Below, piece after piece: positions 1-64,000 of a stretch of 64,000 bases of DNA (position 1 is the first letter of the stretch; the number at the start of each line of letters is the position of its first letter). The notes below the pieces were generated by a model, which made no database searches, had not been told where the DNA came from, and worked only from the letters and a program-made list of their open reading frames with translations. The position numbers and the translations under genes are program-made. The stretch lies in NCBI GenBank assembly GCA_958295805.1, contig OY282373.1:1707001-1771000 (forward strand), written 5' to 3'. This stretch comes from an uncultured Nitrospirales bacterium. GTDB taxonomy: Bacteria; Nitrospirota; Nitrospiria; Nitrospirales; UBA8639.

Positions 1-192
1 GCACAAAGACAATATTGCCCACTTGTTGCAGGGGACGGAGCCCAGGATAGGGACCAATTCCCTCTAATTTTATAATTTGACATAATAATCATTATCCGAC
101 ATTTCAAAATATTTTGAAAATCGCGTAACAACCAATTATGACTTTCTTGGAAACCACCGCTCATCTTCTTCGGGATAGCTGAGAGCCATTTT

Positions 193-459
193 TATCAAGG
201 CTCTCTTTCTGTCATTCCCGACATCTTTCATCGGGAATCCAGCATTTTTGCTTTTTCCTCCATCTGCAAAGATACAGCCCCTGGATTCCCGCTTCCGCGA
301 GAATGACAGATTGGGGTTATTTTGTATCAAGGCTCTCTTTCTGTCATTCCCGACATCGTTCATCGGGAATCCAGCATTTTGGCTTTTTCCTCCATCCGCA
401 AAGATACAGCCTCTAGATTCCCGCTTCCGCCGGAATTACAGATTGGGGTCATTTTCGTA
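193..459. repeat. Two tandem 132-bp palindromic repeat units
   Basis: The unit starting TATCAAGGCTCTC at 193 recurs at 325, giving a 132-bp period with few mismatches; a third copy seems to begin near 458 and stops. Each unit carries CTGTCATTCCCG...CGGGAATCCAG followed by CTGGATTCCCGC...GAATGACAG, which are reverse complements of each other, so one unit can fold into a long stem. Small ORFs across it are by-products of the repeat. The same TCATTCCCG/CGGGAATCCAG ends occur at the 3' end of nadC (37009-37085). The rest of 1-614 holds no gene that I can support; bases 1-190 are A+T-rich. Confidence 0.85.
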
Positions 460-614
460 TCAACGTCAGATCGTTCGCTTTCTAAAAGAAGCAACAGTAG
501 GACGGTCAATGGGATTCCTCAGTGCTTGCAGAAAGTTGACGAGTGACGAGTTGATGAAGCAATCTCCTTTTTATGCGAGATATCCTTGATCAGCCTTTTT
601 TTCGCCGAGAACGA

Positions 615-2009
615 ATGCCCTCCCAGCCAACTATGCCGTTCCTCCGGGTTTTTCCATCCTGTCCTCTGCTCATCGTCACCGCGGTCCTGGTTGTTTCAGC
701 TTGTGCCCCGGCTTTTGCCGCTCCCATAGAGTCCAAAGGTCTCCAACTCCTGGAAGAGATTCAAGAGGCTATCTCCCAGTTGGCCGAGCACGTGACGCCC
801 ACCGTGGTCGGCGTATCGTCCATCAGGAAATTATCCCCACCTGGAAGCCGGTCACGACAAGGTGGCCCTCGGCCCGGGTCCGGTTCGGGTGTGGTGATTC
901 ATGAAGACGGCTATATCGTGACCAATGACCACGTCATCGGGAACGCCGTGGAAGCGGAAATCCGTTTTTCGGATAACTCTACGCTGATTGCCCAAATCGT
1001 CGGCCGGGACCCCGACACCGACTTGGCGGTTTTGAAAGTCAACGCCGACCATAAACTGCCGAGTGCCGCGTTCAGCGATTCCAATTCGGTCAAAGTCGGA
1101 CAATGGGTGTTGGCCGTGGGGAATCCCTTTGGTTTGGACCGAACCGTGACGTTGGGAATCGTCAGCGGCATCGGTCGAGACAACATGAATCTGTCCCGAT
1201 ATGAAAACTTTATTCAAACCGATGCGTCGATCAATCCGGGCAATTCCGGAGGGCCGCTCTTTAATCTCCAAGGCGAGGTCATCGGGATTAACACGGCCAT
1301 TATCAACTTTGCCCAGAACATCGGATTTGCCATTCCGTCCAGAATGGCCAGTCGCATCGTTGAGCAACTCAAAACCGACGGTACAGTGGTACGGGGTTGG
1401 CTCGGGGTCGGCATTCAGCCGTTGACCCCTCAACTGGCGAAGAAATTCGGGGTCCCCGACGGCGGCGGGATTCTGGTGAATGAAGTATTTCAGAACGGTC
1501 CCGCGGACGTGGCCCGCATTCAATCCGGCGACGTCATTACGCAAATCGAAGATGAACGGCTGGAGTCCCCCAATCAGCTCTCTCGCGTCGTTGCCGGTTT
1601 TTCCCCTGGTGAAGAGGTGCTGGTCCATATTATCCGGGATGGGAAACCACTCCAACTCCCCGTCGCGTTGGGTGCAAAAAAAGAGAAGCCCCTTGTCGCC
1701 GCCCTGCCGCCCACCGCGGCCGAAATCGATCTGGGCATCGACGTCTCTCCTCTCACCGATGAATTGGCTCAGCAATTTTCACTCGAACGGGCCACGGGCA
1801 TCCTGGTCGTCCACGTGGCTCAAGGCAGTCTTGCGTTTTCAGAAGGGTTGAGAAAAGGAGACGTGATTCAGGAAGTCAACCGCGTGGAAGTCCCGACCAT
1901 GAAGGAATTTCGGCAAGCCTTGGAATCCGTGACGCCCGGAGAGACCGTTCTCCTCCGGATTCTCCGCGAATCAAAAGCCTTTTTCGTCGTGTTGAAACCG
2001 AATCAGTGA
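615..2009 (+). CDS. DegP/HtrA-family periplasmic serine protease, possible lipoprotein
   Basis: Envelope protease/chaperone of the DegP/DegQ family. The trypsin-like domain shows the full triad: His in TNDHVIG (about residue 106), Asp in DPDTDLAVL (about 136) and Ser in NPGNSGGPL (about 211). Two PDZ domains follow (about 255-345 and 375-464), the usual Do-type layout, and the length is normal. The start is uncertain. The frame is open from an ATG at 573, but 615 or 633 gives a better N terminus: a hydrophobic stretch followed by VSAC, which fits a lipobox, so the protein may be lipid-anchored rather than soluble in the periplasm. No co-directional neighbour follows; an antisense ORF overlaps the last 134 bases. 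Confidence 0.93.
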   Translation: MPSQPTMPFLRVFPSCPLLIVTAVLVVSACAPAFAAPIESKGLQLLEEIQEAISQLAEHVTPTVVGVSSIRKLSPPGSRSRQGGPRPGSGSGVVIHEDGYIVTNDHVIGNAVEAEIRFSDNSTLIAQIVGRDPDTDLAVLKVNADHKLPSAAFSDSNSVKVGQWVLAVGNPFGLDRTVTLGIVSGIGRDNMNLSRYENFIQTDASINPGNSGGPLFNLQGEVIGINTAIINFAQNIGFAIPSRMASRIVEQLKTDGTVVRGWLGVGIQPLTPQLAKKFGVPDGGGILVNEVFQNGPADVARIQSGDVITQIEDERLESPNQLSRVVAGFSPGEEVLVHIIRDGKPLQLPVALGAKKEKPLVAALPPTAAEIDLGIDVSPLTDELAQQFSLERATGILVVHVAQGSLAFSEGLRKGDVIQEVNRVEVPTMKEFRQALESVTPGETVLLRILRESKAFFVVLKPNQ

Positions 2010-2277
2010 AAAACACCGAAGTCAATCCCGTGCGAATCTGCGTCATCTGCGGATAATCTTCCACCTCTCGCATGGGACGAACGCAAGGGGCCGGCAAAAG
2101 CGAGCCATTCACGGTCAAGTGACGGATGACGTCTTCGACGACTTCGCATAACTCATTGTAGAGTCTGACTGGATCGTCTCCATGGATGCCCGTAATCAAA
2201 TCAGGACATTTTCCAATGCAGGTTTGATCTTCTTCACTCCACTCAATCCATTTATGATAGCGGTCACCGTGTTTCAT
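1876..2277 (-). CDS. HicB-like orphan antitoxin-type protein, probably with decayed 3' end
   Basis: The first 75 or so residues (MKHGDRYHKWIEWSEEDQ, then IGKCPDLITGIHGDD, then a helical stretch) have the HicB-type partial RNase-H-like pattern: a short beta hairpin, a CPDL..GIHGD turn and a helix. The remaining 58 residues are read through into the antisense strand of the protease gene (to 1876) and look non-native, so the original C terminus has probably been lost. No HicA partner is adjacent. Only a 28-codon ORF (2360-2274, minus strand) lies upstream, and it overlaps this start as ATGA. It could be an orphan antitoxin-like regulator or a relic. Family assignment is from pattern memory. Confidence 0.5.
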   Translation of the reverse strand: MKHGDRYHKWIEWSEEDQTCIGKCPDLITGIHGDDPVRLYNELCEVVEDVIRHLTVNGSLLPAPCVRPMREVEDYPQMTQIRTGLTSVFFTDSVSTRRKRLLIRGESGGERSLRASRIPRLAEIPSWSGLPRG

Positions 2278-2367
2278 CGTTTCACGTGTTCTACGGCTTG
2301 TTGCACCTGCCGTTTTTGATACGGTTTTGCATCATCACCAGACTGTCCACTCAGGGTCATGGTCTGC

Positions 2368-4458
2368 CTACGACGAAACCGCCTCCTTCGCGGCTTTCTG
2401 CTCCTCAATGACCTTATTGGCCACTTCGCGGGGCGTCTGTTCATAACCCGACAATTCCATGACGTATGAGCCTTTCCCAGCGGTAATGGAGGTTAAGACC
2501 GGCGCGTATTTCAGAATCTCCGCCAGCGGCACCAGGGCTTTGACGATCTGATTATGACCTTTCGCATCCATGCCTGAGATTCGACCCCGACGGCCGTTCA
2601 AATCTCCGATGACCGTCCCGACCAGATCATCCGGGGCGGTGACCTCAATCATCATGATTGGTTCCAGCAATGTGGGCTGAGCCGATTCCATGGCTTTTTT
2701 GAATCCCATTGACGCCGCGACTTTGAAGGCCAGTTCCGAAGAATCCACGGGATGATGAGACCCGTCGTACACCGTCACTTGCAGGTCCACGACCGGGAAG
2801 CCCGCCAACGCGCCCTCGCGCATGGCCTCCACCACCCCTTTTTCTACCGCGGGAATAAAATTCCGTGGAATCACCCCACCCACGATTTTGTTGAGAAACT
2901 CAAATCCCCCGTTACGCGGCAACGGGTCAAGCTGAAGCCAACAATCGCCGTATTGCCCATGGCCGCCCGTCTGTTTTTTGTATTTGCCCTGGGCTTGGGC
3001 CATTTTCTGAATCGTCTCCCGATACGCGACTTTCGGCGTGTGCAGGTTGACGTCCACTCCGTATTTGCGCCGCAGTTTTTCCAGGGTCAACTCGATGTGC
3101 GTCTGGCCGACGCCGCTCAACAACATTTCCTTGGTCTCATCATTTCGGATAAATTCCAACGATGCGTCCTCTTCAACCAACTTGTGGAGACCGAGACTCA
3201 CTTTATCAACGTCGGCTTTGGCTTTCGGCTCAAGCGCAAACGACATGACGGGCCGGCTGAGTTTCACCGGCGGAAAGACAATCGGATGTTTGTCGGCACA
3301 AATCGTATCGCCCGTTTGCGTGTCCTTTAATTTTCCAATTGCCACGACCTCACCCGCGGCGACGCGTTCCGTCTGTGTACTTTTCTTGCCCAGCAGACGA
3401 TACAGGTGTCCCCCTTTCTCTTTGGCGTTTCGCACGGGATTGAAAAAGTTTGAATCGGCTTCCAGGGCACCCGAACAGACCTTGACGTAGGTAAGCCGCC
3501 CCATGAAGGGATCGATGGTCGTCTTGAACACAAAGCCGGAAAACGGTTCCTCCGCACTCATCGCGCGCACGACCTCTTCTCCGGTTTGCGGATGAGCGCC
3601 GGTCAACGGCGAGGCTGTCGCTCGCTCGACGGGAGACGGTAACAGTTGAACGATGGCCTCCTGCAACGTCGTGATTCCAACGTTCCGAGTCGCCGAGCCG
3701 CACAACACCGGGATAAACTGACGGTTCTTCGTGCCCAAAACCAACCCCTGCACGACCTCCGCCTGCGTGAGGTCGCCTTCGCTTAAATATTTTTCCACCA
3801 GGTCGTCGTTGGTTTCTGCGGCATTTTCAACCAATTGTTTCCGAAATTCGGACGCGGCGTCGTTCACGTCTCCGGGGATTTCGTCTTCCTGGATTTTATG
3901 ACTGTCGGGCACGGGGAACACGGCCTTTTGCGTCACCACGTCCACCACTCCCCGCAGGTTCGTCTCCTGGCCTATGGGATACGCAATCGGCACGCACTTA
4001 GTCTCAAGCGTTTTCCGAACGTCTTCCAGAATCGCTTCAAAATTTGATCGTTCCTTGTCCAGTTCGTTGATAAACACCAAGCAGGGAAGCCCGCGTTCTT
4101 GAATGAAATCCCACACCCGATCCAATTCCGAACGTATCCCCGACGACCCGATCACCAACACCACGGCGTCCGCCACGTGAACGGTGTTTTTGGTATCGGC
4201 AAAAAAGTCCAACGACCCGGGCGTGTCAAAGAAATTCAGGCTGGTGCCTTTATACTCATAGTGCAGAAGCGCCGTACTCATGGAATGCTGATGTTGAACT
4301 TCTTCCTGCTCAAAATCGGCCGTGGTATTGCCACCGGAGGTCGTCCCCATTGATGGGATCACACCGGCTGAGAACAACAGGGCTTCAACGAGAGAGGTCT
4401 TGCCGGCACCGACATAGGACGCAAAAACCACGTTTCGGATGAAATTGGATTGTGTCAT
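2368..4458 (-). CDS. Elongation factor G-like translational GTPase (EF-G2 type)
   Basis: About 696 aa with the complete EF-G plan: GTPase domain, beta barrel (domain II), two alpha/beta domains and the domain IV/V region (QTGGHGQYGDCWLQL; GRRGRISGMD). The P-loop reads SYVGAGKTS rather than the canonical AHIDAGKTT of EF-G. G3 is DTPGSLDFF instead of DTPGHVDF, and G4 is NELD. This divergent set is typical of EF-G paralogues (FusA2/EF-G2-like) rather than the main translocase, so I do not call it fusA. The start at 4458 is chosen because AAGGAGGGCGT lies just upstream; the frame is open seven codons further. It appears monocistronic. Its specific role in translation is unknown. Confidence 0.88.
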   Translation of the reverse strand: MTQSNFIRNVVFASYVGAGKTSLVEALLFSAGVIPSMGTTSGGNTTADFEQEEVQHQHSMSTALLHYEYKGTSLNFFDTPGSLDFFADTKNTVHVADAVVLVIGSSGIRSELDRVWDFIQERGLPCLVFINELDKERSNFEAILEDVRKTLETKCVPIAYPIGQETNLRGVVDVVTQKAVFPVPDSHKIQEDEIPGDVNDAASEFRKQLVENAAETNDDLVEKYLSEGDLTQAEVVQGLVLGTKNRQFIPVLCGSATRNVGITTLQEAIVQLLPSPVERATASPLTGAHPQTGEEVVRAMSAEEPFSGFVFKTTIDPFMGRLTYVKVCSGALEADSNFFNPVRNAKEKGGHLYRLLGKKSTQTERVAAGEVVAIGKLKDTQTGDTICADKHPIVFPPVKLSRPVMSFALEPKAKADVDKVSLGLHKLVEEDASLEFIRNDETKEMLLSGVGQTHIELTLEKLRRKYGVDVNLHTPKVAYRETIQKMAQAQGKYKKQTGGHGQYGDCWLQLDPLPRNGGFEFLNKIVGGVIPRNFIPAVEKGVVEAMREGALAGFPVVDLQVTVYDGSHHPVDSSELAFKVAASMGFKKAMESAQPTLLEPIMMIEVTAPDDLVGTVIGDLNGRRGRISGMDAKGHNQIVKALVPLAEILKYAPVLTSITAGKGSYVMELSGYEQTPREVANKVIEEQKAAKEAVSS

Positions 4459-4620
4459 ACGCCCTCCTTCTGAGGCCAATCATTCTAGGCGTGACGAATT
4501 GGAGTGTCAATTTCATGGGAAGCCGTTGAGGGTCAAAGTCCCCCTAGCTTATACTGGACTCCCATAGGAACGAAATCAGCAGGGACGTCAACGAATCCGG
4601 CCCGCCGATTAAGCACGGGA

Positions 4621-4983
4621 ATGAAAAATCTGAATGCTCGCTTCATGGCGGCCCTATGTTTTGGGCTCTTTGCCGTTGCCATGGCCTTGGATGCGTTACA
4701 CCCTGAGAAAGAATTTTCCTCAGACCTTGGAAAATATTTCTGGAACGGCTTTCAATTCGGTTTGCCAATCGTGGTTGGGGGCTTGTGTGTCACCGGCAAA
4801 CGTTGGGCCTGCATGGTGGGAGTCATGTATGGAACGGTCGGTCTGGCCTTAGATATTGCCACGTTTGTGCAGAGCACGACTGCTGAAATGGATTCACTGC
4901 ATGACGTCGGCCTGCTCCTCATGGCGGCACTCTTCAACCTTCTGCTCATTGCCATCGGCGGACGCCGGGTTTTAACCTTATGA
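4621..4983 (+). CDS. Small four-helix membrane protein of unknown function
   Basis: About 120 aa from the ATG at 4621. The frame extends upstream to 4504 but those 39 residues are not hydrophobic and look non-coding. Four hydrophobic segments are visible: near residues 8-24, 40-58, 63-80 and 95-115. The last is followed by a basic GGRRVLTL tail. I do not recognise a family. It stands alone between the EF-G-like gene and the methyltransferase, both on the other strand. Confidence 0.6.
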   Translation: MKNLNARFMAALCFGLFAVAMALDALHPEKEFSSDLGKYFWNGFQFGLPIVVGGLCVTGKRWACMVGVMYGTVGLALDIATFVQSTTAEMDSLHDVGLLLMAALFNLLLIAIGGRRVLTL

Positions 4984-4996
4984 GGGGCCGTCGCGT

Positions 4997-6007
4997 CTAT
5001 ACCCGTCCTTCAATGATGACCCCGTCCCAATCGCCGGTTCCTTTTTTTAGCTGAAGACACCGGGATTTCTTAAGTCCGCAGGTTTTGAGCCATTGTTGTA
5101 CGTCGCGGGCACGGTAGGTGTTCCCCGTCGGCGTGTAAAGGAGCATCGTGACGGCAAAGAGATTGGTTTCCGTGACGTCGAACCCCGGCTTGTTCATAAG
5201 GAAGGTGTCTTGAATAAGCAGGCGTCCGCCGGAGTTGAGGGCACGCTTAAGTTTCCGAAACAGCGTTTGATTTTCAGCCGGAGAAAAAATGTGAAGCACG
5301 TTCGACATCCAGATCACGTCAAACCGTCCGGGCACCGGACTTTCAAACAAGTCGCCCGGGTAATACGACAGTCGTTCGGCGTGTCGCAAAGGTTCGGCGA
5401 TTTCCCGTGCGACTTCAAGGGCAGCCGCTCTATCCCAGATTCCCGCCCGCAACCCGGAATTTTTCCTCAAAAACTCCAACGCATAGGTGCCGGGACCTCC
5501 TCCCACGTCTAACAGCGTTTTTGTGTTTCTCAAATCGAGTTGTGCCGCCACTTGCTTTGCCGCCTTCAAGGAACGCTGGTGCATGGCCCAGGTAAACGAG
5601 CGGCGATATTCCGGATCATCCGGCCCGTTGTTCTCAATCCGTTTGCCCGTCCGAACGGCATCGGTGAGGTGTGACCAGTTTTCCCATTGGGAATGGAGCA
5701 GATTCAACCAGGCACCTTGATAGTCGGGACTCTTCCGATTCAGAAACGTGCGACAGAGCTTCTCTCCGGCATAGGACGTTCCACGTTTTTTGAGCAAACC
5801 GGCGGTTTCCAGGTTGCGCAGGAGAATTTCGACCCCCCGTTCATTGGCGTGTAAGGCCTTGGCCAAGGCTTTGGGAGTCCAGAATCGATTCCCCATCAGG
5901 GTGAAAACGTCCAGATCCAAGGCCGTGACGAGAAGACGCGGCAAGCGAAAGTCATACACGACGTCACGGAAATCGTCCATCGTCCGAATGCGAGAGCGAG
6001 TGTTCAT
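4997..6007 (-). CDS. SAM-dependent methyltransferase with N-terminal winged helix (O-methyltransferase type)
   Basis: 336 aa. The N-terminal 100 residues form a dimerisation/winged-helix region (LDVFTLMGNRFWTPKALAKAL, then GVEILLRNLETAGLL), as in the plant-type/hydroxyneurosporene O-methyltransferase family. The Rossmann methyltransferase domain follows with SAM motif I LLDVGGGPGTY near residue 165, motif post-I near IWDRAAALEVA and the acidic motif RFDVIWMSNVLH near 253. The substrate cannot be read from sequence. AAGGAACGGAACG precedes the ATG at a good distance. It sits 36 bases downstream of the 144-aa gene on the same strand, so it may be the last gene of that short operon. Confidence 0.85.
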   Translation of the reverse strand: MNTRSRIRTMDDFRDVVYDFRLPRLLVTALDLDVFTLMGNRFWTPKALAKALHANERGVEILLRNLETAGLLKKRGTSYAGEKLCRTFLNRKSPDYQGAWLNLLHSQWENWSHLTDAVRTGKRIENNGPDDPEYRRSFTWAMHQRSLKAAKQVAAQLDLRNTKTLLDVGGGPGTYALEFLRKNSGLRAGIWDRAAALEVAREIAEPLRHAERLSYYPGDLFESPVPGRFDVIWMSNVLHIFSPAENQTLFRKLKRALNSGGRLLIQDTFLMNKPGFDVTETNLFAVTMLLYTPTGNTYRARDVQQWLKTCGLKKSRCLQLKKGTGDWDGVIIEGRV

Positions 6008-6043
6008 CGTTCCGTTCCTTTTGTGACGAACCAGGAAAACGAT

Positions 6044-6478
6044 TCAGACGGCAGAAAAATGCCGTTGATATCGCGTGATCAATTGCTCAAGTTCCAGCAG
6101 ATTGTCTAAATCAATCGCACGTTCAAAAAACGCCGCGACGTACTCTTCATTCATTTCGACCCGTTCGGTGAACCCGTCTTTTTTCAGACCGTTGCGATAC
6201 TTTGAGACGACTTGTTGAATGTAAAATTTGGCCTGCTTGGCCAACTCATCGCTGCCAAGGTCCTCGGCCGTGCCGTCGGAGAGCAGGCTCTGCACGTCTT
6301 CCAGCGCGTATCCTGCCTGACATATCAGGAATCCGGCCGGCGTGACTTCAAGTTGCCAGTCTTCATTCTCCAGTTCAAGCGTCAATGCCCCGCCGGGTTC
6401 ATACTGCACAAAACCGGCGTTGATGTGTTTCAAGTGCTCCTGCACGCGCTGCCACTTTTGATCGAGTGCTTCACGCAT
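6044..6478 (-). CDS. Conserved-looking hypothetical protein, translationally coupled to TPR gene
   Basis: 144 aa, acidic and soluble, with an N-terminal amphipathic helix, a beta-rich centre (ALTLELENEDWQLEVTPAGFLI) and a helical C-terminal half. No family is recognised. Its ATG overlaps the stop of the TPR gene by one base (TAATG), so the two are probably co-translated and may act together. Confidence 0.65.
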   Translation of the reverse strand: MREALDQKWQRVQEHLKHINAGFVQYEPGGALTLELENEDWQLEVTPAGFLICQAGYALEDVQSLLSDGTAEDLGSDELAKQAKFYIQQVVSKYRNGLKKDGFTERVEMNEEYVAAFFERAIDLDNLLELEQLITRYQRHFSAV

Positions 6479-7290
6479 TACGAAATCGCTTCCATTGATT
6501 GAGCACGTTTCTTTACCAGGCGTTGCCGGAGTACGGTCAGACGTCGCGTGTTTTCGTCCAGTTTGGGCAACCCGTATTTGCGATCGACGCGCACCACGCG
6601 ATGGAGAAATCTCACGGCTTCTTCATCTCGATCTTGCGCTTCATGACACTCGGCCAGGGCGTAGCAGGCTCCGCCCACGCGCAGCTCATCCCGAAGGCGT
6701 TCGGCTATGGCCAGACTCGTTTGGGCGCAGGCCACGGCGTCTTCGTACCGTTCCCACGCCGCGTACATTCTGGCCATCATTTTATAAACGTCCGCCTGCC
6801 CGCCCTGATTGCCGACTCGCTTCATCAACGTGATGGACTGCGAATAATAGTCCACGGCTTGTTCAAACCGGCGCGTCTCCTTGGCCACCAATCCTAAATC
6901 AGACAGCAGCACGGCCTTGGCTGCATCATCTTCCAACCGTTCCATCATGTCCAAGGCTTCCAAATAATAGGCACGACCTCGTTCCCATTCGCCGGCGTCC
7001 ACGTGGACGTTACCGAGGTTGGTCAACGTCGCACTGATCCCCCGATCGTCTCCCAAAATTTTCTGAAGTTCCAACACCTCCTGATAATAGCGTTGGGCCT
7101 GTGGACGTTTCCCGCTGACCGCGCAGATGTTTCCAAGGTTCCCAAGCGTGGCCACCAACGCCCGAGGATCGCTGCTTTTCCGATCAACGTCCAACGCTTG
7201 GGCATAGCACTCATAGGCTTCGGTGTAGAACCCCCGGGAAAAATGTGCATTGCCTTGTTGGTTGAGCCGAGCCGAATGAGATGGTTGCAT
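6478..7290 (-). CDS. Tetratricopeptide-repeat protein
   Basis: About 270 aa made almost wholly of TPR units; at least six can be read, for example GNAHFSRGFYTEAYECYAQAL, GNICAVSGKRPQAQRYYQEVL and GNVHVDAGEWERGRAYYLEAL. It is therefore a soluble protein-protein interaction scaffold. The ATG at 7290 is preferred over an in-frame GTG at 7302; neither has a strong ribosome-binding site. It overlaps the next gene by one base, which suggests a functional pair. No signal peptide. Confidence 0.8.
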   Translation of the reverse strand: MQPSHSARLNQQGNAHFSRGFYTEAYECYAQALDVDRKSSDPRALVATLGNLGNICAVSGKRPQAQRYYQEVLELQKILGDDRGISATLTNLGNVHVDAGEWERGRAYYLEALDMMERLEDDAAKAVLLSDLGLVAKETRRFEQAVDYYSQSITLMKRVGNQGGQADVYKMMARMYAAWERYEDAVACAQTSLAIAERLRDELRVGGACYALAECHEAQDRDEEAVRFLHRVVRVDRKYGLPKLDENTRRLTVLRQRLVKKRAQSMEAIS

Positions 7291-7344
7291 GAGAATGGTC
7301 ACGTCTGAATCGTGACGCTAGACGAGAAAGGGAAGAGTCATGGC

Positions 7345-7938
7345 TTAATTCAACGCCCGTTCAACGACCGCTTTGGCGCCGGTCAAAATGGAAGCCCCGT
7401 CACCGACCAGGAGCGAATCAAAACGATACTTCAGCAATCGGCGTAACCCTTCCCTGGCCGCGGCGGGATCAGCGTATTTTTCAGCGGGCAGCATGGTCAC
7501 CGACCCTTCAGGTTTGCCGAGTAAGGCGTCCCCGACGAGAAGGATGCCCCGTCCCTGATCGATAAACAAGGCCGACTCCCCCGGCGACTTCTGCCCCGAC
7601 AGTTGCACGACCCAGATGCCGCCCGGGAGCAGTTCACCGTCGACAAAGGTTTTATCAGGAGTCACCGGCATTTCCGGCGCGTCTTTTTCCGGGACGTACA
7701 CCCGCGTCTTCAACGTCTCTTTGTACGTCGTGGTTTCACGCACGTGATCCCGATTGGTGAGAAGGATGTAATCGACTTGGCCGGCCGTGCGGAGCTGCGC
7801 CAAATCGGAATCCGGGAGAAGCGGTGGATCGACGAGAATTCGATGTTCGCCAACGTCCAACAAGTGGCCGTTGAAATTGATCTGCTTTTCTTCCGAAAAC
7901 CACGACCACGTGGCAATGCCCGGCAAAATGGGTTTCAT
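7345..7938 (-). CDS. Metallo-beta-lactamase-fold protein with altered metal motif
   Basis: 197 aa with the MBL alternation of strands and loops: INFNGHLLDVGEHRILVDPP, YILLTNRDHVRE, then LSGQKSPGESALFI and ILLVGDALLGKP. The first metal motif is NRDH instead of HxHxDH, and the second His is replaced by GQKSPGES, so classical di-zinc binding looks incomplete; DH and the later GDAL Asp remain. It may bind one metal or be a non-classical member. The start overlaps the stop of the upstream 82-aa gene as ATGA, indicating translational coupling. Confidence 0.72.
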   Translation of the reverse strand: MKPILPGIATWSWFSEEKQINFNGHLLDVGEHRILVDPPLLPDSDLAQLRTAGQVDYILLTNRDHVRETTTYKETLKTRVYVPEKDAPEMPVTPDKTFVDGELLPGGIWVVQLSGQKSPGESALFIDQGRGILLVGDALLGKPEGSVTMLPAEKYADPAAAREGLRRLLKYRFDSLLVGDGASILTGAKAVVERALN

Positions 7939-8183
7939 AATTCGGCGATGGCCTCCCGAACCAGAGTGGTTGTTTTGGCAAGAATATCGTCTTCCGACGG
8001 AAGATCAAGGATATCGTCTTCGTGGACCGTCAGAAATTTCCGATTCGGCCCTTTGGTCAAAGAAATCAAAAATTGACTGTTGGAGGGCGTCGTCGGAATG
8101 ACCACTTCGACCGCCCCGTCAATGCCGTTCACCAACTCAAGAAACTTGGCTTTCCCCTCTTCAAAATCTTCCATTCGGTTCAT
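7935..8183 (-). CDS. Small hypothetical protein coupled to MBL-fold gene
   Basis: 82 aa, acidic, with a predicted beta region (AVEVVIPTTPSNSQFLISLTKG) and a C-terminal helix. AAAGGAGTGG stands directly upstream of the ATG, and the stop overlaps the start of the MBL-fold gene by four bases. No family is recognised. Confidence 0.65.
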   Translation of the reverse strand: MNRMEDFEEGKAKFLELVNGIDGAVEVVIPTTPSNSQFLISLTKGPNRKFLTVHEDDILDLPSEDDILAKTTTLVREAIAEL

Positions 8184-8193
8184 CCACTCCTTT

Positions 8194-8400
8194 TACCTAC
8201 ATGAAAACGCAATAATGATCGCCACGGCCTACCATGCCGGCTCAAATAATAATGTAGCGCGGCATCTCATGCCGCATGAAAACGCTAACAAAAAATTCAT
8301 ATTTACCTGCATGAAAACGTAATGATGGTCGCCACGGCCTACCATGCCGGCTCAAATAATAATGTAGCGCGGCATCTCATGCCGCATGGAAACTCTAAAA
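8194..8400. repeat. 110-bp tandem duplication carrying a GTAGC-hairpin
   Basis: The segment beginning GCCACGGCCTACCATGCC at 8221 recurs at 8331 (period 110), with similar flanks from about 8191. Each copy contains GTAGC followed by a perfect hairpin GCGGC-ATCTCAT-GCCGC (8259-8275 and 8369-8385). This is the left end of the mini-element family also seen at 28511, 29035 and 38855. It fills the gap between the 82-aa gene and the TlpA-like gene and may also act as a transcription stop. Confidence 0.8.
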
Positions 8401-8403
8401 AAT

Positions 8404-8949
8404 TCACAGGCCGGTGGCTCCCTGGGATGACCCACCAGCCAGCAATGTATTGACCTCGTTCAGAATAGCCGTATGGTCCGCCAACTCCATGTTGCCGACG
8501 CGCTGCCACCGAATCACGCCGTTTTGATCCAGAATATACACGTTCGGTATAAAGCGTCCGCCGCCGTACAACTTATCCGTGATTTTGTCGGGATCAGTGA
8601 GATACGGATAGCTCACCTTCACGGGAAAGACGCTCAAAAATTCAAGCACGTCGGCTTTGGAATCGCCCGACGAATTCACGCCGACCACCGCCACGTTTTG
8701 TCCGCGGGTGGCTTCATGCACCTTCTGTAAATTCGTCCCTTGAACCAGACACGGTTCGCAAATATGAAAGAGACCCAGCACCACGACCTTGCCCTGCAAC
8801 GCTTCCAATGAAACCGTTTCCCCCGTGACGGAGGAAAGCGAAAAGATCGGCGCCGGCTCCCCGACTTTAAATAACCCATCGGCCCAGGCCGCCGTTACTA
8901 TAGTCGCGACAAGCGCAACACTCACGAGTCCAGCGAGTTGACGTTTCAT
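8404..8949 (-). CDS. TlpA/ResA-like exported thioredoxin-fold protein
   Basis: 181 aa from the ATG at 8949, which is preceded by GGAGG five bases upstream; an in-frame ATG eight codons earlier is less likely. An N-terminal signal peptide or anchor (MKRQLAGLVSVALVATIVTAAWA) precedes a peroxiredoxin/thioredoxin-like domain: PAPIFSLSSVTGETVSLEALQGK, then VVVLGLFHICEPC with the CxxC redox pair, and the cis-Pro region RFIPNVYILDQNG. It probably serves thiol-disulphide exchange in the periplasm. No cytochrome maturation genes are nearby. Confidence 0.85.
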   Translation of the reverse strand: MKRQLAGLVSVALVATIVTAAWADGLFKVGEPAPIFSLSSVTGETVSLEALQGKVVVLGLFHICEPCLVQGTNLQKVHEATRGQNVAVVGVNSSGDSKADVLEFLSVFPVKVSYPYLTDPDKITDKLYGGGRFIPNVYILDQNGVIRWQRVGNMELADHTAILNEVNTLLAGGSSQGATGL

Positions 8950-9057
8950 GACATCCTCCACGTTGGCAACCAATCAAGATAAACACCGACGAACCTCAAA
9001 ACAACCCCCGAATCCTACCACACGATTTTTCAGAGGGACAATGAAGATACAGGACGA

Positions 9058-10068
9058 TCATGTTCCTTCGTATCTCGCTTCCAGATCCCTTATCATGAGA
9101 TCCATCTGCTCAGGTTCTTTATGATACGTCTTGAATGATTTTATCGCTTCTCTTGCTATCTTGACGGACCTCTTTTCTTTGTCAATGCCGATATATCTTC
9201 TTCCTTCACTCAAGGCCGCCAAAGCCGTCGTCCCGCTTCCCATAAAACAATCCAGGACAATTTCATCAGGTTCAGTCAACAGCTTGATGACTCGTCGAGG
9301 CAATTCAGCGGGAAACTTGGAATCATGATCGGAATTGCTTCGCACCGAGGGGATTTCCCATACTCCCCGAGACCCCCAGTTGACCCATTCCTGTTTCGTC
9401 AAGCGTGCTCGATCAACCTTGGTTATCCCCGGTTTCCAGAAAACGTAGATATATTCCGACTCATCAACGGAACGATACGAGATGGTATGCCATCTTGAGT
9501 TCTCCCAGGTCGCATCTTTTACCCATAGACGTCGATCGTATAAATAAAAACCTGCGTTCATGGCAGCCGTTTCTATTAACCCGCCGACGAGATAGACTCT
9601 TGTTTGAGTCTGATATTTTCCACCTCGAACGTTGTTTCCGTTCAACCGTCGATCAATGGTCTGTTCACTGCATCCGAAATGTTCTGCAAGTCTGTACCTG
9701 TTCCAACCCGGATGCTGTTTCTGAACCTTGAAGACGTTCTCCCGCGTCAGCGCAATTTTCCTCAGAGAAACATTTTCCGCCATGATCTTCGGCATATTCT
9801 CATCTTTGAAACATAAAATATCGGCAATATTTATCACTAAAAACCCGCCAGGCTTAATAATGGGAAAATGTAACCGTATCACTTCACATAAAAGCTCTCT
9901 CCAATCTTCAAAAGACAAATCCTGCTCATATCCTTTTCCAACGTAATACGGAGGGGACCATACGCTGAGAGCAATAGATTCTTGCTCGATTCTTCTCAAA
10001 ATCTGCTGCGAATCACCGTGATAGATTTTGTTCGGCACAAGCGGAGGAAACAGATTTACAACTGCCAT
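9058..10068 (-). CDS. DNA methyltransferase, beta-type order, SPPY motif (probable N4-cytosine), with internal HTH
   Basis: 336 aa. Motif IV SPPYY (residues 38-42) comes before motif I CFMGSGT (about 274-280), the beta-class order. SPPY is the form most often found in N4-cytosine methyltransferases. Between them lies a helix-turn-helix-like insert (about 110-146: GWNRYRLAEHFGCSEQTIDR) followed by RGGKYQTQTRV, probably part of target recognition. The start at 10068 lies inside the restriction gene, whose stop is at 10056, and GGAG precedes it. It is likely the protective partner of the SfiI-like enzyme; SfiI's own cognate methylase is, as I recall, an m4C enzyme. Confidence 0.88.
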   Translation of the reverse strand: MAVVNLFPPLVPNKIYHGDSQQILRRIEQESIALSVWSPPYYVGKGYEQDLSFEDWRELLCEVIRLHFPIIKPGGFLVINIADILCFKDENMPKIMAENVSLRKIALTRENVFKVQKQHPGWNRYRLAEHFGCSEQTIDRRLNGNNVRGGKYQTQTRVYLVGGLIETAAMNAGFYLYDRRLWVKDATWENSRWHTISYRSVDESEYIYVFWKPGITKVDRARLTKQEWVNWGSRGVWEIPSVRSNSDHDSKFPAELPRRVIKLLTEPDEIVLDCFMGSGTTALAALSEGRRYIGIDKEKRSVKIAREAIKSFKTYHKEPEQMDLMIRDLEARYEGT

Positions 10069-10775
10069 GATCCCAGACACTCCTGTTTTTCTTGATCGTA
10101 GGTGAGCGTTTGTATTCTCCACGAAGCCTTGCCTTTCAACCGGTCAAAGCTGACTCTCACTCTGAAATCTTCGCCCAACGTCGGGGCATTTCTCCCCGCC
10201 AGCCAGATTCCATCATCAACCGTTGGATTATACCTTTCTTGCAACTTTCCATTCGGAATCGCTGCAATGGTAACTTCCCTCAAATGATGTGCACCTTCTT
10301 CATCATCATGGTACATGAAATGAATAAGGCACGTCGTTGTCAGATAATGCTTGCCTCCATATTCAGATATTTCCGGCAGCGATCCTTTCTCATTAACCTC
10401 AGTATCAGATCTCCTTTGTCTCACCCACATGGAAGTCTGTGACATCTGAATCGTTGCAGAACGATTTTCCTTTTCTGCCTTTGAGTCAATAAACAACGTT
10501 TGTCTAACCGTTTGCTCGGGAAGAATCACGTATCTTGCTTTCTTGTAATCAACGTTTCCGTACACTCTCTGTTGCACGTTAAACCCTGAAAGCCGATCAA
10601 GTAATTCTCGCGTGATATCTTCAGCAATATCCTTCACGCTATCGGGCGATTTGAGAAATATCTCATGTGCTTCCATTCCGAAATCATAAACCGCCTGAAA
10701 TATCCAACGTAAAGTCAGTTTCTCAATTTCCTCGATTTCATCTAAAGATAGAACGCCTGGGTCTTTCTCCGTCAT
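10056..10775 (-). CDS. SfiI-like type II restriction endonuclease
   Basis: 239 aa from the ATG at 10775, which overlaps the upstream stop as ATGA; an in-frame ATG at 10793 is possible. Recalled similarity to SfiI (269 aa, GGCCNNNNNGGCC) runs along much of the length: LSLDEIEEIEKLTLR, IAEDIT, VDYKKARY, FIDSKAEK, LQERYNPTVDD and RVRVSFDRLKGKASWRIQ. Candidate catalytic residues are D76 (in VDYKK), D97 and K99 (in IDSKA), the D...DxK arrangement of the PD-(D/E)xK fold. It overlaps the methyltransferase gene by 13 bases. Specificity cannot be read from sequence but may be a related interrupted palindrome. Confidence 0.8.
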   Translation of the reverse strand: MTEKDPGVLSLDEIEEIEKLTLRWIFQAVYDFGMEAHEIFLKSPDSVKDIAEDITRELLDRLSGFNVQQRVYGNVDYKKARYVILPEQTVRQTLFIDSKAEKENRSATIQMSQTSMWVRQRRSDTEVNEKGSLPEISEYGGKHYLTTTCLIHFMYHDDEEGAHHLREVTIAAIPNGKLQERYNPTVDDGIWLAGRNAPTLGEDFRVRVSFDRLKGKASWRIQTLTYDQEKQECLGSWQL

Positions 10776-10924
10776 GTTCTTGTTCTTTCCCATAGAGCCG
10801 GAATTACACCACGACCGCTATTTGCCTGTTCTCGATAGTCAAGGGCAGCCTCTTTTCCACCAGCATCCACTTCTAAAGAAGCCGTGTGACAACGCGGATG
10901 ATTCGAGCCAAAGATATCAGACAT
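10772..10924 (-). CDS. Possible 50-aa coupled ORF between the large helical gene and the restriction gene
   Basis: ATG at 10924 overlaps the last codons and stop (10919-10917) of the 1188-aa gene. Its own stop at 10774-10772 overlaps the restriction gene ATG as ATGA. The product (starting MSDIFGSNHPRCHTASLEVD) has one Cys and no recognised domain. The tidy overlaps on both sides suggest a translated bridging gene, but the reading frame also runs on upstream inside the large gene, so it may be fortuitous. Confidence 0.35.
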   Translation of the reverse strand: MSDIFGSNHPRCHTASLEVDAGGKEAALDYREQANSGRGVIPALWERTRT

Positions 10925-13900
10925 CCAGAAAATCGAATCTGCCGCGACGGAGCAGGTTTTCACGGGCGCGTTTGGCGTTTTTGCGTACATTCTCGTCATT
11001 GCTTTCAAGACCTGCTTTGAGGATGGTTTTTGCCTCACCCGCCTCATGAAAGTAGGTGTCGTGCTCAAGAGCACAATCGGTAAGTTTGGCGAAGCATTCG
11101 ACCACCTTTGCCGTGTGATCATCAAGCATTCCAACGATTGGCTTGAATCCTAATATGTGAGGGAAGGGGTTCACCTTTCCTGACATGCAAATATCCAAAA
11201 TCTTGGAATAGGCCTCCAAGCGCCACCCGGCATCCAGACATTGGGCTTCCAACCAGTAGGTAAATGCTCGAAGTTCTGTTGGCTCCCCAACTCCAAACCG
11301 CCAGTCGAAGAACTGAATACATCTCTCTTTTAAGGCATGGTCGAGATGTTTTTTACTGTTTTGTAACATTCTGCCCACGTGGTCGAATAAATTCGTCCAG
11401 CGCACTCGGTCATCATTTGTCTTCTGGTAAAAACGCTCAAGCAGACTTTCTTCTCCCGTGATCGGATACGCTTCCCACAAATAATAGGTGAATAGATGAT
11501 GTCCAAGCGTATTCACGGGATTTATAATAGGATGCTTTTTGTCTCTGAGACACTTAAGATGTTCCAACGCAAAATCGAAATCGTCTCGCAGAATCTCAAA
11601 GGTCGGCTTGAACGGGCTGCTAAAACCGAGGAAATTCTTGAATGCCGCCAACCACGCAGAAAGTTTATCCTGTGGGAAAAAATCAGACTTGTGGTCAGTC
11701 GCCCACGTCCGATCAAGACCGAAAATTTTTCCGTAGTACAAGCCTAAAATGGCGTATTCAGGCAGCGATAAAGGATGGTCCGTTTCCGTGGAAAAACGTT
11801 TTTCAAGAATCGTGGTTACTGTTGAAACATCGGCTTCCGAATCATGCCTCCGCAACCAGGAACCGAAAGAGACTAAGCTCTCCAGCGCACGACTGCGGGT
11901 ATTGTTGATGGCCTCGGTAAGTTGATCATCTCGATTTAACAGTACTGGTTTGTTCCGGTCCAATCTCCAATCAAATTGCATACATAACATTTCCAGGAGC
12001 TTTGCCAACGGTTCTCGCGCAGTAATCGGCACATCCACGTCACTCTTGAGACAGGTTTCAACAAAATCACCAACTGCTCGTCGTGAACTATGCCAACATG
12101 GATTCTCCCGGGATTGGTCTCCACCCCTATAGCCTTCTTCATGCTCCTGGTCGGAGTGTGAAAGCACCCATTCGCAAAACGTCAAACACTCGTTGAGCTT
12201 ATCGAAATTTTTCGCCTTTACAAACTCCTGCATCGCACCGACTATCGCACACAGGTAAATTGGCCGCTTAATCCCCTCCCGATTTTCCATCCAAAACCTG
12301 AGTCTGTCTGCATCCGAGATGATCGAATCCCTGAAAACGGATTGAAACTCTTTTGCGAGCGCCTCAATATTGATCTCTACGAGCCAGTTGTCCTTGTCGC
12401 GGTGTTCTTCCTGCCATTCGTTAATGTAGGTGAGTAGTTCTTCATCAGTGAGATTTGCGAGGTCCTCACGTGAACTTGGACTCTGGTTGGACACCACTCC
12501 GCCCTTTGTTTCACCAACTAGGTAATAGTCTTTATCATCAATGTGGCCATCGGCTTCATCTTCCAATTCCTGGAAGTAGGTTGCGTGCTCGCCAAACAGT
12601 ACAGAAACGAAGGGTTTGAATTGTTTCCTATGGAAATAACGTTGACGCTGTCTGAAAAGTTCCTCTGTGAATCGTTCGCCCATCCACTCGCGAAAATCAG
12701 CTTCCGACGGACCGCTACGGATACTATCGAAAATTTGTGTGCGCTCTTCTTCCGTGAGCAATTCCATACCGAAATGTTCGCACGCACGCCGTATCATCCG
12801 CTGAAATTCATAATGATGTTCCCACAGAGCGTAATCTCCATGTGCCAGGATTAAATCCCGAATCCAGGGCTTGGTTTGATCATTCGGATATAGCGCGTAA
12901 AGGTGTTGCCTCAGGCGTTTAAAAACTTTCCACCGCTGATTGCGTAGTACCTTGTCCAAATCCGCAACCGATTCGGACGACTTTTCGTAAACCTTCTCGC
13001 ACGCAAAAGTCAGGATATGAACAAGCGTTGCCCTAGAGTCCTCATAATCACGATCCGCCGCGTCAAGTCTCCGACACCATATCTCGGATATGTCTTGCTC
13101 ACTCCCCTTATCAATATCTTCTTGGTGCATTGTCAGAGGAATCATGCTGGCGACAGTATCAATGAGAATACAGGCAACCCGATAGGGTTCCTTTTCTGCC
13201 AGTGGCCGGACACCATTATTCAATATTTTCTGATATTCCCAAAGGCAGAATCGAGGAACAGGTTCGAGGAGAGTCATCACCGCTTGCCCCTCTCTTCGCC
13301 GGGCTTGCTTGTCTTCTGATTGTGGGTCTGGTCGGAAATCAACCACTTTAGACAGCAGCGAGGATGTAAAACCCTCAAGTGGCTTTTCAAAGAGGTAGGG
13401 CTTCTTGAGTAGTTCAATAATATTATCATGCCACATCCAGGTATTAACCCAGGCATTATCGACAAAAGCCATAATTTTGTTTTCAAACCGATGAATGACC
13501 TCCGGAGAATCAGCTTTTAGAACAACATCAATAATCTCCTTCAGAATCCGAGGATTGTCTGTATCCGGAAGTTGCTCCAAAATGCCCAACACTTTTTCAG
13601 GTTCCGAATCAAAAACTCGAACGAGATAGGAAAGCGGCGGCCAAAACGGGAAATTTATCCTGTCGTCACCAATCGGCTCCGCGTCCGGTGGATGAGCGAA
13701 ATAGCCCTTTTCGTCAAGGGTAGGTATCCACTCAGCATCGTTTACATGTTGGAAAAAGAAAACGAAGTTCGCTCCTCTACGTTCGATTAGTGAAAGCAAA
13801 GGTTCTGTATCGCTCTCTAAACGAACAGGACGGTCCAAAATTGAGCGAATTTCCTCTTGATCTTGTGCGGTGATTGGGGCAAGAAGCTCGAGTACTGTTC

Positions 13901-14483
13901 TTTCCAGTATGGTCAAACATTCGCTGAAACCTTCTACAGTCTGCTCGGTTTGATGATGCGCATAACCCTCTAATTTTTGCCACAATTTGTGTATTGTATC
14001 CCGCTTCCGTTGTCGAATGTCGGAGCCCAAGTGTTCGGCCATGGGATCGCGTTTCGCCAATGTCGACTGTACCCGTTCTCGCCGAGTTGGTTGCTGGTTG
14101 GCCATCAAATAACGGTCTATTTCTCCGAGTGTCTTGGCGAGTTCACAATCTATCTTCTTGTCTCCCCAAGCGTTGCCATAACGCTCTTTGTCTTTTGTAA
14201 AGCGCGCATCTATGTTGCTTCGCATATCTCTAAAATTGCCCGGCACGTCCATTTCCCCAACCACTCGTGGGAGTTTTTCAATAAGCTCTCGTAGCGAGTG
14301 TGCCGCCTGGGAAATACGATCAGGATTATGAGGGTTGTCCAGTGCATAAAGCGCACCGAGGTACCAATTACTTAGTCGGTATTTCTTCGTTTCTTTACCC
14401 TGTAATGCTTCCAATACCACCCGTTGCTGGTCGGTCAGTTTCAGTGGCATCGGCAGTTTTCGATCTGGACTTTCGTTACTCAT
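10917..14483 (-). CDS. Very large helical protein of unknown function within defence operon
   Basis: 1188 aa, no signal peptide or membrane segment, and no Walker A, HD, PD-(D/E)xK or TIR motif that I can find. It is rich in Trp/Phe/Leu/Glu helices, consistent with a HEAT/TPR-like alpha solenoid. Two stretches stand out. The first is an N-terminal helical block (about 30-75: YLGALYALDNPHNPDRISQA followed by AHSLRELIEKLPR). The second, near residues 280-330 (FPFWPPLSYLVRVFDSEPEK), looks like a repeat motif I associate with large bacterial defence-type proteins. The gene starts 50 bases after the type III res stop and overlaps a 50-aa ORF leading into the SfiI-like genes. Codon use looks more A+T-rich than in res. 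Function unknown; by context a phage-defence component, sensor or scaffold. Confidence 0.85.
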   Translation of the reverse strand: MSNESPDRKLPMPLKLTDQQRVVLEALQGKETKKYRLSNWYLGALYALDNPHNPDRISQAAHSLRELIEKLPRVVGEMDVPGNFRDMRSNIDARFTKDKERYGNAWGDKKIDCELAKTLGEIDRYLMANQQPTRRERVQSTLAKRDPMAEHLGSDIRQRKRDTIHKLWQKLEGYAHHQTEQTVEGFSECLTILERTVLELLAPITAQDQEEIRSILDRPVRLESDTEPLLSLIERRGANFVFFFQHVNDAEWIPTLDEKGYFAHPPDAEPIGDDRINFPFWPPLSYLVRVFDSEPEKVLGILEQLPDTDNPRILKEIIDVVLKADSPEVIHRFENKIMAFVDNAWVNTWMWHDNIIELLKKPYLFEKPLEGFTSSLLSKVVDFRPDPQSEDKQARRREGQAVMTLLEPVPRFCLWEYQKILNNGVRPLAEKEPYRVACILIDTVASMIPLTMHQEDIDKGSEQDISEIWCRRLDAADRDYEDSRATLVHILTFACEKVYEKSSESVADLDKVLRNQRWKVFKRLRQHLYALYPNDQTKPWIRDLILAHGDYALWEHHYEFQRMIRRACEHFGMELLTEEERTQIFDSIRSGPSEADFREWMGERFTEELFRQRQRYFHRKQFKPFVSVLFGEHATYFQELEDEADGHIDDKDYYLVGETKGGVVSNQSPSSREDLANLTDEELLTYINEWQEEHRDKDNWLVEINIEALAKEFQSVFRDSIISDADRLRFWMENREGIKRPIYLCAIVGAMQEFVKAKNFDKLNECLTFCEWVLSHSDQEHEEGYRGGDQSRENPCWHSSRRAVGDFVETCLKSDVDVPITAREPLAKLLEMLCMQFDWRLDRNKPVLLNRDDQLTEAINNTRSRALESLVSFGSWLRRHDSEADVSTVTTILEKRFSTETDHPLSLPEYAILGLYYGKIFGLDRTWATDHKSDFFPQDKLSAWLAAFKNFLGFSSPFKPTFEILRDDFDFALEHLKCLRDKKHPIINPVNTLGHHLFTYYLWEAYPITGEESLLERFYQKTNDDRVRWTNLFDHVGRMLQNSKKHLDHALKERCIQFFDWRFGVGEPTELRAFTYWLEAQCLDAGWRLEAYSKILDICMSGKVNPFPHILGFKPIVGMLDDHTAKVVECFAKLTDCALEHDTYFHEAGEAKTILKAGLESNDENVRKNAKRARENLLRRGRFDFLDV

Positions 14484-14533
14484 AGCGGGATAAAGGCTTC
14501 TTGAAGAACAATTGATCGGCAGAAGGCCGGGAC

Positions 14534-17140
14534 TTAATCACGAGCACGTGCATTTCCCCTTGGCCGAGACGCTTGTTGCTTACGTGGTTGATAGCCCTCA
14601 TCTTGTTCAAGAAGTTCGTAGACCTGCTCCTGCCAGCAATCTTCGAACATCATTCGGAACGTCGCGGGAGGCGTGCGGACGGTCATGTGTCCTCTTTCAA
14701 GGGCGCCCGTGTACGCTTTCTCAAGGGTTGTCAGCAGCTTTTGTTTGTAACTCGCGTCTTCGCTGCCTTTCAGATGGATGCCTTTTGTTTCCAGGATCAG
14801 CAGGTTGCCGTTGTCGTTGCGGCAGGCGACAAAATCGGGATACACCCGTTGGCGCCGCCAACCCTGTAAAGAATATTCCTGCCGTGCGGCGACTCTGTGC
14901 CACCAATAGACTGCATTGCTCTTTTCCAGATACAGCGCAAAATTCCTTTCCAGCCCGTTGAATCCACTCTCAAAAAGAGGCTCGAACAGACTGCGTTGGA
15001 TCAGGCTGCCGTGTTCCCCTTGCAGGGTTTTCTCTTCCTTGGAAACAAACACCTCGAACGACCTGCCCAGCGCGTAGTTCAACCGCTCATCGGTCTCAAG
15101 GTGAAACCGGACTTCATCTTTGGCGATCTTCGTGCGGAAAACGGCTTCGGCCTTGGCGTCAACGTCGTCTTTCACTCTGCGTCTCAGGATTTCTGAAAGA
15201 TAGACGCGGTTGCTCAAAAGTGTTGAACCGGCGTGTCCGCTCATCTCGTGCTTGTGGAGAAAACTCTTCGCTATGCGCGCCGCCTGCCATGGATTCGGCA
15301 CCACGTCCATCAACCGCCGGACAAAATAGTCAAGGCTCATCCGTTCGCCGGTTTCAAAAGTTTCATCGGAGACGTTTCTTCCGCCCTGCACGTCAACCGC
15401 GGCAATAATCTCCCGCCTGGTGTCTTCATGATCCAGATTCACCGCCTCACCCGCGTCGATCCCGTCCCAACTCACGGCGCTCAATACGTCGCGGTCGTAG
15501 TCAATCGGGCGCCAGCCTTTCCCCTTCTTGTGCAGAACTTGAGGAAGGAAAATTTTAAGGTTGCCGTAGGCCCCGCGACGCCTGACGGTTATCGGTTTCG
15601 GCACGTCTCCCGGGCCGTGCGCGTGAACGGTATCACCCAACCCCGTCAATCCCTCGTTCTCCAGCCCGGCTTTCACGCCTTCAACCGCCTTACCCACGTC
15701 CTTGTTGTAACAGTAGATATAGCATTGGTTCAGGGCGCGACCTGCCTTAATTCTTCGGGCGTGCGGCTGTCGCATGATTCGCCCCACCATTTGAGTCATG
15801 GCCGTCGTGGCCGTCGTGTTGTCCAGCAGGGTCAGCACGTACGCAAACGAGCAGTCCCAACCCTCTTTGAGTGCGTCTTTCGTGAGAATCCAGCGGACAG
15901 GGCTCCGTTCGCTCAATAAATCTTCGCGTGCGAGTTCCTTGTGTTCGGACGACTGGACTCGTATCCGCGTCTCCGGTACGGCAAGATTGCCTCTCAGGTA
16001 TTCGCGCACGTCTTCGGAATGAACGTATCCCCTGCTCCGCTGCTCCTTGCCCGTCCGTTGGACCCTGACCAGCGCGATGGGACGAACATAGCGATTTTCC
16101 CTTGATTGGAGTTTCCGCGTCTCGTCTTCCAGTTGCTCCAATTTTTTCTGCGTTTCCGCGAGCGTGTGTTTCCAGTCGGAGTTACTGAAGCTGTGAATCT
16201 CTATGGGGAGCTTAATCATCTCCTCGGCCTGCAACTCGGTACCCGAGACGTTGACCAGGACGTTGCTGATACCAAGTTTGGGCGTGGCGGATAATTCGAG
16301 CACGAAACGAGGATTGAGCCGGTTGACGGACTTGACGAAATCCTGATTATTCTTGTCGTTTGGCCCATACGCTTTGTGCGCCTCGTCCAGAATCACGGTC
16401 GGACGGACGAGTTTCAGGACGTTGATGAGACTGTGCTTGATCCAATCGCCGCGTTCGTTTTTCTCCAGATCAGAACGTCGTTCTGCAAGGTCGCGGTTCG
16501 CAGTCGCGTCGTCCTGCTCGGGAAAGAACGAGGTGTATCCGCCACTGTCCCTGAATATTTTGAGAAAATCCTTGCCCTTTTGCCGATTGGCCGACGGCAG
16601 CATCAGCAGCATGACGCACAGCCGGCTTTCGACGTCTTGTCGGGTAAAGCGATCGTCCTTCTGCAACAGTTTGACCGTGCCGCCGGAAAGCCGCTCAAGC
16701 ATTTGCCGGTATGGATGTTCGCGGGTTCTGAAGGCTTTGATCGTTTGTTCATAGATTGCCTTGGTCGGCACGATCCATAGCACAAAGCCCGTGCCCTGCT
16801 TGATGCGCTCAAGCGCAGCAACGCCCAGCAACGTCTTGCCGCCGCCGGTCGGGACTTTCAAACAGACGTGCGGCACCGGCTCACCGGACGCTGCCGTCCG
16901 GGAAATGTAGTCAGGGATTTCAGAAGTGCCGTCCTGTTTCTGAACGGGGGGAAGAACGGTTCGATCTTTCAGCGACGTCCACGCGGAACGGGGGTAGTTT
17001 TTCAATTCATCGGGAACTTCAACGCCGGTTTCTTCAAGTGCTTTGACGACTCGTTCACTTTTGCACCGTGCGTCCTTCAGTGCTTCAAGCCATCGCTCCA
17101 ACTGGTCAAGCGCGTCCTGCTGGTAGGTTTTGAGTTGCAT
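14534..17140 (-). CDS. Type III restriction enzyme Res subunit (DEAD-like helicase/translocase plus nuclease)
   Basis: 868 aa. SF2 helicase motifs: I VPTGGGKT (96-103), II LDEAHKAY (DEAH 252-255), III LSATP and VI QMVGRIMRQ. The C-terminal nuclease shows YPDFVAC (D769) and LILETKG (E784, K786), the PD...ExK pattern of Res proteins. With the upstream Mod it would make an ATP-dependent type III restriction complex. Its ATG at 17140 abuts the hicA stop with no gap, so expression is tied to the toxin-antitoxin genes. Length is close to other Res subunits. Confidence 0.92.
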   Translation of the reverse strand: MQLKTYQQDALDQLERWLEALKDARCKSERVVKALEETGVEVPDELKNYPRSAWTSLKDRTVLPPVQKQDGTSEIPDYISRTAASGEPVPHVCLKVPTGGGKTLLGVAALERIKQGTGFVLWIVPTKAIYEQTIKAFRTREHPYRQMLERLSGGTVKLLQKDDRFTRQDVESRLCVMLLMLPSANRQKGKDFLKIFRDSGGYTSFFPEQDDATANRDLAERRSDLEKNERGDWIKHSLINVLKLVRPTVILDEAHKAYGPNDKNNQDFVKSVNRLNPRFVLELSATPKLGISNVLVNVSGTELQAEEMIKLPIEIHSFSNSDWKHTLAETQKKLEQLEDETRKLQSRENRYVRPIALVRVQRTGKEQRSRGYVHSEDVREYLRGNLAVPETRIRVQSSEHKELAREDLLSERSPVRWILTKDALKEGWDCSFAYVLTLLDNTTATTAMTQMVGRIMRQPHARRIKAGRALNQCYIYCYNKDVGKAVEGVKAGLENEGLTGLGDTVHAHGPGDVPKPITVRRRGAYGNLKIFLPQVLHKKGKGWRPIDYDRDVLSAVSWDGIDAGEAVNLDHEDTRREIIAAVDVQGGRNVSDETFETGERMSLDYFVRRLMDVVPNPWQAARIAKSFLHKHEMSGHAGSTLLSNRVYLSEILRRRVKDDVDAKAEAVFRTKIAKDEVRFHLETDERLNYALGRSFEVFVSKEEKTLQGEHGSLIQRSLFEPLFESGFNGLERNFALYLEKSNAVYWWHRVAARQEYSLQGWRRQRVYPDFVACRNDNGNLLILETKGIHLKGSEDASYKQKLLTTLEKAYTGALERGHMTVRTPPATFRMMFEDCWQEQVYELLEQDEGYQPRKQQASRPRGNARARD

Positions 17141-17362
17141 TTATTTAGCTGCCGAAAATTCATCGACAGTAAGACCGGCACTATGAATAAGGCTTCTCAG
17201 AGTTCCTTTGGCAATTTCTTTGTGATTAGGCACGGAGAGCGTGGCTATTTCTCCTTCCTTTGTCATGACAATATGGCTGGCTCTTTGACGTGCTACGATC
17301 CAGCCAAAGCTCTTGAAGATTTGCACGACTTCTTTCCCACTTAGAGTGGGCAATGCCGGCAT
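17141..17362 (-). CDS. hicA: HicA-type toxin (double-stranded RNA-binding-fold mRNA interferase)
   Basis: 73 aa with the HicA/YcfA pattern: LSGKEVVQIFKSFGW, VARQRASHIVMTKEG with the conserved catalytic-type His of the GSH/ASH motif, then VPNHKEIAKGTLRSLIHSAG. HicA proteins cleave mRNA in ribosome-independent fashion and are held by HicB. It starts one base after the hicB stop, and its stop is immediately followed by the res ATG. Confidence 0.88.
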   Translation of the reverse strand: MPALPTLSGKEVVQIFKSFGWIVARQRASHIVMTKEGEIATLSVPNHKEIAKGTLRSLIHSAGLTVDEFSAAK

Positions 17363-17363
17363 A

Positions 17364-17570
17364 CTACACCGTAACCTCTATTTGTTGCGTCTCGATAGTC
17401 AAGGGCATTCCTTTTTCCGCCCGTACCTCTAGGCAGAGAGCAATGGCTTCTCTGATATTATCGAGTGCCTGATTTTTAGTTTGACCTTGACTGACACAGC
17501 CTGGAATGACGGGGCATTCAACAATCCATACTCCGTCTTCATCCCGGTGAACCGTCACGTGAAATTTCAT
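17364..17570 (-). CDS. hicB: HicB-type antitoxin
   Basis: 68 aa from the ATG at 17570, which has CGGAGG about ten bases upstream; the frame is open to 17645 but the extra N-terminal residues look non-coding. The HicB partial RNase-H fold is visible: MKFHVTVHRDEDGVWIVECP, VIPGCVSQGQTKNQALDNIR, EAIALCLE. There is no C-terminal DNA-binding domain, so autoregulation by HicB alone is not obvious. It lies 85 bases downstream of mod; antitoxin precedes toxin. Confidence 0.87.
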   Translation of the reverse strand: MKFHVTVHRDEDGVWIVECPVIPGCVSQGQTKNQALDNIREAIALCLEVRAEKGMPLTIETQQIEVTV

Positions 17571-17655
17571 CGTTTTTGAACCTCCGGTTGTCGTTTTCTC
17601 CGTGTTACGTTGTCTATCTATCTGAGTGTTGGACCAAACTTCCAATTGTATCCGT

Positions 17656-19350
17656 TCACGACCCCGTCCCGTACATACTATACGGTAACTGACAAAACGT
17701 AATCCCCATGCCCGTTAATTCCTTTTGGCCCATGAATTTGTGGGTGGCGAAGACGACGGCGGTTTTCTGTTTGCTCTTGGCCTGCTTGGCGATGCGTTCG
17801 GCGCGGTCGCCGTTCAGGGCGGAGTCCGGGCTACGGAGAAAGTAGAGGTTCGGCTCGTAGATCAGGTAGAACAGCCGGTCGTCCGTTTCATGGAAACATC
17901 CGTCCTTGCCCCGCGCTTTGCGGATTTTGTCCGGGGCTTGGCCGGTCGCGGTGTACATGAGGTAGCGTGCCAGGGTTTCGTAATCCGGCAGGTTCTCGCC
18001 GGTGAACATCTTTTCAGGGCTGACTTCGTCGCCCAACGTGCAATAGGTAAAGCTGCCGCCCAGCCCGGCTTTCAAAGCCTCGTCCTTTGCGGTTGGCACG
18101 CCGTTGATGACGCGGCGCACGCGCTCGGCGGTGACGCCGTCGGCGTAGTCTTCGCATTCAATCAGGATGAATTTTCGGGTGCCGCCGTCTTGCTTGTTGA
18201 GAGAAAGGACGGCGTGGGCCGTGGTGCCGGAACCGGCAAACGAGTCGAGAATAACGGCGTCCTTATCCCCTGCTATGGCAAGGGTCCTCTGCAACAGTCC
18301 CAATGCTTTCGGGTTGTCAAACGGTAAGTGTTGGTCGCTGAAAATTTCTTTCAACGTTTTGCGGGCACCGTCCGTGTGTCCAACCTCGTCATACGTCCAA
18401 ATGGTCAGAGGAACCATTCCCTGTTGCACCTCTCGCAAGTATCGTTTTAATTGCGGCGCGCCGTTTCCATCATGTCCGAAGAACACGCGGTTTTCTTTCA
18501 GCCAGACCTGCATGTGCTCTTTGCTTGTTCTCCAACACGTTCCTTGTGATGGGTTGTACGACTTCCTCGTTTTGGGATTGATAATTGGATAATCGTATTC
18601 GGGCGAATAGGATTTCACGGTAAGGTTATCCGTTCGCCAAGGGCCTTTGCCGTCGTGATCGTCATATTTATAAAGCTTGTCCTGTTTCTCAGTACGCGGC
18701 AGCAGACGCCGTTTCCACGTTGGTATCTCGTTGTCTTTTCCATTGCCACGGTTTTTCGCGTAGCACAGAACGAAATCATGATTGTCGGAGAAATATTTGG
18801 CATCGTTGGCGGGTGCGTACTTCTTTTGCCAGACGACGTTCGTCACAAAATTCTGTTCCCCGAATACTTCATCCATCATCATCCGCAAATGATGCTGCTC
18901 GTTGTCGTCAATCGACGTGAACATGACGCCGTCCTCGGCCAGCAGTTCGCGTAACAGGTGCAGCCGCGGCCACATCATGCAGAGCCATTTGTCGTGCCGC
19001 TCCAGGTCTTCGCCGTCTACCGGGCTTTTGTTTTTCAACCATTCCTGCATCAACGGGCCGTTCACGTTGTCGTTGTACACCCATCCCTCGTTGCCGGTGT
19101 TGTAAGGCGGGTCGATGTAGATGCAGTTCACTCGCCCGGCGTAGCGCGGGAGCAACGCCTTCAGCGCGTGCAGGTTGTCGCCGTGGATAATCAGATTGTC
19201 GTCGAGTGACGGCGTTTGGCCTTTGGGTGGAAACGATCCTCGTCGACGCGGTGGCTGGCTTTTTGTGGCATCCGGTTCCAGTGTTCGCGCAGGAACGGTC
19301 AGATGGTGAGCATAGATGATCGGCTTTCCTTTGAAGTCCAAGGTCGGCAT
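17656..19350 (-). CDS. Type III-like DNA methyltransferase (Mod subunit, m6A beta class)
   Basis: 564 aa from the ATG at 19350 (AAGGAG upstream; an in-frame TTG four codons earlier abuts the ribosome-binding site and is unlikely). Motif IV DPPYNT (80-85) precedes motif I FAGSGTT (371-377). DPPY and this order mark the beta-class N6-adenine enzymes of type III systems and relatives. The stretch between them should hold target recognition. The C-terminal quarter (YLMYTATGQAPDK; FHETDDRLFYLIYEPN) probably contacts Res. It is the first gene of the defence operon, 36 bases after the amidohydrolase stop. Confidence 0.9.
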   Translation of the reverse strand: MPTLDFKGKPIIYAHHLTVPARTLEPDATKSQPPRRRGSFPPKGQTPSLDDNLIIHGDNLHALKALLPRYAGRVNCIYIDPPYNTGNEGWVYNDNVNGPLMQEWLKNKSPVDGEDLERHDKWLCMMWPRLHLLRELLAEDGVMFTSIDDNEQHHLRMMMDEVFGEQNFVTNVVWQKKYAPANDAKYFSDNHDFVLCYAKNRGNGKDNEIPTWKRRLLPRTEKQDKLYKYDDHDGKGPWRTDNLTVKSYSPEYDYPIINPKTRKSYNPSQGTCWRTSKEHMQVWLKENRVFFGHDGNGAPQLKRYLREVQQGMVPLTIWTYDEVGHTDGARKTLKEIFSDQHLPFDNPKALGLLQRTLAIAGDKDAVILDSFAGSGTTAHAVLSLNKQDGGTRKFILIECEDYADGVTAERVRRVINGVPTAKDEALKAGLGGSFTYCTLGDEVSPEKMFTGENLPDYETLARYLMYTATGQAPDKIRKARGKDGCFHETDDRLFYLIYEPNLYFLRSPDSALNGDRAERIAKQAKSKQKTAVVFATHKFMGQKELTGMGITFCQLPYSMYGTGS

Positions 19351-19386
19351 TGGGTTTCTCAACTCCTTATCGGCTCGGAAGTCAGG

Positions 19387-21165
19387 TCAAAACCCGGCGC
19401 CGGCGCGTGTAAAGACGATGCGTCCCGCCAGCATGGTGAGATCGACTCGAATAGCGTGGATGCGGTGCGGCGGCTCGCGGAAAAGGTCGCGCTCCAGCAC
19501 GACAAGGTCGGCCTGCTTGCCGGGTGCGATGACGCCGACTTCTTTCTCCAGACGAAGTTGACGGGATCCATTCACCGTATAGCCTTTGAGGAGGTCGGTG
19601 AGCGCCATGCGTTGATTGGCAGGGGGCAGAGGCGCGCCGTCGGTCGCACCCGGCTTGCGGCGCGTGTGACCGATTTCAATGCCGTAAAGAGGGGACGTCT
19701 GCGGGAACGGCAAACCCGTGGCGGGGTAATCGGCTCCGAAGGCCACAAGCGGTGAAGCATCCCAGAGATCGTGCAGGAGCATGACGTTGGTGCCTCGCTC
19801 GCGGTCAAGCAGTTGCGAATAGAGGTCCAGGGTTCCGTTCAGATCGTGCGCCCAATGCGGCGTGGTCTGGATCATGACGTTGAGCGCCTTCAGGCGGCGC
19901 AAATCTTCCGGCGCGGCGAGCATGACGTGAGCCACGGTGAAGCGGCTGTCCGATTGAGGAACAAGGTCATGGGCGGCGGCGATTGCGTCCAGCGTCACGC
20001 GCAACGTGCGGTCGCCGATGGCGTGAACGTGCGCGTCCAGATCGGCTTCCCGTAGCGCGGAGAGGAACCGGACAAGCGGTCTTCCCGACAGCAGAACGGC
20101 GCCGCTGCCGTCGCCGGCGTAGGGTTTGAGTACCGCGGCAGTCTCCCCTTCAATGGTGCCGTCGTTCGGAATCTTCACCGTATGAACGTCAATGAGGTCG
20201 GAAGCGAAATCCCGGCGCATTTGGATGACGCTCCGCACCACGTCCGCGCCGTTGCGCTCCGGGTTGTTCAGGTAGACACTGGCGCGGTAACGCAGGGGAA
20301 GTCGCCCGTCGCGCTCCATGCCCACAAGTGCCTTGAGCGCATTGCGCAAAATGGTATCGCCTCCGGGAATGCCGGCGTCGAACACGGTGGTGATCCCCAT
20401 GGCCGAATAGTCAGGCAGCATTGCGGAAAAGGCCACACGGAAATCCTCTTCCGAACCGATGCCGAAGAACGGCAACAGCGGCCAGAACGCGTTGCCTTCC
20501 ACCATCCAGCCCGTAGGCTCGCCATTTCCGTCCCGCTGGTAGTAGTGGACGCCCGGCAGAGGGTCGGGCGTGTCCTTTGTGATGCCGGCGACTTCCAGTG
20601 CTTTGCTGTTCAACCAGGCACTGTGCGCGTCGAGAGCGATGAGCACCACCGGTCGGTCGGAGACGACTTCGTCCAGATCCTTGCGGTAAGGGCCTTTGAC
20701 ACCCGCGTCATTGACGGCGGTATTGAGGCCGCTCGGGAAGCCGAAGCCGAACAGGACCTTTTCGTCGGGATGGGCGGCGGCGTATGCCTTGAGTGCGGCC
20801 TGCACGTCGGCGACGGTCCGCGTGCCGATAATCTGTAATTGAGAGGTGAGCAGACCTGCCACCGCGGGATGTGAATGGCTCTCAACGAACCCCGGGACCA
20901 GCATTCTCCCTTTGAGGTCAATAACGCGGTCACCTGCACCGGCGCGCCGCGCCACCTCCCCGTTCGTCCCGACGTAGTCAATCCGATCATCACGCACCAG
21001 AACCGCTTCGGCTCGGGGACGTGCCGGGTCCGCCGTCCAGACAATGCCGTTGATAAAAACCGTCTCCCCTGCCACGGAAGCCACGGGAGCACCCCAAACA
21101 AACAGCCCGCACAGAAGCACGACGGCCATGTTTCTGCTGCGAAAGCTCATCGTCGGACTCATCAT
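19387..21165 (-). CDS. Secreted amidohydrolase, YtcJ-like (metal-dependent)
   Basis: 592 aa from the ATG at 21165 (AGGGG upstream). The signal peptide MSFRSRNMAVVLLCGLFVWG...VAG suggests export. The amidohydrolase domain starts with ETVFINGIVWTADPARPRAE, carries the metal site GFVESHSHP and later the AHVHAIGDRT and TVAHVM motifs, and ends with the beta-sandwich return GVIAPGKQADLVVLERD. YtcJ-like enzymes hydrolyse varied amides; the substrate is unknown. It lies directly upstream of mod on the same strand but looks functionally unrelated. Confidence 0.88.
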   Translation of the reverse strand: MMSPTMSFRSRNMAVVLLCGLFVWGAPVASVAGETVFINGIVWTADPARPRAEAVLVRDDRIDYVGTNGEVARRAGAGDRVIDLKGRMLVPGFVESHSHPAVAGLLTSQLQIIGTRTVADVQAALKAYAAAHPDEKVLFGFGFPSGLNTAVNDAGVKGPYRKDLDEVVSDRPVVLIALDAHSAWLNSKALEVAGITKDTPDPLPGVHYYQRDGNGEPTGWMVEGNAFWPLLPFFGIGSEEDFRVAFSAMLPDYSAMGITTVFDAGIPGGDTILRNALKALVGMERDGRLPLRYRASVYLNNPERNGADVVRSVIQMRRDFASDLIDVHTVKIPNDGTIEGETAAVLKPYAGDGSGAVLLSGRPLVRFLSALREADLDAHVHAIGDRTLRVTLDAIAAAHDLVPQSDSRFTVAHVMLAAPEDLRRLKALNVMIQTTPHWAHDLNGTLDLYSQLLDRERGTNVMLLHDLWDASPLVAFGADYPATGLPFPQTSPLYGIEIGHTRRKPGATDGAPLPPANQRMALTDLLKGYTVNGSRQLRLEKEVGVIAPGKQADLVVLERDLFREPPHRIHAIRVDLTMLAGRIVFTRAGAGF

Positions 21166-21222
21166 CCCCTGTCCCTTAACAAGACCTTTGCAAAAGCCGA
21201 ATGCCACTATCCATACCCCTCA

Positions 21223-22386
21223 CCCTAGGAGTCTGCGCCGCCGAAAGATAGTTCAAGACACGCGAGCGAATGGACTGGCCGGATTCGATGCGAGGATGGG
21301 CAGGAGCACTGGGGTACGCAATGGCGCACGGGGGCGGGCCCACTCAAGAGGGTCCGAGGCGTCCGGCAAGACGCTCGATGTGAGTGATTCTGGCCATGTC
21401 TCACTGGCGAGCAGGCGCCCTTACACTGCCAGAAGCGGTTGCAGGCGCTTGATGTTCAGCACCAGCCCCACCAAATCCCATTCCCCTCGCGCCCCGGCGC
21501 TACATACCCGTCAATGCCTCGCGCTTCAAGCTCCAACAAGTCTCGCTCGTTGCCGTACCCGGCGTCGGCGAGTACCCGCTCAGGCTGTGCGTCGAACCGG
21601 TCCTTGACCGCATCAAGCAGCCCCACCATCACGCCCTGGTCGCTCGCGTTCGAGGTCAACTCCGTCGCGACAATCAACGGAGGCTCGCCATCGACGGCCA
21701 CCTGCGCGTTGTCGCATGGCTGGAACCCCGCGGCGCTGGTCTTCATGATGGAACGGTCCGGGTTGGTGAAGGTGCTCTGCGCCTTGTCTTCGGGTTACCC
21801 GTAAGCGCGCTTGTACGGCTGCCCGCCCTTGGGCTTGCGCTCCCACTCCGGTCGGCGCTTCTCCGCCCCCATCCGCCCGTCGCTCATCGCCTTGCGCTTG
21901 CTCACGTTCGCCCGCACCGTCGTCCCGTCTCTCGACAGCTTCCCGAAACTCGCCAGTCCCATCTCGCGTGCCACACGCACCACCTTCACGAACATCCCCT
22001 TGAAGTCCTCCAAGTGCCGGCGGCGAAACTCGCACAGCGTCCGGTGACTCGGAAAGTTCTCCGCCCCCAACACCCGAAACGCCATGTCCTCCTCCAGCTT
22101 CCTCGCGATCCTCCGCGACGAAAACATCCTCGTCGCATACCCGTAGAGCAGCACCTTGACCATCCTCCGAGGCTCATACGGCGCGTAAAACGCCGTCAAG
22201 TTCAGACCGTCCACCAAGTCGCTGACGTGATGCGCCAAGTGCTCTTCCGCCAGCCAATCGCGCACATCCGGCGCCAGCAGCAGCTGGTCCGGCTCATAGG
22301 GGCGAAATGTCGTCGGCATCGGACTTTCTCCCTCGGCTCCTGTCCGCCTATTGTCGCATCGTTTTCTACGGCGCAGACTCCCAGGG
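21223..22386. mobile_element. Degenerate IS1182-family insertion sequence bounded by 24-bp inverted repeats
   Basis: Left end 21223-21246 and right end 22363-22386 are inverted repeats matching at 21 of 24 positions, sharing GGAGTCTGCGCCG exactly. The 1.16-kb interior holds only a broken transposase, so the element is dead and internally deleted (intact relatives are, as I recall, about 1.5-1.8 kb). It lies between the amidohydrolase and aspS, at the edge of the accessory island. Confidence 0.85.
21421..22319 (-). pseudogene. Broken IS1182-type transposase
   Basis: The N-terminal part starts MPTTFRPYEPDQLLLAPDVR at 22319 and contains the DUF772-type region (YGYATRMFSSRRIARKL; FRRRHLEDF). It is interrupted by an in-frame TAA at 21797-21795 after KRAYG. 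The same frame continues as PEDKAQSTFTNPD...IMKTSAAGFQPCDNAQVAVD through ADAGYGNERD to about 21485. The family's C-terminal end, WDLVGLVLNIKRLQPLLAV, then appears in another frame (21480-21421), showing a deletion of roughly 100 codons. One nonsense mutation and one frame-changing deletion make it inactive. Confidence 0.88.
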
Positions 22387-22443
22387 GAGAGGATCAATTA
22401 GAGATGCTGGAAATCATGGTTCAAGGGAATCGGTTGCGTGATA

Positions 22444-24231
22444 TCAGCGATCTCCCGTTTGATCTCGCCGTGTAATCTGCTCATCGAGTTTGACGTGGAG
22501 TTCCTTGAGTTGCGCGTGGCTCACTGACGACGGGGCGTCGGTCATCACGCATTGGGCTTTTTGCGTTTTGGGAAAAGGAATGACGTCACGAATGGATTCG
22601 GTTTTGCCAAGCAACATGACCAGGCGATCAAGACCAAGGGCAATTCCTCCGTGGGGCGGGGCGCCGTAGTCCAGGGCTTCCAGCAAAAAGCCGAACTTGT
22701 CTTGAGCTGCTTCCTTGGAAATCCCCAGCAGATCAAACACCTTGTGTTGGATGTCGCTTTGGTGAATACGGATACTCCCCCCGCCGATCTCAAATCCGTT
22801 GAGCACCACGTCATAGGCTTGAGCGGAGACGCGCAATGGATCGGAATCCAGGTCGGGCACGTCTTCTCCACGAGGAGCGGTAAAGGGGTGATGAAGCGCC
22901 ACGTACCGTCGTTCAGCCGGATCATATTCAAGCAAGGGAAAGTCGGTTACCCACACCGGCGTCCACCGGTCCTGCTCAATCAACCCTAATTCAGACCCAA
23001 GATGTAATCGAAGCCGACCCAACACGTCACGGGTCATCGCGGGGGTATCCGCGACACACAACAGCAAATCCCCAGGGCCGGCATCGGGCAGAGCTTGTTG
23101 AAAAAGTTCGGACTTGAGGAATTTGGCAATGACCGAATCCAGCCGCCAGCCCTCAACAATTTTCACCCACGCCAGCCCTTTGGCGCCAAAGTCCCTGGCC
23201 ACGTCAATGAGACGGTCAATCTGGTTGCGAGCCATAGCTGCCCCGCCCTTGACCACCAGGCCTGACACTTGTCCGCCTTTTTCAGCGGTCTCCCGAAATA
23301 CCTTAAACTCAACCCGTTTGGCGACGTCGTTCAGGTCACGCAATTCCAACCCGAACCGACAATCGGGTTTATCGGTCCCGTATCTCGACGTGGCCTCGTG
23401 ATAGGTTAAACGTGGAAAAGGAGACGGCAAGGCCACGCCCGCGGCTTCTTTGAACACGACTCGCAGCAACTCCTCCGTCAGGTTCATGACGTCGTCACGC
23501 TCCACAAACGACATTTCCAGGTCGATTTGTGTAAACTCGGGTTGCCGATCGAGTCGAAGATCTTCGTCCCGGAAGCAGCGGGCGATTTGAACGTATCGAT
23601 CAGCTCCGCCCACCATGAGAATTTGTTTGAATAATTGCGGTGATTGCGGCAAGGCGAAAAAGTCGCCTGGGTTGACGCGGCTCGGCACGAGGTAATCTCT
23701 GGCCCCTTCCGGCGTGCTTTTCGTCAAGATCGGGGTTTCAATTTCAAGAAATTCCCGCTCATGAAGAAACCGTCTCGTCTGGTAGGTCACGTCATGACGC
23801 AGCTTCAGTAACCGCTGCATGGAAGGCCGACGCAAATCCAAATATCGATGCTTCAAACGAAGACTTTCCGCGGCGTGTACGTCTTCTTCAATTGAAAACG
23901 GCGGGGTGTTGGCTCGATTCAACACTTCCAACGCGCTCACTTCGATCTCGATTTCTCCCGTCGTCAGTTGAGGATTAAACGATTCTTCCGGTCTGACGCG
24001 CACGCTTCCCGTTGCGGCAATCACAAATTCACCGCGCAGCCCGTTTGCCCGCTCATGCAGACCCGCGTCTTTGTCCACGTCAAACACGAGTTGCGTGACG
24101 CCAAACCGATCGCGCACGTCGACAAACAACACGCCACCATGATCGCGACGACCATGGACCCAACCCATCAGCGTGACCGTTTGGCCGTCTTGTGCCCGCG
24201 TTAAGGTCCCACAATTGTGTGTACGATTCAC
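22444..24231 (-). CDS. aspS: Aspartyl-tRNA synthetase
   Basis: 595 aa, the bacterial-type class II enzyme that charges tRNA-Asp. It has an N-terminal OB-fold anticodon domain ([20 protein letters not shown]), motif 2 ([18 protein letters not shown]), the bacterial GAD insertion in the middle, and motif 3 [14 protein letters not shown] near the C terminus. Length is standard. It overlaps the RluB-type gene end (24228) by four bases, so aspS is probably translated from the same message, following guaB-guaA-rluB-like. Confidence 0.97.
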
Positions 24232-25181
24232 CGTAACGATCTACCTTTTCCAGGACGGCTCCGGGCTTTGCCAACGCGCTTTGAACGTCGGGCGTGACTC
24301 GATCCCCTCAAGTCTCGCTGAGTGCCGGTATCCGTGCCTGGTGCAAGGCCGGCCTTCCACCCCTGCGTGGGTCGCCCAGTATTTCCGGACGTCTTTCGAC
24401 TTCGCAAGCTGACCGTTGAGGGGGATGCTCCGACGCGCCCGGACGTTGCTTTTTGTTGAACGATGGCCCGCAGGGCGTTGGCTTCAACATCGGCTGCAAA
24501 CCGGCAAGCACCCACGGGCAAATCTCCAAGGGCAATCGGCCCGAAACGGGTTCGTTTGATGCGCATAACCCGATGTCCCACGGCTTCAATCATGCGTTTG
24601 ATCTGATGTTTGCGGCCCTCATAGATTGTGAGTTCAAGCCATGAATTCGACTTGGCTTTTCCTGATTTTCTGACCACGGCTGGAGCCGTAACCCCGTCCT
24701 CTAACGCGACACCTTCTTCAAGGTTCCGAATTTCTTCGTCCGTACACACCCCCGACACTTTAACTAAATACGTCTTCGGCACGTGATATCGGGGATGCAG
24801 ACAGGCTTGCGCCAGATTCCCATTATTCGTCAACAGGATGAGGCCTTCTGCGTCATAATCAAGCCGACCGACTGGAAACACGCGAACCTTCACTTTCTCC
24901 AGTAACTCCGCGATCGTGGAGCGTCCTAACGGATCGTGCATGGTCGTCACGTACCCGGGCGGCTTATGTAACAGGACAAACACTTCCGGCTCAGTCGGTT
25001 TCAAATGACGACCATTGACTTTCACGTGATCCGTTGATGGATCAATACACCGCCCGGGGGTCCGAACCACCTCCCCGTTGACGGTGACTTTTCCTTCTTG
25101 AATCATGGTTTCCGCCGCGCGCCGGGATGCTAAGCCGCTTGCGGCAATGACTTTTTGCAGTCGAACCACCGTGTGTTTCAT
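24228..25181 (-). CDS. 23S rRNA pseudouridine synthase, RluB/RsuA family
   Basis: 317 aa from the ATG at 25181. The frame is open to a TTG at 25319 that overlaps the guaA stop, and the start is uncertain. An S4 RNA-binding domain ([20 protein letters not shown]) is followed by the catalytic motif [17 protein letters not shown], whose Asp is the nucleophile, and the KTYLVKV and [10 protein letters not shown] motifs of RluB/E/F and RsuA. A basic, low-complexity C-terminal tail of about 75 residues is common in RluB. It lies between guaA and aspS on one strand. Confidence 0.9.
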
Positions 25182-25305
25182 GCTTGAAAACCCTGCGTGA
25201 ACAGCCGCGACCTTTTTCCTCTGAGGTTGCGACGCCTCTTTTCTTGGCCGCATGAGACGCGGCACGACTTCTTGTGTCGAGAATCGTGTGATGGAGTGCG
25301 ACGAG

Positions 25306-26874
25306 TCATTCCCATTCAATCGTGCTCGGAGGTTTGGAACTCACGTCATAGACCACCCGATTCACCCCGTGGACTTCGTTGATGATCCGGTTCGACACGT
25401 GCGCGAGAAAGGACGGTGGCAATTGTGCCCAATCCGCGGTCATCCCGTCTACACTGGTGACAGCTCGTAAGCCGACGACGTGTTCATAGGTCCGTTGATC
25501 CCCCATCACTCCAACGGTCCGAATGGGCAACAACACGGCAAAAGCCTGCCAGACCTCCCCGTACAACCCGTGGGCGTTCAGTTCATCGATAAAAATGGCG
25601 TCGGCTTCGCGAAGCATGGTCAACCGATCAGGCGTCACGGCGCCGAGAATACGTATGGCCAATCCCGGCCCCGGGAAGGGGTGCCGCTGAATCATCTCAT
25701 CGGGCAGCCCCAATTCTTTCCCTAATGCTCGGACTTCATCTTTGAACAATTCACGAAGCGGTTCGATCAATTTCAATTTCATCCGTGCGGGGAGCCCTCC
25801 CACGTTATGATGGGTTTTGATCGTGGCAGAAGGCCCTTGATGGCTGATGCTTTCAATCACGTCGGGATAGAGGGTGCCTTGCACGAGGTAGCGTACCGTA
25901 CCGATTGTGCGGGCTTGGGACTCAAAGATCTTGATGAATTGACGCCCAATAATTTTGCGCTTTTTTTCGGGATCGCTCGTTCGACCAAGCGCGGCTAAAA
26001 ACTGGTCAGCGGCACGAACGATCCGATAATTGAAATGACGGGACCTGAAAACCTTTTTCAGTTGCGTGACTTCGTTTTTTCGCATCACGCCGTTGTCAAT
26101 GAACACGCAGGTGAGTCGTTTGCCAATGGCCTGATGCGTTATGGCTGCGGCCACCATGCTATCAACTCCCCCACTGAGCGCACAAAGCACGTTTTCTCCC
26201 TTGACCGTCTGACGAACGTCTTCAATCGAGTCTTTCAGGAATGATCCCATGGTCCAGGTTGGTCGAGCGCCGCAAATCTGATGGACGAAGTTTTGAAGAA
26301 TCTGCGCGCCGTGCGTGGTATGCGCGACCTCCGGATGAAACTGGAGACAATATAATCGGTGCCTGCGATTCACGGATTTCATGGCCGCAATGGGCGAATT
26401 GGCCGTCCGCGCAATGGACGTGAACCCGGGAGGGAGCGTTTCAATCCTGTCTCCATGCGACATCCAAACCGAAAAAGGATCATGCGTATCTAATCCCTTC
26501 AATAAATCCGACCCATCCTGCACCAGTAACTGGGCACGCCCGAACTCTCGTTGTGTAGCTCGGCCGACTCGACCACCCAACGCATGAGCAACGACTTGCA
26601 TGCCGTAGCAAATACCGAGAACGGGAACGCCCTCGTTCAACACGTCTTTCGACCATTTCGGCCGCCGCGCACCCGTCACGCTGGCAGGACCACCGGACAA
26701 GATAATGCCTTTCGGCTGATTCGATCGAATGGTCTCTAACGAAGCGGAAGCAGGAAGGAGAAGAGAATGCACGCGAGACTCACGAACGCGGCGCGCAATC
26801 AGTTGGGTGTATTGCGATCCAAAATCCAGAATAACAATAGTATCGTGACAGGACGCCATGGGACGTTCTATCAT
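25306..26874 (-). CDS. guaA: GMP synthase (glutamine-hydrolysing)
   Basis: 522 aa; converts XMP to GMP. It has an N-terminal class I glutamine amidotransferase domain with LGICYGMQ (Cys89) and the QFHPEVAHT His/Glu pair, then the ATP-pyrophosphatase domain with the PP-loop ALSGGVDSM, and the C-terminal dimerisation domain ending in VNRVVYDVSSKPPSTIEWE. An internal ATG at 26859 (MASCHDT) is an alternative start. It follows guaB by about 36 bases, giving a guaBA purine operon. Confidence 0.97.
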   Translation of the reverse strand: MIERPMASCHDTIVILDFGSQYTQLIARRVRESRVHSLLLPASASLETIRSNQPKGIILSGGPASVTGARRPKWSKDVLNEGVPVLGICYGMQVVAHALGGRVGRATQREFGRAQLLVQDGSDLLKGLDTHDPFSVWMSHGDRIETLPPGFTSIARTANSPIAAMKSVNRRHRLYCLQFHPEVAHTTHGAQILQNFVHQICGARPTWTMGSFLKDSIEDVRQTVKGENVLCALSGGVDSMVAAAITHQAIGKRLTCVFIDNGVMRKNEVTQLKKVFRSRHFNYRIVRAADQFLAALGRTSDPEKKRKIIGRQFIKIFESQARTIGTVRYLVQGTLYPDVIESISHQGPSATIKTHHNVGGLPARMKLKLIEPLRELFKDEVRALGKELGLPDEMIQRHPFPGPGLAIRILGAVTPDRLTMLREADAIFIDELNAHGLYGEVWQAFAVLLPIRTVGVMGDQRTYEHVVGLRAVTSVDGMTADWAQLPPSFLAHVSNRIINEVHGVNRVVYDVSSKPPSTIEWE

Positions 26875-26910
26875 CAGTCGCAGCCAAGTCCTGTACGCAA
26901 CGGATTCACG

Positions 26911-28380
26911 CTAGTCAACGTCAGCCCGATAATTGGGAGCCTCCTTGGTAATCACAACGTCATGAACGTGCCCCTCTTTCAACCCGGCCTGGGTTAAACG
27001 AATAAACCGGGCGCGCTGTTGCAATTCAGGAATCGTCCGACATCCACAATAGCCCATGCCGGCTTTGAGCCCTCCCACTAATTGATACACCACGTTGGAG
27101 AGCGGCCCTTTATAGGGGACGCGGCCTTCGATGCCTTCCGGCACGAGTTTTCCAACGGGCTGGCTTTCTTGCTGATACCGGTCCCGGCCTCCTCGCTCCA
27201 AGGCTCCCAGCGAACCCATTCCCCGATATTCCTTATAGGTTCGCCCCTGGTACAACACCATTTCTCCAGGCGATTCATCAGTCCCGGCAAACAAGGAGCC
27301 GATCATCACCGCAGACGCGCCCGCGGCCAGCGCTTTGGTGACGTCACCCGAATATTTAACGCCGCCGTCGGCAATGATCGGCACGCCCGTTCCTTTCAAC
27401 GCCTCGGCGCAATCGGCAATGGCGGTCAGTTGGGGAATACCGGCTCCCGACACGATTCTCGTGGTACAAATGGACCCCGGCCCGACCCCAACCTTCACCG
27501 CGTCGGCTCCCACCTTGAGGAGTTCTTCGGCGGCTTCCGCCGTACCGATGTTTCCGGCCACCACGTCCATTGGCGAAAACTGTTTTTTAATCATTTTCAC
27601 CGTATCGAGCACGCCTTGCGAATGACCATGTGCCGTATCGACGACGATCATGTCCACCCCGGCCTTGACCAATCGTTGCACGCGGTCCGGCACGTCGTCC
27701 CCTACCCCAACGGCCGCGGCGACTCGGAGCCGACCGTGGGCATCTTTGCAGGCATTGGGGTATTTAATCTGCTTTTGAATGTCTTTGATCGTGATGAGCC
27801 CCTTGAGTTCAAATTGGTCGTTGACCACCGGTAATTTTTCGATTCTATGCTCATGAAGAATTTCTCTCGCTTTAGCCAGATTCGTCCCTTCCGGCACCGT
27901 CACCAATTTTTCACGAGTCATCACTTGCGACACCGGTATGTCCAAACGAGACTCAAAGCGCAGATCGCGATTCGTCAGAATACCCACCAATTTTTTCTCT
28001 CGTGTCACTGGCACTCCAGAAATTCGATAGGTGGCCATAATTTCATGTGCATCACGAATGGTATGATTAGGGGAAATCGTAATGGGATCCAGAATCATGC
28101 CGCTCTCGGATTTCTTCACTTTGTCCACTTCCGTTGCTTGGCGTTCAGGCGACAACGCACGATGGATCACCCCCATGCCCCCTTCCCGTGCCAAAGCAAT
28201 AGCCAAACGACCTTCCGTCACGGTATCCATTGCGGCGCTCAGAATCGGGATATTAATGGTAATACGACGTGAGACGTGCGTTGAACAATCGACGTCATTC
28301 GGAGTGACTTCGGATTTGGCAGGCAGCAACACCACGTCATCAAACGTCAATCCAATTCGCGTTTTGTCCCAGAGTCCCAT
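26911..28380 (-). CDS. guaB: Inosine-5'-monophosphate dehydrogenase
   Basis: 489 aa from the ATG at 28380 (AAAGAACGG upstream), starting [20 protein letters not shown]. It oxidises IMP to XMP with NAD. The TIM barrel is interrupted by a CBS pair (about 95-210). The catalytic loop [10 protein letters not shown] carries the active-site Cys, and the flap has GMGSLGAL. It is the first gene of guaBA. Confidence 0.97.
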
Positions 28381-28510
28381 GATCCGTTCTTTAGACCGTC
28401 CGCCGTGACGTTGCAGCAACCCGAACGAGAATACTCAGCTTAGCAAGATTTCTTGAAAAAATCGACGGTGCCTGAAAAATTCAAAACCTTCATCCCGCGA
28501 TGGAAGCCGC

Positions 28511-28611
28511 GTAGCGGCGCGATCTCATCGCGCCCCTCAGGTCAACCTGCTGACAATGCCGCGGACTCGCTCGGAATCTCCTGAAGAAGCGCCATGAGAT
28601 GGCGCGGCTAC
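28511..28611. repeat. Mini-element with GTAGC/GCTAC ends and hairpins at both ends
   Basis: 101 bp beginning GTAGC and ending GCTAC. The left hairpin is GGCGCG-ATCTCAT-CGCGCC (28516-28534), the right hairpin GCGCC-ATGAGAT-GGCGC (28589-28605). The two loops are reverse complements. The middle includes CAGGTCAACCTG. It is the most complete copy of the family in this window; no coding capacity. Confidence 0.8.
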
Positions 28612-28688
28612 AGGGACACAACAAATACGCCAATTTCAATTGAATAATGCTCACTATTTTTACATTGTTCATACAATTTTTGCTTATA

Positions 28689-28953
28689 AATTCCATCCCA
28701 GCAGAACAAACGTATTTTCTTTTCGGTCCGAGAGGTATCGGAAAGAGTGTGTTTGTTGAGAGTTTCTATAATTGAGGTTAAACATTCAGCACGCGCAAGG
28801 CGTGAAGACTTCAAGGGTCTCAGACAATTCAAAAAAGACCATCCCGACGCGGAATTGATTTTCATCTATTCGGGAACGCGCTGATACCACGAGGAAGGAA
28901 TAGAAATTGTTCCCGCGGAGACGTTTTTGAAGGGAATAGAGGAATTTGTTTGA
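28689..28953 (+). pseudogene. Relic of a DUF4143-type AAA ATPase (N- and C-terminal pieces joined)
   Basis: Reading 28689 onward gives NSIPAEQTYFLFGPRGIGKS then VFVESF, a clear P-loop of the AAA/DUF4143 ATPases common as mobile accessory genes. At about 28771 the frame shifts by one and reads IEVKHSARARREDFKG, then LRQFKKDHPDAELIFIYSG, the typical C-terminal nuclease-like end of the same family. An in-frame TGA lies at 28882 and the tail GIEIVPAETFLKGIEEFV ends at 28953. More than 200 codons between the ends are missing. No other gene lies in 28381-29189. Confidence 0.72.
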
Positions 28954-29034
28954 CGCAAACGGGACTTGATATGTTGCGTTAGGAACTGTTCACACTCAAC
29001 TCATTGAATGTCCTTGATTCCCACCACGTAGTTC

Positions 29035-29123
29035 GTAGCTACGAGATATTATCGTGCCTCCTAGTCTGACATGCAGACAGGGCTGCGGTATCATGCCACG
29101 GCGCCATGAGATGGCGCAGCTAC
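29035..29123. repeat. Mini-element copy, GTAGC/GCTAC ends
   Basis: 89 bp, same layout as the copy at 28511. The left end GTAGC is followed by a weaker hairpin ACGA-GATATTA-TCGT. The right hairpin GCGCC-ATGAGAT-GGCGC (29101-29117) is perfect and is followed by GCTAC. Its interior (GCCTCC, CATGCAGAC, CTGCG) matches the copy at 38855 better than the one at 28511. Confidence 0.75.
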
Positions 29124-29189
29124 GGAGAACTGAATGATAGGTTCGCATCGAGGTAATTTGTTCCGTACACGAACTAGCGAGTGAATTCG

Positions 29190-32153
29190 TTATTGCTCTT
29201 CCCCTTCCGGTAAGGCGGCGACGGTTTCGGCTTCCTCGCGGAGGAATTCTTCCGCGTCTTCGGTCGGCATGAAGTGTTGGACTCGCATGTTTCCGCTGTC
29301 CACGACGAACACGTGCCCTTTGTAATCGACCGCCAGCCCATAGGGAAAGTTGAATTGCCCGTCGGCGTTCCCGAATCCACCCCATTGCGTGATGAAATTT
29401 CCGTCGCGGTCAAATTTCTGCACTCGTTGGTTTCCGGTATCGGACACGTACACGTCACCGGCCCCGTCCACTTCGATTCCCCATGGTGAGCGGAATTGGC
29501 CCGGTTCATGGGCTTGGGCACTGCTGGCGTGTCCCGCCCCGATTCCGCCGCCCCATTTGGCAAGCAACTGCGGAAGCACGTTCGTACTCGTGTCAAACTT
29601 CTGTATGCGATGATTGCCCATGTCCACCACGTAGACCATACCGTCGTTCTGGTCAACGGCCACGCCGCGAGCAAAATAGAATTGCCCGTCATTGTTGCCG
29701 AAACTTCCCCACTGCATGATAAACTCGCCGTCCTCGTCGAATTTCTGCACGCGGAAATTGGCACTATCGACGACGTAGACGTATCCCCGGACCCGATCAA
29801 CCGCAACGTCCCAAGGGGCGTTAAACTGTCCTTCCCCGTTCCCCCGGCTGCCGATCTTCATGATGTAGTGACCCAGTTTCCCGTCGAATTTCTGGATGCG
29901 ATGGTTATTCGTATCGCACACGTACACGTCGCCTTTTCCATCGCAGGCAAGTCCCGTAGGATTGTGAAAATTCCCGTTGGCCGTTCCAAAGTTTCCCCAC
30001 AACAGGATAAAGTTTCCACTCCGTTCAAATTTCTGGACGCGGTTGTTGCCGTTATCCACCACGAACAACGACCCCTGCCGATCAATCGCCAAACCATACA
30101 ACGGCGCCATGAATTCCCCGCCGTGCAACAACGAGGCCCCGCGACCGGGCTTCCCCCACTTGGCCGTACACACGTATCCAGAAGTGTTCAGCAAAATGTT
30201 CGCACTGGCGGGCACCGAAATGTTATTGCCGACGTCCTTGAACCAGGCATACACCGTTTTCGGGCCATCTCCCGGAGAGAGCGTAAACGGAATCGTGGCA
30301 CCAAAACGATGTTCCGGCTCAATCTCGATCCATCCCGGAAGCGTCGCGCCGGGCGTCATGGGATTTTCAGAAATGAAATATCCGACGACGCCGGTATCCA
30401 GATCCTTAGCCGAAATGGTCGCAACCACGTCCAGCGAATTCGTCATATAAGCCCCGTGGTTGAGCACGACGTCCGGATTCTGTGGTGCCGCCACGTCAAT
30501 CAGCACGGGCGTGATTTCCTGCTCTTGGGAAGGCGGACTCTCGGCTTCGTTTTCATCGACGCTCGTCAGCGCGTAATAGTAGGCGGTATTATTCGTCAGA
30601 CCAGTGTGGGTGTAGGGACTCATCACGCCTTCGATTCGGGTCGCCGTGTCTTTGGTCAAGCCCGGGTTGGTACTGAAATACAAGTTGTACGTCACGGCAC
30701 CGGGAACGTCCATCCAACTGAGAATTGTTTCGGTATCCCCGGGTTTTCCCACCAACGTCGCGATAGCAAGACCTTCAACTGCTTCCCCAACGTTTTCAGC
30801 CTTTTCTCGACTTCGAGCTAATTCTTCCTCGGTAGGTGCAAACTTCAAGACCCGATGATTCCCACTATCGACCACGTAGACGAACCCTTCCCTATCCACG
30901 GCCAGACCGGAAGGAAAATTCACTTGCGCGTCGGTTAACCCGCGATTACCCCACGAACACAAATAGGTTCCATTCGAATCGAACTTTTGAATCCGGTGGT
31001 TTCCGCTATCGACGATGTAGACGTTGCCCAAGGCGTCACAGGCCACCCCCCATGGGGATTTGAACTGCCCGGGACCGTTTCCATCTCGCCCCCATTTGGC
31101 AAGAAAATTTCCGCGAGCATCGAATTTCTGGATGCGATGATTGCCTTCATCGGCAACGTAGATATGGCCGGCAAAGTCAACGGCCACGCCTCGTGGGAAG
31201 AAAAAGGCTCCGTCAAAACTCCCGTCTTTTCCCCATTTCACCAAGGGCGTGCCATCCGGCTCGAATTTCTGGACGCGGGCATTACTCGTATCCGACACGT
31301 AGAGATGCCCTTCCCGATCAGTCGTCACCCCCCAAGGCACGTCAAACTTGCCGGCCTCGGCATTTCGCCAGGCAAAGCCGAATTTGCCCCACGCCTTCAC
31401 AAGGTTGCCGTCAAGGTCGAACTTCTGGATGCGATTATTTCCGCTATCAGCCACGTACACGTGCCCGTCTGATGAAGTCGCCAACCCTCGTGGATAATAA
31501 AAGGCGCCTTCCTCGGAATCAGCCTCCCCACCCCATCGCGCCAAAAACTTCCCTTCTTTATCAAACTGTTGAATGCTGTGATTATCCGTATCCGCCACGT
31601 AGATGTTTCCATCATGATCGAGGGTAATGCCGGTGGGTGAACGAAATTCCCCATCGTCAACGCCTTCTTCCCCAAACTGCATCACGGGCAAGTACGGCGA
31701 CGGAATCGACAGCGCCTCTTCAGATTCACGGCTCTCCCCGTCAGCCGTGACGACCGTCACCACGTAGTGGTAACACAACCCGTTCGCCAGATCGTTGTGC
31801 GTATAAGGACTGGAAGGGCCCTCAATGCAATTCCCTTTTTCCTTGGTAACGCCGATGACGGGATTAAAATCGTCTTGACCTGCAATGGGACGAGTCAGTT
31901 CATTCGGTTTGATGCTGACCCCTTTGGAGGTTTGATAATAGACGTTGTAGTACATCGCATCAGGGACGGGTTCCCAACTCAGAGTGATGAACCCATTGCC
32001 GGGCACGGCTTTGACGCCCGTTGGCGGATCAGGAAGTTGTTCTTGGTCAGCCCCCTCTCCGGCACCCCAGTCTTCTTCCAGACCTTCGACCCGACACAAT
32101 TTCCATCGCCACGATGGGAGAAGGCGACAATCAAATTCGAAAAAATCTTTCAT
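29190..32153 (-). CDS. Large NHL-repeat protein: two six-repeat blocks with fibronectin III-like modules
   Basis: 987 aa from the ATG at 32153 (GAGGGC upstream). Order: a short N-terminal segment; an FN3-like module (about 42-150); six NHL repeats (about 155-445), each with the pattern WGxxGxxxGxFxxPxGxAVD...VYVADxxNxRIQKFD; a second FN3-like module (about 455-550); an Ig-like module (about 555-655); and six more NHL repeats (about 660-965). The natural reading is two six-bladed beta propellers. No signal peptide is evident, so location is unclear; such proteins usually act as binding scaffolds. It has a likely promoter in the A+T-rich leader. Confidence 0.9.
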   Translation of the reverse strand: MKDFFEFDCRLLPSWRWKLCRVEGLEEDWGAGEGADQEQLPDPPTGVKAVPGNGFITLSWEPVPDAMYYNVYYQTSKGVSIKPNELTRPIAGQDDFNPVIGVTKEKGNCIEGPSSPYTHNDLANGLCYHYVVTVVTADGESRESEEALSIPSPYLPVMQFGEEGVDDGEFRSPTGITLDHDGNIYVADTDNHSIQQFDKEGKFLARWGGEADSEEGAFYYPRGLATSSDGHVYVADSGNNRIQKFDLDGNLVKAWGKFGFAWRNAEAGKFDVPWGVTTDREGHLYVSDTSNARVQKFEPDGTPLVKWGKDGSFDGAFFFPRGVAVDFAGHIYVADEGNHRIQKFDARGNFLAKWGRDGNGPGQFKSPWGVACDALGNVYIVDSGNHRIQKFDSNGTYLCSWGNRGLTDAQVNFPSGLAVDREGFVYVVDSGNHRVLKFAPTEEELARSREKAENVGEAVEGLAIATLVGKPGDTETILSWMDVPGAVTYNLYFSTNPGLTKDTATRIEGVMSPYTHTGLTNNTAYYYALTSVDENEAESPPSQEQEITPVLIDVAAPQNPDVVLNHGAYMTNSLDVVATISAKDLDTGVVGYFISENPMTPGATLPGWIEIEPEHRFGATIPFTLSPGDGPKTVYAWFKDVGNNISVPASANILLNTSGYVCTAKWGKPGRGASLLHGGEFMAPLYGLAIDRQGSLFVVDNGNNRVQKFERSGNFILLWGNFGTANGNFHNPTGLACDGKGDVYVCDTNNHRIQKFDGKLGHYIMKIGSRGNGEGQFNAPWDVAVDRVRGYVYVVDSANFRVQKFDEDGEFIMQWGSFGNNDGQFYFARGVAVDQNDGMVYVVDMGNHRIQKFDTSTNVLPQLLAKWGGGIGAGHASSAQAHEPGQFRSPWGIEVDGAGDVYVSDTGNQRVQKFDRDGNFITQWGGFGNADGQFNFPYGLAVDYKGHVFVVDSGNMRVQHFMPTEDAEEFLREEAETVAALPEGEEQ

Positions 32154-32181
32154 AATCAAGCCCTCACAATACTAAAGGTAT

Positions 32182-32210
32182 ACTATAGATTTTTATGGCA
32201 ACATTTTGAA
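32182..32210 (-). promoter_or_regulatory. Candidate sigma-70-type promoter for the NHL-repeat gene
   Basis: On the minus strand, TTCAAA (32210-32205) and TATAGT (32187-32182) are separated by 17 bases in an A+T-rich leader, ending about 28 bases before the ATG at 32153. It is a visual match only. Confidence 0.35.
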
Positions 32211-32314
32211 TTTGTGTATATTTTTTAACTGAATAAACAAATTTTTAAATCCAATCACTCAGGAAAAAAGTCTAGCAATCGGTCATTTCTCAAGTCAAGG
32301 AAGGCACGTTGAGG

Positions 32315-33040
32315 CTATTCTTCAGTGACCAATACGGTGAAGACGTCATCAAGCTTGGAGATGCAGGGAACGGTGCCGCTTTTGGATGTCCCCTCTCGGT
32401 CAAGCAGCACGCCGTGTAATTTGGCCTGAGTCGCTCCCTCAAAATCTTCCCGTTGATTATCACCGACGTGCAAGGCTTCTTCGGGCTCAACCACATGGTG
32501 GTCCAAGGCACGTTGAAATATCTTTTCAGATGGTTTGACCGAGCCCGCGAGGCTCGAAATCGTAATGGAATCGAAAAAATGGTCCAATTGTAATCCACGA
32601 AGAATTCCAAAAAACCGTGTATCAAAATTGGAAATAACCCCAAGCTCATATCCTTGGGATTTTAACTGCTGAAGAGTCGCAGGCACTTCAGGGTAAACTT
32701 CCCAATGGTCCGCCGTGCCGAAGGCTTCGTATATTTCATCAAAGTATTCATCAAACCCGTCGAACATCCCGACCCGATAAAACGCCGCATGCACAATATC
32801 AAACCACCAGAGTCGTTCGCATGATTTTAATTTCTCCGGATGATCCACGGCAAAAATGGGCGGAGGGGCTTGTTGAAACGCTTCCTTAAATCCCTGATTC
32901 ACCTTTGCGTCCACCTCCACGGAATTCGGCACTCCATATTTTTCCGCATACCGCAGATAGACGTTCCCTACCGACCCTTTCACGCGAAAGAGTGTTCCGG
33001 CGGCATCGAAAAACACAACGTGGATGGACGACCGTGACAT
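32315..33040 (-). CDS. HAD-superfamily hydrolase (subfamily IA)
   Basis: 241 aa. Motif I VFFDAAGTLF near residue 9 carries the nucleophilic Asp, although the usual second Asp (DxD) is Ala here. Motif II is VISNFD, the motif III Lys is in GSVKPSEKIF, and motif IV is HVGDNQREDFEGA. A helical cap (about 20-110) is typical of subfamily IA phosphatases. The A in place of the acid/base Asp deserves attention; it also occurs in dehalogenase-like and REG-2-like members. Substrate unknown. Confidence 0.85.
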   Translation of the reverse strand: MSRSSIHVVFFDAAGTLFRVKGSVGNVYLRYAEKYGVPNSVEVDAKVNQGFKEAFQQAPPPIFAVDHPEKLKSCERLWWFDIVHAAFYRVGMFDGFDEYFDEIYEAFGTADHWEVYPEVPATLQQLKSQGYELGVISNFDTRFFGILRGLQLDHFFDSITISSLAGSVKPSEKIFQRALDHHVVEPEEALHVGDNQREDFEGATQAKLHGVLLDREGTSKSGTVPCISKLDDVFTVLVTEE

Positions 33041-33106
33041 GGAGATAAAGTAAGCGGGTAGGAATCAAACGGCCAAAGATGAGAAAAACGGGGAAAGGGA
33101 ATGGTC

Positions 33107-33217
33107 TTACTTTTGAGTGCCGGCCTTGCGCTGTCTCTGTTCCAGTGCCTTCATGCGTTGTTGGTTTTTCCGATGTTTTCGACGCAACTCACGATCTTTT
33201 TCTCGTCCTCTCGGCAT
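33107..33217 (-). CDS. 36-aa highly basic protein
   Basis: ATG at 33217 with AAGGAGAGTACCCT directly upstream, stop TAA at 33109-33107. The product begins MPRGREKDRELRRKHRKNQQ and 17 of its 36 residues are Lys, Arg or His. This suggests RNA, ribosome or DNA association. The strong ribosome-binding site makes it a convincing small gene. It lies 66 bases upstream of the HAD gene on the same strand, so it may be the first gene of that message. No function is recognised. Confidence 0.68.
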   Translation of the reverse strand: MPRGREKDRELRRKHRKNQQRMKALEQRQRKAGTQK

Positions 33218-33390
33218 AGGGTACTCTCCTTCCTTTTTACAACGGTGCCTTAATCAAAAAATCCGTAACGTTCCCGTAACGTGCCGTTGTTTTTAGCATA
33301 CTCATTCCTGTCATCACAAGCTGGCACGTGCTTGCGAGGGTATCACCTCCATGCTAATATCCCGACTCTTTCAGACCAAATTCCATCCCC

Positions 33391-36135
33391 ATGCCTTCCC
33401 GTCAACTCGAAAAAATCTACGAGCCTCAAGCCGTTGAGGATCGGTGGGGACCGTATTGGATCGAGAGAGGATACTTTGGTGCGGCTGCCGACTCGCGGGG
33501 GAAACCCTACACCATCGTGATCCCACCCCCCAACGTCACGGGTTCCCTTCACATCGGCCATGCCTTAAACAATACGCTTCAAGACGTTCTGATTCGGTGG
33601 CGGCGCATGCAGGGGCACAATACCTTGTGGCTGCCGGGAACCGATCACGCCGGCATTGCGACTCAAAACGTCGTTGAGCGGCAACTGATGGAAGAAGGCA
33701 CGACCCGGGAACAACTCGGCAGAGAAGCATTCGTCAATCGGATATGGTCATGGAAACAGCAATCCGGCAATACAATTCTCGACCAACTTAAACGGCTGGG
33801 AGCGTCCTGCGACTGGTCTCGCCTCCGGTTTACCATGGATGAGGGCCTCTCAAACGCGGTCTGTGCCGTCTTTGTCCAGTTGTATCAAGAAGGACTCATT
33901 TACCGGGGTGAACGGTTAGTTAATTGGTGTCCCAGATGCCTGACCGCCCTTTCAGACATTGAAGTCGAACATGACCCGATAACCGGCAAGCTGTACCACG
34001 TTCACTACCCTTTGGCCGACGACCCACGCTCGTTCCTCACCATTGCCACCACCAGACCGGAGACGTTGCTCGGAGACACCGCGGTCGCCGTTCATCCTGA
34101 AGACTCTCGATACCATCAGTGGATCGGGAAATCCCTCAGACTTCCCCTCACCACCCGGACCATCCCGATCATAGGCGACGCCGTTCTGGTCGACCGTGAA
34201 TTCGGCACGGGCGCCGTCAAGATTACGCCTGCGCACGACTTTCATGATTTTGAAGCCGGGGAACGACACCAACTCCCTCGCTTTTCGATTCTGACGCGTC
34301 ACGCACTCATTGATGCCGATGCCCTTCAACGCGCGGAGGTCGAACCACGCGTCAGGGAAAACATCGCCGGCCTGCCGGTGACAAAAGCCCGACCCGTCGT
34401 CGTCGAAGAACTTCAACGCAACGGGTTGCTGGCCAAAGTCGAGGATTCCCCGATGTCCCTGGGGAAATGCTATCGATGCAAAACCGTGGTGGAGCCCTTC
34501 CTGTCACCACAATGGTTCGTCAACGTTCAACCCTTGGCTGATCCGGCGATTGAAGCCGTTGAACGGGGACACGTTCGCATTCTCCCAGAAGAATGGACAA
34601 ACAACTATCTAGGATGGATGCGAGGCATTAAAGACTGGTGCATCTCCCGACAAATCTGGTGGGGACACCGCATCCCGGCCTGGTATTGCACCGCCTGTCA
34701 TCCTGAAGCCCTCGACCTTCTCAAAGGGGCGGGCAGCAGTCTGCTTCCGATTCATGCGACTCCGATCGTGTCCACGTCGTCGCCAACCACCTGCCCGGTC
34801 TGTCAACGCGCTGAGTTCGTTCAGGATCCCGACGTGCTCGACACGTGGTTCTCCTCGGCCCTCTGGCCTTTTTCCACGTTAGGGTGGCCGAATCGCACCA
34901 AAGACCTCGAAACCTATTACCCGACCTCGACCTTGGTGACGGGATTGGACATTCTGTTCTTCTGGGTGGCGCGGATGATCATGATGGGACTCAAGTTGAC
35001 CGGCAAGGCCCCATTCCGCGACGTCTATATTCACGCCCTGGTACGCGACGCCGAAGGTCGGAAAATGAGCAAGTCCAAGGGCAACGTCATCGACCCGCTG
35101 ACCAAGATGTCGCAATATGGCACCGATGCGATCCGCTTCACCTTGGCCTCAATGGCTTCGCCCGGTCGGGACATTAAACTGTCTGAAGACCGTATTGAAG
35201 GCTATCGAAATTTTACGAATAAAATTTGGAACGCGGCGCGATTTATTCTGATGTACGCCGATGGTCCCACGGACGCGGTGCCCTATTCCGCCCGATCGTT
35301 CGTCGATCACTGGATTCTCAGCCGCGTCAACGAGATCACCGGAATCGTCAATCTTCGTCTGGAAGAGTACCGGTTCGATCAAGCCGCCGGTCACCTCTAT
35401 CATTTTATCTGGCATGAATACTGTGACTGGTACGTGGAATTAATCAAGCCGTCGCTGCAAAACGGAGACTCACCTGCTGCCCGATCAACCCGCGCCACGA
35501 TGCTGGACACCTTTGAACGACTCCAACGCTTACTGCACCCCTTCATGCCGTTCGTCACCGAAGAAATCTGGCAGGCGATCCCGCACCACGGTGAAAGCAT
35601 CGTCGTTCAACCGTACCCCGTCGCGAATCCGGAGTGGGAAAATCCCGAAGCGGAACGGACGTTCAAAATCATTGAACGCTTTGTTACCACGGTCCGAACG
35701 GGGCGAGCCCTGTTGGATTACGGACCATCAAAAACGTTGACCATCTGGGGCGCGGCTGACGATCCGGTAGACTTGGCGCGATTACTCGAAACGCGGCCCC
35801 ACCTCGAAACCCTCTGTCGGGGCACCGTCTCCATCACGAATCAGAATGAATGGCCGACCGACCGGATGTTGCACCTCGTCATCGGCAGTTCTACCGTCGG
35901 CATGACGATCGAGGGCGACGTCAACCTCAACAAGGCGTTGGACCGCGTCAAAAAACAATCGCAAACCAGGCAGAAGGAGGCCGCTCGACTTCAAGGTCGT
36001 CTCGCTTCCCCTGACTTTACCGCCAAAGCCTCGTCCGACGTCGTTCAGGAATCAAAAGAGCGGCTGGCGCGACTGACCGCTGAACTTTCACTGCTTTCCA
36101 ACAGTGAACGACAACTCCTCGCAATGGTATCATGA
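33391..36135 (+). CDS. valS: Valyl-tRNA synthetase
   Basis: 914 aa class I synthetase. It has PPNVTGSLHIGHALN with the HIGH motif (about 48-57), an inserted editing (CP1) domain including TTRPETLLGDTAVAV, the KMSKS loop GRKMSKSKGN, a Trp-rich WCISRQIWWGHRIPAWYC segment, Cys pairs that may bind zinc, and the C-terminal coiled-coil arm (LNKALDRVKKQSQTRQKEAA). It heads a plus-strand run; nadC begins six bases after its stop. Confidence 0.97.
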   Translation: MPSRQLEKIYEPQAVEDRWGPYWIERGYFGAAADSRGKPYTIVIPPPNVTGSLHIGHALNNTLQDVLIRWRRMQGHNTLWLPGTDHAGIATQNVVERQLMEEGTTREQLGREAFVNRIWSWKQQSGNTILDQLKRLGASCDWSRLRFTMDEGLSNAVCAVFVQLYQEGLIYRGERLVNWCPRCLTALSDIEVEHDPITGKLYHVHYPLADDPRSFLTIATTRPETLLGDTAVAVHPEDSRYHQWIGKSLRLPLTTRTIPIIGDAVLVDREFGTGAVKITPAHDFHDFEAGERHQLPRFSILTRHALIDADALQRAEVEPRVRENIAGLPVTKARPVVVEELQRNGLLAKVEDSPMSLGKCYRCKTVVEPFLSPQWFVNVQPLADPAIEAVERGHVRILPEEWTNNYLGWMRGIKDWCISRQIWWGHRIPAWYCTACHPEALDLLKGAGSSLLPIHATPIVSTSSPTTCPVCQRAEFVQDPDVLDTWFSSALWPFSTLGWPNRTKDLETYYPTSTLVTGLDILFFWVARMIMMGLKLTGKAPFRDVYIHALVRDAEGRKMSKSKGNVIDPLTKMSQYGTDAIRFTLASMASPGRDIKLSEDRIEGYRNFTNKIWNAARFILMYADGPTDAVPYSARSFVDHWILSRVNEITGIVNLRLEEYRFDQAAGHLYHFIWHEYCDWYVELIKPSLQNGDSPAARSTRATMLDTFERLQRLLHPFMPFVTEEIWQAIPHHGESIVVQPYPVANPEWENPEAERTFKIIERFVTTVRTGRALLDYGPSKTLTIWGAADDPVDLARLLETRPHLETLCRGTVSITNQNEWPTDRMLHLVIGSSTVGMTIEGDVNLNKALDRVKKQSQTRQKEAARLQGRLASPDFTAKASSDVVQESKERLARLTAELSLLSNSERQLLAMVS

Positions 36136-36141
36136 GGCACC

Positions 36142-37110
36142 ATGCCCGCCAGACCCTTGCCTTCCGTTGATCTGGAATCGCTGGTGAAAACCGCGTTTGC
36201 GGAAGATGCCCCCTTCGGCGATATCACCACGCGCACGCTCATTGATCCGCATCTTTGCACCCACGCCCAATTTGTGGCCAAGCAACGTTGTATCCTGGCC
36301 GGCGTGGCGATTCTCGATTTCGTGTATCAGGTCGTCGATCCCAAGGTCGTGGTAACGGCAACGGTCGAGGATGGAGACAGTCTTCACGCAGGCAGCGTCT
36401 TCGCAACGCTTCATGGACCGGCCGGTTCGATTCTGACCGGTGAACGCGTCGCCCTGAATTTTCTGCAACATCTCTCCGGCGTTGCCACCCTGACCGCTCA
36501 ATTTTGCGCGGCCGTCCGCGACTACCCCACCACACTGTTGGATACCCGAAAAACCATTCCCGGCCTTCGACAACTTGAGAAATGGGCGGTGTCCTTGGGC
36601 GGCGGGACCAACCATCGTCTGTCGCTCAGTGACGGACTCCTCATCAAAGATAATCACCTGGCATTGTTGGGTGCCCAAGGCACCACCCTGCGAGACGCCT
36701 GTCGAATCGCCAAAGAACGTGGCCCGCATCATCTTCACGTGTGCGTGGAAGTTGAGACGCTTGAACAGGTGGCACAAGCCTTGGACGGTGGAGCCGACGT
36801 GCTGCTCTTGGACAACATGTCGCCGTCGCTGGTTCAAAAAGCCGTGGGCCTTATCAAAGGACGAGCCGGAACGGAGGTTTCCGGAGGCGTCACGCTCCAG
36901 AACGTGCGCGAGTACGCCGCAACGGGCGTCGATTCCATTTCAATAGGTGCGCTTACCCATTCTGCCCCTGCCGTGGACATCAGCCTGAACGTCATCCCCG
37001 CCCTTCCATCATTCCCGCGAAACATGTCCCCGACCTGCCTGTGCCCCGGCAGACAGGCATTTGTTATCGGGGAGCGGGAATCCAGAAAAGCACCAACCAA
37101 AAAGCACTGA
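36142..37110 (+). CDS. nadC: Nicotinate-nucleotide pyrophosphorylase (quinolinate phosphoribosyltransferase), C-terminally extended by a repeat
   Basis: 322 aa; makes nicotinate mononucleotide from quinolinate in NAD synthesis. Family motifs: FAEDAPFGDITT, GERVALNFLQHLSGVAT, LDTRKTIPGLRQLEKWAV and GGGTNHR, and the C-terminal SGGVTLQNVREYAATGVDSI followed by GALTHSAPAVDISLNV, where NadC normally ends (about 285 residues). The last 35 or so codons come from a palindromic repeat at 37009-37085, so the extension is probably unstructured. Upstream is valS, downstream birA. Confidence 0.95.
   Translation: MPARPLPSVDLESLVKTAFAEDAPFGDITTRTLIDPHLCTHAQFVAKQRCILAGVAILDFVYQVVDPKVVVTATVEDGDSLHAGSVFATLHGPAGSILTGERVALNFLQHLSGVATLTAQFCAAVRDYPTTLLDTRKTIPGLRQLEKWAVSLGGGTNHRLSLSDGLLIKDNHLALLGAQGTTLRDACRIAKERGPHHLHVCVEVETLEQVAQALDGGADVLLLDNMSPSLVQKAVGLIKGRAGTEVSGGVTLQNVREYAATGVDSISIGALTHSAPAVDISLNVIPALPSFPRNMSPTCLCPGRQAFVIGERESRKAPTKKH
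37009..37085. repeat. Nested palindromic repeat inserted in the 3' end of nadC
   Basis: Outer arms TCATTCCCGCG (37009) and GCGGGAATCCAG (to 37085) belong to the same family as the units at 193-459. Nested inside are TCCCCGA/TCGGGGA (37027-37033, 37067-37073) and an inner CCTGCCTGTGCC/GGCAGACAGG palindrome. It is translated as the tail of NadC. Confidence 0.75.
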
Positions 37111-37120
37111 CAACTGACCT

Positions 37121-37963
37121 ATGCCTCCTGCCGCCCACGCCATCCGGTTACAAACCGACGACGTTCAACGCCGGTTAACCACTCGAAGCCTGGGCCGCTC
37201 GCTGCACCTGTTCGACGAAATCGCCTCAACCAACGACGCGGCATTGACGCTTGCGAGTGTGAAGGCTGCCGATGGAACCGCCGTGCTCGCCGAGCGGCAA
37301 ACAGCAGGGAAAGGCCGATTAGGACGACGGTGGGATTCACCCCCTCATCTCAATATCTATTGCTCCGTGATCCTCAACACGTTTCAATTTTCCCGGAACC
37401 CATCATGGATGCCCCTGGTCACGGGTCTGGCCCTTTCTGAAGCAATTCAAGAGTCCTGTGCCGTCAGGCTTGCGTTGAAATGGCCCAACGATCTCCTCTG
37501 TCGTGGAAAAAAAATAGGAGGCGTGTTGTGTGAAAGTTCAAGTCAGGGTCATGAGAATCTTACGTGCGTCGTAGGATTCGGAATAAACGTCAATGGTCGA
37601 GGCAAGGACTTTCCCGACGAACTTCGCTCCATCGCAACCTCGCTCCACCAGGAAACTCAAAAATTCTTTGATCGCAATATCCTCGTCGCCGACGTATTCA
37701 ACCGGTTGGAGAATTGGTATGATGCCGTGGAATCGGGGCAATTTGAACGAATTCGGAAATCGTACACTGAAGCATGTGCGACCCTTGGACGAGACGTACA
37801 GGTTTCCTGCATGGATGGGACGACTATTCAAGGCACCGCTCTTGACGTTGGTCGAGATGGTGCCTTGCTGATTTCCACCGAACGACGGAACCGACCCTTC
37901 GCAACTCAGGGCAGACCATCCATCGTGGAAATTCGAGCAGCGGACGTTCAACATCTTCGTTAA
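37121..37963 (+). CDS. birA: Biotin-[acetyl-CoA-carboxylase] ligase
   Basis: 280 aa; activates biotin with ATP and attaches it to biotin carboxyl carrier protein. The domain shows EIASTNDAAL, the biotinyl-AMP loop AERQTAGKGRLGRRW, LKWPNDLLCRGKKIGGVLCE and GFGINVN. There is no N-terminal winged helix, so it should not be a repressor. It lies ten bases after nadC and upstream of coaX, an order seen in several bacterial phyla. Confidence 0.92.
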   Translation: MPPAAHAIRLQTDDVQRRLTTRSLGRSLHLFDEIASTNDAALTLASVKAADGTAVLAERQTAGKGRLGRRWDSPPHLNIYCSVILNTFQFSRNPSWMPLVTGLALSEAIQESCAVRLALKWPNDLLCRGKKIGGVLCESSSQGHENLTCVVGFGINVNGRGKDFPDELRSIATSLHQETQKFFDRNILVADVFNRLENWYDAVESGQFERIRKSYTEACATLGRDVQVSCMDGTTIQGTALDVGRDGALLISTERRNRPFATQGRPSIVEIRAADVQHLR

Positions 37964-38025
37964 GATTTCGATGAACCTCCATCGGGAAGTGACTTTTTTT
38001 CGATGAACCCCGCGAAGGTCAATCC

Positions 38026-38796
38026 ATGTTGTTGACCATTGACGTTGGAAACACGCAAATCGTCTTTGGTGCCTTCGATCATCAAAGCCTGCGACATTCA
38101 TGGCGAGTCGCCACGGACGCCACCAAAACCGCGGATGAATTCGGCATCACGTTCGTCTCGCTCATGCGGGAATTCGGGATTTCACCTCAAGATATCCAAG
38201 GAACGATCATCTCCAGCGTCGTCCCTCCTCTCACCCCGACTATTGAAACTCTGGTCGCGACCTATTTTCATCATGACCCGCTTATCGTGTCTTCGGACTT
38301 CCCCTTCGGGTTGACCCTGGACTACGCCAACCCACGGGAAATCGGGACGGATCGTCTGGTCAACGCCGCAGCCGCATACGAACGCTACCACACGAATCTC
38401 ATCATCGTGGATTTTGGAACCGCCACCACGTTTTGCACCGTGACCAAAGATGGACGGTATTTGGGTGGCGCCATTGCCCCTGGGTTAAAATCTTCAGCGG
38501 AAACCCTCCACGCGCAGACGGCCACACTCCCCAACGTTGACCTTGCCCCTCCCGAAAAGGTGATCGGGAGTGATACGGCCAGCAGTATGCAATCGGGATT
38601 GATTTTTGGGTACATCGGGCTGGTTGATGAACTGGTGACCCGCATTCAACAAGAAATCAGCCAATCGACCACCGTGATCGCCACCGGCGGCCTTGCCCCG
38701 ATTCTTGCGCCGCTCACGCGAACCATTCAAGACGTCCTCCCCTTCTTAACGCTGGAAGGCCTGGAATTACTCTATCGCCGTCAAAACAGCCGATAG
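38026..38796 (+). CDS. coaX: Type III pantothenate kinase
   Basis: 256 aa, first step of coenzyme A synthesis. ASKHA-fold motifs: MLLTIDVGNTQIVFGAF at the N terminus, SSVVPPLTPTIE, NPREIGTDRLVNAAAAYERY, IIVDFGTATTFC and GGAIAPGLKSS, followed by VIATGGLAP. Length is standard. It is preceded by birA with a 62-base gap. Confidence 0.93.
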   Translation: MLLTIDVGNTQIVFGAFDHQSLRHSWRVATDATKTADEFGITFVSLMREFGISPQDIQGTIISSVVPPLTPTIETLVATYFHHDPLIVSSDFPFGLTLDYANPREIGTDRLVNAAAAYERYHTNLIIVDFGTATTFCTVTKDGRYLGGAIAPGLKSSAETLHAQTATLPNVDLAPPEKVIGSDTASSMQSGLIFGYIGLVDELVTRIQQEISQSTTVIATGGLAPILAPLTRTIQDVLPFLTLEGLELLYRRQNSR

Positions 38797-38854
38797 GGCC
38801 CCTGATACAACAGGCTTTTTGAAATGATCCGCATCCCAGGTTTCCCCGTGGTTC

Positions 38855-38950
38855 GTAGCTGCGCGATCTTATCGCGCCTCCCGGCTTGTCATGCAGACGG
38901 ATCTGCGAAAGCGCTTCGCATCCCCAAACGAGGCACCATGAGATGAGAGG
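38855..38950. repeat. Mini-element copy, GTAGC end intact, right end eroded
   Basis: GTAGC at 38855 is followed by the perfect hairpin GCGCG-ATCTTAT-CGCGC (38861-38877). The interior GCCTCC...CATGCAGACGG...CTGCGAAA parallels the copy at 29035. The right end keeps CCATGAGATG but has lost the arm and GCTAC. It occupies most of the coaX-grpE gap, just upstream of the heat-shock genes; a weak TTGACT-16-TATCTG promoter-like pair at 39014-39041 lies between it and grpE. Confidence 0.65.
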
Positions 38951-39063
38951 ATCGCATGAATTTCCCCTATCTATACCGCTATACCGGTTCCTATCTTTTT
39001 TTCATTCCCTGGGTTGACTTCTCCCACTCTAGGACTATCTGAAGGGAACGCCGGGGAAACCTC

Positions 39064-39705
39064 ATGGACGAAAATATTCAACCAAAGGATGCAGATCAGA
39101 ACGAGTCCATTCTCGAATTACCCAAGACCGCCTCTTCCGACGAGGCCGTCAAAGAACTTCCAGAAAATCCTCAACAAAATGAAGAGGTTGGCGAAAATCA
39201 GACCCAACTCCTCAACAAAACCGACGAGATTGAAGCCGTAAACGACAAATATTTACGCCTGGCCGCGGAATTTGAAAACTACAAGCGTCGCGTCCAACGG
39301 GATCAGAGCGATACCATTCGGTTTGCGAATGAAAAGTTGTTACGGGACATGCTGCCCACGTTGGATAATCTGGAACGAGCCATTCAATCCGGCCGAAACC
39401 AAGACAACGTCGACAAACTCCTCGAAGGCATTGACCTCACGTATAAACATTTTATCGAGACTCTCCAGAAAATGGGGATGACGCAAGTCTCGAGCGTTGG
39501 GGAAATCTTTGATCCCGCCAAGCATCAAGCCGTAGGACAAGTGGAATCCTCAAGCGTCCCCGAAAACGCCATCGTCGAAGAATATCAGAAGGGCTATTTT
39601 CTCCACGATCGAATATTACGGCCTGCGATGGTCACCGTTGCCAAGGCCATACCTGCCACGCCCGACGGAGAAGCAACGCAACCGCAGGAAGGAGCACAAA
39701 CATGA
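39064..39705 (+). CDS. grpE: GrpE nucleotide exchange factor
   Basis: 213 aa. An acidic, disordered N terminus, a long helix ([27 protein letters not shown]) and the C-terminal beta domain with [14 protein letters not shown]-like sequence ([18 protein letters not shown]) and [21 protein letters not shown] identify GrpE, which releases ADP from DnaK. The stop overlaps the dnaK start as ATGA. Confidence 0.95.
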
Positions 39706-41639
39706 GCAAAATTATTGGAATTGACCTTGGAACGACAAACTCGTGTATCGCCATCATGAGCGGCGGCGATCCCGAAGTGATTGCCAATTCGGAAGGCGGT
39801 CGAACCACTCCGTCGGTCGTGGCGGTCACGGATAAAGATGAGCGATTGGTCGGCCAGATTGCAAAACGTCAGGCCATTACAAATCCTGAAAACACCATTT
39901 TTTCCGTCAAACGCTTGATGGGACGGCGATTCAATTCCAAAGAAGTCAAAAACGCGATGCAGCGACTGCCGTATAAAATGACCGACGCCGCCAACGGGGA
40001 CGTCAACGTGGAGATTCGAGGGAAGCCGTATAGCCCCCCTGAAGTGTCGGCCATGATTCTGCAAAAGATCAAACAGACGGCTGAAGATTATTTAGGCGAA
40101 ACCGTCACGGAGGCGGTGATTACCGTGCCCGCCTATTTTGATGACAGCCAACGTCAGGCCACCAAAGACGCCGGCCAAATTGCGGGGCTCAACGTGCTTC
40201 GCATCATCAACGAGCCCACGGCCGCTTCATTGGCGTATGGTCTGGATAAAAAGAAAGAGGAACGCATCGCCGTGTACGACCTTGGCGGCGGAACCTTTGA
40301 CATTTCGATTCTTGAAATCGGAGACGGCGTGTTTGAAGTGAAAGCCACCAACGGCGACACGTTTTTAGGCGGCGACGACTTTGACCTTCGCGTCATTGAT
40401 TGGTTGGTGAATGAATTCAAGAAAGATCAGGGCATCGACCTGAAAAACGACCGCATGGCGCTCCAACGGCTGAAGGAGGCCGCGGAACGAGCCAAAATCG
40501 AACTGTCCTCGGCGCAAGAAACGGAAATCAATTTGCCCTTTATCACGGCCGATGCCAGCGGACCTAAGCATCTGGCATTGAAACTCACTCGATCCAAATT
40601 TGAACAATTGGTCGATGACTTGATTGCCCGCTCCATCGAACCCTGCAAACGAGCATTGGCCGACGCCGGCATTTCCGCGGGCGAGGTCAATGAAGTGGTC
40701 CTCGTCGGCGGGATGACTAGGATGCCCAAGGTCATTCAACGAGTCAAAGAGTTCTTCGGCAAAGAACCACATAAGGGAGTCAATCCTGATGAAGTCGTGG
40801 CCGTAGGCGCGGCCATCCAGGGCGGAGTGCTCAGGGGAGACGTCAAAGACGTGTTGTTGCTGGACGTGACCCCGTTGTCATTGGGCATCGAAACGTTAGG
40901 CGGGGTGTTCACCCGGCTCATTGATCGCAACACGACGATTCCGACTAAGAAAAGCCAGATTTTCTCCACCGCAGCCGACAATCAAACCGCGGTCACTATC
41001 CGAGTCTTTCAAGGCGAACGCGAAATGGCCAACGACAACAAACTGCTCGGCCAATTTGATCTAGTGGGCATTCCCCCTGCCCCGCGAGGGATGCCGCAGG
41101 TTGAAGTCACGTTCGATATCGACGCGAACGGGATTGTCCACGTATCGGCCAAGGACATGGCCACGCAAAAAGAGCAATCGATCAAAATCACGGCATCAAG
41201 CGGGCTCAGCAAAGAAGAAGTCGAACAATTAGTTAAGGAAGCCGAAGCCCATACGGAAGAGGATAAAAAACGTCGTGAAACCGTCGAAGTCCGCAATCAA
41301 GCCGATTCTCTGATTTACGGAACGGAAAAAAACCTCAAAGAACATGGCGAGAAAATCCCCGAAGAGGAGAAGACCACAATTCAAGAGGCCATTACCGGCA
41401 TGAAAACCGCCATGGAAGGGGAGGACGTCGAAGCCATGAAAGCCGCCATGCAAACCCTGACCACGGCTTCACACAAACTCGCGGAAGAAATGTATAAAAG
41501 TACCTCCGCCGAGACCGCCACAGCCGGTTCCCCCGGCGACGATACAAAAGCCGACGGCGACGACCAACCCTCCGACGGAGGCAACGAAAAAGTGGTAGAC
41601 GCCGAATTTGAAGAAGTTGATAAGGAGAAGAAATCTTAA
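39702..41639 (+). CDS. dnaK: Chaperone DnaK (Hsp70)
   Basis: 645 aa. ATPase domain: [33 protein letters not shown] and [12 protein letters not shown]. The linker [18 protein letters not shown] is followed by the beta-sandwich substrate domain and helical lid, with the usual acidic, disordered tail ending in [15 protein letters not shown]. Coupled to grpE by four bases; separated from dnaJ by two inserted genes. Confidence 0.98.
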
Positions 41640-41672
41640 ACGCTTAGTGGATGATTACAAAAGTATTTGTCA

Positions 41673-42191
41673 ATGAACGATCCTGATAACCCCATCGTTG
41701 ATATGCTGACTGTACGCAGGGACTTATACCTTGTGATGAGTCTGCTGCTGGCCGATGAAAGGGTGGACGAAGTACAAAACGTTGTTGTCTGGACACGAGT
41801 TTTCCACGAAAACGAGGTCCGTAGATTGATGCTATGGGTAGCGACGGCGATGCGTGGTTTGTTGGACTTGCTGGACAGAGAAAAAGATACCTTCAGCAAG
41901 CAAAATTGCGGCGAATATTGGGCTACTTTTCCAAAAGATAGCGAGAAACCGCTCGCATTGACGTTCAGGCAGGCTTGCAACTCCGTCATTCATGCCAAAG
42001 AGATATTGCCTTATCGTACCCCGAAACGGGACTCAATAGAGAACGTTAATCGAGTTTATACGAACAGAATCACGGTAAGGGGTACAAACCAAGGCAAGAC
42101 GACCCGCGCACAGCTTGATATAATCAAGTTTGTGCAGATAGCATACGGGTTAACCAAATCTTTTGAGGAGGACCGTTATGCCAACGGATAG
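41673..42191 (+). CDS. Hypothetical protein inserted between dnaK and dnaJ
   Basis: 172 aa from the ATG at 41673 (an in-frame TTG six bases earlier is less likely). Mostly helical and soluble, with no recognised motif. A C-terminal VRGTNQGKTTRAQLDIIKF suggests surface contacts. Base composition is more A+T-rich than dnaK/dnaJ. It overlaps the next gene by 14 bases, so the pair is probably one transferred unit. Confidence 0.68.
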   Translation: MNDPDNPIVDMLTVRRDLYLVMSLLLADERVDEVQNVVVWTRVFHENEVRRLMLWVATAMRGLLDLLDREKDTFSKQNCGEYWATFPKDSEKPLALTFRQACNSVIHAKEILPYRTPKRDSIENVNRVYTNRITVRGTNQGKTTRAQLDIIKFVQIAYGLTKSFEEDRYANG

Positions 42192-42402
42192 AGACACCTA
42201 CAGATACCATTTCAAGAAGGGCAATAAAATTGTCCATACGGGTATTACCAACGACATAGACCGCCGAGAGGCAGAGCACCGGCGTGAACCTGGATTGAGC
42301 AAAGGACATATCAAGCAAGTCGGTTTTCGTACGAATTACGACGCTGCCTTTAGCTGGTTGCAGGAACAGAAAAAAAACGGCAAGCCGGTCCTGCAAAGGT
42401 AG
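42178..42402 (+). CDS. Small GIY-YIG-like protein (tentative)
   Basis: 74 aa from the ATG at 42178, with TGAGGAGG upstream inside the preceding gene. The sequence YRYHFKKGNKIVHTGITNDIDRREAEHRRE resembles the core of the GIY-YIG fold (Tyr/Tyr strand, GIT, then Arg and a following His/Glu), but the domain is short and the second half is unassigned. It might be a minimal nuclease-like or nucleic-acid-binding protein. Coupled to the 172-aa gene. Confidence 0.5.
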   Translation: MPTDRDTYRYHFKKGNKIVHTGITNDIDRREAEHRREPGLSKGHIKQVGFRTNYDAAFSWLQEQKKNGKPVLQR

Positions 42403-42466
42403 TATGTGAAACTGACCTGAGAGTCAAATTTCTACTTCACCGGTAATACCAAGATCGTCAATCACT

Positions 42467-42518
42467 GCAAAACCGACTTCCCCGTTCCCCTAACGTTACC
42501 CCGCCAGAACGGTTTTGC
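42467..42518. repeat. 9-bp inverted repeat downstream of the inserted pair
   Basis: GCAAAACCG (42467-42475) and CGGTTTTGC (42510-42518) face each other across 34 bases in the 193-base gap before dnaJ. It could be a loose terminator stem or an end of the inserted segment. Confidence 0.4.
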
Positions 42519-42595
42519 ATATCGACTATTGAGTCAAGGAAGTGCGCAAGGCAGAGCATGCGTGATTTCCAGTCTTCATTCATAGATCAGAAAAG

Positions 42596-43723
42596 ATGGC
42601 GAGCGTGACCAAACGAGATTATTACGAAGTTCTCGGAATCGGCAGGGAGACGTCCGATGACGAGATCAAGAAGGCCTTTCGACGGCTCGCCCGTCAATAT
42701 CATCCCGACCTTCACAGTGACCCGCAGCAGAAGAAAAAAGCCGAAGAAAAGTTCAAGGAAGCCAATGAAGCCTATGAAGTCCTGAGTAATCCTGAACTGC
42801 GGAAGCGGTACGACACGTTCGGACATTCCGGAGGCCCACAAGGATTCGGCGGAGCCGAAGGTTTCGACGTTGGTCGAGGATTCGGGGATATTTTTGGAGA
42901 CGTATTTGAAGATTTTTTTGGAGGAGGCAGAGGAGGCCGCACCCGTCAGGAACACGGTCACGATCTTCAATACAATCTGGAACTTTCCTTTGAAGAAGCG
43001 ATTGACGGGAAGGAAGCCAAACTCAAAATCCCCAGATGGGAAGGCTGTGATTCCTGCCACGGCACCGGGGCCAAATCGGCCAACGCCGTCAAACCCTGTC
43101 CCGCTTGCCAGGGGATGGGACAAATTCGACTGCAACAAGGGTTTTTCACCATCAATCGAACCTGTGGGCAATGTCAGGGAGCGGGACAGATTATTGCCGA
43201 GCCGTGCCCAACGTGCCGAGGGCAGAAGCGCGTGTATCGGGAACGAACCTTATCGGTGACGATTCCCCCGGGGATTGAAACCGGTATGCGCCTGCGTTTG
43301 GCTCGCGAAGGCGAACACGGCTTCAATGGAGGGTCTCCCGGCGACTTGTACGTCGCGATCACGATCAAACCACATTCGGTTTTTGCCCGAAACGGCAATG
43401 ATATTCTGGTTGATCGATCTATTGACATTGTCACCGCCACCCTCGGGGGAAAAATTGAGGTTCCCACCATAAAAGGAAAAACCATCCTGAAAATTCCTGA
43501 AGGGACCCAACACGATCGCGTTCTTCGGCTCCAAGGGCTGGGGGCGCCCGCCTTGAAAGGGCGTGGCAAAGGCGATCAACTCGTCCAGATTAAAATCCAT
43601 ATTCCTACCAAACTGTCGGCCAAACAACGAGAACTGCTGGAGGCCTTTGCCAAAGAAGGCGGGACGTTGACGGACGAGCAGAAAGACGGCCTTTTTGGTA
43701 AAGTCAAAAACATGTTCGATTAA
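42596..43723 (+). CDS. dnaJ: Chaperone DnaJ (Hsp40)
   Basis: 375 aa. J domain with YHPDLH (HPD) near residue 35, a Gly/Phe-rich linker (GFGGAEGFDVGRGFGDIFGD) and four zinc-binding CxxCxG repeats (CDSCHGTG, CPACQGMG, CGQCQGAG, CPTCRGQK), then the C-terminal substrate domain. It is a type A Hsp40 partner of DnaK. The gene is separated from dnaK by 956 bases. Confidence 0.97.
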   Translation: MASVTKRDYYEVLGIGRETSDDEIKKAFRRLARQYHPDLHSDPQQKKKAEEKFKEANEAYEVLSNPELRKRYDTFGHSGGPQGFGGAEGFDVGRGFGDIFGDVFEDFFGGGRGGRTRQEHGHDLQYNLELSFEEAIDGKEAKLKIPRWEGCDSCHGTGAKSANAVKPCPACQGMGQIRLQQGFFTINRTCGQCQGAGQIIAEPCPTCRGQKRVYRERTLSVTIPPGIETGMRLRLAREGEHGFNGGSPGDLYVAITIKPHSVFARNGNDILVDRSIDIVTATLGGKIEVPTIKGKTILKIPEGTQHDRVLRLQGLGAPALKGRGKGDQLVQIKIHIPTKLSAKQRELLEAFAKEGGTLTDEQKDGLFGKVKNMFD

Positions 43724-43770
43724 GTCGAGAGTCCTCCCCGACCATCCCTCCCCCAGGCGTTTCTCCTCAC

Positions 43771-44511
43771 ATGCCGGTCTTCTTCATTCAGTCAAGCCAG
43801 ATTTCCGACGACGCGATCACGATTGACGATCCCTTATTCTCGCACCTGTCAAAAAGTCTCCGCGTTCAGAAAGACGAGACGCTGTGGGTGGGCGATGAGC
43901 AACGCGTTCGCTATCACGTCCGGGTCAACCGCGTCGATTCCCGATCGCTTCGCGCCACCATTCTCGAATCCGTACACGGCCCCCCCGTTCCACCGGCGTC
44001 CATCGTCCTGGCCCAAGCCGTACTCAAAGGAGATCGAATGAACTGGGTCATACAAAAAGCCACGGAGCTCGGCGTCGACACCATTATTCCGTTACTGACC
44101 GCCCGGGTGATCGTCCATCCACCGGCCGACCGGATTCGCCGGTTTCAGGAACGATGGCAACGAATCGTGGTTGACGCCGCGCAACAATCGGAGCAATGGA
44201 CGATCCCTGACGTGGCCGCACCAATGGCCTTAGCTGAATTGTTTGACCATGGCACCCCGGACGCACTCAGGTGCGCGTTAGTCGAAAGAGATGCCCGACA
44301 ACGCCTGGGGGCACTTCCGATCAACCACGAATTTCGGGGGTCCCTTGTGCTCATCGTGGGACCTGAAGGAGGTTGGACACCGGAGGAAGTTCAACATCTC
44401 CGCGACCATCACGTTCACGCCGTGTCACTCGGCGACGTCATCTTCAGAGGCGAAACCGCCACGTTGGCGGCACTGAGTATCATTCATCATCGTTTAGGGA
44501 ACGTAGGATAA
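43771..44511 (+). CDS. rsmE: 16S rRNA (uracil-1498-N3)-methyltransferase
   Basis: 246 aa SPOUT enzyme. An N-terminal PUA-like domain (DPLFSHLSKSLRVQKDETL), then QKATELGVDTIIPLLTARVIV, and the knot region LIVGPEGGWTPEEV followed by VSLGDVIFRGETATLAALSII. It commonly follows dnaJ (with or without prmA). It is 47 bases after dnaJ. Confidence 0.93.
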   Translation: MPVFFIQSSQISDDAITIDDPLFSHLSKSLRVQKDETLWVGDEQRVRYHVRVNRVDSRSLRATILESVHGPPVPPASIVLAQAVLKGDRMNWVIQKATELGVDTIIPLLTARVIVHPPADRIRRFQERWQRIVVDAAQQSEQWTIPDVAAPMALAELFDHGTPDALRCALVERDARQRLGALPINHEFRGSLVLIVGPEGGWTPEEVQHLRDHHVHAVSLGDVIFRGETATLAALSIIHHRLGNVG

Positions 44512-44525
44512 CGGGCGGGAACGCC

Positions 44526-45527
44526 TTAAGAGGAAGGAGAGGAAATTTTCAGGATGGCGCCGCCTTGGCCGACCGCCCACCCCATACCCGGATCAGGAAA
44601 GGTTAATCCATACAGACTATACGGTTCGGGGAGTTCCAACTTGGACCACGTTAAGCCCGCGTCACGCGTTTGCAAAAACGCACCTCGCTCGCCAATGATC
44701 CACCCAGCCAAAAATCCCGTGAACTGGATTCTCAAAAGATCCGGCGGTCTGATACACGGAGCCCCGCACGGGAGAGTACGATCAATCCATTGCTTCCCGC
44801 CGGTTATTGTTTGAAAAATGGCACCTTGAGATCCGACGACCCAGCTAACTTCGGCGTCCGTCACGTGCAAGTCAAAAAACGTCGTGGCACTACCCGTCGC
44901 TTGCGGCACCCAGTTGTTTCCGCCGTCGTGAGTGACGAGAATCGTGCCGAGGGCACCGACCGCCCACCCCCGTTTGGCGTCAAGAAATTGAACGCCGAAC
45001 AAATCAGCCGACGTCGAACTGCTCTGATCGTCCCAGGTTCTACCTCCGTCAACGGTGTGCAGAATGGTTCCCCGACCACCGACAATCCAACCTTGTATGG
45101 AATCGAAGAAATACACGTCATAGAGCGGGACGCTGACCCCGGCAAGCTGACGGCGCCACGTCTGTCCATGATCGTCCGTGTGGAGAACGGTTCCGTTTTG
45201 CCCGACGATCCACCCGCGCCGAAGATCGGAAAAATAGATGCCGGTCAACAAAGACGCAGTCCGGCGCGTGACCTTTTGCCAATGTTCCCCTCCGTCTTCC
45301 GTTTTTAAGACGGTTCCCCCGGCGCCGACGGCCCAACCTTGTTGCGTGCTCAGAAAAAAGGTGTCAAGCAACGTGGATTTTGTCCCGCTCTGCTGAACGG
45401 CGGGAACGATGATCGTTTCTTCGGGTTGGGGTTGGGATTGGGCGTGATCGGCCACGCCGGCAAAACCGACAACCAACCACACCATGAGTGGCAGGAAAGA
45501 ACGAGAGAGAGGGGACGATCCGTTCAC
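44526..45527 (-). CDS. Exported Ycf48/BNR-like beta-propeller protein
   Basis: 333 aa. GTG start at 45527, 15 bases after the IPT/TIG gene stop. The signal peptide (LPLMVWLVVGFAGVADHAQS) precedes a run of WAVGxxGTVLKTxDGGxxW repeats (at least six), the pattern of Ycf48-like photosystem assembly proteins and BNR propellers. In non-phototrophs such proteins are exported and of unknown role. It is the last gene of the surface cluster. Confidence 0.85.
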   Translation of the reverse strand: MNGSSPLSRSFLPLMVWLVVGFAGVADHAQSQPQPEETIIVPAVQQSGTKSTLLDTFFLSTQQGWAVGAGGTVLKTEDGGEHWQKVTRRTASLLTGIYFSDLRRGWIVGQNGTVLHTDDHGQTWRRQLAGVSVPLYDVYFFDSIQGWIVGGRGTILHTVDGGRTWDDQSSSTSADLFGVQFLDAKRGWAVGALGTILVTHDGGNNWVPQATGSATTFFDLHVTDAEVSWVVGSQGAIFQTITGGKQWIDRTLPCGAPCIRPPDLLRIQFTGFLAGWIIGERGAFLQTRDAGLTWSKLELPEPYSLYGLTFPDPGMGWAVGQGGAILKISSPSS

Positions 45528-45542
45528 GACGATGGGGCTCGG

Positions 45543-47180
45543 TCAATTATCCTGCGTGTAATCGTAAAAAAACTCTTTGTGCGGCAACCCTCTGGGGAGA
45601 ATCTTGAATTCTCCGGCGACGGCGCTGAGCCAGTGCTTCCGCGAACAACACCGGCCGTTTTCGAGTAAATCCCAGGATCCTCGACGCACGACAAGTTCTC
45701 CTTTGGTCGGATCCGTATAAAATCCTTCAGGGTGTCCAAACCCGAACGCGGGGCGACGCGGCACCTGAATTTTTATTTCGGTATCCGTCCAGGATTCGAC
45801 GATAGCCGCGACGCCGTTCACCAACACCTCCGTTCGGGAAACGTCGGCCCCGAGGCGATAATTTTTCCAATCATGGGCTTCGGTATTCAATTCCAACCGG
45901 GTCGCCTCAGCAATTTTGAGACGGTCGCCGAATCCTTCACCGCGAATGGTTACGATTTCATCAAGCCCGGCTTCGGTCGGTGAATAGGACGTGACGGTAG
46001 GAGTCGTCAGGGTAAACAAACCGGCATCAAACGACACAACGCCTTGTTTGTGACAACACGTCCCATCGGGTTTGGGAATCGTACCGCCTCGCTTCACCAC
46101 GATGGGTCCGGATTGGGCGCTGAAGGGTACCCACGCGTTGATTTCATTGTCTTGCCACCGGTGAATGATCGCCGGCACCCCGCCGATTTCCACTCGATTG
46201 TGACCCGGGTTGAAATCAAACGCATACGCCGTCGTCCCGGCTTCGGAAAACACGCCGAAATTCTTTCCTTTGATGCGCACCAGGGTTCCGATGGGACCTG
46301 TATCAGGAAACGACCGATCAACGTGAGGCTCCACGACCGCAAAGTGCCCCAAGGTCCTCACGCGACCATCTTTGTGAAAGGTTAAAGGACCGCTGGTTGC
46401 ATTCAACGGAACGTGAACCACAATGAGTCGATGAGACCACTTGGAAATCGTCACCGGTTTATCGTCAAGATAAATGGCATCATCGGGGCCTCTGGTCTCG
46501 CCGAACCGTTGTCCGCTCAGAACGATCTTCGTTCCGATGGGACCCCGAGACGGCGAAAAAGAAATACTGGGAATAAGGGAAATCGGCACGGGGTTACTTT
46601 CAGAATAGGCGACCGTCGCGCAACACGAGCCATCCGGCAGGGGATCAGAGGACGCCAGTTGAACGACCACGTCACCGGATTCGGCATTGGCGGGAATTTT
46701 GACCTCAATTTTTGAAGACCGCCATTTCCGTATTTCAGCCAAAATGCCGTTAATCAACACGCGGTTGACCCCGAACATGGTATTCGGGTCACGAGAACCT
46801 GCCGTGTTTCCGAAATTCTCGCCCTCAATGGTGAGAATTGATCCGGGTTCAGCCTCCGGGGGAACCAGCTTCGTAATTTTCACCCGCGTGATGGAAAACC
46901 GGCCCACCACCCTGCTTCCCTGCGACCCCGAAATCTTCACGTCGCCACTTTTCGCCTTGAGCGGGACTTTCACCATCACCAGGTCGGGCTCCCAGAGTTG
47001 AATCAAAGCCGACACCCCGTTGAATTCAACTCGATTCTCGGCAGTCGAAACAAATTCTCCAAATTCGCCCCCACCAATCGTCACCGTTGTGCCGGGCGGC
47101 CCTGCATCCGGAAACAAGTCAGCCTGAACTGAGGACACCAACCCAAGAACACCCGCGAGCACAAGAAAAACGTGTTTCAT
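45543..47180 (-). CDS. Exported protein with five IPT/TIG (Ig-like) domains
   Basis: 545 aa; start at 47180 (an ATG three codons upstream is equally possible). The signal peptide MKHVFLVLAGVLGLVSSVQA is followed by five IPT/TIG domains beginning near FPDAGPPGTTVTI, LVPPEAEPGSILTI, FSPSRGPIGTKIVL, FPDTGPIGTLVRI and YSPTEAGLDEIVTI. Three of the five carry a vicinal Cys pair in the same loop (PDGSCC, PDGTCC, ENGRCC). Probably a periplasmic or surface adhesin-like scaffold. Co-directional with the Ycf48-like gene and the barrel genes. Confidence 0.85.
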   Translation of the reverse strand: MKHVFLVLAGVLGLVSSVQADLFPDAGPPGTTVTIGGGEFGEFVSTAENRVEFNGVSALIQLWEPDLVMVKVPLKAKSGDVKISGSQGSRVVGRFSITRVKITKLVPPEAEPGSILTIEGENFGNTAGSRDPNTMFGVNRVLINGILAEIRKWRSSKIEVKIPANAESGDVVVQLASSDPLPDGSCCATVAYSESNPVPISLIPSISFSPSRGPIGTKIVLSGQRFGETRGPDDAIYLDDKPVTISKWSHRLIVVHVPLNATSGPLTFHKDGRVRTLGHFAVVEPHVDRSFPDTGPIGTLVRIKGKNFGVFSEAGTTAYAFDFNPGHNRVEIGGVPAIIHRWQDNEINAWVPFSAQSGPIVVKRGGTIPKPDGTCCHKQGVVSFDAGLFTLTTPTVTSYSPTEAGLDEIVTIRGEGFGDRLKIAEATRLELNTEAHDWKNYRLGADVSRTEVLVNGVAAIVESWTDTEIKIQVPRRPAFGFGHPEGFYTDPTKGELVVRRGSWDLLENGRCCSRKHWLSAVAGEFKILPRGLPHKEFFYDYTQDN

Positions 47181-47216
47181 GTCACACATACCCTTTTCAC
47201 CTCTTCAGCACTTCCG

Positions 47217-48161
47217 TCAGAAGGCATATTTCATGTTGAGACTAACCCCCCAGAACTGAATGTCGTCCGTCCGTACATAGTAGGTAACGGGGACCGGTGG
47301 GTTCCCGGCCACGGAGGCATGATTCCGGAGCGAATCATAATGCGACTCGTCCTTGAATTCGCCGAAATCCGCCCAGCGGAACTTCAGCCCGATAGAGACC
47401 GGATCACTGACCTGATAATCCACGCCGGCCAGCGCCTGATATCCGAACATCACGTCCGACAATTTAGCCCTGTCACGAAGGAGTGCGCCGGCGAGTTTCT
47501 CGTTCAACTCCCGCCCCCCCGGGAGATTATTGTCGAACACCTTCGTTTGAGAGATGCCATTCCGATGCCATAGCGTCCGATACTCAACCACGACGCTCGC
47601 GAGCCCAACGCCAATTCCCAGATACGGCGTAAACTTCGAATCCGAGTGAAAGTCATAGTACAGGTTGGCAAAAAAATTGTGGGTCAACACGTCGTCAACG
47701 GCATCCTGGACGATCGCGAACTGCGTGTCCGTGCTGGGATCGTAATCCGCAGTACGGGGCACGTCCGTATCGTCATGGGCAGCGTTGCGATAGAAATATT
47801 CCCCCTCGATTCTGAAATTCCCCATCCGATACCCCAAAGCCACCCCCGCCAGGATCCCCAGGCCTCCATCGAACGACTCTTTCATGGGTCCCCATGGCTC
47901 AGGATCATCACGACATTGTAGCCCTTCAGTCTGAATACGATCAGGGTTCAGGGTCACGTCGCATCGCGGCGAAAGCACAGGGTTCGACGGCGTCCAATCA
48001 TCCAACCCGCCGGTTTCCACGTCCACGTCCGGGGAAATCGCGACGCCCAGATCCATCCCCATGTACCACCCGTCCGCGGCCGACGCCTGGCAGGGAAATA
48101 TCACCAACATCATCCCAACCAGCACGAACGTGGGTCTCAGGTAAAACATTCGCTTCCTCAT
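47217..48161 (-). CDS. Outer-membrane beta-barrel protein, paralogue 1
   Basis: 314 aa. A signal peptide to about residue 30 (CQASAADGWYMG) is followed by a barrel with GILAGVALGYRMGNFRIEGEYFYRN, FFANLYYDFHSDSKFTPYLG and IGLKFRWADFGEFKD, ending in the strand DIQFWGVSLNMKYAF with the C-terminal Phe required for assembly. An early loop holds two Cys (RCDVTLNPD...GLQC). It closely resembles the two genes upstream and the one at 59163. Small OmpW/OprF-barrel-like porin or adhesin; ligand unknown. Confidence 0.88.
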   Translation of the reverse strand: MRKRMFYLRPTFVLVGMMLVIFPCQASAADGWYMGMDLGVAISPDVDVETGGLDDWTPSNPVLSPRCDVTLNPDRIQTEGLQCRDDPEPWGPMKESFDGGLGILAGVALGYRMGNFRIEGEYFYRNAAHDDTDVPRTADYDPSTDTQFAIVQDAVDDVLTHNFFANLYYDFHSDSKFTPYLGIGVGLASVVVEYRTLWHRNGISQTKVFDNNLPGGRELNEKLAGALLRDRAKLSDVMFGYQALAGVDYQVSDPVSIGLKFRWADFGEFKDESHYDSLRNHASVAGNPPVPVTYYVRTDDIQFWGVSLNMKYAF

Positions 48162-48188
48162 TATTTCTCTTCACAAGAGATAGAGGCG

Positions 48189-49100
48189 TCAAAAGGCATA
48201 TTTCATGTTGAGACTGAGGCCCCAGAACTGGATGTCGTCCGTCTTCGCGAAATATCGAACCCGAGTCCCGCCCGGAGCACGCGAGGAGGCGTGACCGCGA
48301 AGTTCATCCCATTCTGCTCCATCTTCGAATTCACCGAAATCCGCCCAGCGGAACTTAAGCCCGATCGTGACCGGCTCACTGACCCGATAGTCCACGCCGG
48401 CCAGGATTTGATAGCCGAACAGGGTATCCGTCAGCTTCCTGTCGGCGAAGGTCGTCGTACCTGCCAGTCGCGTATTAAGTTTCGCTCTCTCACCAGCGGT
48501 GAGATTGAGATCTGTATTATCAAATGTTTTGATTTTGTTGGAATCACCATCCCGTTTCCACCGGCTAAAGAAATCCATTGACACTTGGGCAACACCCACT
48601 CCTGCGCCTACGTACGGCGTAAACCGCGAATCCGTGTTGAAGTCATAATACAGGTTGGCGAAAAAGTTGTGCGATAACACGTCATCAACTCCGCCGTCCA
48701 GTATTTCGATTTCCTCTCCCCTCTTGCGTTCAGTGTCAGCATCCAACCCCTGTGTGTCGGACCGTGCATCATGGGTGGTGGTGCGATAGAAATATTCCCC
48801 CTCGATCCTGAAGTTCCCCAGGCGATACCCTAGAGCCGCCCCCGCCAGGATCCCTGTGCCCCCATCCACCTCATTCCAAAATGACGTTGTAGCCGGCTCT
48901 GAACAATTCCGCTGGATGAAGTGCCCGTCGCATGTGGTAGGAACGTCATTATCCCCACCCCTCACCTTAAGGTCCGGAGCCTTCGCAAAGCCCAAGTCCA
49001 TCCCCATGTACCATCCATCCGCGGCCAACGCCTGGGTGGGAAATATCAGCAACGCCAGACAAACCAAAACCAACGCCCGCTTGTGATAAAGACAGAACAT
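48189..49100 (-). CDS. Outer-membrane beta-barrel protein, paralogue 2
   Basis: 303 aa. GAGGAG stands before the ATG. Signal peptide to about TQALAADGWYMG. The barrel framework is that of paralogue 1: GILAGAALGYRLGNFRIEGE, NFFANLYYDFNTDSRFTPYV, LLTDTLFGYQ-like (KLTDTLFGYQILAG) and C-terminal NMKYAF. Loops differ, including the Cys loop (TTCDGHFIQRNCSE). The 27-base gap to paralogue 1 suggests co-transcription. Confidence 0.88.
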   Translation of the reverse strand: MFCLYHKRALVLVCLALLIFPTQALAADGWYMGMDLGFAKAPDLKVRGGDNDVPTTCDGHFIQRNCSEPATTSFWNEVDGGTGILAGAALGYRLGNFRIEGEYFYRTTTHDARSDTQGLDADTERKRGEEIEILDGGVDDVLSHNFFANLYYDFNTDSRFTPYVGAGVGVAQVSMDFFSRWKRDGDSNKIKTFDNTDLNLTAGERAKLNTRLAGTTTFADRKLTDTLFGYQILAGVDYRVSEPVTIGLKFRWADFGEFEDGAEWDELRGHASSRAPGGTRVRYFAKTDDIQFWGLSLNMKYAF

Positions 49101-49133
49101 TTTGCTACTCCTCTCATTTCATCAATATGGTCT

Positions 49134-50108
49134 TCAGAATGCATACTTCATGTTGAGGCTAAGTCCCCAGAACTGGATGTCGTCCGTCATCACCTTGTAG
49201 CGAACCCGAACGCCGCGACGATTGTGAGAGTCATGACTGCGAAGTTGATCCCATTCATGTTTCTCTGATTCAAATTCGCCAAAATCCGCCCACCGGAACT
49301 TGAGCCCGATAGAGACCGGCTCGCTGACCCGATAATCCACGCCGGCGAGGACTTGATAGCCGAACAGCGTATCCGTCAGTTTCCTATCGGCAATGGTCGT
49401 CGTGCCGGCCAGAGTACGATGAAGACTCAGTCTGTCCTTCTCCGGGATGCGGGAATGATCAAACCTATCCCCATCAGATATTTTACCAAACTTTTTGATT
49501 GTCGCGGGGTTCGCATTTCGTTTCCACCGGTTAAAGTAATCCAGCGACACTTGTGCGACACCCACTCCCACGCCCACGTATGGTGTAAACCGTGAGTTCG
49601 AGTTGAAGTCGTAGTACAGGTTGGCAAAGAAGTTATGAGACAATACGTCATCAACCCCACCATCCAACGTCTCAAGTTCGTCTTCTTCCTTTTTCTCGGC
49701 GCGAGGGTAGTCAGTAAACGTCTCGGACCGTTCATCATAGGTTGTGGTGCGATAGAAATATTCACCCTCGACCCTGAAGTTTCCACGGCGATACCCCAGA
49801 GCCAGACCCGCTAACATCCCGATGCCTCCGTCAACCATGTTCGTCCAAGGGTCTCCTTCGCCACCACGCCGGGCACAATCCAGCACGCCTAACTCCCGTG
49901 GGTTAATAAATCTGTCGCATACGGCGTTTAAGTCATTATCCATGCCAGCCACGTCCATCTCCGGAGCCATCGCAAAGCCTAAGTCCATCCCCATGTACCA
50001 TCCGTCCTTGGCCAATGCCTGAGAAGGAAACATCAGAAACGTCATCACACCCAACAACAGAATAACCTTGTAAGATGTCTCCCCACTTTTCACGTCATTT
50101 TCCGCCAT
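49134..50108 (-). CDS. Outer-membrane beta-barrel protein, paralogue 3
   Basis: 324 aa. Signal peptide region LLLGVMTFLMFPSQALA, then KDGWYMGMDLGFAMAPEMDV as in paralogue 2. It keeps the framework (GMLAGLALGYRRGNFRVEGE; FFANLYYDFNSNSRFTPYVG; NMKYAF) with a longer Cys loop (VCDRFINPRELGVLDC) and its own hypervariable mid-barrel loop. First of the tandem triplet; the ribosome-binding site is weak. Confidence 0.88.
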   Translation of the reverse strand: MAENDVKSGETSYKVILLLGVMTFLMFPSQALAKDGWYMGMDLGFAMAPEMDVAGMDNDLNAVCDRFINPRELGVLDCARRGGEGDPWTNMVDGGIGMLAGLALGYRRGNFRVEGEYFYRTTTYDERSETFTDYPRAEKKEEDELETLDGGVDDVLSHNFFANLYYDFNSNSRFTPYVGVGVGVAQVSLDYFNRWKRNANPATIKKFGKISDGDRFDHSRIPEKDRLSLHRTLAGTTTIADRKLTDTLFGYQVLAGVDYRVSEPVSIGLKFRWADFGEFESEKHEWDQLRSHDSHNRRGVRVRYKVMTDDIQFWGLSLNMKYAF

Positions 50109-50154
50109 AGAACCATGGATAAGGATGCTTATTTACTATAAACGTTAGTGTTTT

Positions 50155-50640
50155 TCAACGTTGCGTTTCCAAGCGGACACCGGAAACAAGTTGGACGATC
50201 AACTCAAGCTCAACGGGGACGCCCATCGGCAATTCCGCCACTCCCACGGCCACTCGAGCATGGCGTCCAGCCTCGCCGAAGAGTGCCACGAGCAGGTCTG
50301 ATGCTCCGTTGATCACAAAGGGTTGCTCCACGAACCCTTCACCTGAGGCCACGTATCCGGTCATCCTGACGATTCGTTGCACCCGGTCAAGGGAAGAAGC
50401 GGCACGGCGAATCGTCACGAGTGCATTGAGTAACGACAGTTTTGCGGCTTCATACGCTTGTTCTTTGGAAATCTCACGACCGACTTTTCCGCGAAAGACC
50501 ACCCGTCCGTCGCGACTGGGCACCATTCCACTGATAAACAGGAGGTCGCCAACCTGAACGAAGGGCACGTACGTCGCCACGGGGTTCGGCGGAGACGGCA
50601 ACGTTATTCCCAGTTCCGTCAAACGGTGCTCAATCGACAT
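50155..50640 (-). CDS. RidA/YjgF-family protein
   Basis: 161 aa trimer-forming family. The motifs GDLLFISGMVPSRDG, LNALVTIRRAASSLDRVQRIVRMTGYVAS and HARVAVGVAELPMGVPVELEL include the Arg (of RVAVGVAELP) and the Glu that RidA uses to hydrolyse reactive enamine/imine intermediates. It is a little longer than classical RidA and may belong to the TdcF/YoaB-like branch. It lies directly downstream of mltG. Confidence 0.9.
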   Translation of the reverse strand: MSIEHRLTELGITLPSPPNPVATYVPFVQVGDLLFISGMVPSRDGRVVFRGKVGREISKEQAYEAAKLSLLNALVTIRRAASSLDRVQRIVRMTGYVASGEGFVEQPFVINGASDLLVALFGEAGRHARVAVGVAELPMGVPVELELIVQLVSGVRLETQR

Positions 50641-50651
50641 GATGGAAGAGC

Positions 50652-51662
50652 TTACGAAGAACGGCGCCGTTGAGGCCCCTGATACTTCCGCACGGCTTGA
50701 TTATGTTCAGCCAACGTCGTCGAGAACGCGTGACTGCCGTCATTACGAGAGACGAAATATAAATAATCGGTAGACACGGGATACAGGGCCGCGTGGATGG
50801 CAGCTTTTCCCGGATTCGCAATGGGACCGGGAGGCAAGCCGACCACCACGTAGGTGTTGTATGGACTCTCAATGGAAAGATCCTCTTTGCGCAAATTGCC
50901 GTCAAATTGATTCAAGTCGTAAATGACCGTGGGGTCGCTTTGCAACGGAATGTTTCTGCGAAGCCGATTATGGAACACACCGGAAATCAAGGGGCGCTCC
51001 TGCGGTCGGGCCGTTTCCTTTTCGATGACCGAAGCCAGAGTCAACACATGGTGCATGGGCATCCCCAGTTCCTCGGCGCGCGCTTCGTACTCATCCGACA
51101 CGGTTTGCTTCAACCGCGAGACCATGGCCTTAATCATCATCTCCGGTTTCATGTGGCGCGTGAAATGATACGTGTCGGGAAAGAGATAGCCTTCCAGCTT
51201 CTTATGAGGCAACGACAGCGTTTGGATAAACGCCCGGTCCTGGGTTGCCTGAATGAACGCTGTACGATCCACCAATTGCTTCTCTTCAAGCAAATCGGCA
51301 ATCTGATTCACCGAAAAGCCTTCGGGAATGGTGACCACGTACTGAATGACCTCACCCTTCGTCATTTTGCTCAGAATCGTCACCGGCTCCATGCCTCCAT
51401 GGAATTCATATTCTCCTGGAATGATTTTCCGATCTGCACCGAATAACCGGCCCATCCACACGAATGCCCGCTCACTCTTAATCAATTGACGCTGATGAAG
51501 GAGGCGTGCCACTTCAGAAAAGGAAACCCCTTCAGGAATATCAACGACGCTGACCCGCGTCGCTTGACCAACCGGTTGAAGTTGCGCGTAGAACACGACG
51601 CTGATCCCGAACACGACGAGGACCACCACAAGAAGGACAACGCTCACACAAGGCTTGAACAC
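50652..51662 (-). CDS. mltG: Endolytic peptidoglycan transglycosylase MltG
   Basis: 336 aa with one N-terminal membrane helix (VSVVLLVVVLVVFGISVVF), a LysM-like region (VSVVDIPEGVSFSEVARLL) and the YceG catalytic domain: LEGYLFPDTYHF, LASVIEKETARPQERPLISGV (catalytic Glu) and LPPGPIANPGKAAI. It cleaves nascent glycan strands and terminates chain growth. It is 39 bases downstream of alaS. Confidence 0.95.
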   Translation of the reverse strand: MFKPCVSVVLLVVVLVVFGISVVFYAQLQPVGQATRVSVVDIPEGVSFSEVARLLHQRQLIKSERAFVWMGRLFGADRKIIPGEYEFHGGMEPVTILSKMTKGEVIQYVVTIPEGFSVNQIADLLEEKQLVDRTAFIQATQDRAFIQTLSLPHKKLEGYLFPDTYHFTRHMKPEMMIKAMVSRLKQTVSDEYEARAEELGMPMHHVLTLASVIEKETARPQERPLISGVFHNRLRRNIPLQSDPTVIYDLNQFDGNLRKEDLSIESPYNTYVVVGLPPGPIANPGKAAIHAALYPVSTDYLYFVSRNDGSHAFSTTLAEHNQAVRKYQGPQRRRSS

Positions 51663-51701
51663 GGCTGGAAGAGTCTTTGATTCCCGTTCTTGATTCTTTT
51701 C

Positions 51702-54344
51702 TTAGACCCGTGCGGCAACCAGTTGAAAGACCTTTGCAAGAGCCTGGCCCAATTTTTCAGGATTCTTCCCGCCGGCTTGCGCCACGTCGGGCCGGCCCCC
51801 ACCCGATCCACCGACTTCACCGGCCATTTCTTTGATGAAGTCACCGGCCTTCAATCGGGTGGTCAAGTCTTTCGACACGGTCACGAATAACGAGACTTTT
51901 CCGTCTGCCGCCGAGCCCACGGCAATCACGCCTTTGGGCATGGTATTCCGCACTTTGTCCGACAGCAGACGAAGTTCCTGCATGGATAATCCTTCGGTTT
52001 CCTGAACGTGAACCATAATGCCTTGAATCTCTTGAACCTGGACCGTGCCTGCCCCACCGTCCTGCTCCATCATTTTCAGTTTCACCTGCTCTAATTCCCG
52101 TTCTTTTTCCTTCAACAACGCAACGAGTTTTCGAGTTTTCAGGCCAACCTCCGACGGACTGGTTTTCAGCAACTCCGCCAAGGCTTGTATCTCGGCTTCG
52201 ATCTTTTTCCCATGGGCCAAGGCTCCGGTCCCGGTCAGGGCTTCAACCCGCCGAACGCCGGCGGCAACGCCGCCTTCAGAAATAATCCGAAACGTCCCGA
52301 TTTCTCCGGTACGTTGACAATGCGTCCCGCCGCACAACTCCGTACTCCATCCACCAATGCCCACGACGCGCACCCGTTCACCGTACTTGTCACCGAAAAA
52401 GGCCAAGGCCCCGACGTTCAGAGCATCCTGAAGACCCATGAGGTTCGTCTGGACTCGCGTGTTTTCAAGGACGTGATGATTGACGAGCGATTCCAGTTCA
52501 TCAATGTCCCGAGCACGAACCGGCTTCGCGTGCGAAAAATCAAAACGCAACCGGTTCGGAGCCACCAAGGAACCGTATTGTTTCACGTGCGGGCCTAAGA
52601 TGTCCCGTAGGGCCGCGTGCAGCAGATGCGTGGCCGTATGGTTTCGGGCGGCATCATGGCGCCTGACCCCATTCACGACCGCGCTGACCGGCTCTCCTCG
52701 GCGAACGCGGCCGGCCTCGACCCTGCCTTTGTGCAGAACGAGCCGTCCCCCTGCCTTGGTGGTGTCCTGAACCTGAATCCGGCCATCAGGCCCCACCAAG
52801 GTACCTTGGTCACCAACTTGGCCGCCGCCTTCAGGATAAAAAGGAGTCGCCTCTAAGACGACTTCAACCACGTCCCCTTCCACTGCTTCGTCGGCCAACC
52901 GTTCACCTTTGAGGAGGGCTTGGACGACGCCTTCCGATTCAAGGGTCTGATACCCAAGAAATTCCGTCGGCGGAACGTGTTGCATCAGCGCGGAGAGAAA
53001 CGGCTTTTCTCCTTCCATGCTGAAGGCGGCCGACTTGCGAGCCCGATCACGCTGGGCTTCCAACGCCCGTTGAAAACCTTCAAGGTCCGTCACCAATCCT
53101 TGCTCCCGAGCGGCTTCTTCGATCAAATCCAACGGGAAGCCGTAGGTATCATATAATTTGAAGACGTTGTCGCCGTCCAACGTCCCGCGAACGTCGGCCT
53201 TGGCTTCGCTGACCATGGTATTCAGAATGGGCAGCCCTTGGTCCAACGTCCCGATAAATCGTTCTTCTTCGCCTTCGACGGCCTGACGAAGGATTTCAGC
53301 GCCTTGCGTCAATTCAGGATAGACGCCACCCATTTGACTCACCACCGCGTCAGTCAATTCATGGAGAAAGGGGTCGATCACCCCTAAGAGCCGACCGTGC
53401 CGTGAAGCGCGTCGGAGAATCCGACGCAGGACGTATCCTCGACCCTCATTTGAGGGAACGATCCCGTCCACGATCATGAACGTGATGGCCCGAAGATGAT
53501 CCGCAATCACTCTCAACGAACGATCAGAGGCCGCATCGTTCCCGTACACGTGGCCGGTACGCTCTCCGGTCGCGGAGATCAACGGCATGAACAGGTCGGA
53601 GTCATAATTGCTGGTGACTCCTTGGAGGACGGCCGCCATCCGCTCAAGCCCCATTCCCGTATCAATACTGGGCTTTGGAAGCGGATGAAGCCGTCCTTCG
53701 GCGTCTCGATTAAACTGCATGAACACGAGATTCCACAATTCCAGATACCGATCGCAGTCGCAACCGACTCCGCACTGGGGTCGCCCGCACCCCAATGCCT
53801 CGCCTTGATCAACGTGAATTTCTGAACACGGTCCGCAGGGACCCGTCTCGCCCATCTGCCAAAAATTGTCTTTCTCCCCCATTCGCAGAATACGAGCGGC
53901 CGGCACCCCGACTTTTTTCTCCCACAACTCAAACGCGTCGTGATCGTCCTTGAACACCGTCACCCACAATTTGTCCGGACACAGACCCAGGGCCTCGGTC
54001 AAATAATGCCAGCCGTACTGAATCGCCTCTTCTTTGAAATAATCGCCGAACGAAAAATTTCCCAGCATTTCAAAGAACGTATGATGGCGTCGGGTATATC
54101 CGACGTTTTCCAGGTCATTGTGTTTGCCCCCGGCTCGCATACACCGTTGAACGGAGACCGCTCGCGCGTAGGAACGCTGCTCTTCTCCTAGAAACACCCG
54201 CTTGAATTGATTCATCCCTGCGTTGGTGAAGAGAAGCGTGGGATCAGCCTGAGGAATCAGGGACGCACTCGGAACGACCGTATGAGCATGGCCGCTGAAA
54301 AAATCTAAAAAAGATTGTCGAAGTTCATGCGCACGATGGGCCAT
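51702..54344 (-). CDS. alaS: Alanyl-tRNA synthetase
   Basis: 880 aa from the ATG at 54344 (AAGGA 12 bases upstream), which gives the family start MAHRAHELRQSFLDFFSGHA. The frame is open 55 codons further into recA, but that part is not AlaRS-like. Class II catalytic core (FTNAGMNQFKRVFLG; GMGLERMAAVLQG), editing domain with the CGGTHCQRTGEIG zinc/editing motif, and a C-terminal DHHA1-type domain (GGSGGGRPDVAQAGG). Order recA-alaS-mltG on one strand. Confidence 0.97.
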   Translation of the reverse strand: MAHRAHELRQSFLDFFSGHAHTVVPSASLIPQADPTLLFTNAGMNQFKRVFLGEEQRSYARAVSVQRCMRAGGKHNDLENVGYTRRHHTFFEMLGNFSFGDYFKEEAIQYGWHYLTEALGLCPDKLWVTVFKDDHDAFELWEKKVGVPAARILRMGEKDNFWQMGETGPCGPCSEIHVDQGEALGCGRPQCGVGCDCDRYLELWNLVFMQFNRDAEGRLHPLPKPSIDTGMGLERMAAVLQGVTSNYDSDLFMPLISATGERTGHVYGNDAASDRSLRVIADHLRAITFMIVDGIVPSNEGRGYVLRRILRRASRHGRLLGVIDPFLHELTDAVVSQMGGVYPELTQGAEILRQAVEGEEERFIGTLDQGLPILNTMVSEAKADVRGTLDGDNVFKLYDTYGFPLDLIEEAAREQGLVTDLEGFQRALEAQRDRARKSAAFSMEGEKPFLSALMQHVPPTEFLGYQTLESEGVVQALLKGERLADEAVEGDVVEVVLEATPFYPEGGGQVGDQGTLVGPDGRIQVQDTTKAGGRLVLHKGRVEAGRVRRGEPVSAVVNGVRRHDAARNHTATHLLHAALRDILGPHVKQYGSLVAPNRLRFDFSHAKPVRARDIDELESLVNHHVLENTRVQTNLMGLQDALNVGALAFFGDKYGERVRVVGIGGWSTELCGGTHCQRTGEIGTFRIISEGGVAAGVRRVEALTGTGALAHGKKIEAEIQALAELLKTSPSEVGLKTRKLVALLKEKERELEQVKLKMMEQDGGAGTVQVQEIQGIMVHVQETEGLSMQELRLLSDKVRNTMPKGVIAVGSAADGKVSLFVTVSKDLTTRLKAGDFIKEMAGEVGGSGGGRPDVAQAGGKNPEKLGQALAKVFQLVAARV

Positions 54345-54396
54345 AACGAACGTGATCCTTCTATCGGAAGATTGCTCCGTGACCGACGACGACGGG

Positions 54397-55470
54397 CTAC
54401 GCCGAAGAACCTCGGGCAGCCGTCTTCTTGGATGAAAGTTCAGAATCCCGCGTGCTTGGACCAACGAGCCCGATTTGCTCCCGGATCTTTCTTTCGATTT
54501 CTCGGGCAAGCTCGGGGGTGTTCTTCAGAAACGTTTTCACGGCTTCACGACCCTGGCCGAGCCGCTCCTCGTTAAACGAATACCAGGCTCCGGCCTTCGT
54601 CACGATTTTCCTGTCAACCCCGAGGTCAACGAGTTCTCCGACTTTCGACACGCCCTCGGCAAACATGATGTCGAACTCGGCCTGCTTGAAGGGAGGCGCC
54701 GTTTTGTTTTTGACGACTTTGACGCGGACCCGACTGCCGATGATCTCCTGGCCTTCTTTGATGGACTCGATGCGTCGAATGTCCAGACGCACCGAGGAAT
54801 AGAATTTCAGCGCGTTTCCCCCCGTAGTGGTTTCCGGATTGCCAAACATCACCCCGATTTTCATACGAATCTGGTTGATGAAGACCACCGTGGTCAGGGA
54901 TTTGGAAATCGCCCCGGTCAATTTACGCAGCGCCTGCGACATGAGGCGCGCTTGCAACCCCATGTGCGAATCGCCCATTTCGCCCTCGATTTCAGCACGG
55001 GGCACCAACGCGGCCACGGAGTCCACGACCACGAGATCCACGGCCCCGCTTCTCACCAGGGTCTCGGCAATCTCCAAAGCTTGTTCGCCGGTATCGGGTT
55101 GCGCCACCAGAAGATCATCGGGTTGCACCCCAAGTTTTTTTGCATAGGAAAGATCCAGCGCGTGTTCGGCGTCCACAAAGGCCGCGGTGCCGCCGGCTTC
55201 CTGAGCTTGCGCAATGGCATGAAGACACAGGGTCGTCTTGCCGGAGGATTCCGGGCCAAAAATTTCCACCACTCGACCACGGGGCAATCCGCCGACCCCC
55301 AAGGCCACGTCCAGAGACAACGACCCGGTGGAGATGACCTGCACGTCGTCAAGCACGTCCCCCGTCCCGAGTTTCATGATCGAGCCTTTCCCAAATTGTT
55401 TTTCAATCTGGGTCACGGCGAGTTCCAATGCCTTCTTTTTCCCCTCAGCTTCCCCATTTCTGTCACGCAT
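54397..55470 (-). CDS. recA: Recombinase RecA
   Basis: 357 aa. Walker A GPESSGKT (72-79), the core [22 protein letters not shown], loop and Walker [25 protein letters not shown], and [26 protein letters not shown]. It performs homologous recombination and SOS signalling. I saw no obvious LexA box in the 165 bases upstream. No recX beside it. Confidence 0.98.
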
Positions 55471-55638
55471 AACGCCTCCTCAATACAAATAAGCCCATGA
55501 AAAGCCATGATACTGAAAACTGCGAAAGCAGGCCAACACTTTCTCTTCTTATTTCTTTATCAAAAACGGCCGCAAGTGTTTTCTCGTCCCGAGCAGTGTG
55601 AAGGATCAAGGCAAGCCTGCCCGCGCAGGCGGGCGTTT

Positions 55639-56235
55639 TCACGATCCCGTGAACGCAACGTCCCATAACGGTGTATAGACCGACCCGCCCGGTCGAAGAT
55701 CGCTTCTGAACAGGGTGACCCGTTCAACGCGGAACCGGCCAAAACAAAAAGCGTCGGTGAACGCGCCTGAAGCCTCCAGCATCTCCCCGACTCTCCGATG
55801 ATCGTTCTTGACGCGAGCCACCGTGAGATGAGGACGAAAAGGTTTTTCTTCCGACGGGCTTGCCCTGAGACTCGAAGGGAACCCCACGGAAATCACGGCT
55901 TGATCGATTTGCGTCACCAAGGCGGTCAATGCGTCAACGTCTCCTCCAATGCCCGTCCACAACGTGCGAGGCCGTCGTGCGTCAGGAAAGACTCCCAATC
56001 CTCTGAGTTCAACGTCAAACGGAGAAAATCCGGCAAGCACCGGCTTGACCGCCTGATGAATCTCCGCAACCTGCGCGTCCGTCGTCTCACCAAAAAACTT
56101 CACGGTCACGTGGAGGTTTTTTTGATTGACCCATGATACGCCGCGTATGTCCCGTTTGAACCGTTGAAGGTTTCGTTCAAACGTCGAATGGAGGGAGGCA
56201 GGCAGATCAATTGCCAAAAACGTTCGCAATCCCAC
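55639..56235 (-). CDS. thpR: RNA 2',3'-cyclic phosphodiesterase (2H family)
   Basis: 198 aa with the two catalytic HxT motifs: LHVTVKFFG near residue 43 and FRPHLTVARVK near 135, and the family start MGLRTFLAIDLPASL. ThpR (LigT-like) opens 2',3'-cyclic phosphates on RNA ends. It starts two bases after the cinA stop and precedes recA, a common grouping. Confidence 0.93.
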   Translation of the reverse strand: MGLRTFLAIDLPASLHSTFERNLQRFKRDIRGVSWVNQKNLHVTVKFFGETTDAQVAEIHQAVKPVLAGFSPFDVELRGLGVFPDARRPRTLWTGIGGDVDALTALVTQIDQAVISVGFPSSLRASPSEEKPFRPHLTVARVKNDHRRVGEMLEASGAFTDAFCFGRFRVERVTLFRSDLRPGGSVYTPLWDVAFTGS

Positions 56236-56237
56236 GT

Positions 56238-57575
56238 CTACCTCCCCGTCTGCCCATCTGCCTGCCGAGGCACAGGCCGGTCTTCAACGGGCAGGTTGGA
56301 CAACCATCTCCTCAACACATTGAGGGCCGCTTGCGACGCACGCAGTTTAATAGTTTTCCGGTCGCCGTGAAATCGGAAGGCCGTCGTCACGGATCGTCGC
56401 GGCGTGGACAGCCCGACGTACACCAACCCGACTGGCTTGGACCGCGTGCCTCCGCCAGGCCCGGCAACGCCGGTCACGCTCAATCCCACGTCCGCGCCGC
56501 TTCTGGACCGAATGCCCTGAGCCATGGCCTTGGCCACCGGCCCGCTCACGGCCCCGTATTTTTTCAGGACCGACGAAGAGACTCCCAATAATTCGATCTT
56601 GGATTGATTGCTGTAACACACGACCCCCCGGTCCACGTAGGCGGAACTTCCAGCCACTTCAGTCAACCGATGTCCAATAAGCCCACCGGTACAGCTCTCG
56701 GCCAAGGCAATGGTCAATCCCTGTGCCCGGAGCGATTGTCCCACCACTTCCTCCATGCCCCGCCCATTTGTCGCAAAAACATAGTCTCCCAATACACTCA
56801 CGATCTTATCAACCTTCTTCCCCGGATCATCAAGTGAGGCGTGAGACTTTGCAGCCACGTCGTCGGACGTTGCACGTTTGCGCAGTTCTTTTTGGGGAAA
56901 CCACGTCAACGAAACCGACACCCCAAGGGCAGAAGCCAACAGGCCAAGCCGAATCGGGTCGTCAGGGGGGATGATCCCCCCTATTCGACGGTCAATTTCT
57001 CCCTCCACCAGCCCGAACGTATGAATGGTTCGGATTTCAGCGGGCGCCCCGAGCCAGCGTGCTCGCTGAAGAATCGGCAACACCGATTCGTTGAACATCG
57101 TCCGGGCCTCATGACTCACACCGGGAAGGCAAAAGACGCCGGCCCGTTTCCATTTCAAAAAAAAGCCAGGCGCCGTTCCCACGGCGTTTCGCAACCGTTG
57201 AGCACCCTCAGGCAAAAACGCCTGCCGCCGCTGATTTTCAGAAACGACCCTTCCGGCCAATTTCATGCGGGTCTTGATGACCCGCCATGCTTGAGGGCAA
57301 AGGCGCAATGGTTTTTGAGTGGCGCGAGCCACGGCCTCCCGGGTCACGTCGTCAACCGTGGGGCCAAGGCCACCCGTGACGAAGACGATTGTCGCTCGTG
57401 CGGCAGCCCGGGCCACGGCATCCCCCACGTCGTCGAGAGAATCGCCGACGACCGTCTTCCACCGGACCTGGATGCCCTGCTCAGCCAGCAATTCGGCCAG
57501 AAAAACGGAGTTCGTCTCCGTCCTCCCGCCAAGCAGAAGTTCAGACCCTACGGCAATGATTTCAGCCGTGCTCAT
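56238..57575 (-). CDS. cinA: CinA-family protein (competence/damage-inducible; NMN deamidase domain)
   Basis: 445 aa. An N-terminal MoaB/MogA-like COG1058 domain (IIAVGSELLLGGRTETNS; FVTGGLGPTVDDVTREAVA) and the C-terminal nicotinamide-nucleotide amidohydrolase domain (LTIALAESCTGGLIGHRLT; VTGVAGPGGGTRSKPVGLVY). The last 20 or so residues (VEDRPVPRQADGQTGR) are encoded by a palindromic GC-rich stretch like that in nadC and appear adventitious. Confidence 0.94.
   Translation of the reverse strand: MSTAEIIAVGSELLLGGRTETNSVFLAELLAEQGIQVRWKTVVGDSLDDVGDAVARAAARATIVFVTGGLGPTVDDVTREAVARATQKPLRLCPQAWRVIKTRMKLAGRVVSENQRRQAFLPEGAQRLRNAVGTAPGFFLKWKRAGVFCLPGVSHEARTMFNESVLPILQRARWLGAPAEIRTIHTFGLVEGEIDRRIGGIIPPDDPIRLGLLASALGVSVSLTWFPQKELRKRATSDDVAAKSHASLDDPGKKVDKIVSVLGDYVFATNGRGMEEVVGQSLRAQGLTIALAESCTGGLIGHRLTEVAGSSAYVDRGVVCYSNQSKIELLGVSSSVLKKYGAVSGPVAKAMAQGIRSRSGADVGLSVTGVAGPGGGTRSKPVGLVYVGLSTPRRSVTTAFRFHGDRKTIKLRASQAALNVLRRWLSNLPVEDRPVPRQADGQTGR
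56245..56295. repeat. GC-rich palindromic repeat in the 3' end of cinA
   Basis: CCCGTCTGCCC...AACGGGCAGG with an inner CTGCCTGCCGAGGCACAGGC resembles the inner palindrome of the nadC repeat (CCTGCCTGTGCCCCGGCAG). A further short relative, GCCTGCCCGCGCAGGCGGGC, lies at about 55615-55634, between thpR and recA. Confidence 0.5.
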
Positions 57576-57818
57576 TGCGAGCGTGCAAGATTAAGGAGAA
57601 ACAAGGGAGGAAAACCAGAACGTCTGACGTTCGTTCCAGCATGTGAGCACGGCGTCACCGAGCGGGTGCAGGCGGCCACTCTTCCATGCTCAGTGGACAG
57701 GTGGGGACATTGTCCGGACAACGTGTTCATCAACGGGGACGATATTCGCCGAAGTACGAGGTGATTCTATCTGCATGGGTCGTCGAACGGTTTGAAGACC
57801 AAGCAAGCGACTGACTCG

Positions 57819-58247
57819 TCAATTTTTACTCTTGTGTTGAGTGAAAAATATCTTGTTGACAATTTTCCATTCACCGTTAATTTTCAATAAATTCATGTAG
57901 TCAATATACGAAAAGGTAGGATATTCCATTTCCAGTCTCGCATTTGCTGCATGACCTGAAATATTAATAGATGCAATTCTTGTTTTGCGGTTGAGTTTTG
58001 GTCCAGGTTTCATGATTCCTTTGAAAAAAGCGATTGCATTCACCTCTTTGTACTCACCGTTCTCATCAATATATTTCATGGGTGCAGTTTCATGGAAAGC
58101 TTTTTTTAACGTCTGAAAATCGTTGTCCGTCCCACCTTCCAAGTAGTAATTAAGCGTTTTTTCTATCAGGCTGTAGTCTGACGCCTGGGCACTGACAGAA
58201 GTCAAACTGAAGACTGACAAGGCAACGAATAAAAGAGCGTTTTTCAT
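57819..58247 (-). CDS. Exported NTF2-like protein (lumazine-binding-like)
   Basis: 142 aa. The signal peptide MKNALLFVALSVFSLTSVSAQA precedes a small alpha+beta domain: YSLIEKTLNYYLEGGTDNDF, LKKAFHETAPMKYIDENGEY, then ARLEMEYPTFSYIDYMNLLKI and NGEWKIVNKIFF. This is the pattern of the putative lumazine-binding/SnoaL-like branch of the NTF2 fold. No catalytic set is obvious. It is markedly A+T-rich compared with cinA and is probably horizontally acquired with the DJ-1 gene. Confidence 0.78.
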   Translation of the reverse strand: MKNALLFVALSVFSLTSVSAQASDYSLIEKTLNYYLEGGTDNDFQTLKKAFHETAPMKYIDENGEYKEVNAIAFFKGIMKPGPKLNRKTRIASINISGHAANARLEMEYPTFSYIDYMNLLKINGEWKIVNKIFFTQHKSKN

Positions 58248-58299
58248 GATGCTTATCCTTTTGTTTTGAGGTGTTTCGGTAATGAGCTATTCCTTGCGG

Positions 58300-58989
58300 T
58301 TACGTTCTCGGATGAACTTTTTCAATTTCAGTGAGCAAAGCCCGTCCGACGCCTTCAGCAGATTGCGGGTTTTGCCCCGTCACGACTCGCTGATCGACGG
58401 TAACGTGTCTTTCCCAAGGGGCTGATTTTTCAAATACGGCGCCTCTTTCGATGAGTTTCGTTTCCAATGGGTAGGGAACAACCTTTTCCAATTCGACTTC
58501 GACCTCTTCTTCATTCGTGAACGAGTTTATTTTTTTGCCGTTGACGAGGTATTTCCCATTACTCAGCTTAATATTGACAAGCCCTGAGGGTCCATGACAG
58601 ACGGCACTTATCACGCCATTATTTTCATAAATTTTCGTTGCCATGGAAGCAATTTCTTCATTCTCAGCAAAATCCCACATGGTTCCATGACCGCCAACGT
58701 AGTGTATAGCCACGTAATTTTCTGGATTGACCTGTGATGGTTGCATAGTCGTTTCAACTTTTTTGCGATACTCCTCATGCTCCCAAAACTTCTTATTGAC
58801 CGGATCTTCTAAATTAAATCCCTCAACGGGGGCTTTGCCCCCTTTCGGACTTACAAAGTCAATCTCGTAGCCTGCATCGTGCAGGACTTCCCAAGGGTGG
58901 GTCACCTCCGGGAAATAGTATCCCGTGGCTTCTCCCGTCTCACCTTTTTTGTCATGGCTTGTTAGGACGAATAAAACCTTTTTTAACAT
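58300..58989 (-). CDS. DJ-1/PfpI-family protein (Hsp31-like, putative glyoxalase/deglycase)
   Basis: 229 aa. The nucleophile elbow ISAVCHGPSGLVN holds the reactive Cys, preceded by HYVGGHGTMWDF, with the partner Glu in GEATGYYFPEVTHPWE. It fits the Hsp31/YDR533C-like class reported to handle methylglyoxal adducts. A+T-rich codon use. It is 52 bases upstream of the NTF2-like gene on the same strand. Confidence 0.88.
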   Translation of the reverse strand: MLKKVLFVLTSHDKKGETGEATGYYFPEVTHPWEVLHDAGYEIDFVSPKGGKAPVEGFNLEDPVNKKFWEHEEYRKKVETTMQPSQVNPENYVAIHYVGGHGTMWDFAENEEIASMATKIYENNGVISAVCHGPSGLVNIKLSNGKYLVNGKKINSFTNEEEVEVELEKVVPYPLETKLIERGAVFEKSAPWERHVTVDQRVVTGQNPQSAEGVGRALLTEIEKVHPRT

Positions 58990-59162
58990 TTGTCGATTCC
59001 CTTCTTTCGATGATTTAAGGAAGTTCCAAAATGGGTCAATGGTTTATTGAAAGCCAAAGCGGCTTGAGCCAATGAATGAGAAAGAAATATATCATTGTCA
59101 ATCCTTAATCAACAACAAATAACGCCTCGCCCCTGGCTTGGTTGTCATTCCTCACTCAGCCT

Positions 59163-60119
59163 TCAGAAGCGATATTTCACGTTGACGCTGACGCCGAAAA
59201 ATTCGACGTCGTCGGTCTTGATTCCTCCCGATACCGGTTCGCTTCCGTCCCGTCGCAGATTGGGCACGTGATTGCGTAACAAATTCGGCACAATGTCATC
59301 ATCACGAAAAGAATCGAAGTTGACCCAACGCCCCTTGATCCCGAGAGACGTGGCCTCCGTCAACGCGTAATCCACACCAAACAGCACCTGGAACCCGAAG
59401 AGTGTATCGCTGAGCGTAGCTTGCACAACGGTGGCCTTTCCGGCCAGATTGTCGCGGATTTGAGTCACGTTGAGTCGTCCCTCACCTGCGCTGACGCGCT
59501 CCGGGTCGCTGTGCCTCGCCCAGAGGAGTCCATATCCGATATCGGTAAACCCGACGCCGGCCCCAACCCCGAGATAGGGCGTAAACCGGCTGGCATTGTT
59601 CCAATCAAAGAACAGGTTTCCGAACAGATTGTGCGAGGTGATGCTGTCGATCCGCTCCGTCGCCGCCACAAGTTCCTGCTCAAGGATGTTCCTGCTCTCG
59701 CCCAATGCACCGTGAATGTCGGACGCCTCATCATACTTCGATTCCCGGTAGAAGTATTCCAACTCGACGCGTAACCCGCCCCAGGGCCGATCCGAATAGG
59801 TCTCCGAAAAACTATAGCCCACGGCTGCACCAGTCAGAATGCCCGTTGCGCCGTCGAAATCGTTCTTCCAGTCGTCACCCACGCCGCGACCGGGTCCCGT
59901 ACAGTTTGCGACGGTCGGCGGCACCTCCCCGAAATCCGGATTGATGAATTCATCACACACGGTGGCCCGGTCGTTGCTGAATCCGGTGGTATCGATCCCC
60001 GAGGCGAAGTTGGCTCCGATCTCGCTACTGACGTAGAACCCCGAACCCGCCAGCACTAAGCCTGGCACAACGGCATACGCGACGATGACAAAAACCAGAA
60101 GTGAAAAAATGTGCCTCAT
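59163..60119 (-). CDS. Outer-membrane beta-barrel protein, paralogue 4
   Basis: 318 aa. A signal peptide (VIVAYAVVPGLVLAGSGFYV), the Cys loop VCDEFINPDF...VANC, GILTGAAVGYSF, RVELEYFYRESKYDEAS, NLFGNLFFDWNNASRFTPYLG and the end DDVEFFGVSVNVKYRF. Clearly related to the triplet at 47-50 kb but more divergent, with SETYSDRPWGG added in a loop. Confidence 0.85.
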   Translation of the reverse strand: MRHIFSLLVFVIVAYAVVPGLVLAGSGFYVSSEIGANFASGIDTTGFSNDRATVCDEFINPDFGEVPPTVANCTGPGRGVGDDWKNDFDGATGILTGAAVGYSFSETYSDRPWGGLRVELEYFYRESKYDEASDIHGALGESRNILEQELVAATERIDSITSHNLFGNLFFDWNNASRFTPYLGVGAGVGFTDIGYGLLWARHSDPERVSAGEGRLNVTQIRDNLAGKATVVQATLSDTLFGFQVLFGVDYALTEATSLGIKGRWVNFDSFRDDDIVPNLLRNHVPNLRRDGSEPVSGGIKTDDVEFFGVSVNVKYRF

Positions 60120-60161
60120 CGTTTGTTTCTCCTTTCACGGCAAAGCAAACAAGTGCAATAT

Positions 60162-60386
60162 TCAAGAAATACTTGAAAAATCAACGTCGAACGAAACCTC
60201 TCCCCCTTCACTCGGAAACACGATGATTGCAGTCCGTGCGTTGGCATCAAACGCCCCATAGCGAAAGGAGCCAGGCGAACCCAGCCCCCCGTAGGCCAGG
60301 ATGCCCCCAAGGAACAGGACGAACAGCGCGTTGTGCCCCCCCCTCCCGATCAGGCAGCGGGCGGCCAGAGCGCGCCAACGACCCAT
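60162..60386 (-). pseudogene. Truncated second copy of the arylsulfotransferase N terminus
   Basis: The ORF starting MGRWRALAARCLIGRGG repeats, almost base for base over its first 35 nucleotides, an internal start of the gene just upstream (MGRWRALAARCLKSGGG). It carries one hydrophobic segment (ALFVLFLGGILAYGGLG) and ends after 74 residues, far too short for an arylsulfotransferase. It begins 14 bases after that gene's stop. It contains a G8 tract (60336-60343). It may be a relic of a tandem copy or a short membrane protein. Confidence 0.5.
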
Positions 60387-60400
60387 CGGCGCGTCGCCGT

Positions 60401-61933
60401 TTACGGTGCGGATGTGGAGTAAAGTTCGATTGGCTCACCCGGAGTCAAATCCAGCCCTTGCAGACCAGGGTAGTCCGACGCATACCGATAAGCGCGGTAC
60501 ACCCGATTAGCCGGCTTTTCTTTACCATTTTTTCTTCGTTCCAACGGCACCGACTCGCCTTGACGCAAGGGGCCGTTGCTGATCATCGGGTTGACGTATT
60601 TCCAAACCGTTTTCCCGGCCGGCGTTACCTCGAAAAGCGTACCGTGCATCCCATCGCAAATCAGCGTGTTTCCGTTGGGCAGCCGTTGCGTCCCTGAGAT
60701 ACTAGGGGCGAAAAAGTCGCTGGGCGTTGCGGCGGTATAAGTCCATACCGGTTCTGCCGGCGCATAAGCCACGCCGGGATCCAGCCGATAGTTGGCCCCG
60801 TCCACCGGCGGAACAATCTCATCTACCGACGAATAAGGGCGGGGGCGCTCCCAAACCCTAATGCCATTGTTGAAAATGAGGATGTTGCCGGCGCCGGGCC
60901 GGCCGGGGGGAATCCATTGGGGATTATGCGGCCAGAAAAGTTGCTGGTCATCAAGCGTCCCGGCCCGATAGGCGCGGGGGTTGCCCCAGCGGTACAGCAG
61001 GTCGCCTCCCTTGCCGCTATTTCCGCCGCCGGAGCCGGCTGCCTCGGCTCTGGTGGTGCTGTGGTCGATAATCCACATTTCGCTGAAATTATTAGGCGAT
61101 AGCATAACCTGGTCCAATTCCGGGTTATAGTCGATTCCGTTGCTGTGTATCCAGTCGTCCGCCGTGTCGGACAACTCGGAGAGGTAGAAATTAAGGTCAA
61201 TCAACTCCGGATGCTCGGCCACCACGCCGTAATTGGCCTTGCTGGAATCAAAGTCTTGAATCAGATGATCCCACGCCGACCATTCCCAAACGATTTCGCA
61301 GCTTGCCGGCCCGGTAATTCGGGCTTCCACAATATGCGGCGCCAGCAAGCCTCTATCGCCGATGAATTCCGGGTTGGCGCCGGCGGCGATGACCTCCTCC
61401 GGCGTTTTACGTTGCCGGGACAGCAACAGCACATTCCCGTTGGGCATTTTAAGGAAGTCATGATGCGGGCTCCCCTGAGTACAGTCCGAAACGATATTCC
61501 CGTTCCGGTCAATTTCCTGCACACTGCGGTTCATGTCGCGGTCCGGGTATTCTATAGTCGTCAGCAGATTTCCATTCTCCAGCAACCTTGCGAACAGGCT
61601 CTCAGCATCCAATTCCCACTTGCGAACTACCCGCCCCTGATTGTCAATCAGGTAAATCGTCTTGCCTCGGATTTTATTAAATAAAGTGTAGCCGTCAAAT
61701 GCCTCCGACTCGTTCAGGAACAACCCGACCGTTTTGGCAGCAGGCGTCAAGGCGGCCGCGGGGTCAGGAGCCGGCACCGAGGTGAGTGTAAGGGCGATGA
61801 ACAAGACGAGTAGCGCGTGGCGTAACCGGGAGGACAGAGTTGCCCCCCCCCCAGATTTCAGGCAGCGGGCGGCCAGAGCGCGCCAGCGGCCCATCAGCGC
61901 GGCGACCTCGGGCGTGGTCATCTTCTTGTTCAT
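60401..61933 (-). CDS. Arylsulfotransferase-like beta-propeller protein
   Basis: 510 aa from the ATG at 61933. An N-terminal basic stretch and membrane segment (HALLVLFIALTLTSV) precede a propeller: GKTIYLIDNQGRVVRKWEL, NGNLLTTIEYPDRDMNRSVQ, LKMPNGNVLLLSRQ, WSAWDHL, DWIHSNGIDYNPELDQVMLS and RLPNGNTLICDGMHGTLFEV. These resemble ASST enzymes that move sulfate between phenols, using His in the HDFLKMPNGN and WIHSN motifs. A G10 tract (61843-61852) lies in the early codons (Lys-Ser-Gly-Gly-Gly). It starts five bases after the preceding ORF's stop. Confidence 0.8.
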   Translation of the reverse strand: MNKKMTTPEVAALMGRWRALAARCLKSGGGATLSSRLRHALLVLFIALTLTSVPAPDPAAALTPAAKTVGLFLNESEAFDGYTLFNKIRGKTIYLIDNQGRVVRKWELDAESLFARLLENGNLLTTIEYPDRDMNRSVQEIDRNGNIVSDCTQGSPHHDFLKMPNGNVLLLSRQRKTPEEVIAAGANPEFIGDRGLLAPHIVEARITGPASCEIVWEWSAWDHLIQDFDSSKANYGVVAEHPELIDLNFYLSELSDTADDWIHSNGIDYNPELDQVMLSPNNFSEMWIIDHSTTRAEAAGSGGGNSGKGGDLLYRWGNPRAYRAGTLDDQQLFWPHNPQWIPPGRPGAGNILIFNNGIRVWERPRPYSSVDEIVPPVDGANYRLDPGVAYAPAEPVWTYTAATPSDFFAPSISGTQRLPNGNTLICDGMHGTLFEVTPAGKTVWKYVNPMISNGPLRQGESVPLERRKNGKEKPANRVYRAYRYASDYPGLQGLDLTPGEPIELYSTSAP

Positions 61934-61938
61934 GTCGT

Positions 61939-62772
61939 TCAAGGTGCAGCCTGCCCGTCGCCTGGCGGCCCGGCGAGGTCGAAGCCGCCGTTCCAAATCT
62001 GGCCGTCGCCGTTGAACTGGCCGGTGCGGACCGCAGCGATGGCGTAGGCGAAATCACGCAGCTCCCGCCGCGCTACGCAGACCTCTCCCTCGATGAGAAG
62101 GTGATCCCTGAAAAAAAAGTTGAAGCCGTTGAAGCCGTGCTGCTTGCGGTGGCAGGGGAGGTCGTTCATGTCAACCGGATCCACGTGAAGGAAGAATTCG
62201 GGTTCAACGTCCTCCGAGCTGCATTGGTCACTGACGTAGATGAGGCTGTCTCCAACGAGATAAATGTCCCAGTCGGAGCGGATGACCGGATCACCGGCAT
62301 CTTCTACTATTCTTTCCACCTCGGTGAGGCTTCCCCAAAAATGGTTCTGGCCGCCGATCTGATGACCCACACTAATTTGGTAGGTGGGGTACTCGGGGAG
62401 CTGAAAGACCATCAAGCACTTCCCGTCAAACTTTACGCCATTCTCGCCAAAGTCGAAATACACAGTGCGCCGATTCCGTCCCTGCTGCTTGACATATACC
62501 GGTAAATTGTTCGCGTCAACCGGAGCCAGGGAAAGCACGAAACGGTTAGCTACGTCCTCGGTTTCGCAAGATTCATTGACGTAAGTCAGCGTTTTTTTCG
62601 ATTCGTTGTGGTACAAGTCAAAGCCACTGCCGCTGGCGATCGGAGAACCGGTCACCGTATCCCGGTAGATTTGCCGGTAGGCGTCGGCGGTGGTATCGTC
62701 CACCGCCGACAGGTTGAGGGCGGCAACGCTCAGGACGGCGTTATTATACGCGACGGTGGACGATCGGAGCAA
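61939..62772 (-). CDS. Two-copy soluble domain protein, probably the frameshifted C-terminal part of the glycosyltransferase
   Basis: 277 aa from a TTG at 62772 that overlaps the glycosyltransferase end by 29 bases. It holds two copies of a domain of about 90 residues: one with FDLYHNESKKTLTYVNESCE then LAPVDANNLPVYVKQQGR; the other with WDIYLVGDSLIYVSDQCSSE then HVDPVDMNDLPCHRKQHGF. As I recall, this domain occurs fused behind membrane glycosyltransferases. Skipping one C in CACCGTCGCG (about 62750) would join the two frames into one protein. It is either a genuine separate gene or a frameshift product. Confidence 0.6.
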   Translation of the reverse strand: MLRSSTVAYNNAVLSVAALNLSAVDDTTADAYRQIYRDTVTGSPIASGSGFDLYHNESKKTLTYVNESCETEDVANRFVLSLAPVDANNLPVYVKQQGRNRRTVYFDFGENGVKFDGKCLMVFQLPEYPTYQISVGHQIGGQNHFWGSLTEVERIVEDAGDPVIRSDWDIYLVGDSLIYVSDQCSSEDVEPEFFLHVDPVDMNDLPCHRKQHGFNGFNFFFRDHLLIEGEVCVARRELRDFAYAIAAVRTGQFNGDGQIWNGGFDLAGPPGDGQAAP

Positions 62773-64000
62773 ATACCGCTACCTTCCTTCTGTTAAAGTC
62801 GTTGTTAAAGTGGTTGGTGACGTAGAAATCGGCGATGGTCTCTCCTTCGCCTTTGATGGCTATCCTCTGCCAGGCTGACTCTGGAAGAAACGCGCGATTC
62901 CGATATTTATGCCAGTTATTGTCCCCGCCTTTGCTCACTATCCTTTGCCGGGCCGACTCCGGAAGAAACGCGCGATTCCGATGGATATACCCCTTATTAC
63001 CCCACACGTATATAAGGGAGTCCGGATACGTTTCCGTCAGCCAGCGCAGACCGTCCAGGTAAGCAGTCCCCCAGTATTCCAGAGGATACTGGTCGCCGAG
63101 GAGCCCCGGCGTTTCCCGGTCCACCAGGAAATTGAAATATGCTTGCTGATAGGGATGAATCCGAACCATCTGCAGGACAACGAGGAAAATACCCGCTCCC
63201 ACGAGGGTGTACACCCCGGCGCGGACGACGGTACGCCCCGAGACAGAAGCCAGACAATGCAGCCCGAACGCTGCCAGCGCGCAAAACGGCGCGTAGAGGA
63301 AGTACGTCTGTCGCCATCCGTTGTACATTGTGGGAGTAACCACGACGACTGCGATGAAGGTCATAATCAGGCAGCCGATTAGCAGGAAGCCAAATTTCAG
63401 GTCGGCGTGGCCCAGGATGTCCCGGGGACGGGTCCAGCCGCGACGGATGACGGCGATTATTCCGGCAACGCCCAGCAGGAGCGCGACCGGCGGGGTCGTA
63501 ATGGCGATCCAGGTTGGGATGTAATGGGGCGGCAGATTATTTCCCATTATCAACTCGCCCTGGAACAGTTGGGGGAACACGGTCTGGTGATGGGCCAGCG
63601 TGGCAAACATCTCGACGGAGCGCTCAATGGGGTTAGCCCAGAGGTAGGGAAGGGTAGCGTATAGAGCGAACATTGCGGCCAGGGCGAACACGCCGCCGGT
63701 GATCAACGCGTGTTTTCTGCCCCCCTCTCCCGTGTCAAAGAGCAAGTCCAGAGCGCGTACGGCCGGCACGGCGGCAAACAAGACCACGCCCAGGATGCGA
63801 ATGTTGATGAGAATGCCGACGGCTAGGCCGCACAGCAGAAACGCCCCCACCGTATCTTTGCGGAAAGCCCGGTGCGTCAGGAACAGGGCCACCATGAACA
63901 TCGCGACCAGAGGCAGGTCTTTGGTGTTGACGAAGGATTCAGCGTACAATCGAGGTTGCAGCAGGAACAGCAGCATCGCTCCGACCTGCTCAAATCCTTC
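62744..64000 (-). CDS. PMT-type membrane glycosyltransferase, 5' end outside window
   Basis: The frame is open to the window edge; the internal Met at 63976 is not the start. About 418 residues are seen. Multiple membrane helices (AMFMVALFLTHRAF; FLLCGLAVGILINIRILGVV; FGFLLIGCLIMTFIAVVVV) and the motif VNTKDLPLVAMF fit polyprenol-phosphate-sugar glycosyltransferases, with NGWRQTYFLYAPFCALAAFG late in the chain. Catalytic N-terminal acidic residues would lie beyond 64000. A 78-bp in-frame tandem duplication near the 3' end (62883 and 62961) repeats RNRAFLPESA. The frame ends at FAPIVHRRV, apparently prematurely. Confidence 0.8.
   Translation of the reverse strand, partial: EGFEQVGAMLLFLLQPRLYAESFVNTKDLPLVAMFMVALFLTHRAFRKDTVGAFLLCGLAVGILINIRILGVVLFAAVPAVRALDLLFDTGEGGRKHALITGGVFALAAMFALYATLPYLWANPIERSVEMFATLAHHQTVFPQLFQGELIMGNNLPPHYIPTWIAITTPPVALLLGVAGIIAVIRRGWTRPRDILGHADLKFGFLLIGCLIMTFIAVVVVTPTMYNGWRQTYFLYAPFCALAAFGLHCLASVSGRTVVRAGVYTLVGAGIFLVVLQMVRIHPYQQAYFNFLVDRETPGLLGDQYPLEYWGTAYLDGLRWLTETYPDSLIYVWGNKGYIHRNRAFLPESARQRIVSKGGDNNWHKYRNRAFLPESAWQRIAIKGEGETIADFYVTNHFNNDFNRRKVAVFAPIVHRRV

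Follow-up and report, generated by a model that had tools for sequence, protein, structure and literature searches.

How two small genes came to lie between dnaK and dnaJ, and what they might do there, is the question raised by this locus of the window (the whole stretch of 64,000 nucleotides analysed here). The two overlapping reading frames of 172 and 74 aa that the initial annotation placed between the chaperone genes were found at the positions given. ORF1 (41673..42191, + strand, 172 aa) begins with an ATG at 41673, 33 nt past the end of dnaK (39702..41639, + strand), and its stop is at 42191. ORF2 (42178..42402, + strand, 74 aa) overlaps it by 14 bp (42178..42191, + strand) and has an AGGAGG upstream of its start, within ORF1. 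A gene-free stretch of 193 nt leads from ORF2 to an intact dnaJ (42596..43723, + strand), and the dnaK-dnaJ interval amounts to 956 nt. Both ORFs have a GC content of 47-48%, against 53% for dnaK and dnaJ and 54% for the window. The dnaK of the window carries two extra C-terminal residues (KS) relative to the 12 congeners examined; a second dnaK-like gene (G000:C1:869140-870924, 48% identity) has counterparts across the genus. The ORFs are real and not chance frames, as indicated by their homologues in pair-bearing congeners (68-75% identity for ORF1, 76-92% for ORF2) together with low dN/dS.

The pair had been regarded as a foreign insertion into a heat-shock operon, for which the empty site was to be looked for in relatives. 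The search for dnaK and dnaJ in 14 genomes of the genus bears this out: the pair lies inside the gap in just three of them, namely the genome of the window (G000), G001 and G011, ten have a gap of 70-163 bp without the pair, and in one (G013) the gap is interrupted by a contig end. Nine of the empty gaps measure 70-102 bp (G002, G003, G004, G005, G006, G007, G008, G010, and G012) and that of G009 measures 163 bp. With the pair missing from the gap in 10 of 14 genomes, it is a late arrival in the genus, and an old operon member is ruled out by the empty sites of the congeners. Nor is it a phylum-wide member of the dnaK-dnaJ interval, since ORF1 occurs in 4 of the 395 sampled genomes of the phylum, every one of them in the genus of the window. 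The kinship of these genomes and the names borne by ORF1-matching relatives (Nitrospira sp. RHO3_bin_20, CO36405bin_1, and bin75) suggest that this genus is Nitrospira ‘bin75’ (Ca. Nitrosymbion). The GTDB genus ‘bin75’ is reported as a Nitrospirales genus that occurs chiefly in marine sponges, has been given the proposed name Ca. Nitrosymbion, and is rich in toxin-antitoxin modules (PMC11812461).

The gap shows other irregularities among the congeners. For example, the G013 contig ends behind dnaK (L029/L017, G013:C80) and this genome, 98% complete, has no full-length dnaJ; the break in the assembly may have been caused by an insert in the same gap. The G011 gap holds about 1.5 kb besides the pair, which includes a 263-aa ORF between dnaK and the pair (L002:2184-2975) without a Pfam match, and an apparent further repeat is seen in the stretch before dnaJ. 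Likewise, the 163-bp gap of G009 (L030) contains a near-perfect palindrome, GTAGGGGCGACCGGCCGGTCGCCCCTAC, of REP- or MITE-like appearance, which suggests that the dnaK-dnaJ gap took other inserts as well. The empty gaps of G005, G006, G010, and G004 (L023, L024, L025, L044) share a hairpin-like CTCAG..GTTTTCC / GGGAAAA..CTGAG, seemingly covarying and absent from the window, which is perhaps a processing or attenuation element.

Regarding expression, the + strand from dnaK to dnaJ contains no terminator-like site, and ORF1 starts as close as 33 nt behind dnaK, which together make read-through of the pair likely. The pair may thus be co-transcribed with dnaK and, as had been suggested initially, could come under stress (heat-shock) control; dnaJ, in turn, probably depends on the read-through. 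A scan of the window at up to 3 mismatches gave no CIRCE element, the five promoter-like sites against 3.2 expected are no evidence of a promoter, the 193-nt spacer folds no better than its shuffles (z -0.8), and the region 38500-43000 gave no Rfam match up to E=1. The operon position, the common strand, and the missing terminator-like site would also suit a lineage-specific accessory of the chaperone operon that acts with DnaK and DnaJ under heat stress; this explanation is highly improbable, as the pair occupies the gap in only 3 of 14 genomes and all its other copies are elsewhere. The 9-bp inverted repeat reported behind the pair does exist, at 10 bp (TGCAAAACCG / CGGTTTTGCA, 42466..42519, no strand assigned, with arms at 42466-42475 and 42510-42519 and a spacer of 34), and it is only mildly unusual: an equally long repeat turns up in 0.8% of shuffled versions of the 193-nt spacer (5000 mononucleotide shuffles) and, within this sequence, in 13 of 658 windows of equal size. 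It was considered as the end of a mobile element and rejected because 13 of the 658 windows were as good and because two other copies have homologous tails in which the arms are not preserved; it is probably incidental.

The pair is a real module, found intact at ten places. Four of these are in Nitrospira (G000, G001, G011, and G006) and six in Gammaproteobacteria (G410, G452, G830, two in G831, and G848), the latter reached via Ca. Spongiihabitans thiooxidans (G410), a gammaproteobacterium of the order Arenicellales; by the grouping of the search tool, G452 falls in the class of G410, and G830, G831, and G848 in its order. ORF1 of these pairs is 27 to 75% identical to the window copy, and the overlap is exactly 14 bp in nine of the ten, G452 having instead a gap of 6 bp. 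The layout of two small co-oriented genes, close or overlapping, is that of toxin-antitoxin modules. In the genome sets, which are samples and not all genomes, ORF1 was found in 6 of 369 genomes of the class of G410 (distant lone relatives counted) and, at the level of its order, in 5 of 109; ORF2 was found at E<=1e-8 in 3 and 7 of these, respectively, and at E<=0.001 in 28 of the 395 genomes of the phylum, seven of them strong. Every close-family ORF1 (10/10) has an adjoining ORF2, and ORF2 also occurs alone. The distant ORF1 relatives of a Burkholderia plasmid and of G666 are without ORF2, which implies that ORF1 is not always in need of it. G008 carries two ORF2 copies, each after the in-frame last codons of an ORF1. 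As a separate observation, G831:C96 (L104:496-1035) has tandem ORF2 copies after a single ORF1, both devoid of R30 and of the W-E glutamate, with dN/dS of about 0.2 all the same.

Both genes are under purifying selection, as judged from substitution patterns among paired copies. The dN/dS of ORF1 is 0.10-0.26 in six comparisons (0.18-0.26 among the Nitrospira pairs) and that of ORF2 is 0.07-0.26 in eight (the same range in the Nitrospira pairs); the comparison of G410 with G452 is saturated for both genes. For orphan ORF2 copies, the values are 0.08 (G011-G013b), 0.35 (G006-G013b), and 0.61 (the two G008 copies).

Within the genus, the history of the pair seems to differ from that of its flanks. 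In a tree built from dnaK+dnaJ of 12 genomes (without G004 and G013, in which one gene is broken or missing), G001, G011, and G009 cluster together, and G000 stands far off with empty-site species between. The synonymous divergence of G000 and G001, a measure open to distortion by base composition and codon bias, is 0.64 [0.47-0.88] for the pair vs 1.14 [0.97-1.37] for dnaK+dnaJ, the pair being lower in 999 of 1000 bootstraps, which argues for transfer and not descent of the pair in these two genomes. Similarly, G000 and G011 differ by 0.85 in the pair vs 1.22 in dnaK+dnaJ (pair lower in 954/1000). The relation is reversed between G001 and G011 (0.38 vs 0.21, pair lower in 2/1000), which is explained at least in part by a mosaic in G001: its ORF1 part resembles that of G011 (mostly 82-98%), and its ORF2 resembles that of G000 over the last third (86-92%, vs 65-80% to G011). 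The mosaic and the dS pattern imply that the carriers swapped pieces of the pair or got them from related donors. A non-coding tail of about 90 nt behind ORF2 (42403..42490, + strand) is common to G000, G006, and G013b, and probably moved together with the pair.

There are also signs that the pair has been exchanged horizontally across phyla. In the ORF1 tree, the type of G830, G831, and G848 groups with that of Nitrospira, apart from G410 and G452, despite G410 being of the same order as the former three. Ca. Spongiihabitans additionally contains a decayed, Nitrospira-like ORF1 start with stops and frame breaks, the first segment of which is 56-61% identical to the Nitrospira copies; over its first 23 residues, an ORF2 remnant there shares 78-91% identity with the paired copies of the four Nitrospira genomes and 61% with the intact ORF2 of Ca. 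Spongiihabitans itself. Insertion into the gap and horizontal exchange are, taken together, very probable. These decayed copies, along with the ORF1 remnants of G008, might be expected of a functionless hitchhiker in decay. This reading is hardly credible for the window copy, which it fails to fit on two counts: its ORFs are intact, and dN/dS is far under 1 over a dS of about 0.5-1.0. As for a vehicle, neither ORF was found in viral contigs, phage records gave no match to the pair, and plasmids gave no ORF2 at 1e-5 and a single distant relative of ORF1, on a plasmid of Burkholderia contaminans. On this plasmid, pB1701 (L064:5929-6480), the ORF1 relative lacks an ORF2 and lies downstream of, and co-oriented with, genes annotated as PAAR, VRR-NUC, and type VI immunity. 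The lone distant relative in G666 (L091:1498-2190 and 2617-3219) is divergent from an ORF that by eye resembles an integron-integrase-like tyrosine recombinase, and with this neighbour it may be a gene cassette. The G006 copy of the pair sits after an ORF recognised by eye as an IS3-type transposase.

The likeness of the 74-aa protein to GIY-YIG proteins, noted in the initial annotation, is weak by sequence and is backed by the predicted fold. ORF2 matches PF01541 with E=0.017 and 15.9 bits, below the gathering score of 22.6, and two of its relatives reach 19.9 and 19.0 bits; NCBIfam, PHROGs, and PADLOC gave no match up to E=10. The predicted model is of fair confidence (pLDDT 83.7). The top five Foldseek rows are UvrC GIY-YIG domains at weak E values of 0.3-0.5, and VIA-align ranks the I-TevI catalytic domain first (Z 5.5, rmsd 2.9, 70 residues), with unrelated MbtH-like rows next, from Z 4.8 downwards, and rows of other folds also near. 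In a profile comparison of weak significance (E of 0.019), ORF2 can be aligned with UPF0213 protein BH0048 via G22, the RR pair, and the W-E glutamate. With G22, the RR pair, and His34 shared with this superfamily (PF01541; BH0048, PDB 1zg2; I-TevI catalytic domain, PDB 1mk0), ORF2 has a divergent GIY-YIG fold by prediction. It differs in having Y-H-F instead of GIY and H-T-G instead of YIG, in scoring under the Pfam gathering threshold, and, in the window copy, in having leucine for the canonical catalytic glutamate. The positions of the catalytic Arg and Glu were placed by alignment to 1zg2. The window copy keeps R30, H34, and E63; E63 lies two residues beyond Leu61, which occupies the Glu position. 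The W-E glutamate is replaced by leucine in four of the ten pairs (G000, G001, G830, and G831b), two of which have also lost R30 (G830 and G831b); both residues are retained in the other six. Among the seven orphan ORF2 copies, Glu is kept in six and Arg in all, which would suit an active nuclease.

These residues bear on whether ORF2 could itself be the effector, as a small GIY-YIG nuclease that targets invading DNA and for which ORF1 would be the sensor, specificity factor, or inhibitor. The fold, the Arg and Glu kept in 6/10 pairs and the Glu in 6/7 orphans, the R30, H34, and E63 of the window copy, and the distant ORF1 relatives that manage without ORF2 would all agree with such a role. 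GIY-YIG proteins also figure in the tested anti-phage systems PD-T4-3 and PD-lambda-1, where they stand amid defence genes as ORF2 does; the likeness is one of description, and the account of these systems drawn on here mentions no ORF1-like partner (PMC10952713). The loss of Glu in 4/10 pairs, including the window, and of Arg in 2/10, with ORF2 still under selection, speaks against it and makes this explanation rather unlikely. A homing-type selfish element, in which cleavage of an empty dnaK-dnaJ site by ORF2 would be followed by copying of the pair into it, is very improbable, even with the GIY-YIG fold, the I-TevI domain as best VIA-align row, and the same gap occupied in three congeners. 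The nuclease domain fills the 74 aa of ORF2, with no room for the separate DNA-binding domain of homing endonucleases, the distances of the pair to dnaK and dnaJ differ among the carriers, the gap sequence itself is not conserved among congeners, other copies are at unrelated sites, and the window ORF2 is without the Glu.

ORF1 belongs to an undescribed family. It matched nothing in Pfam, NCBIfam, PHROGs, or PADLOC up to E=10, comparison of its profile with solved structures gave chance-level rows only, and its predicted model is unusable (pLDDT 41.7, four sequences used). Five residues, E48, R61, C102, H107, and D149, are invariant across 12 family members, including the lone relatives of the Burkholderia plasmid and G666, and this set could form an active or metal site. 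There is some likeness to HEPN proteins, as R99 is kept in 11/12 members and H107 in 12/12, and conflict systems often include small accessory proteins of this sort. The spacing is however R99-x7-H107, with Asn replacing R99 in G410, and the HEPN motif follows the rule Rx4-6H (PMC3710099); by this motif rule ORF1 is therefore not a HEPN protein, and it gave no match to Pfam HEPN.

A mobile module linked to defence islands had been suspected at the outset, and the other copies do often lie near defence genes. Counting ORF2 places at E<=1e-8, with the decayed one excluded and the tandems of G008 and of one G831 place each taken as one, 9 of the 19 places have defence-type genes within about 4.5 kb, with weak matches in two; this is a raw count with no background rate. 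The neighbours belong to restriction-modification, AbiL, AbiJ-like, Thoeris-type TIR, and OLD-like ATPase classes. For example, G008 has AbiLi, AbiLii/RloB, and PDC-S32/AbiJ; G006 has PDC-S32 (C-terminal part) and a HEC-05/GmrSD-type gene; G452 has ThsB TIR and 8xMP; and G452b has type I restriction and specificity genes with PDC-S35. Others are a HEC-04-like ATPase (G013b), a type IIG enzyme (G830), and PDC-S13 (G831a), and the weak cases are an HTH-Panacea regulator (G013a) and a PsyrA/DprA-like gene (G831b). The remaining ten places (G000, G001, G011, G410, G848, G070, G421, G818, G823, and G828) are without a defence match or have neighbours outside the scan; by eye, the G410 copy lies between pth- and rplY-like genes, and the gene adjoining that of G823 is SIR2-like, without a Pfam or PADLOC match. 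The association of the pair with defence islands is suggestive only. PDC-S32/AbiJ-type genes were further seen to precede the module in G008:C13 (L019:5012-11624) and in G006 (L110:10823-11698); G008 also has AbiLi/AbiLii with a DprA-like gene, and a DprA-like gene follows ORF2 in G830 and G831. Given the common PDC-S32/AbiJ and DprA-like neighbours, the copies may derive from an older island.

The pairing, coupling, selection, mobility, and neighbours of the two genes together argue for a conflict module. The explanation preferred here, which we hold with about even confidence, is an undescribed mobile two-gene cassette of defence or toxin-antitoxin-like type, with ORF1 as the active component and ORF2 as its partner. 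A cassette that circulates in bacteria associated with sponges, in two phyla or more, would have inserted 33 nt behind dnaK, where transcription from grpE-dnaK probably reads through it. ORF1 and ORF2 would be made together through the 14-bp overlap and the ribosome-binding site of ORF2 inside ORF1. ORF1, with its invariant E/R/C/H/D set, would be the active or costly component and hence a candidate effector; ORF2, as a small GIY-YIG-fold protein, may restrain ORF1 or license it on nucleic acid. This division of roles is the weakest step and is tentative, if not doubtful. ORF1 is favoured as effector because ORF2 outlives ORF1 in G008 and because a paired ORF2 can lose nuclease residues while remaining constrained.

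The pair resembles type II-like toxin-antitoxin modules in being small, overlapping, mobile, and consistently gap-free, with one partner found alone, and differs from them in that known toxin and antitoxin families gave no match to either protein; with PADLOC, no known anti-phage system was matched by either ORF up to E=10. A small toxin-like module, as proposed initially, is plausible, and the interpretation of the initial annotation is as a whole partly supported. A literature search on GIY-YIG proteins in defence, toxin-antitoxin, or sponge settings, on dnaK-dnaJ insertion, and on defence in sponge Nitrospira gave, among the titles listed, none that describes the pair. The fullest version of the preferred reading, a new effector family with a GIY-YIG protein turned antitoxin or sensor, exchanged across phyla by sponge symbionts and, in some Nitrospira, captured by the heat-shock operon such that its dose tracks chaperone demand, is unlikely.

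According to published reports (PMC5649159, PMC11812461), toxin-antitoxin and restriction genes are overrepresented in the genomes of sponge symbionts. As a toxin-antitoxin or defence module, if it is one, the pair would add an effector family that has no entry in Pfam, NCBIfam, PHROGs, or PADLOC, and would suggest that a GIY-YIG fold is able to lose its nuclease residues while paired; if true, it would also document the exchange of modules between phyla of sponge symbionts. The dnaK-dnaJ gap can accept a foreign cassette with dnaJ left intact. Coupling to stress, if true, would make the insertion striking, and the locus offers a natural test of whether defence genes gain from heat-shock transcription.
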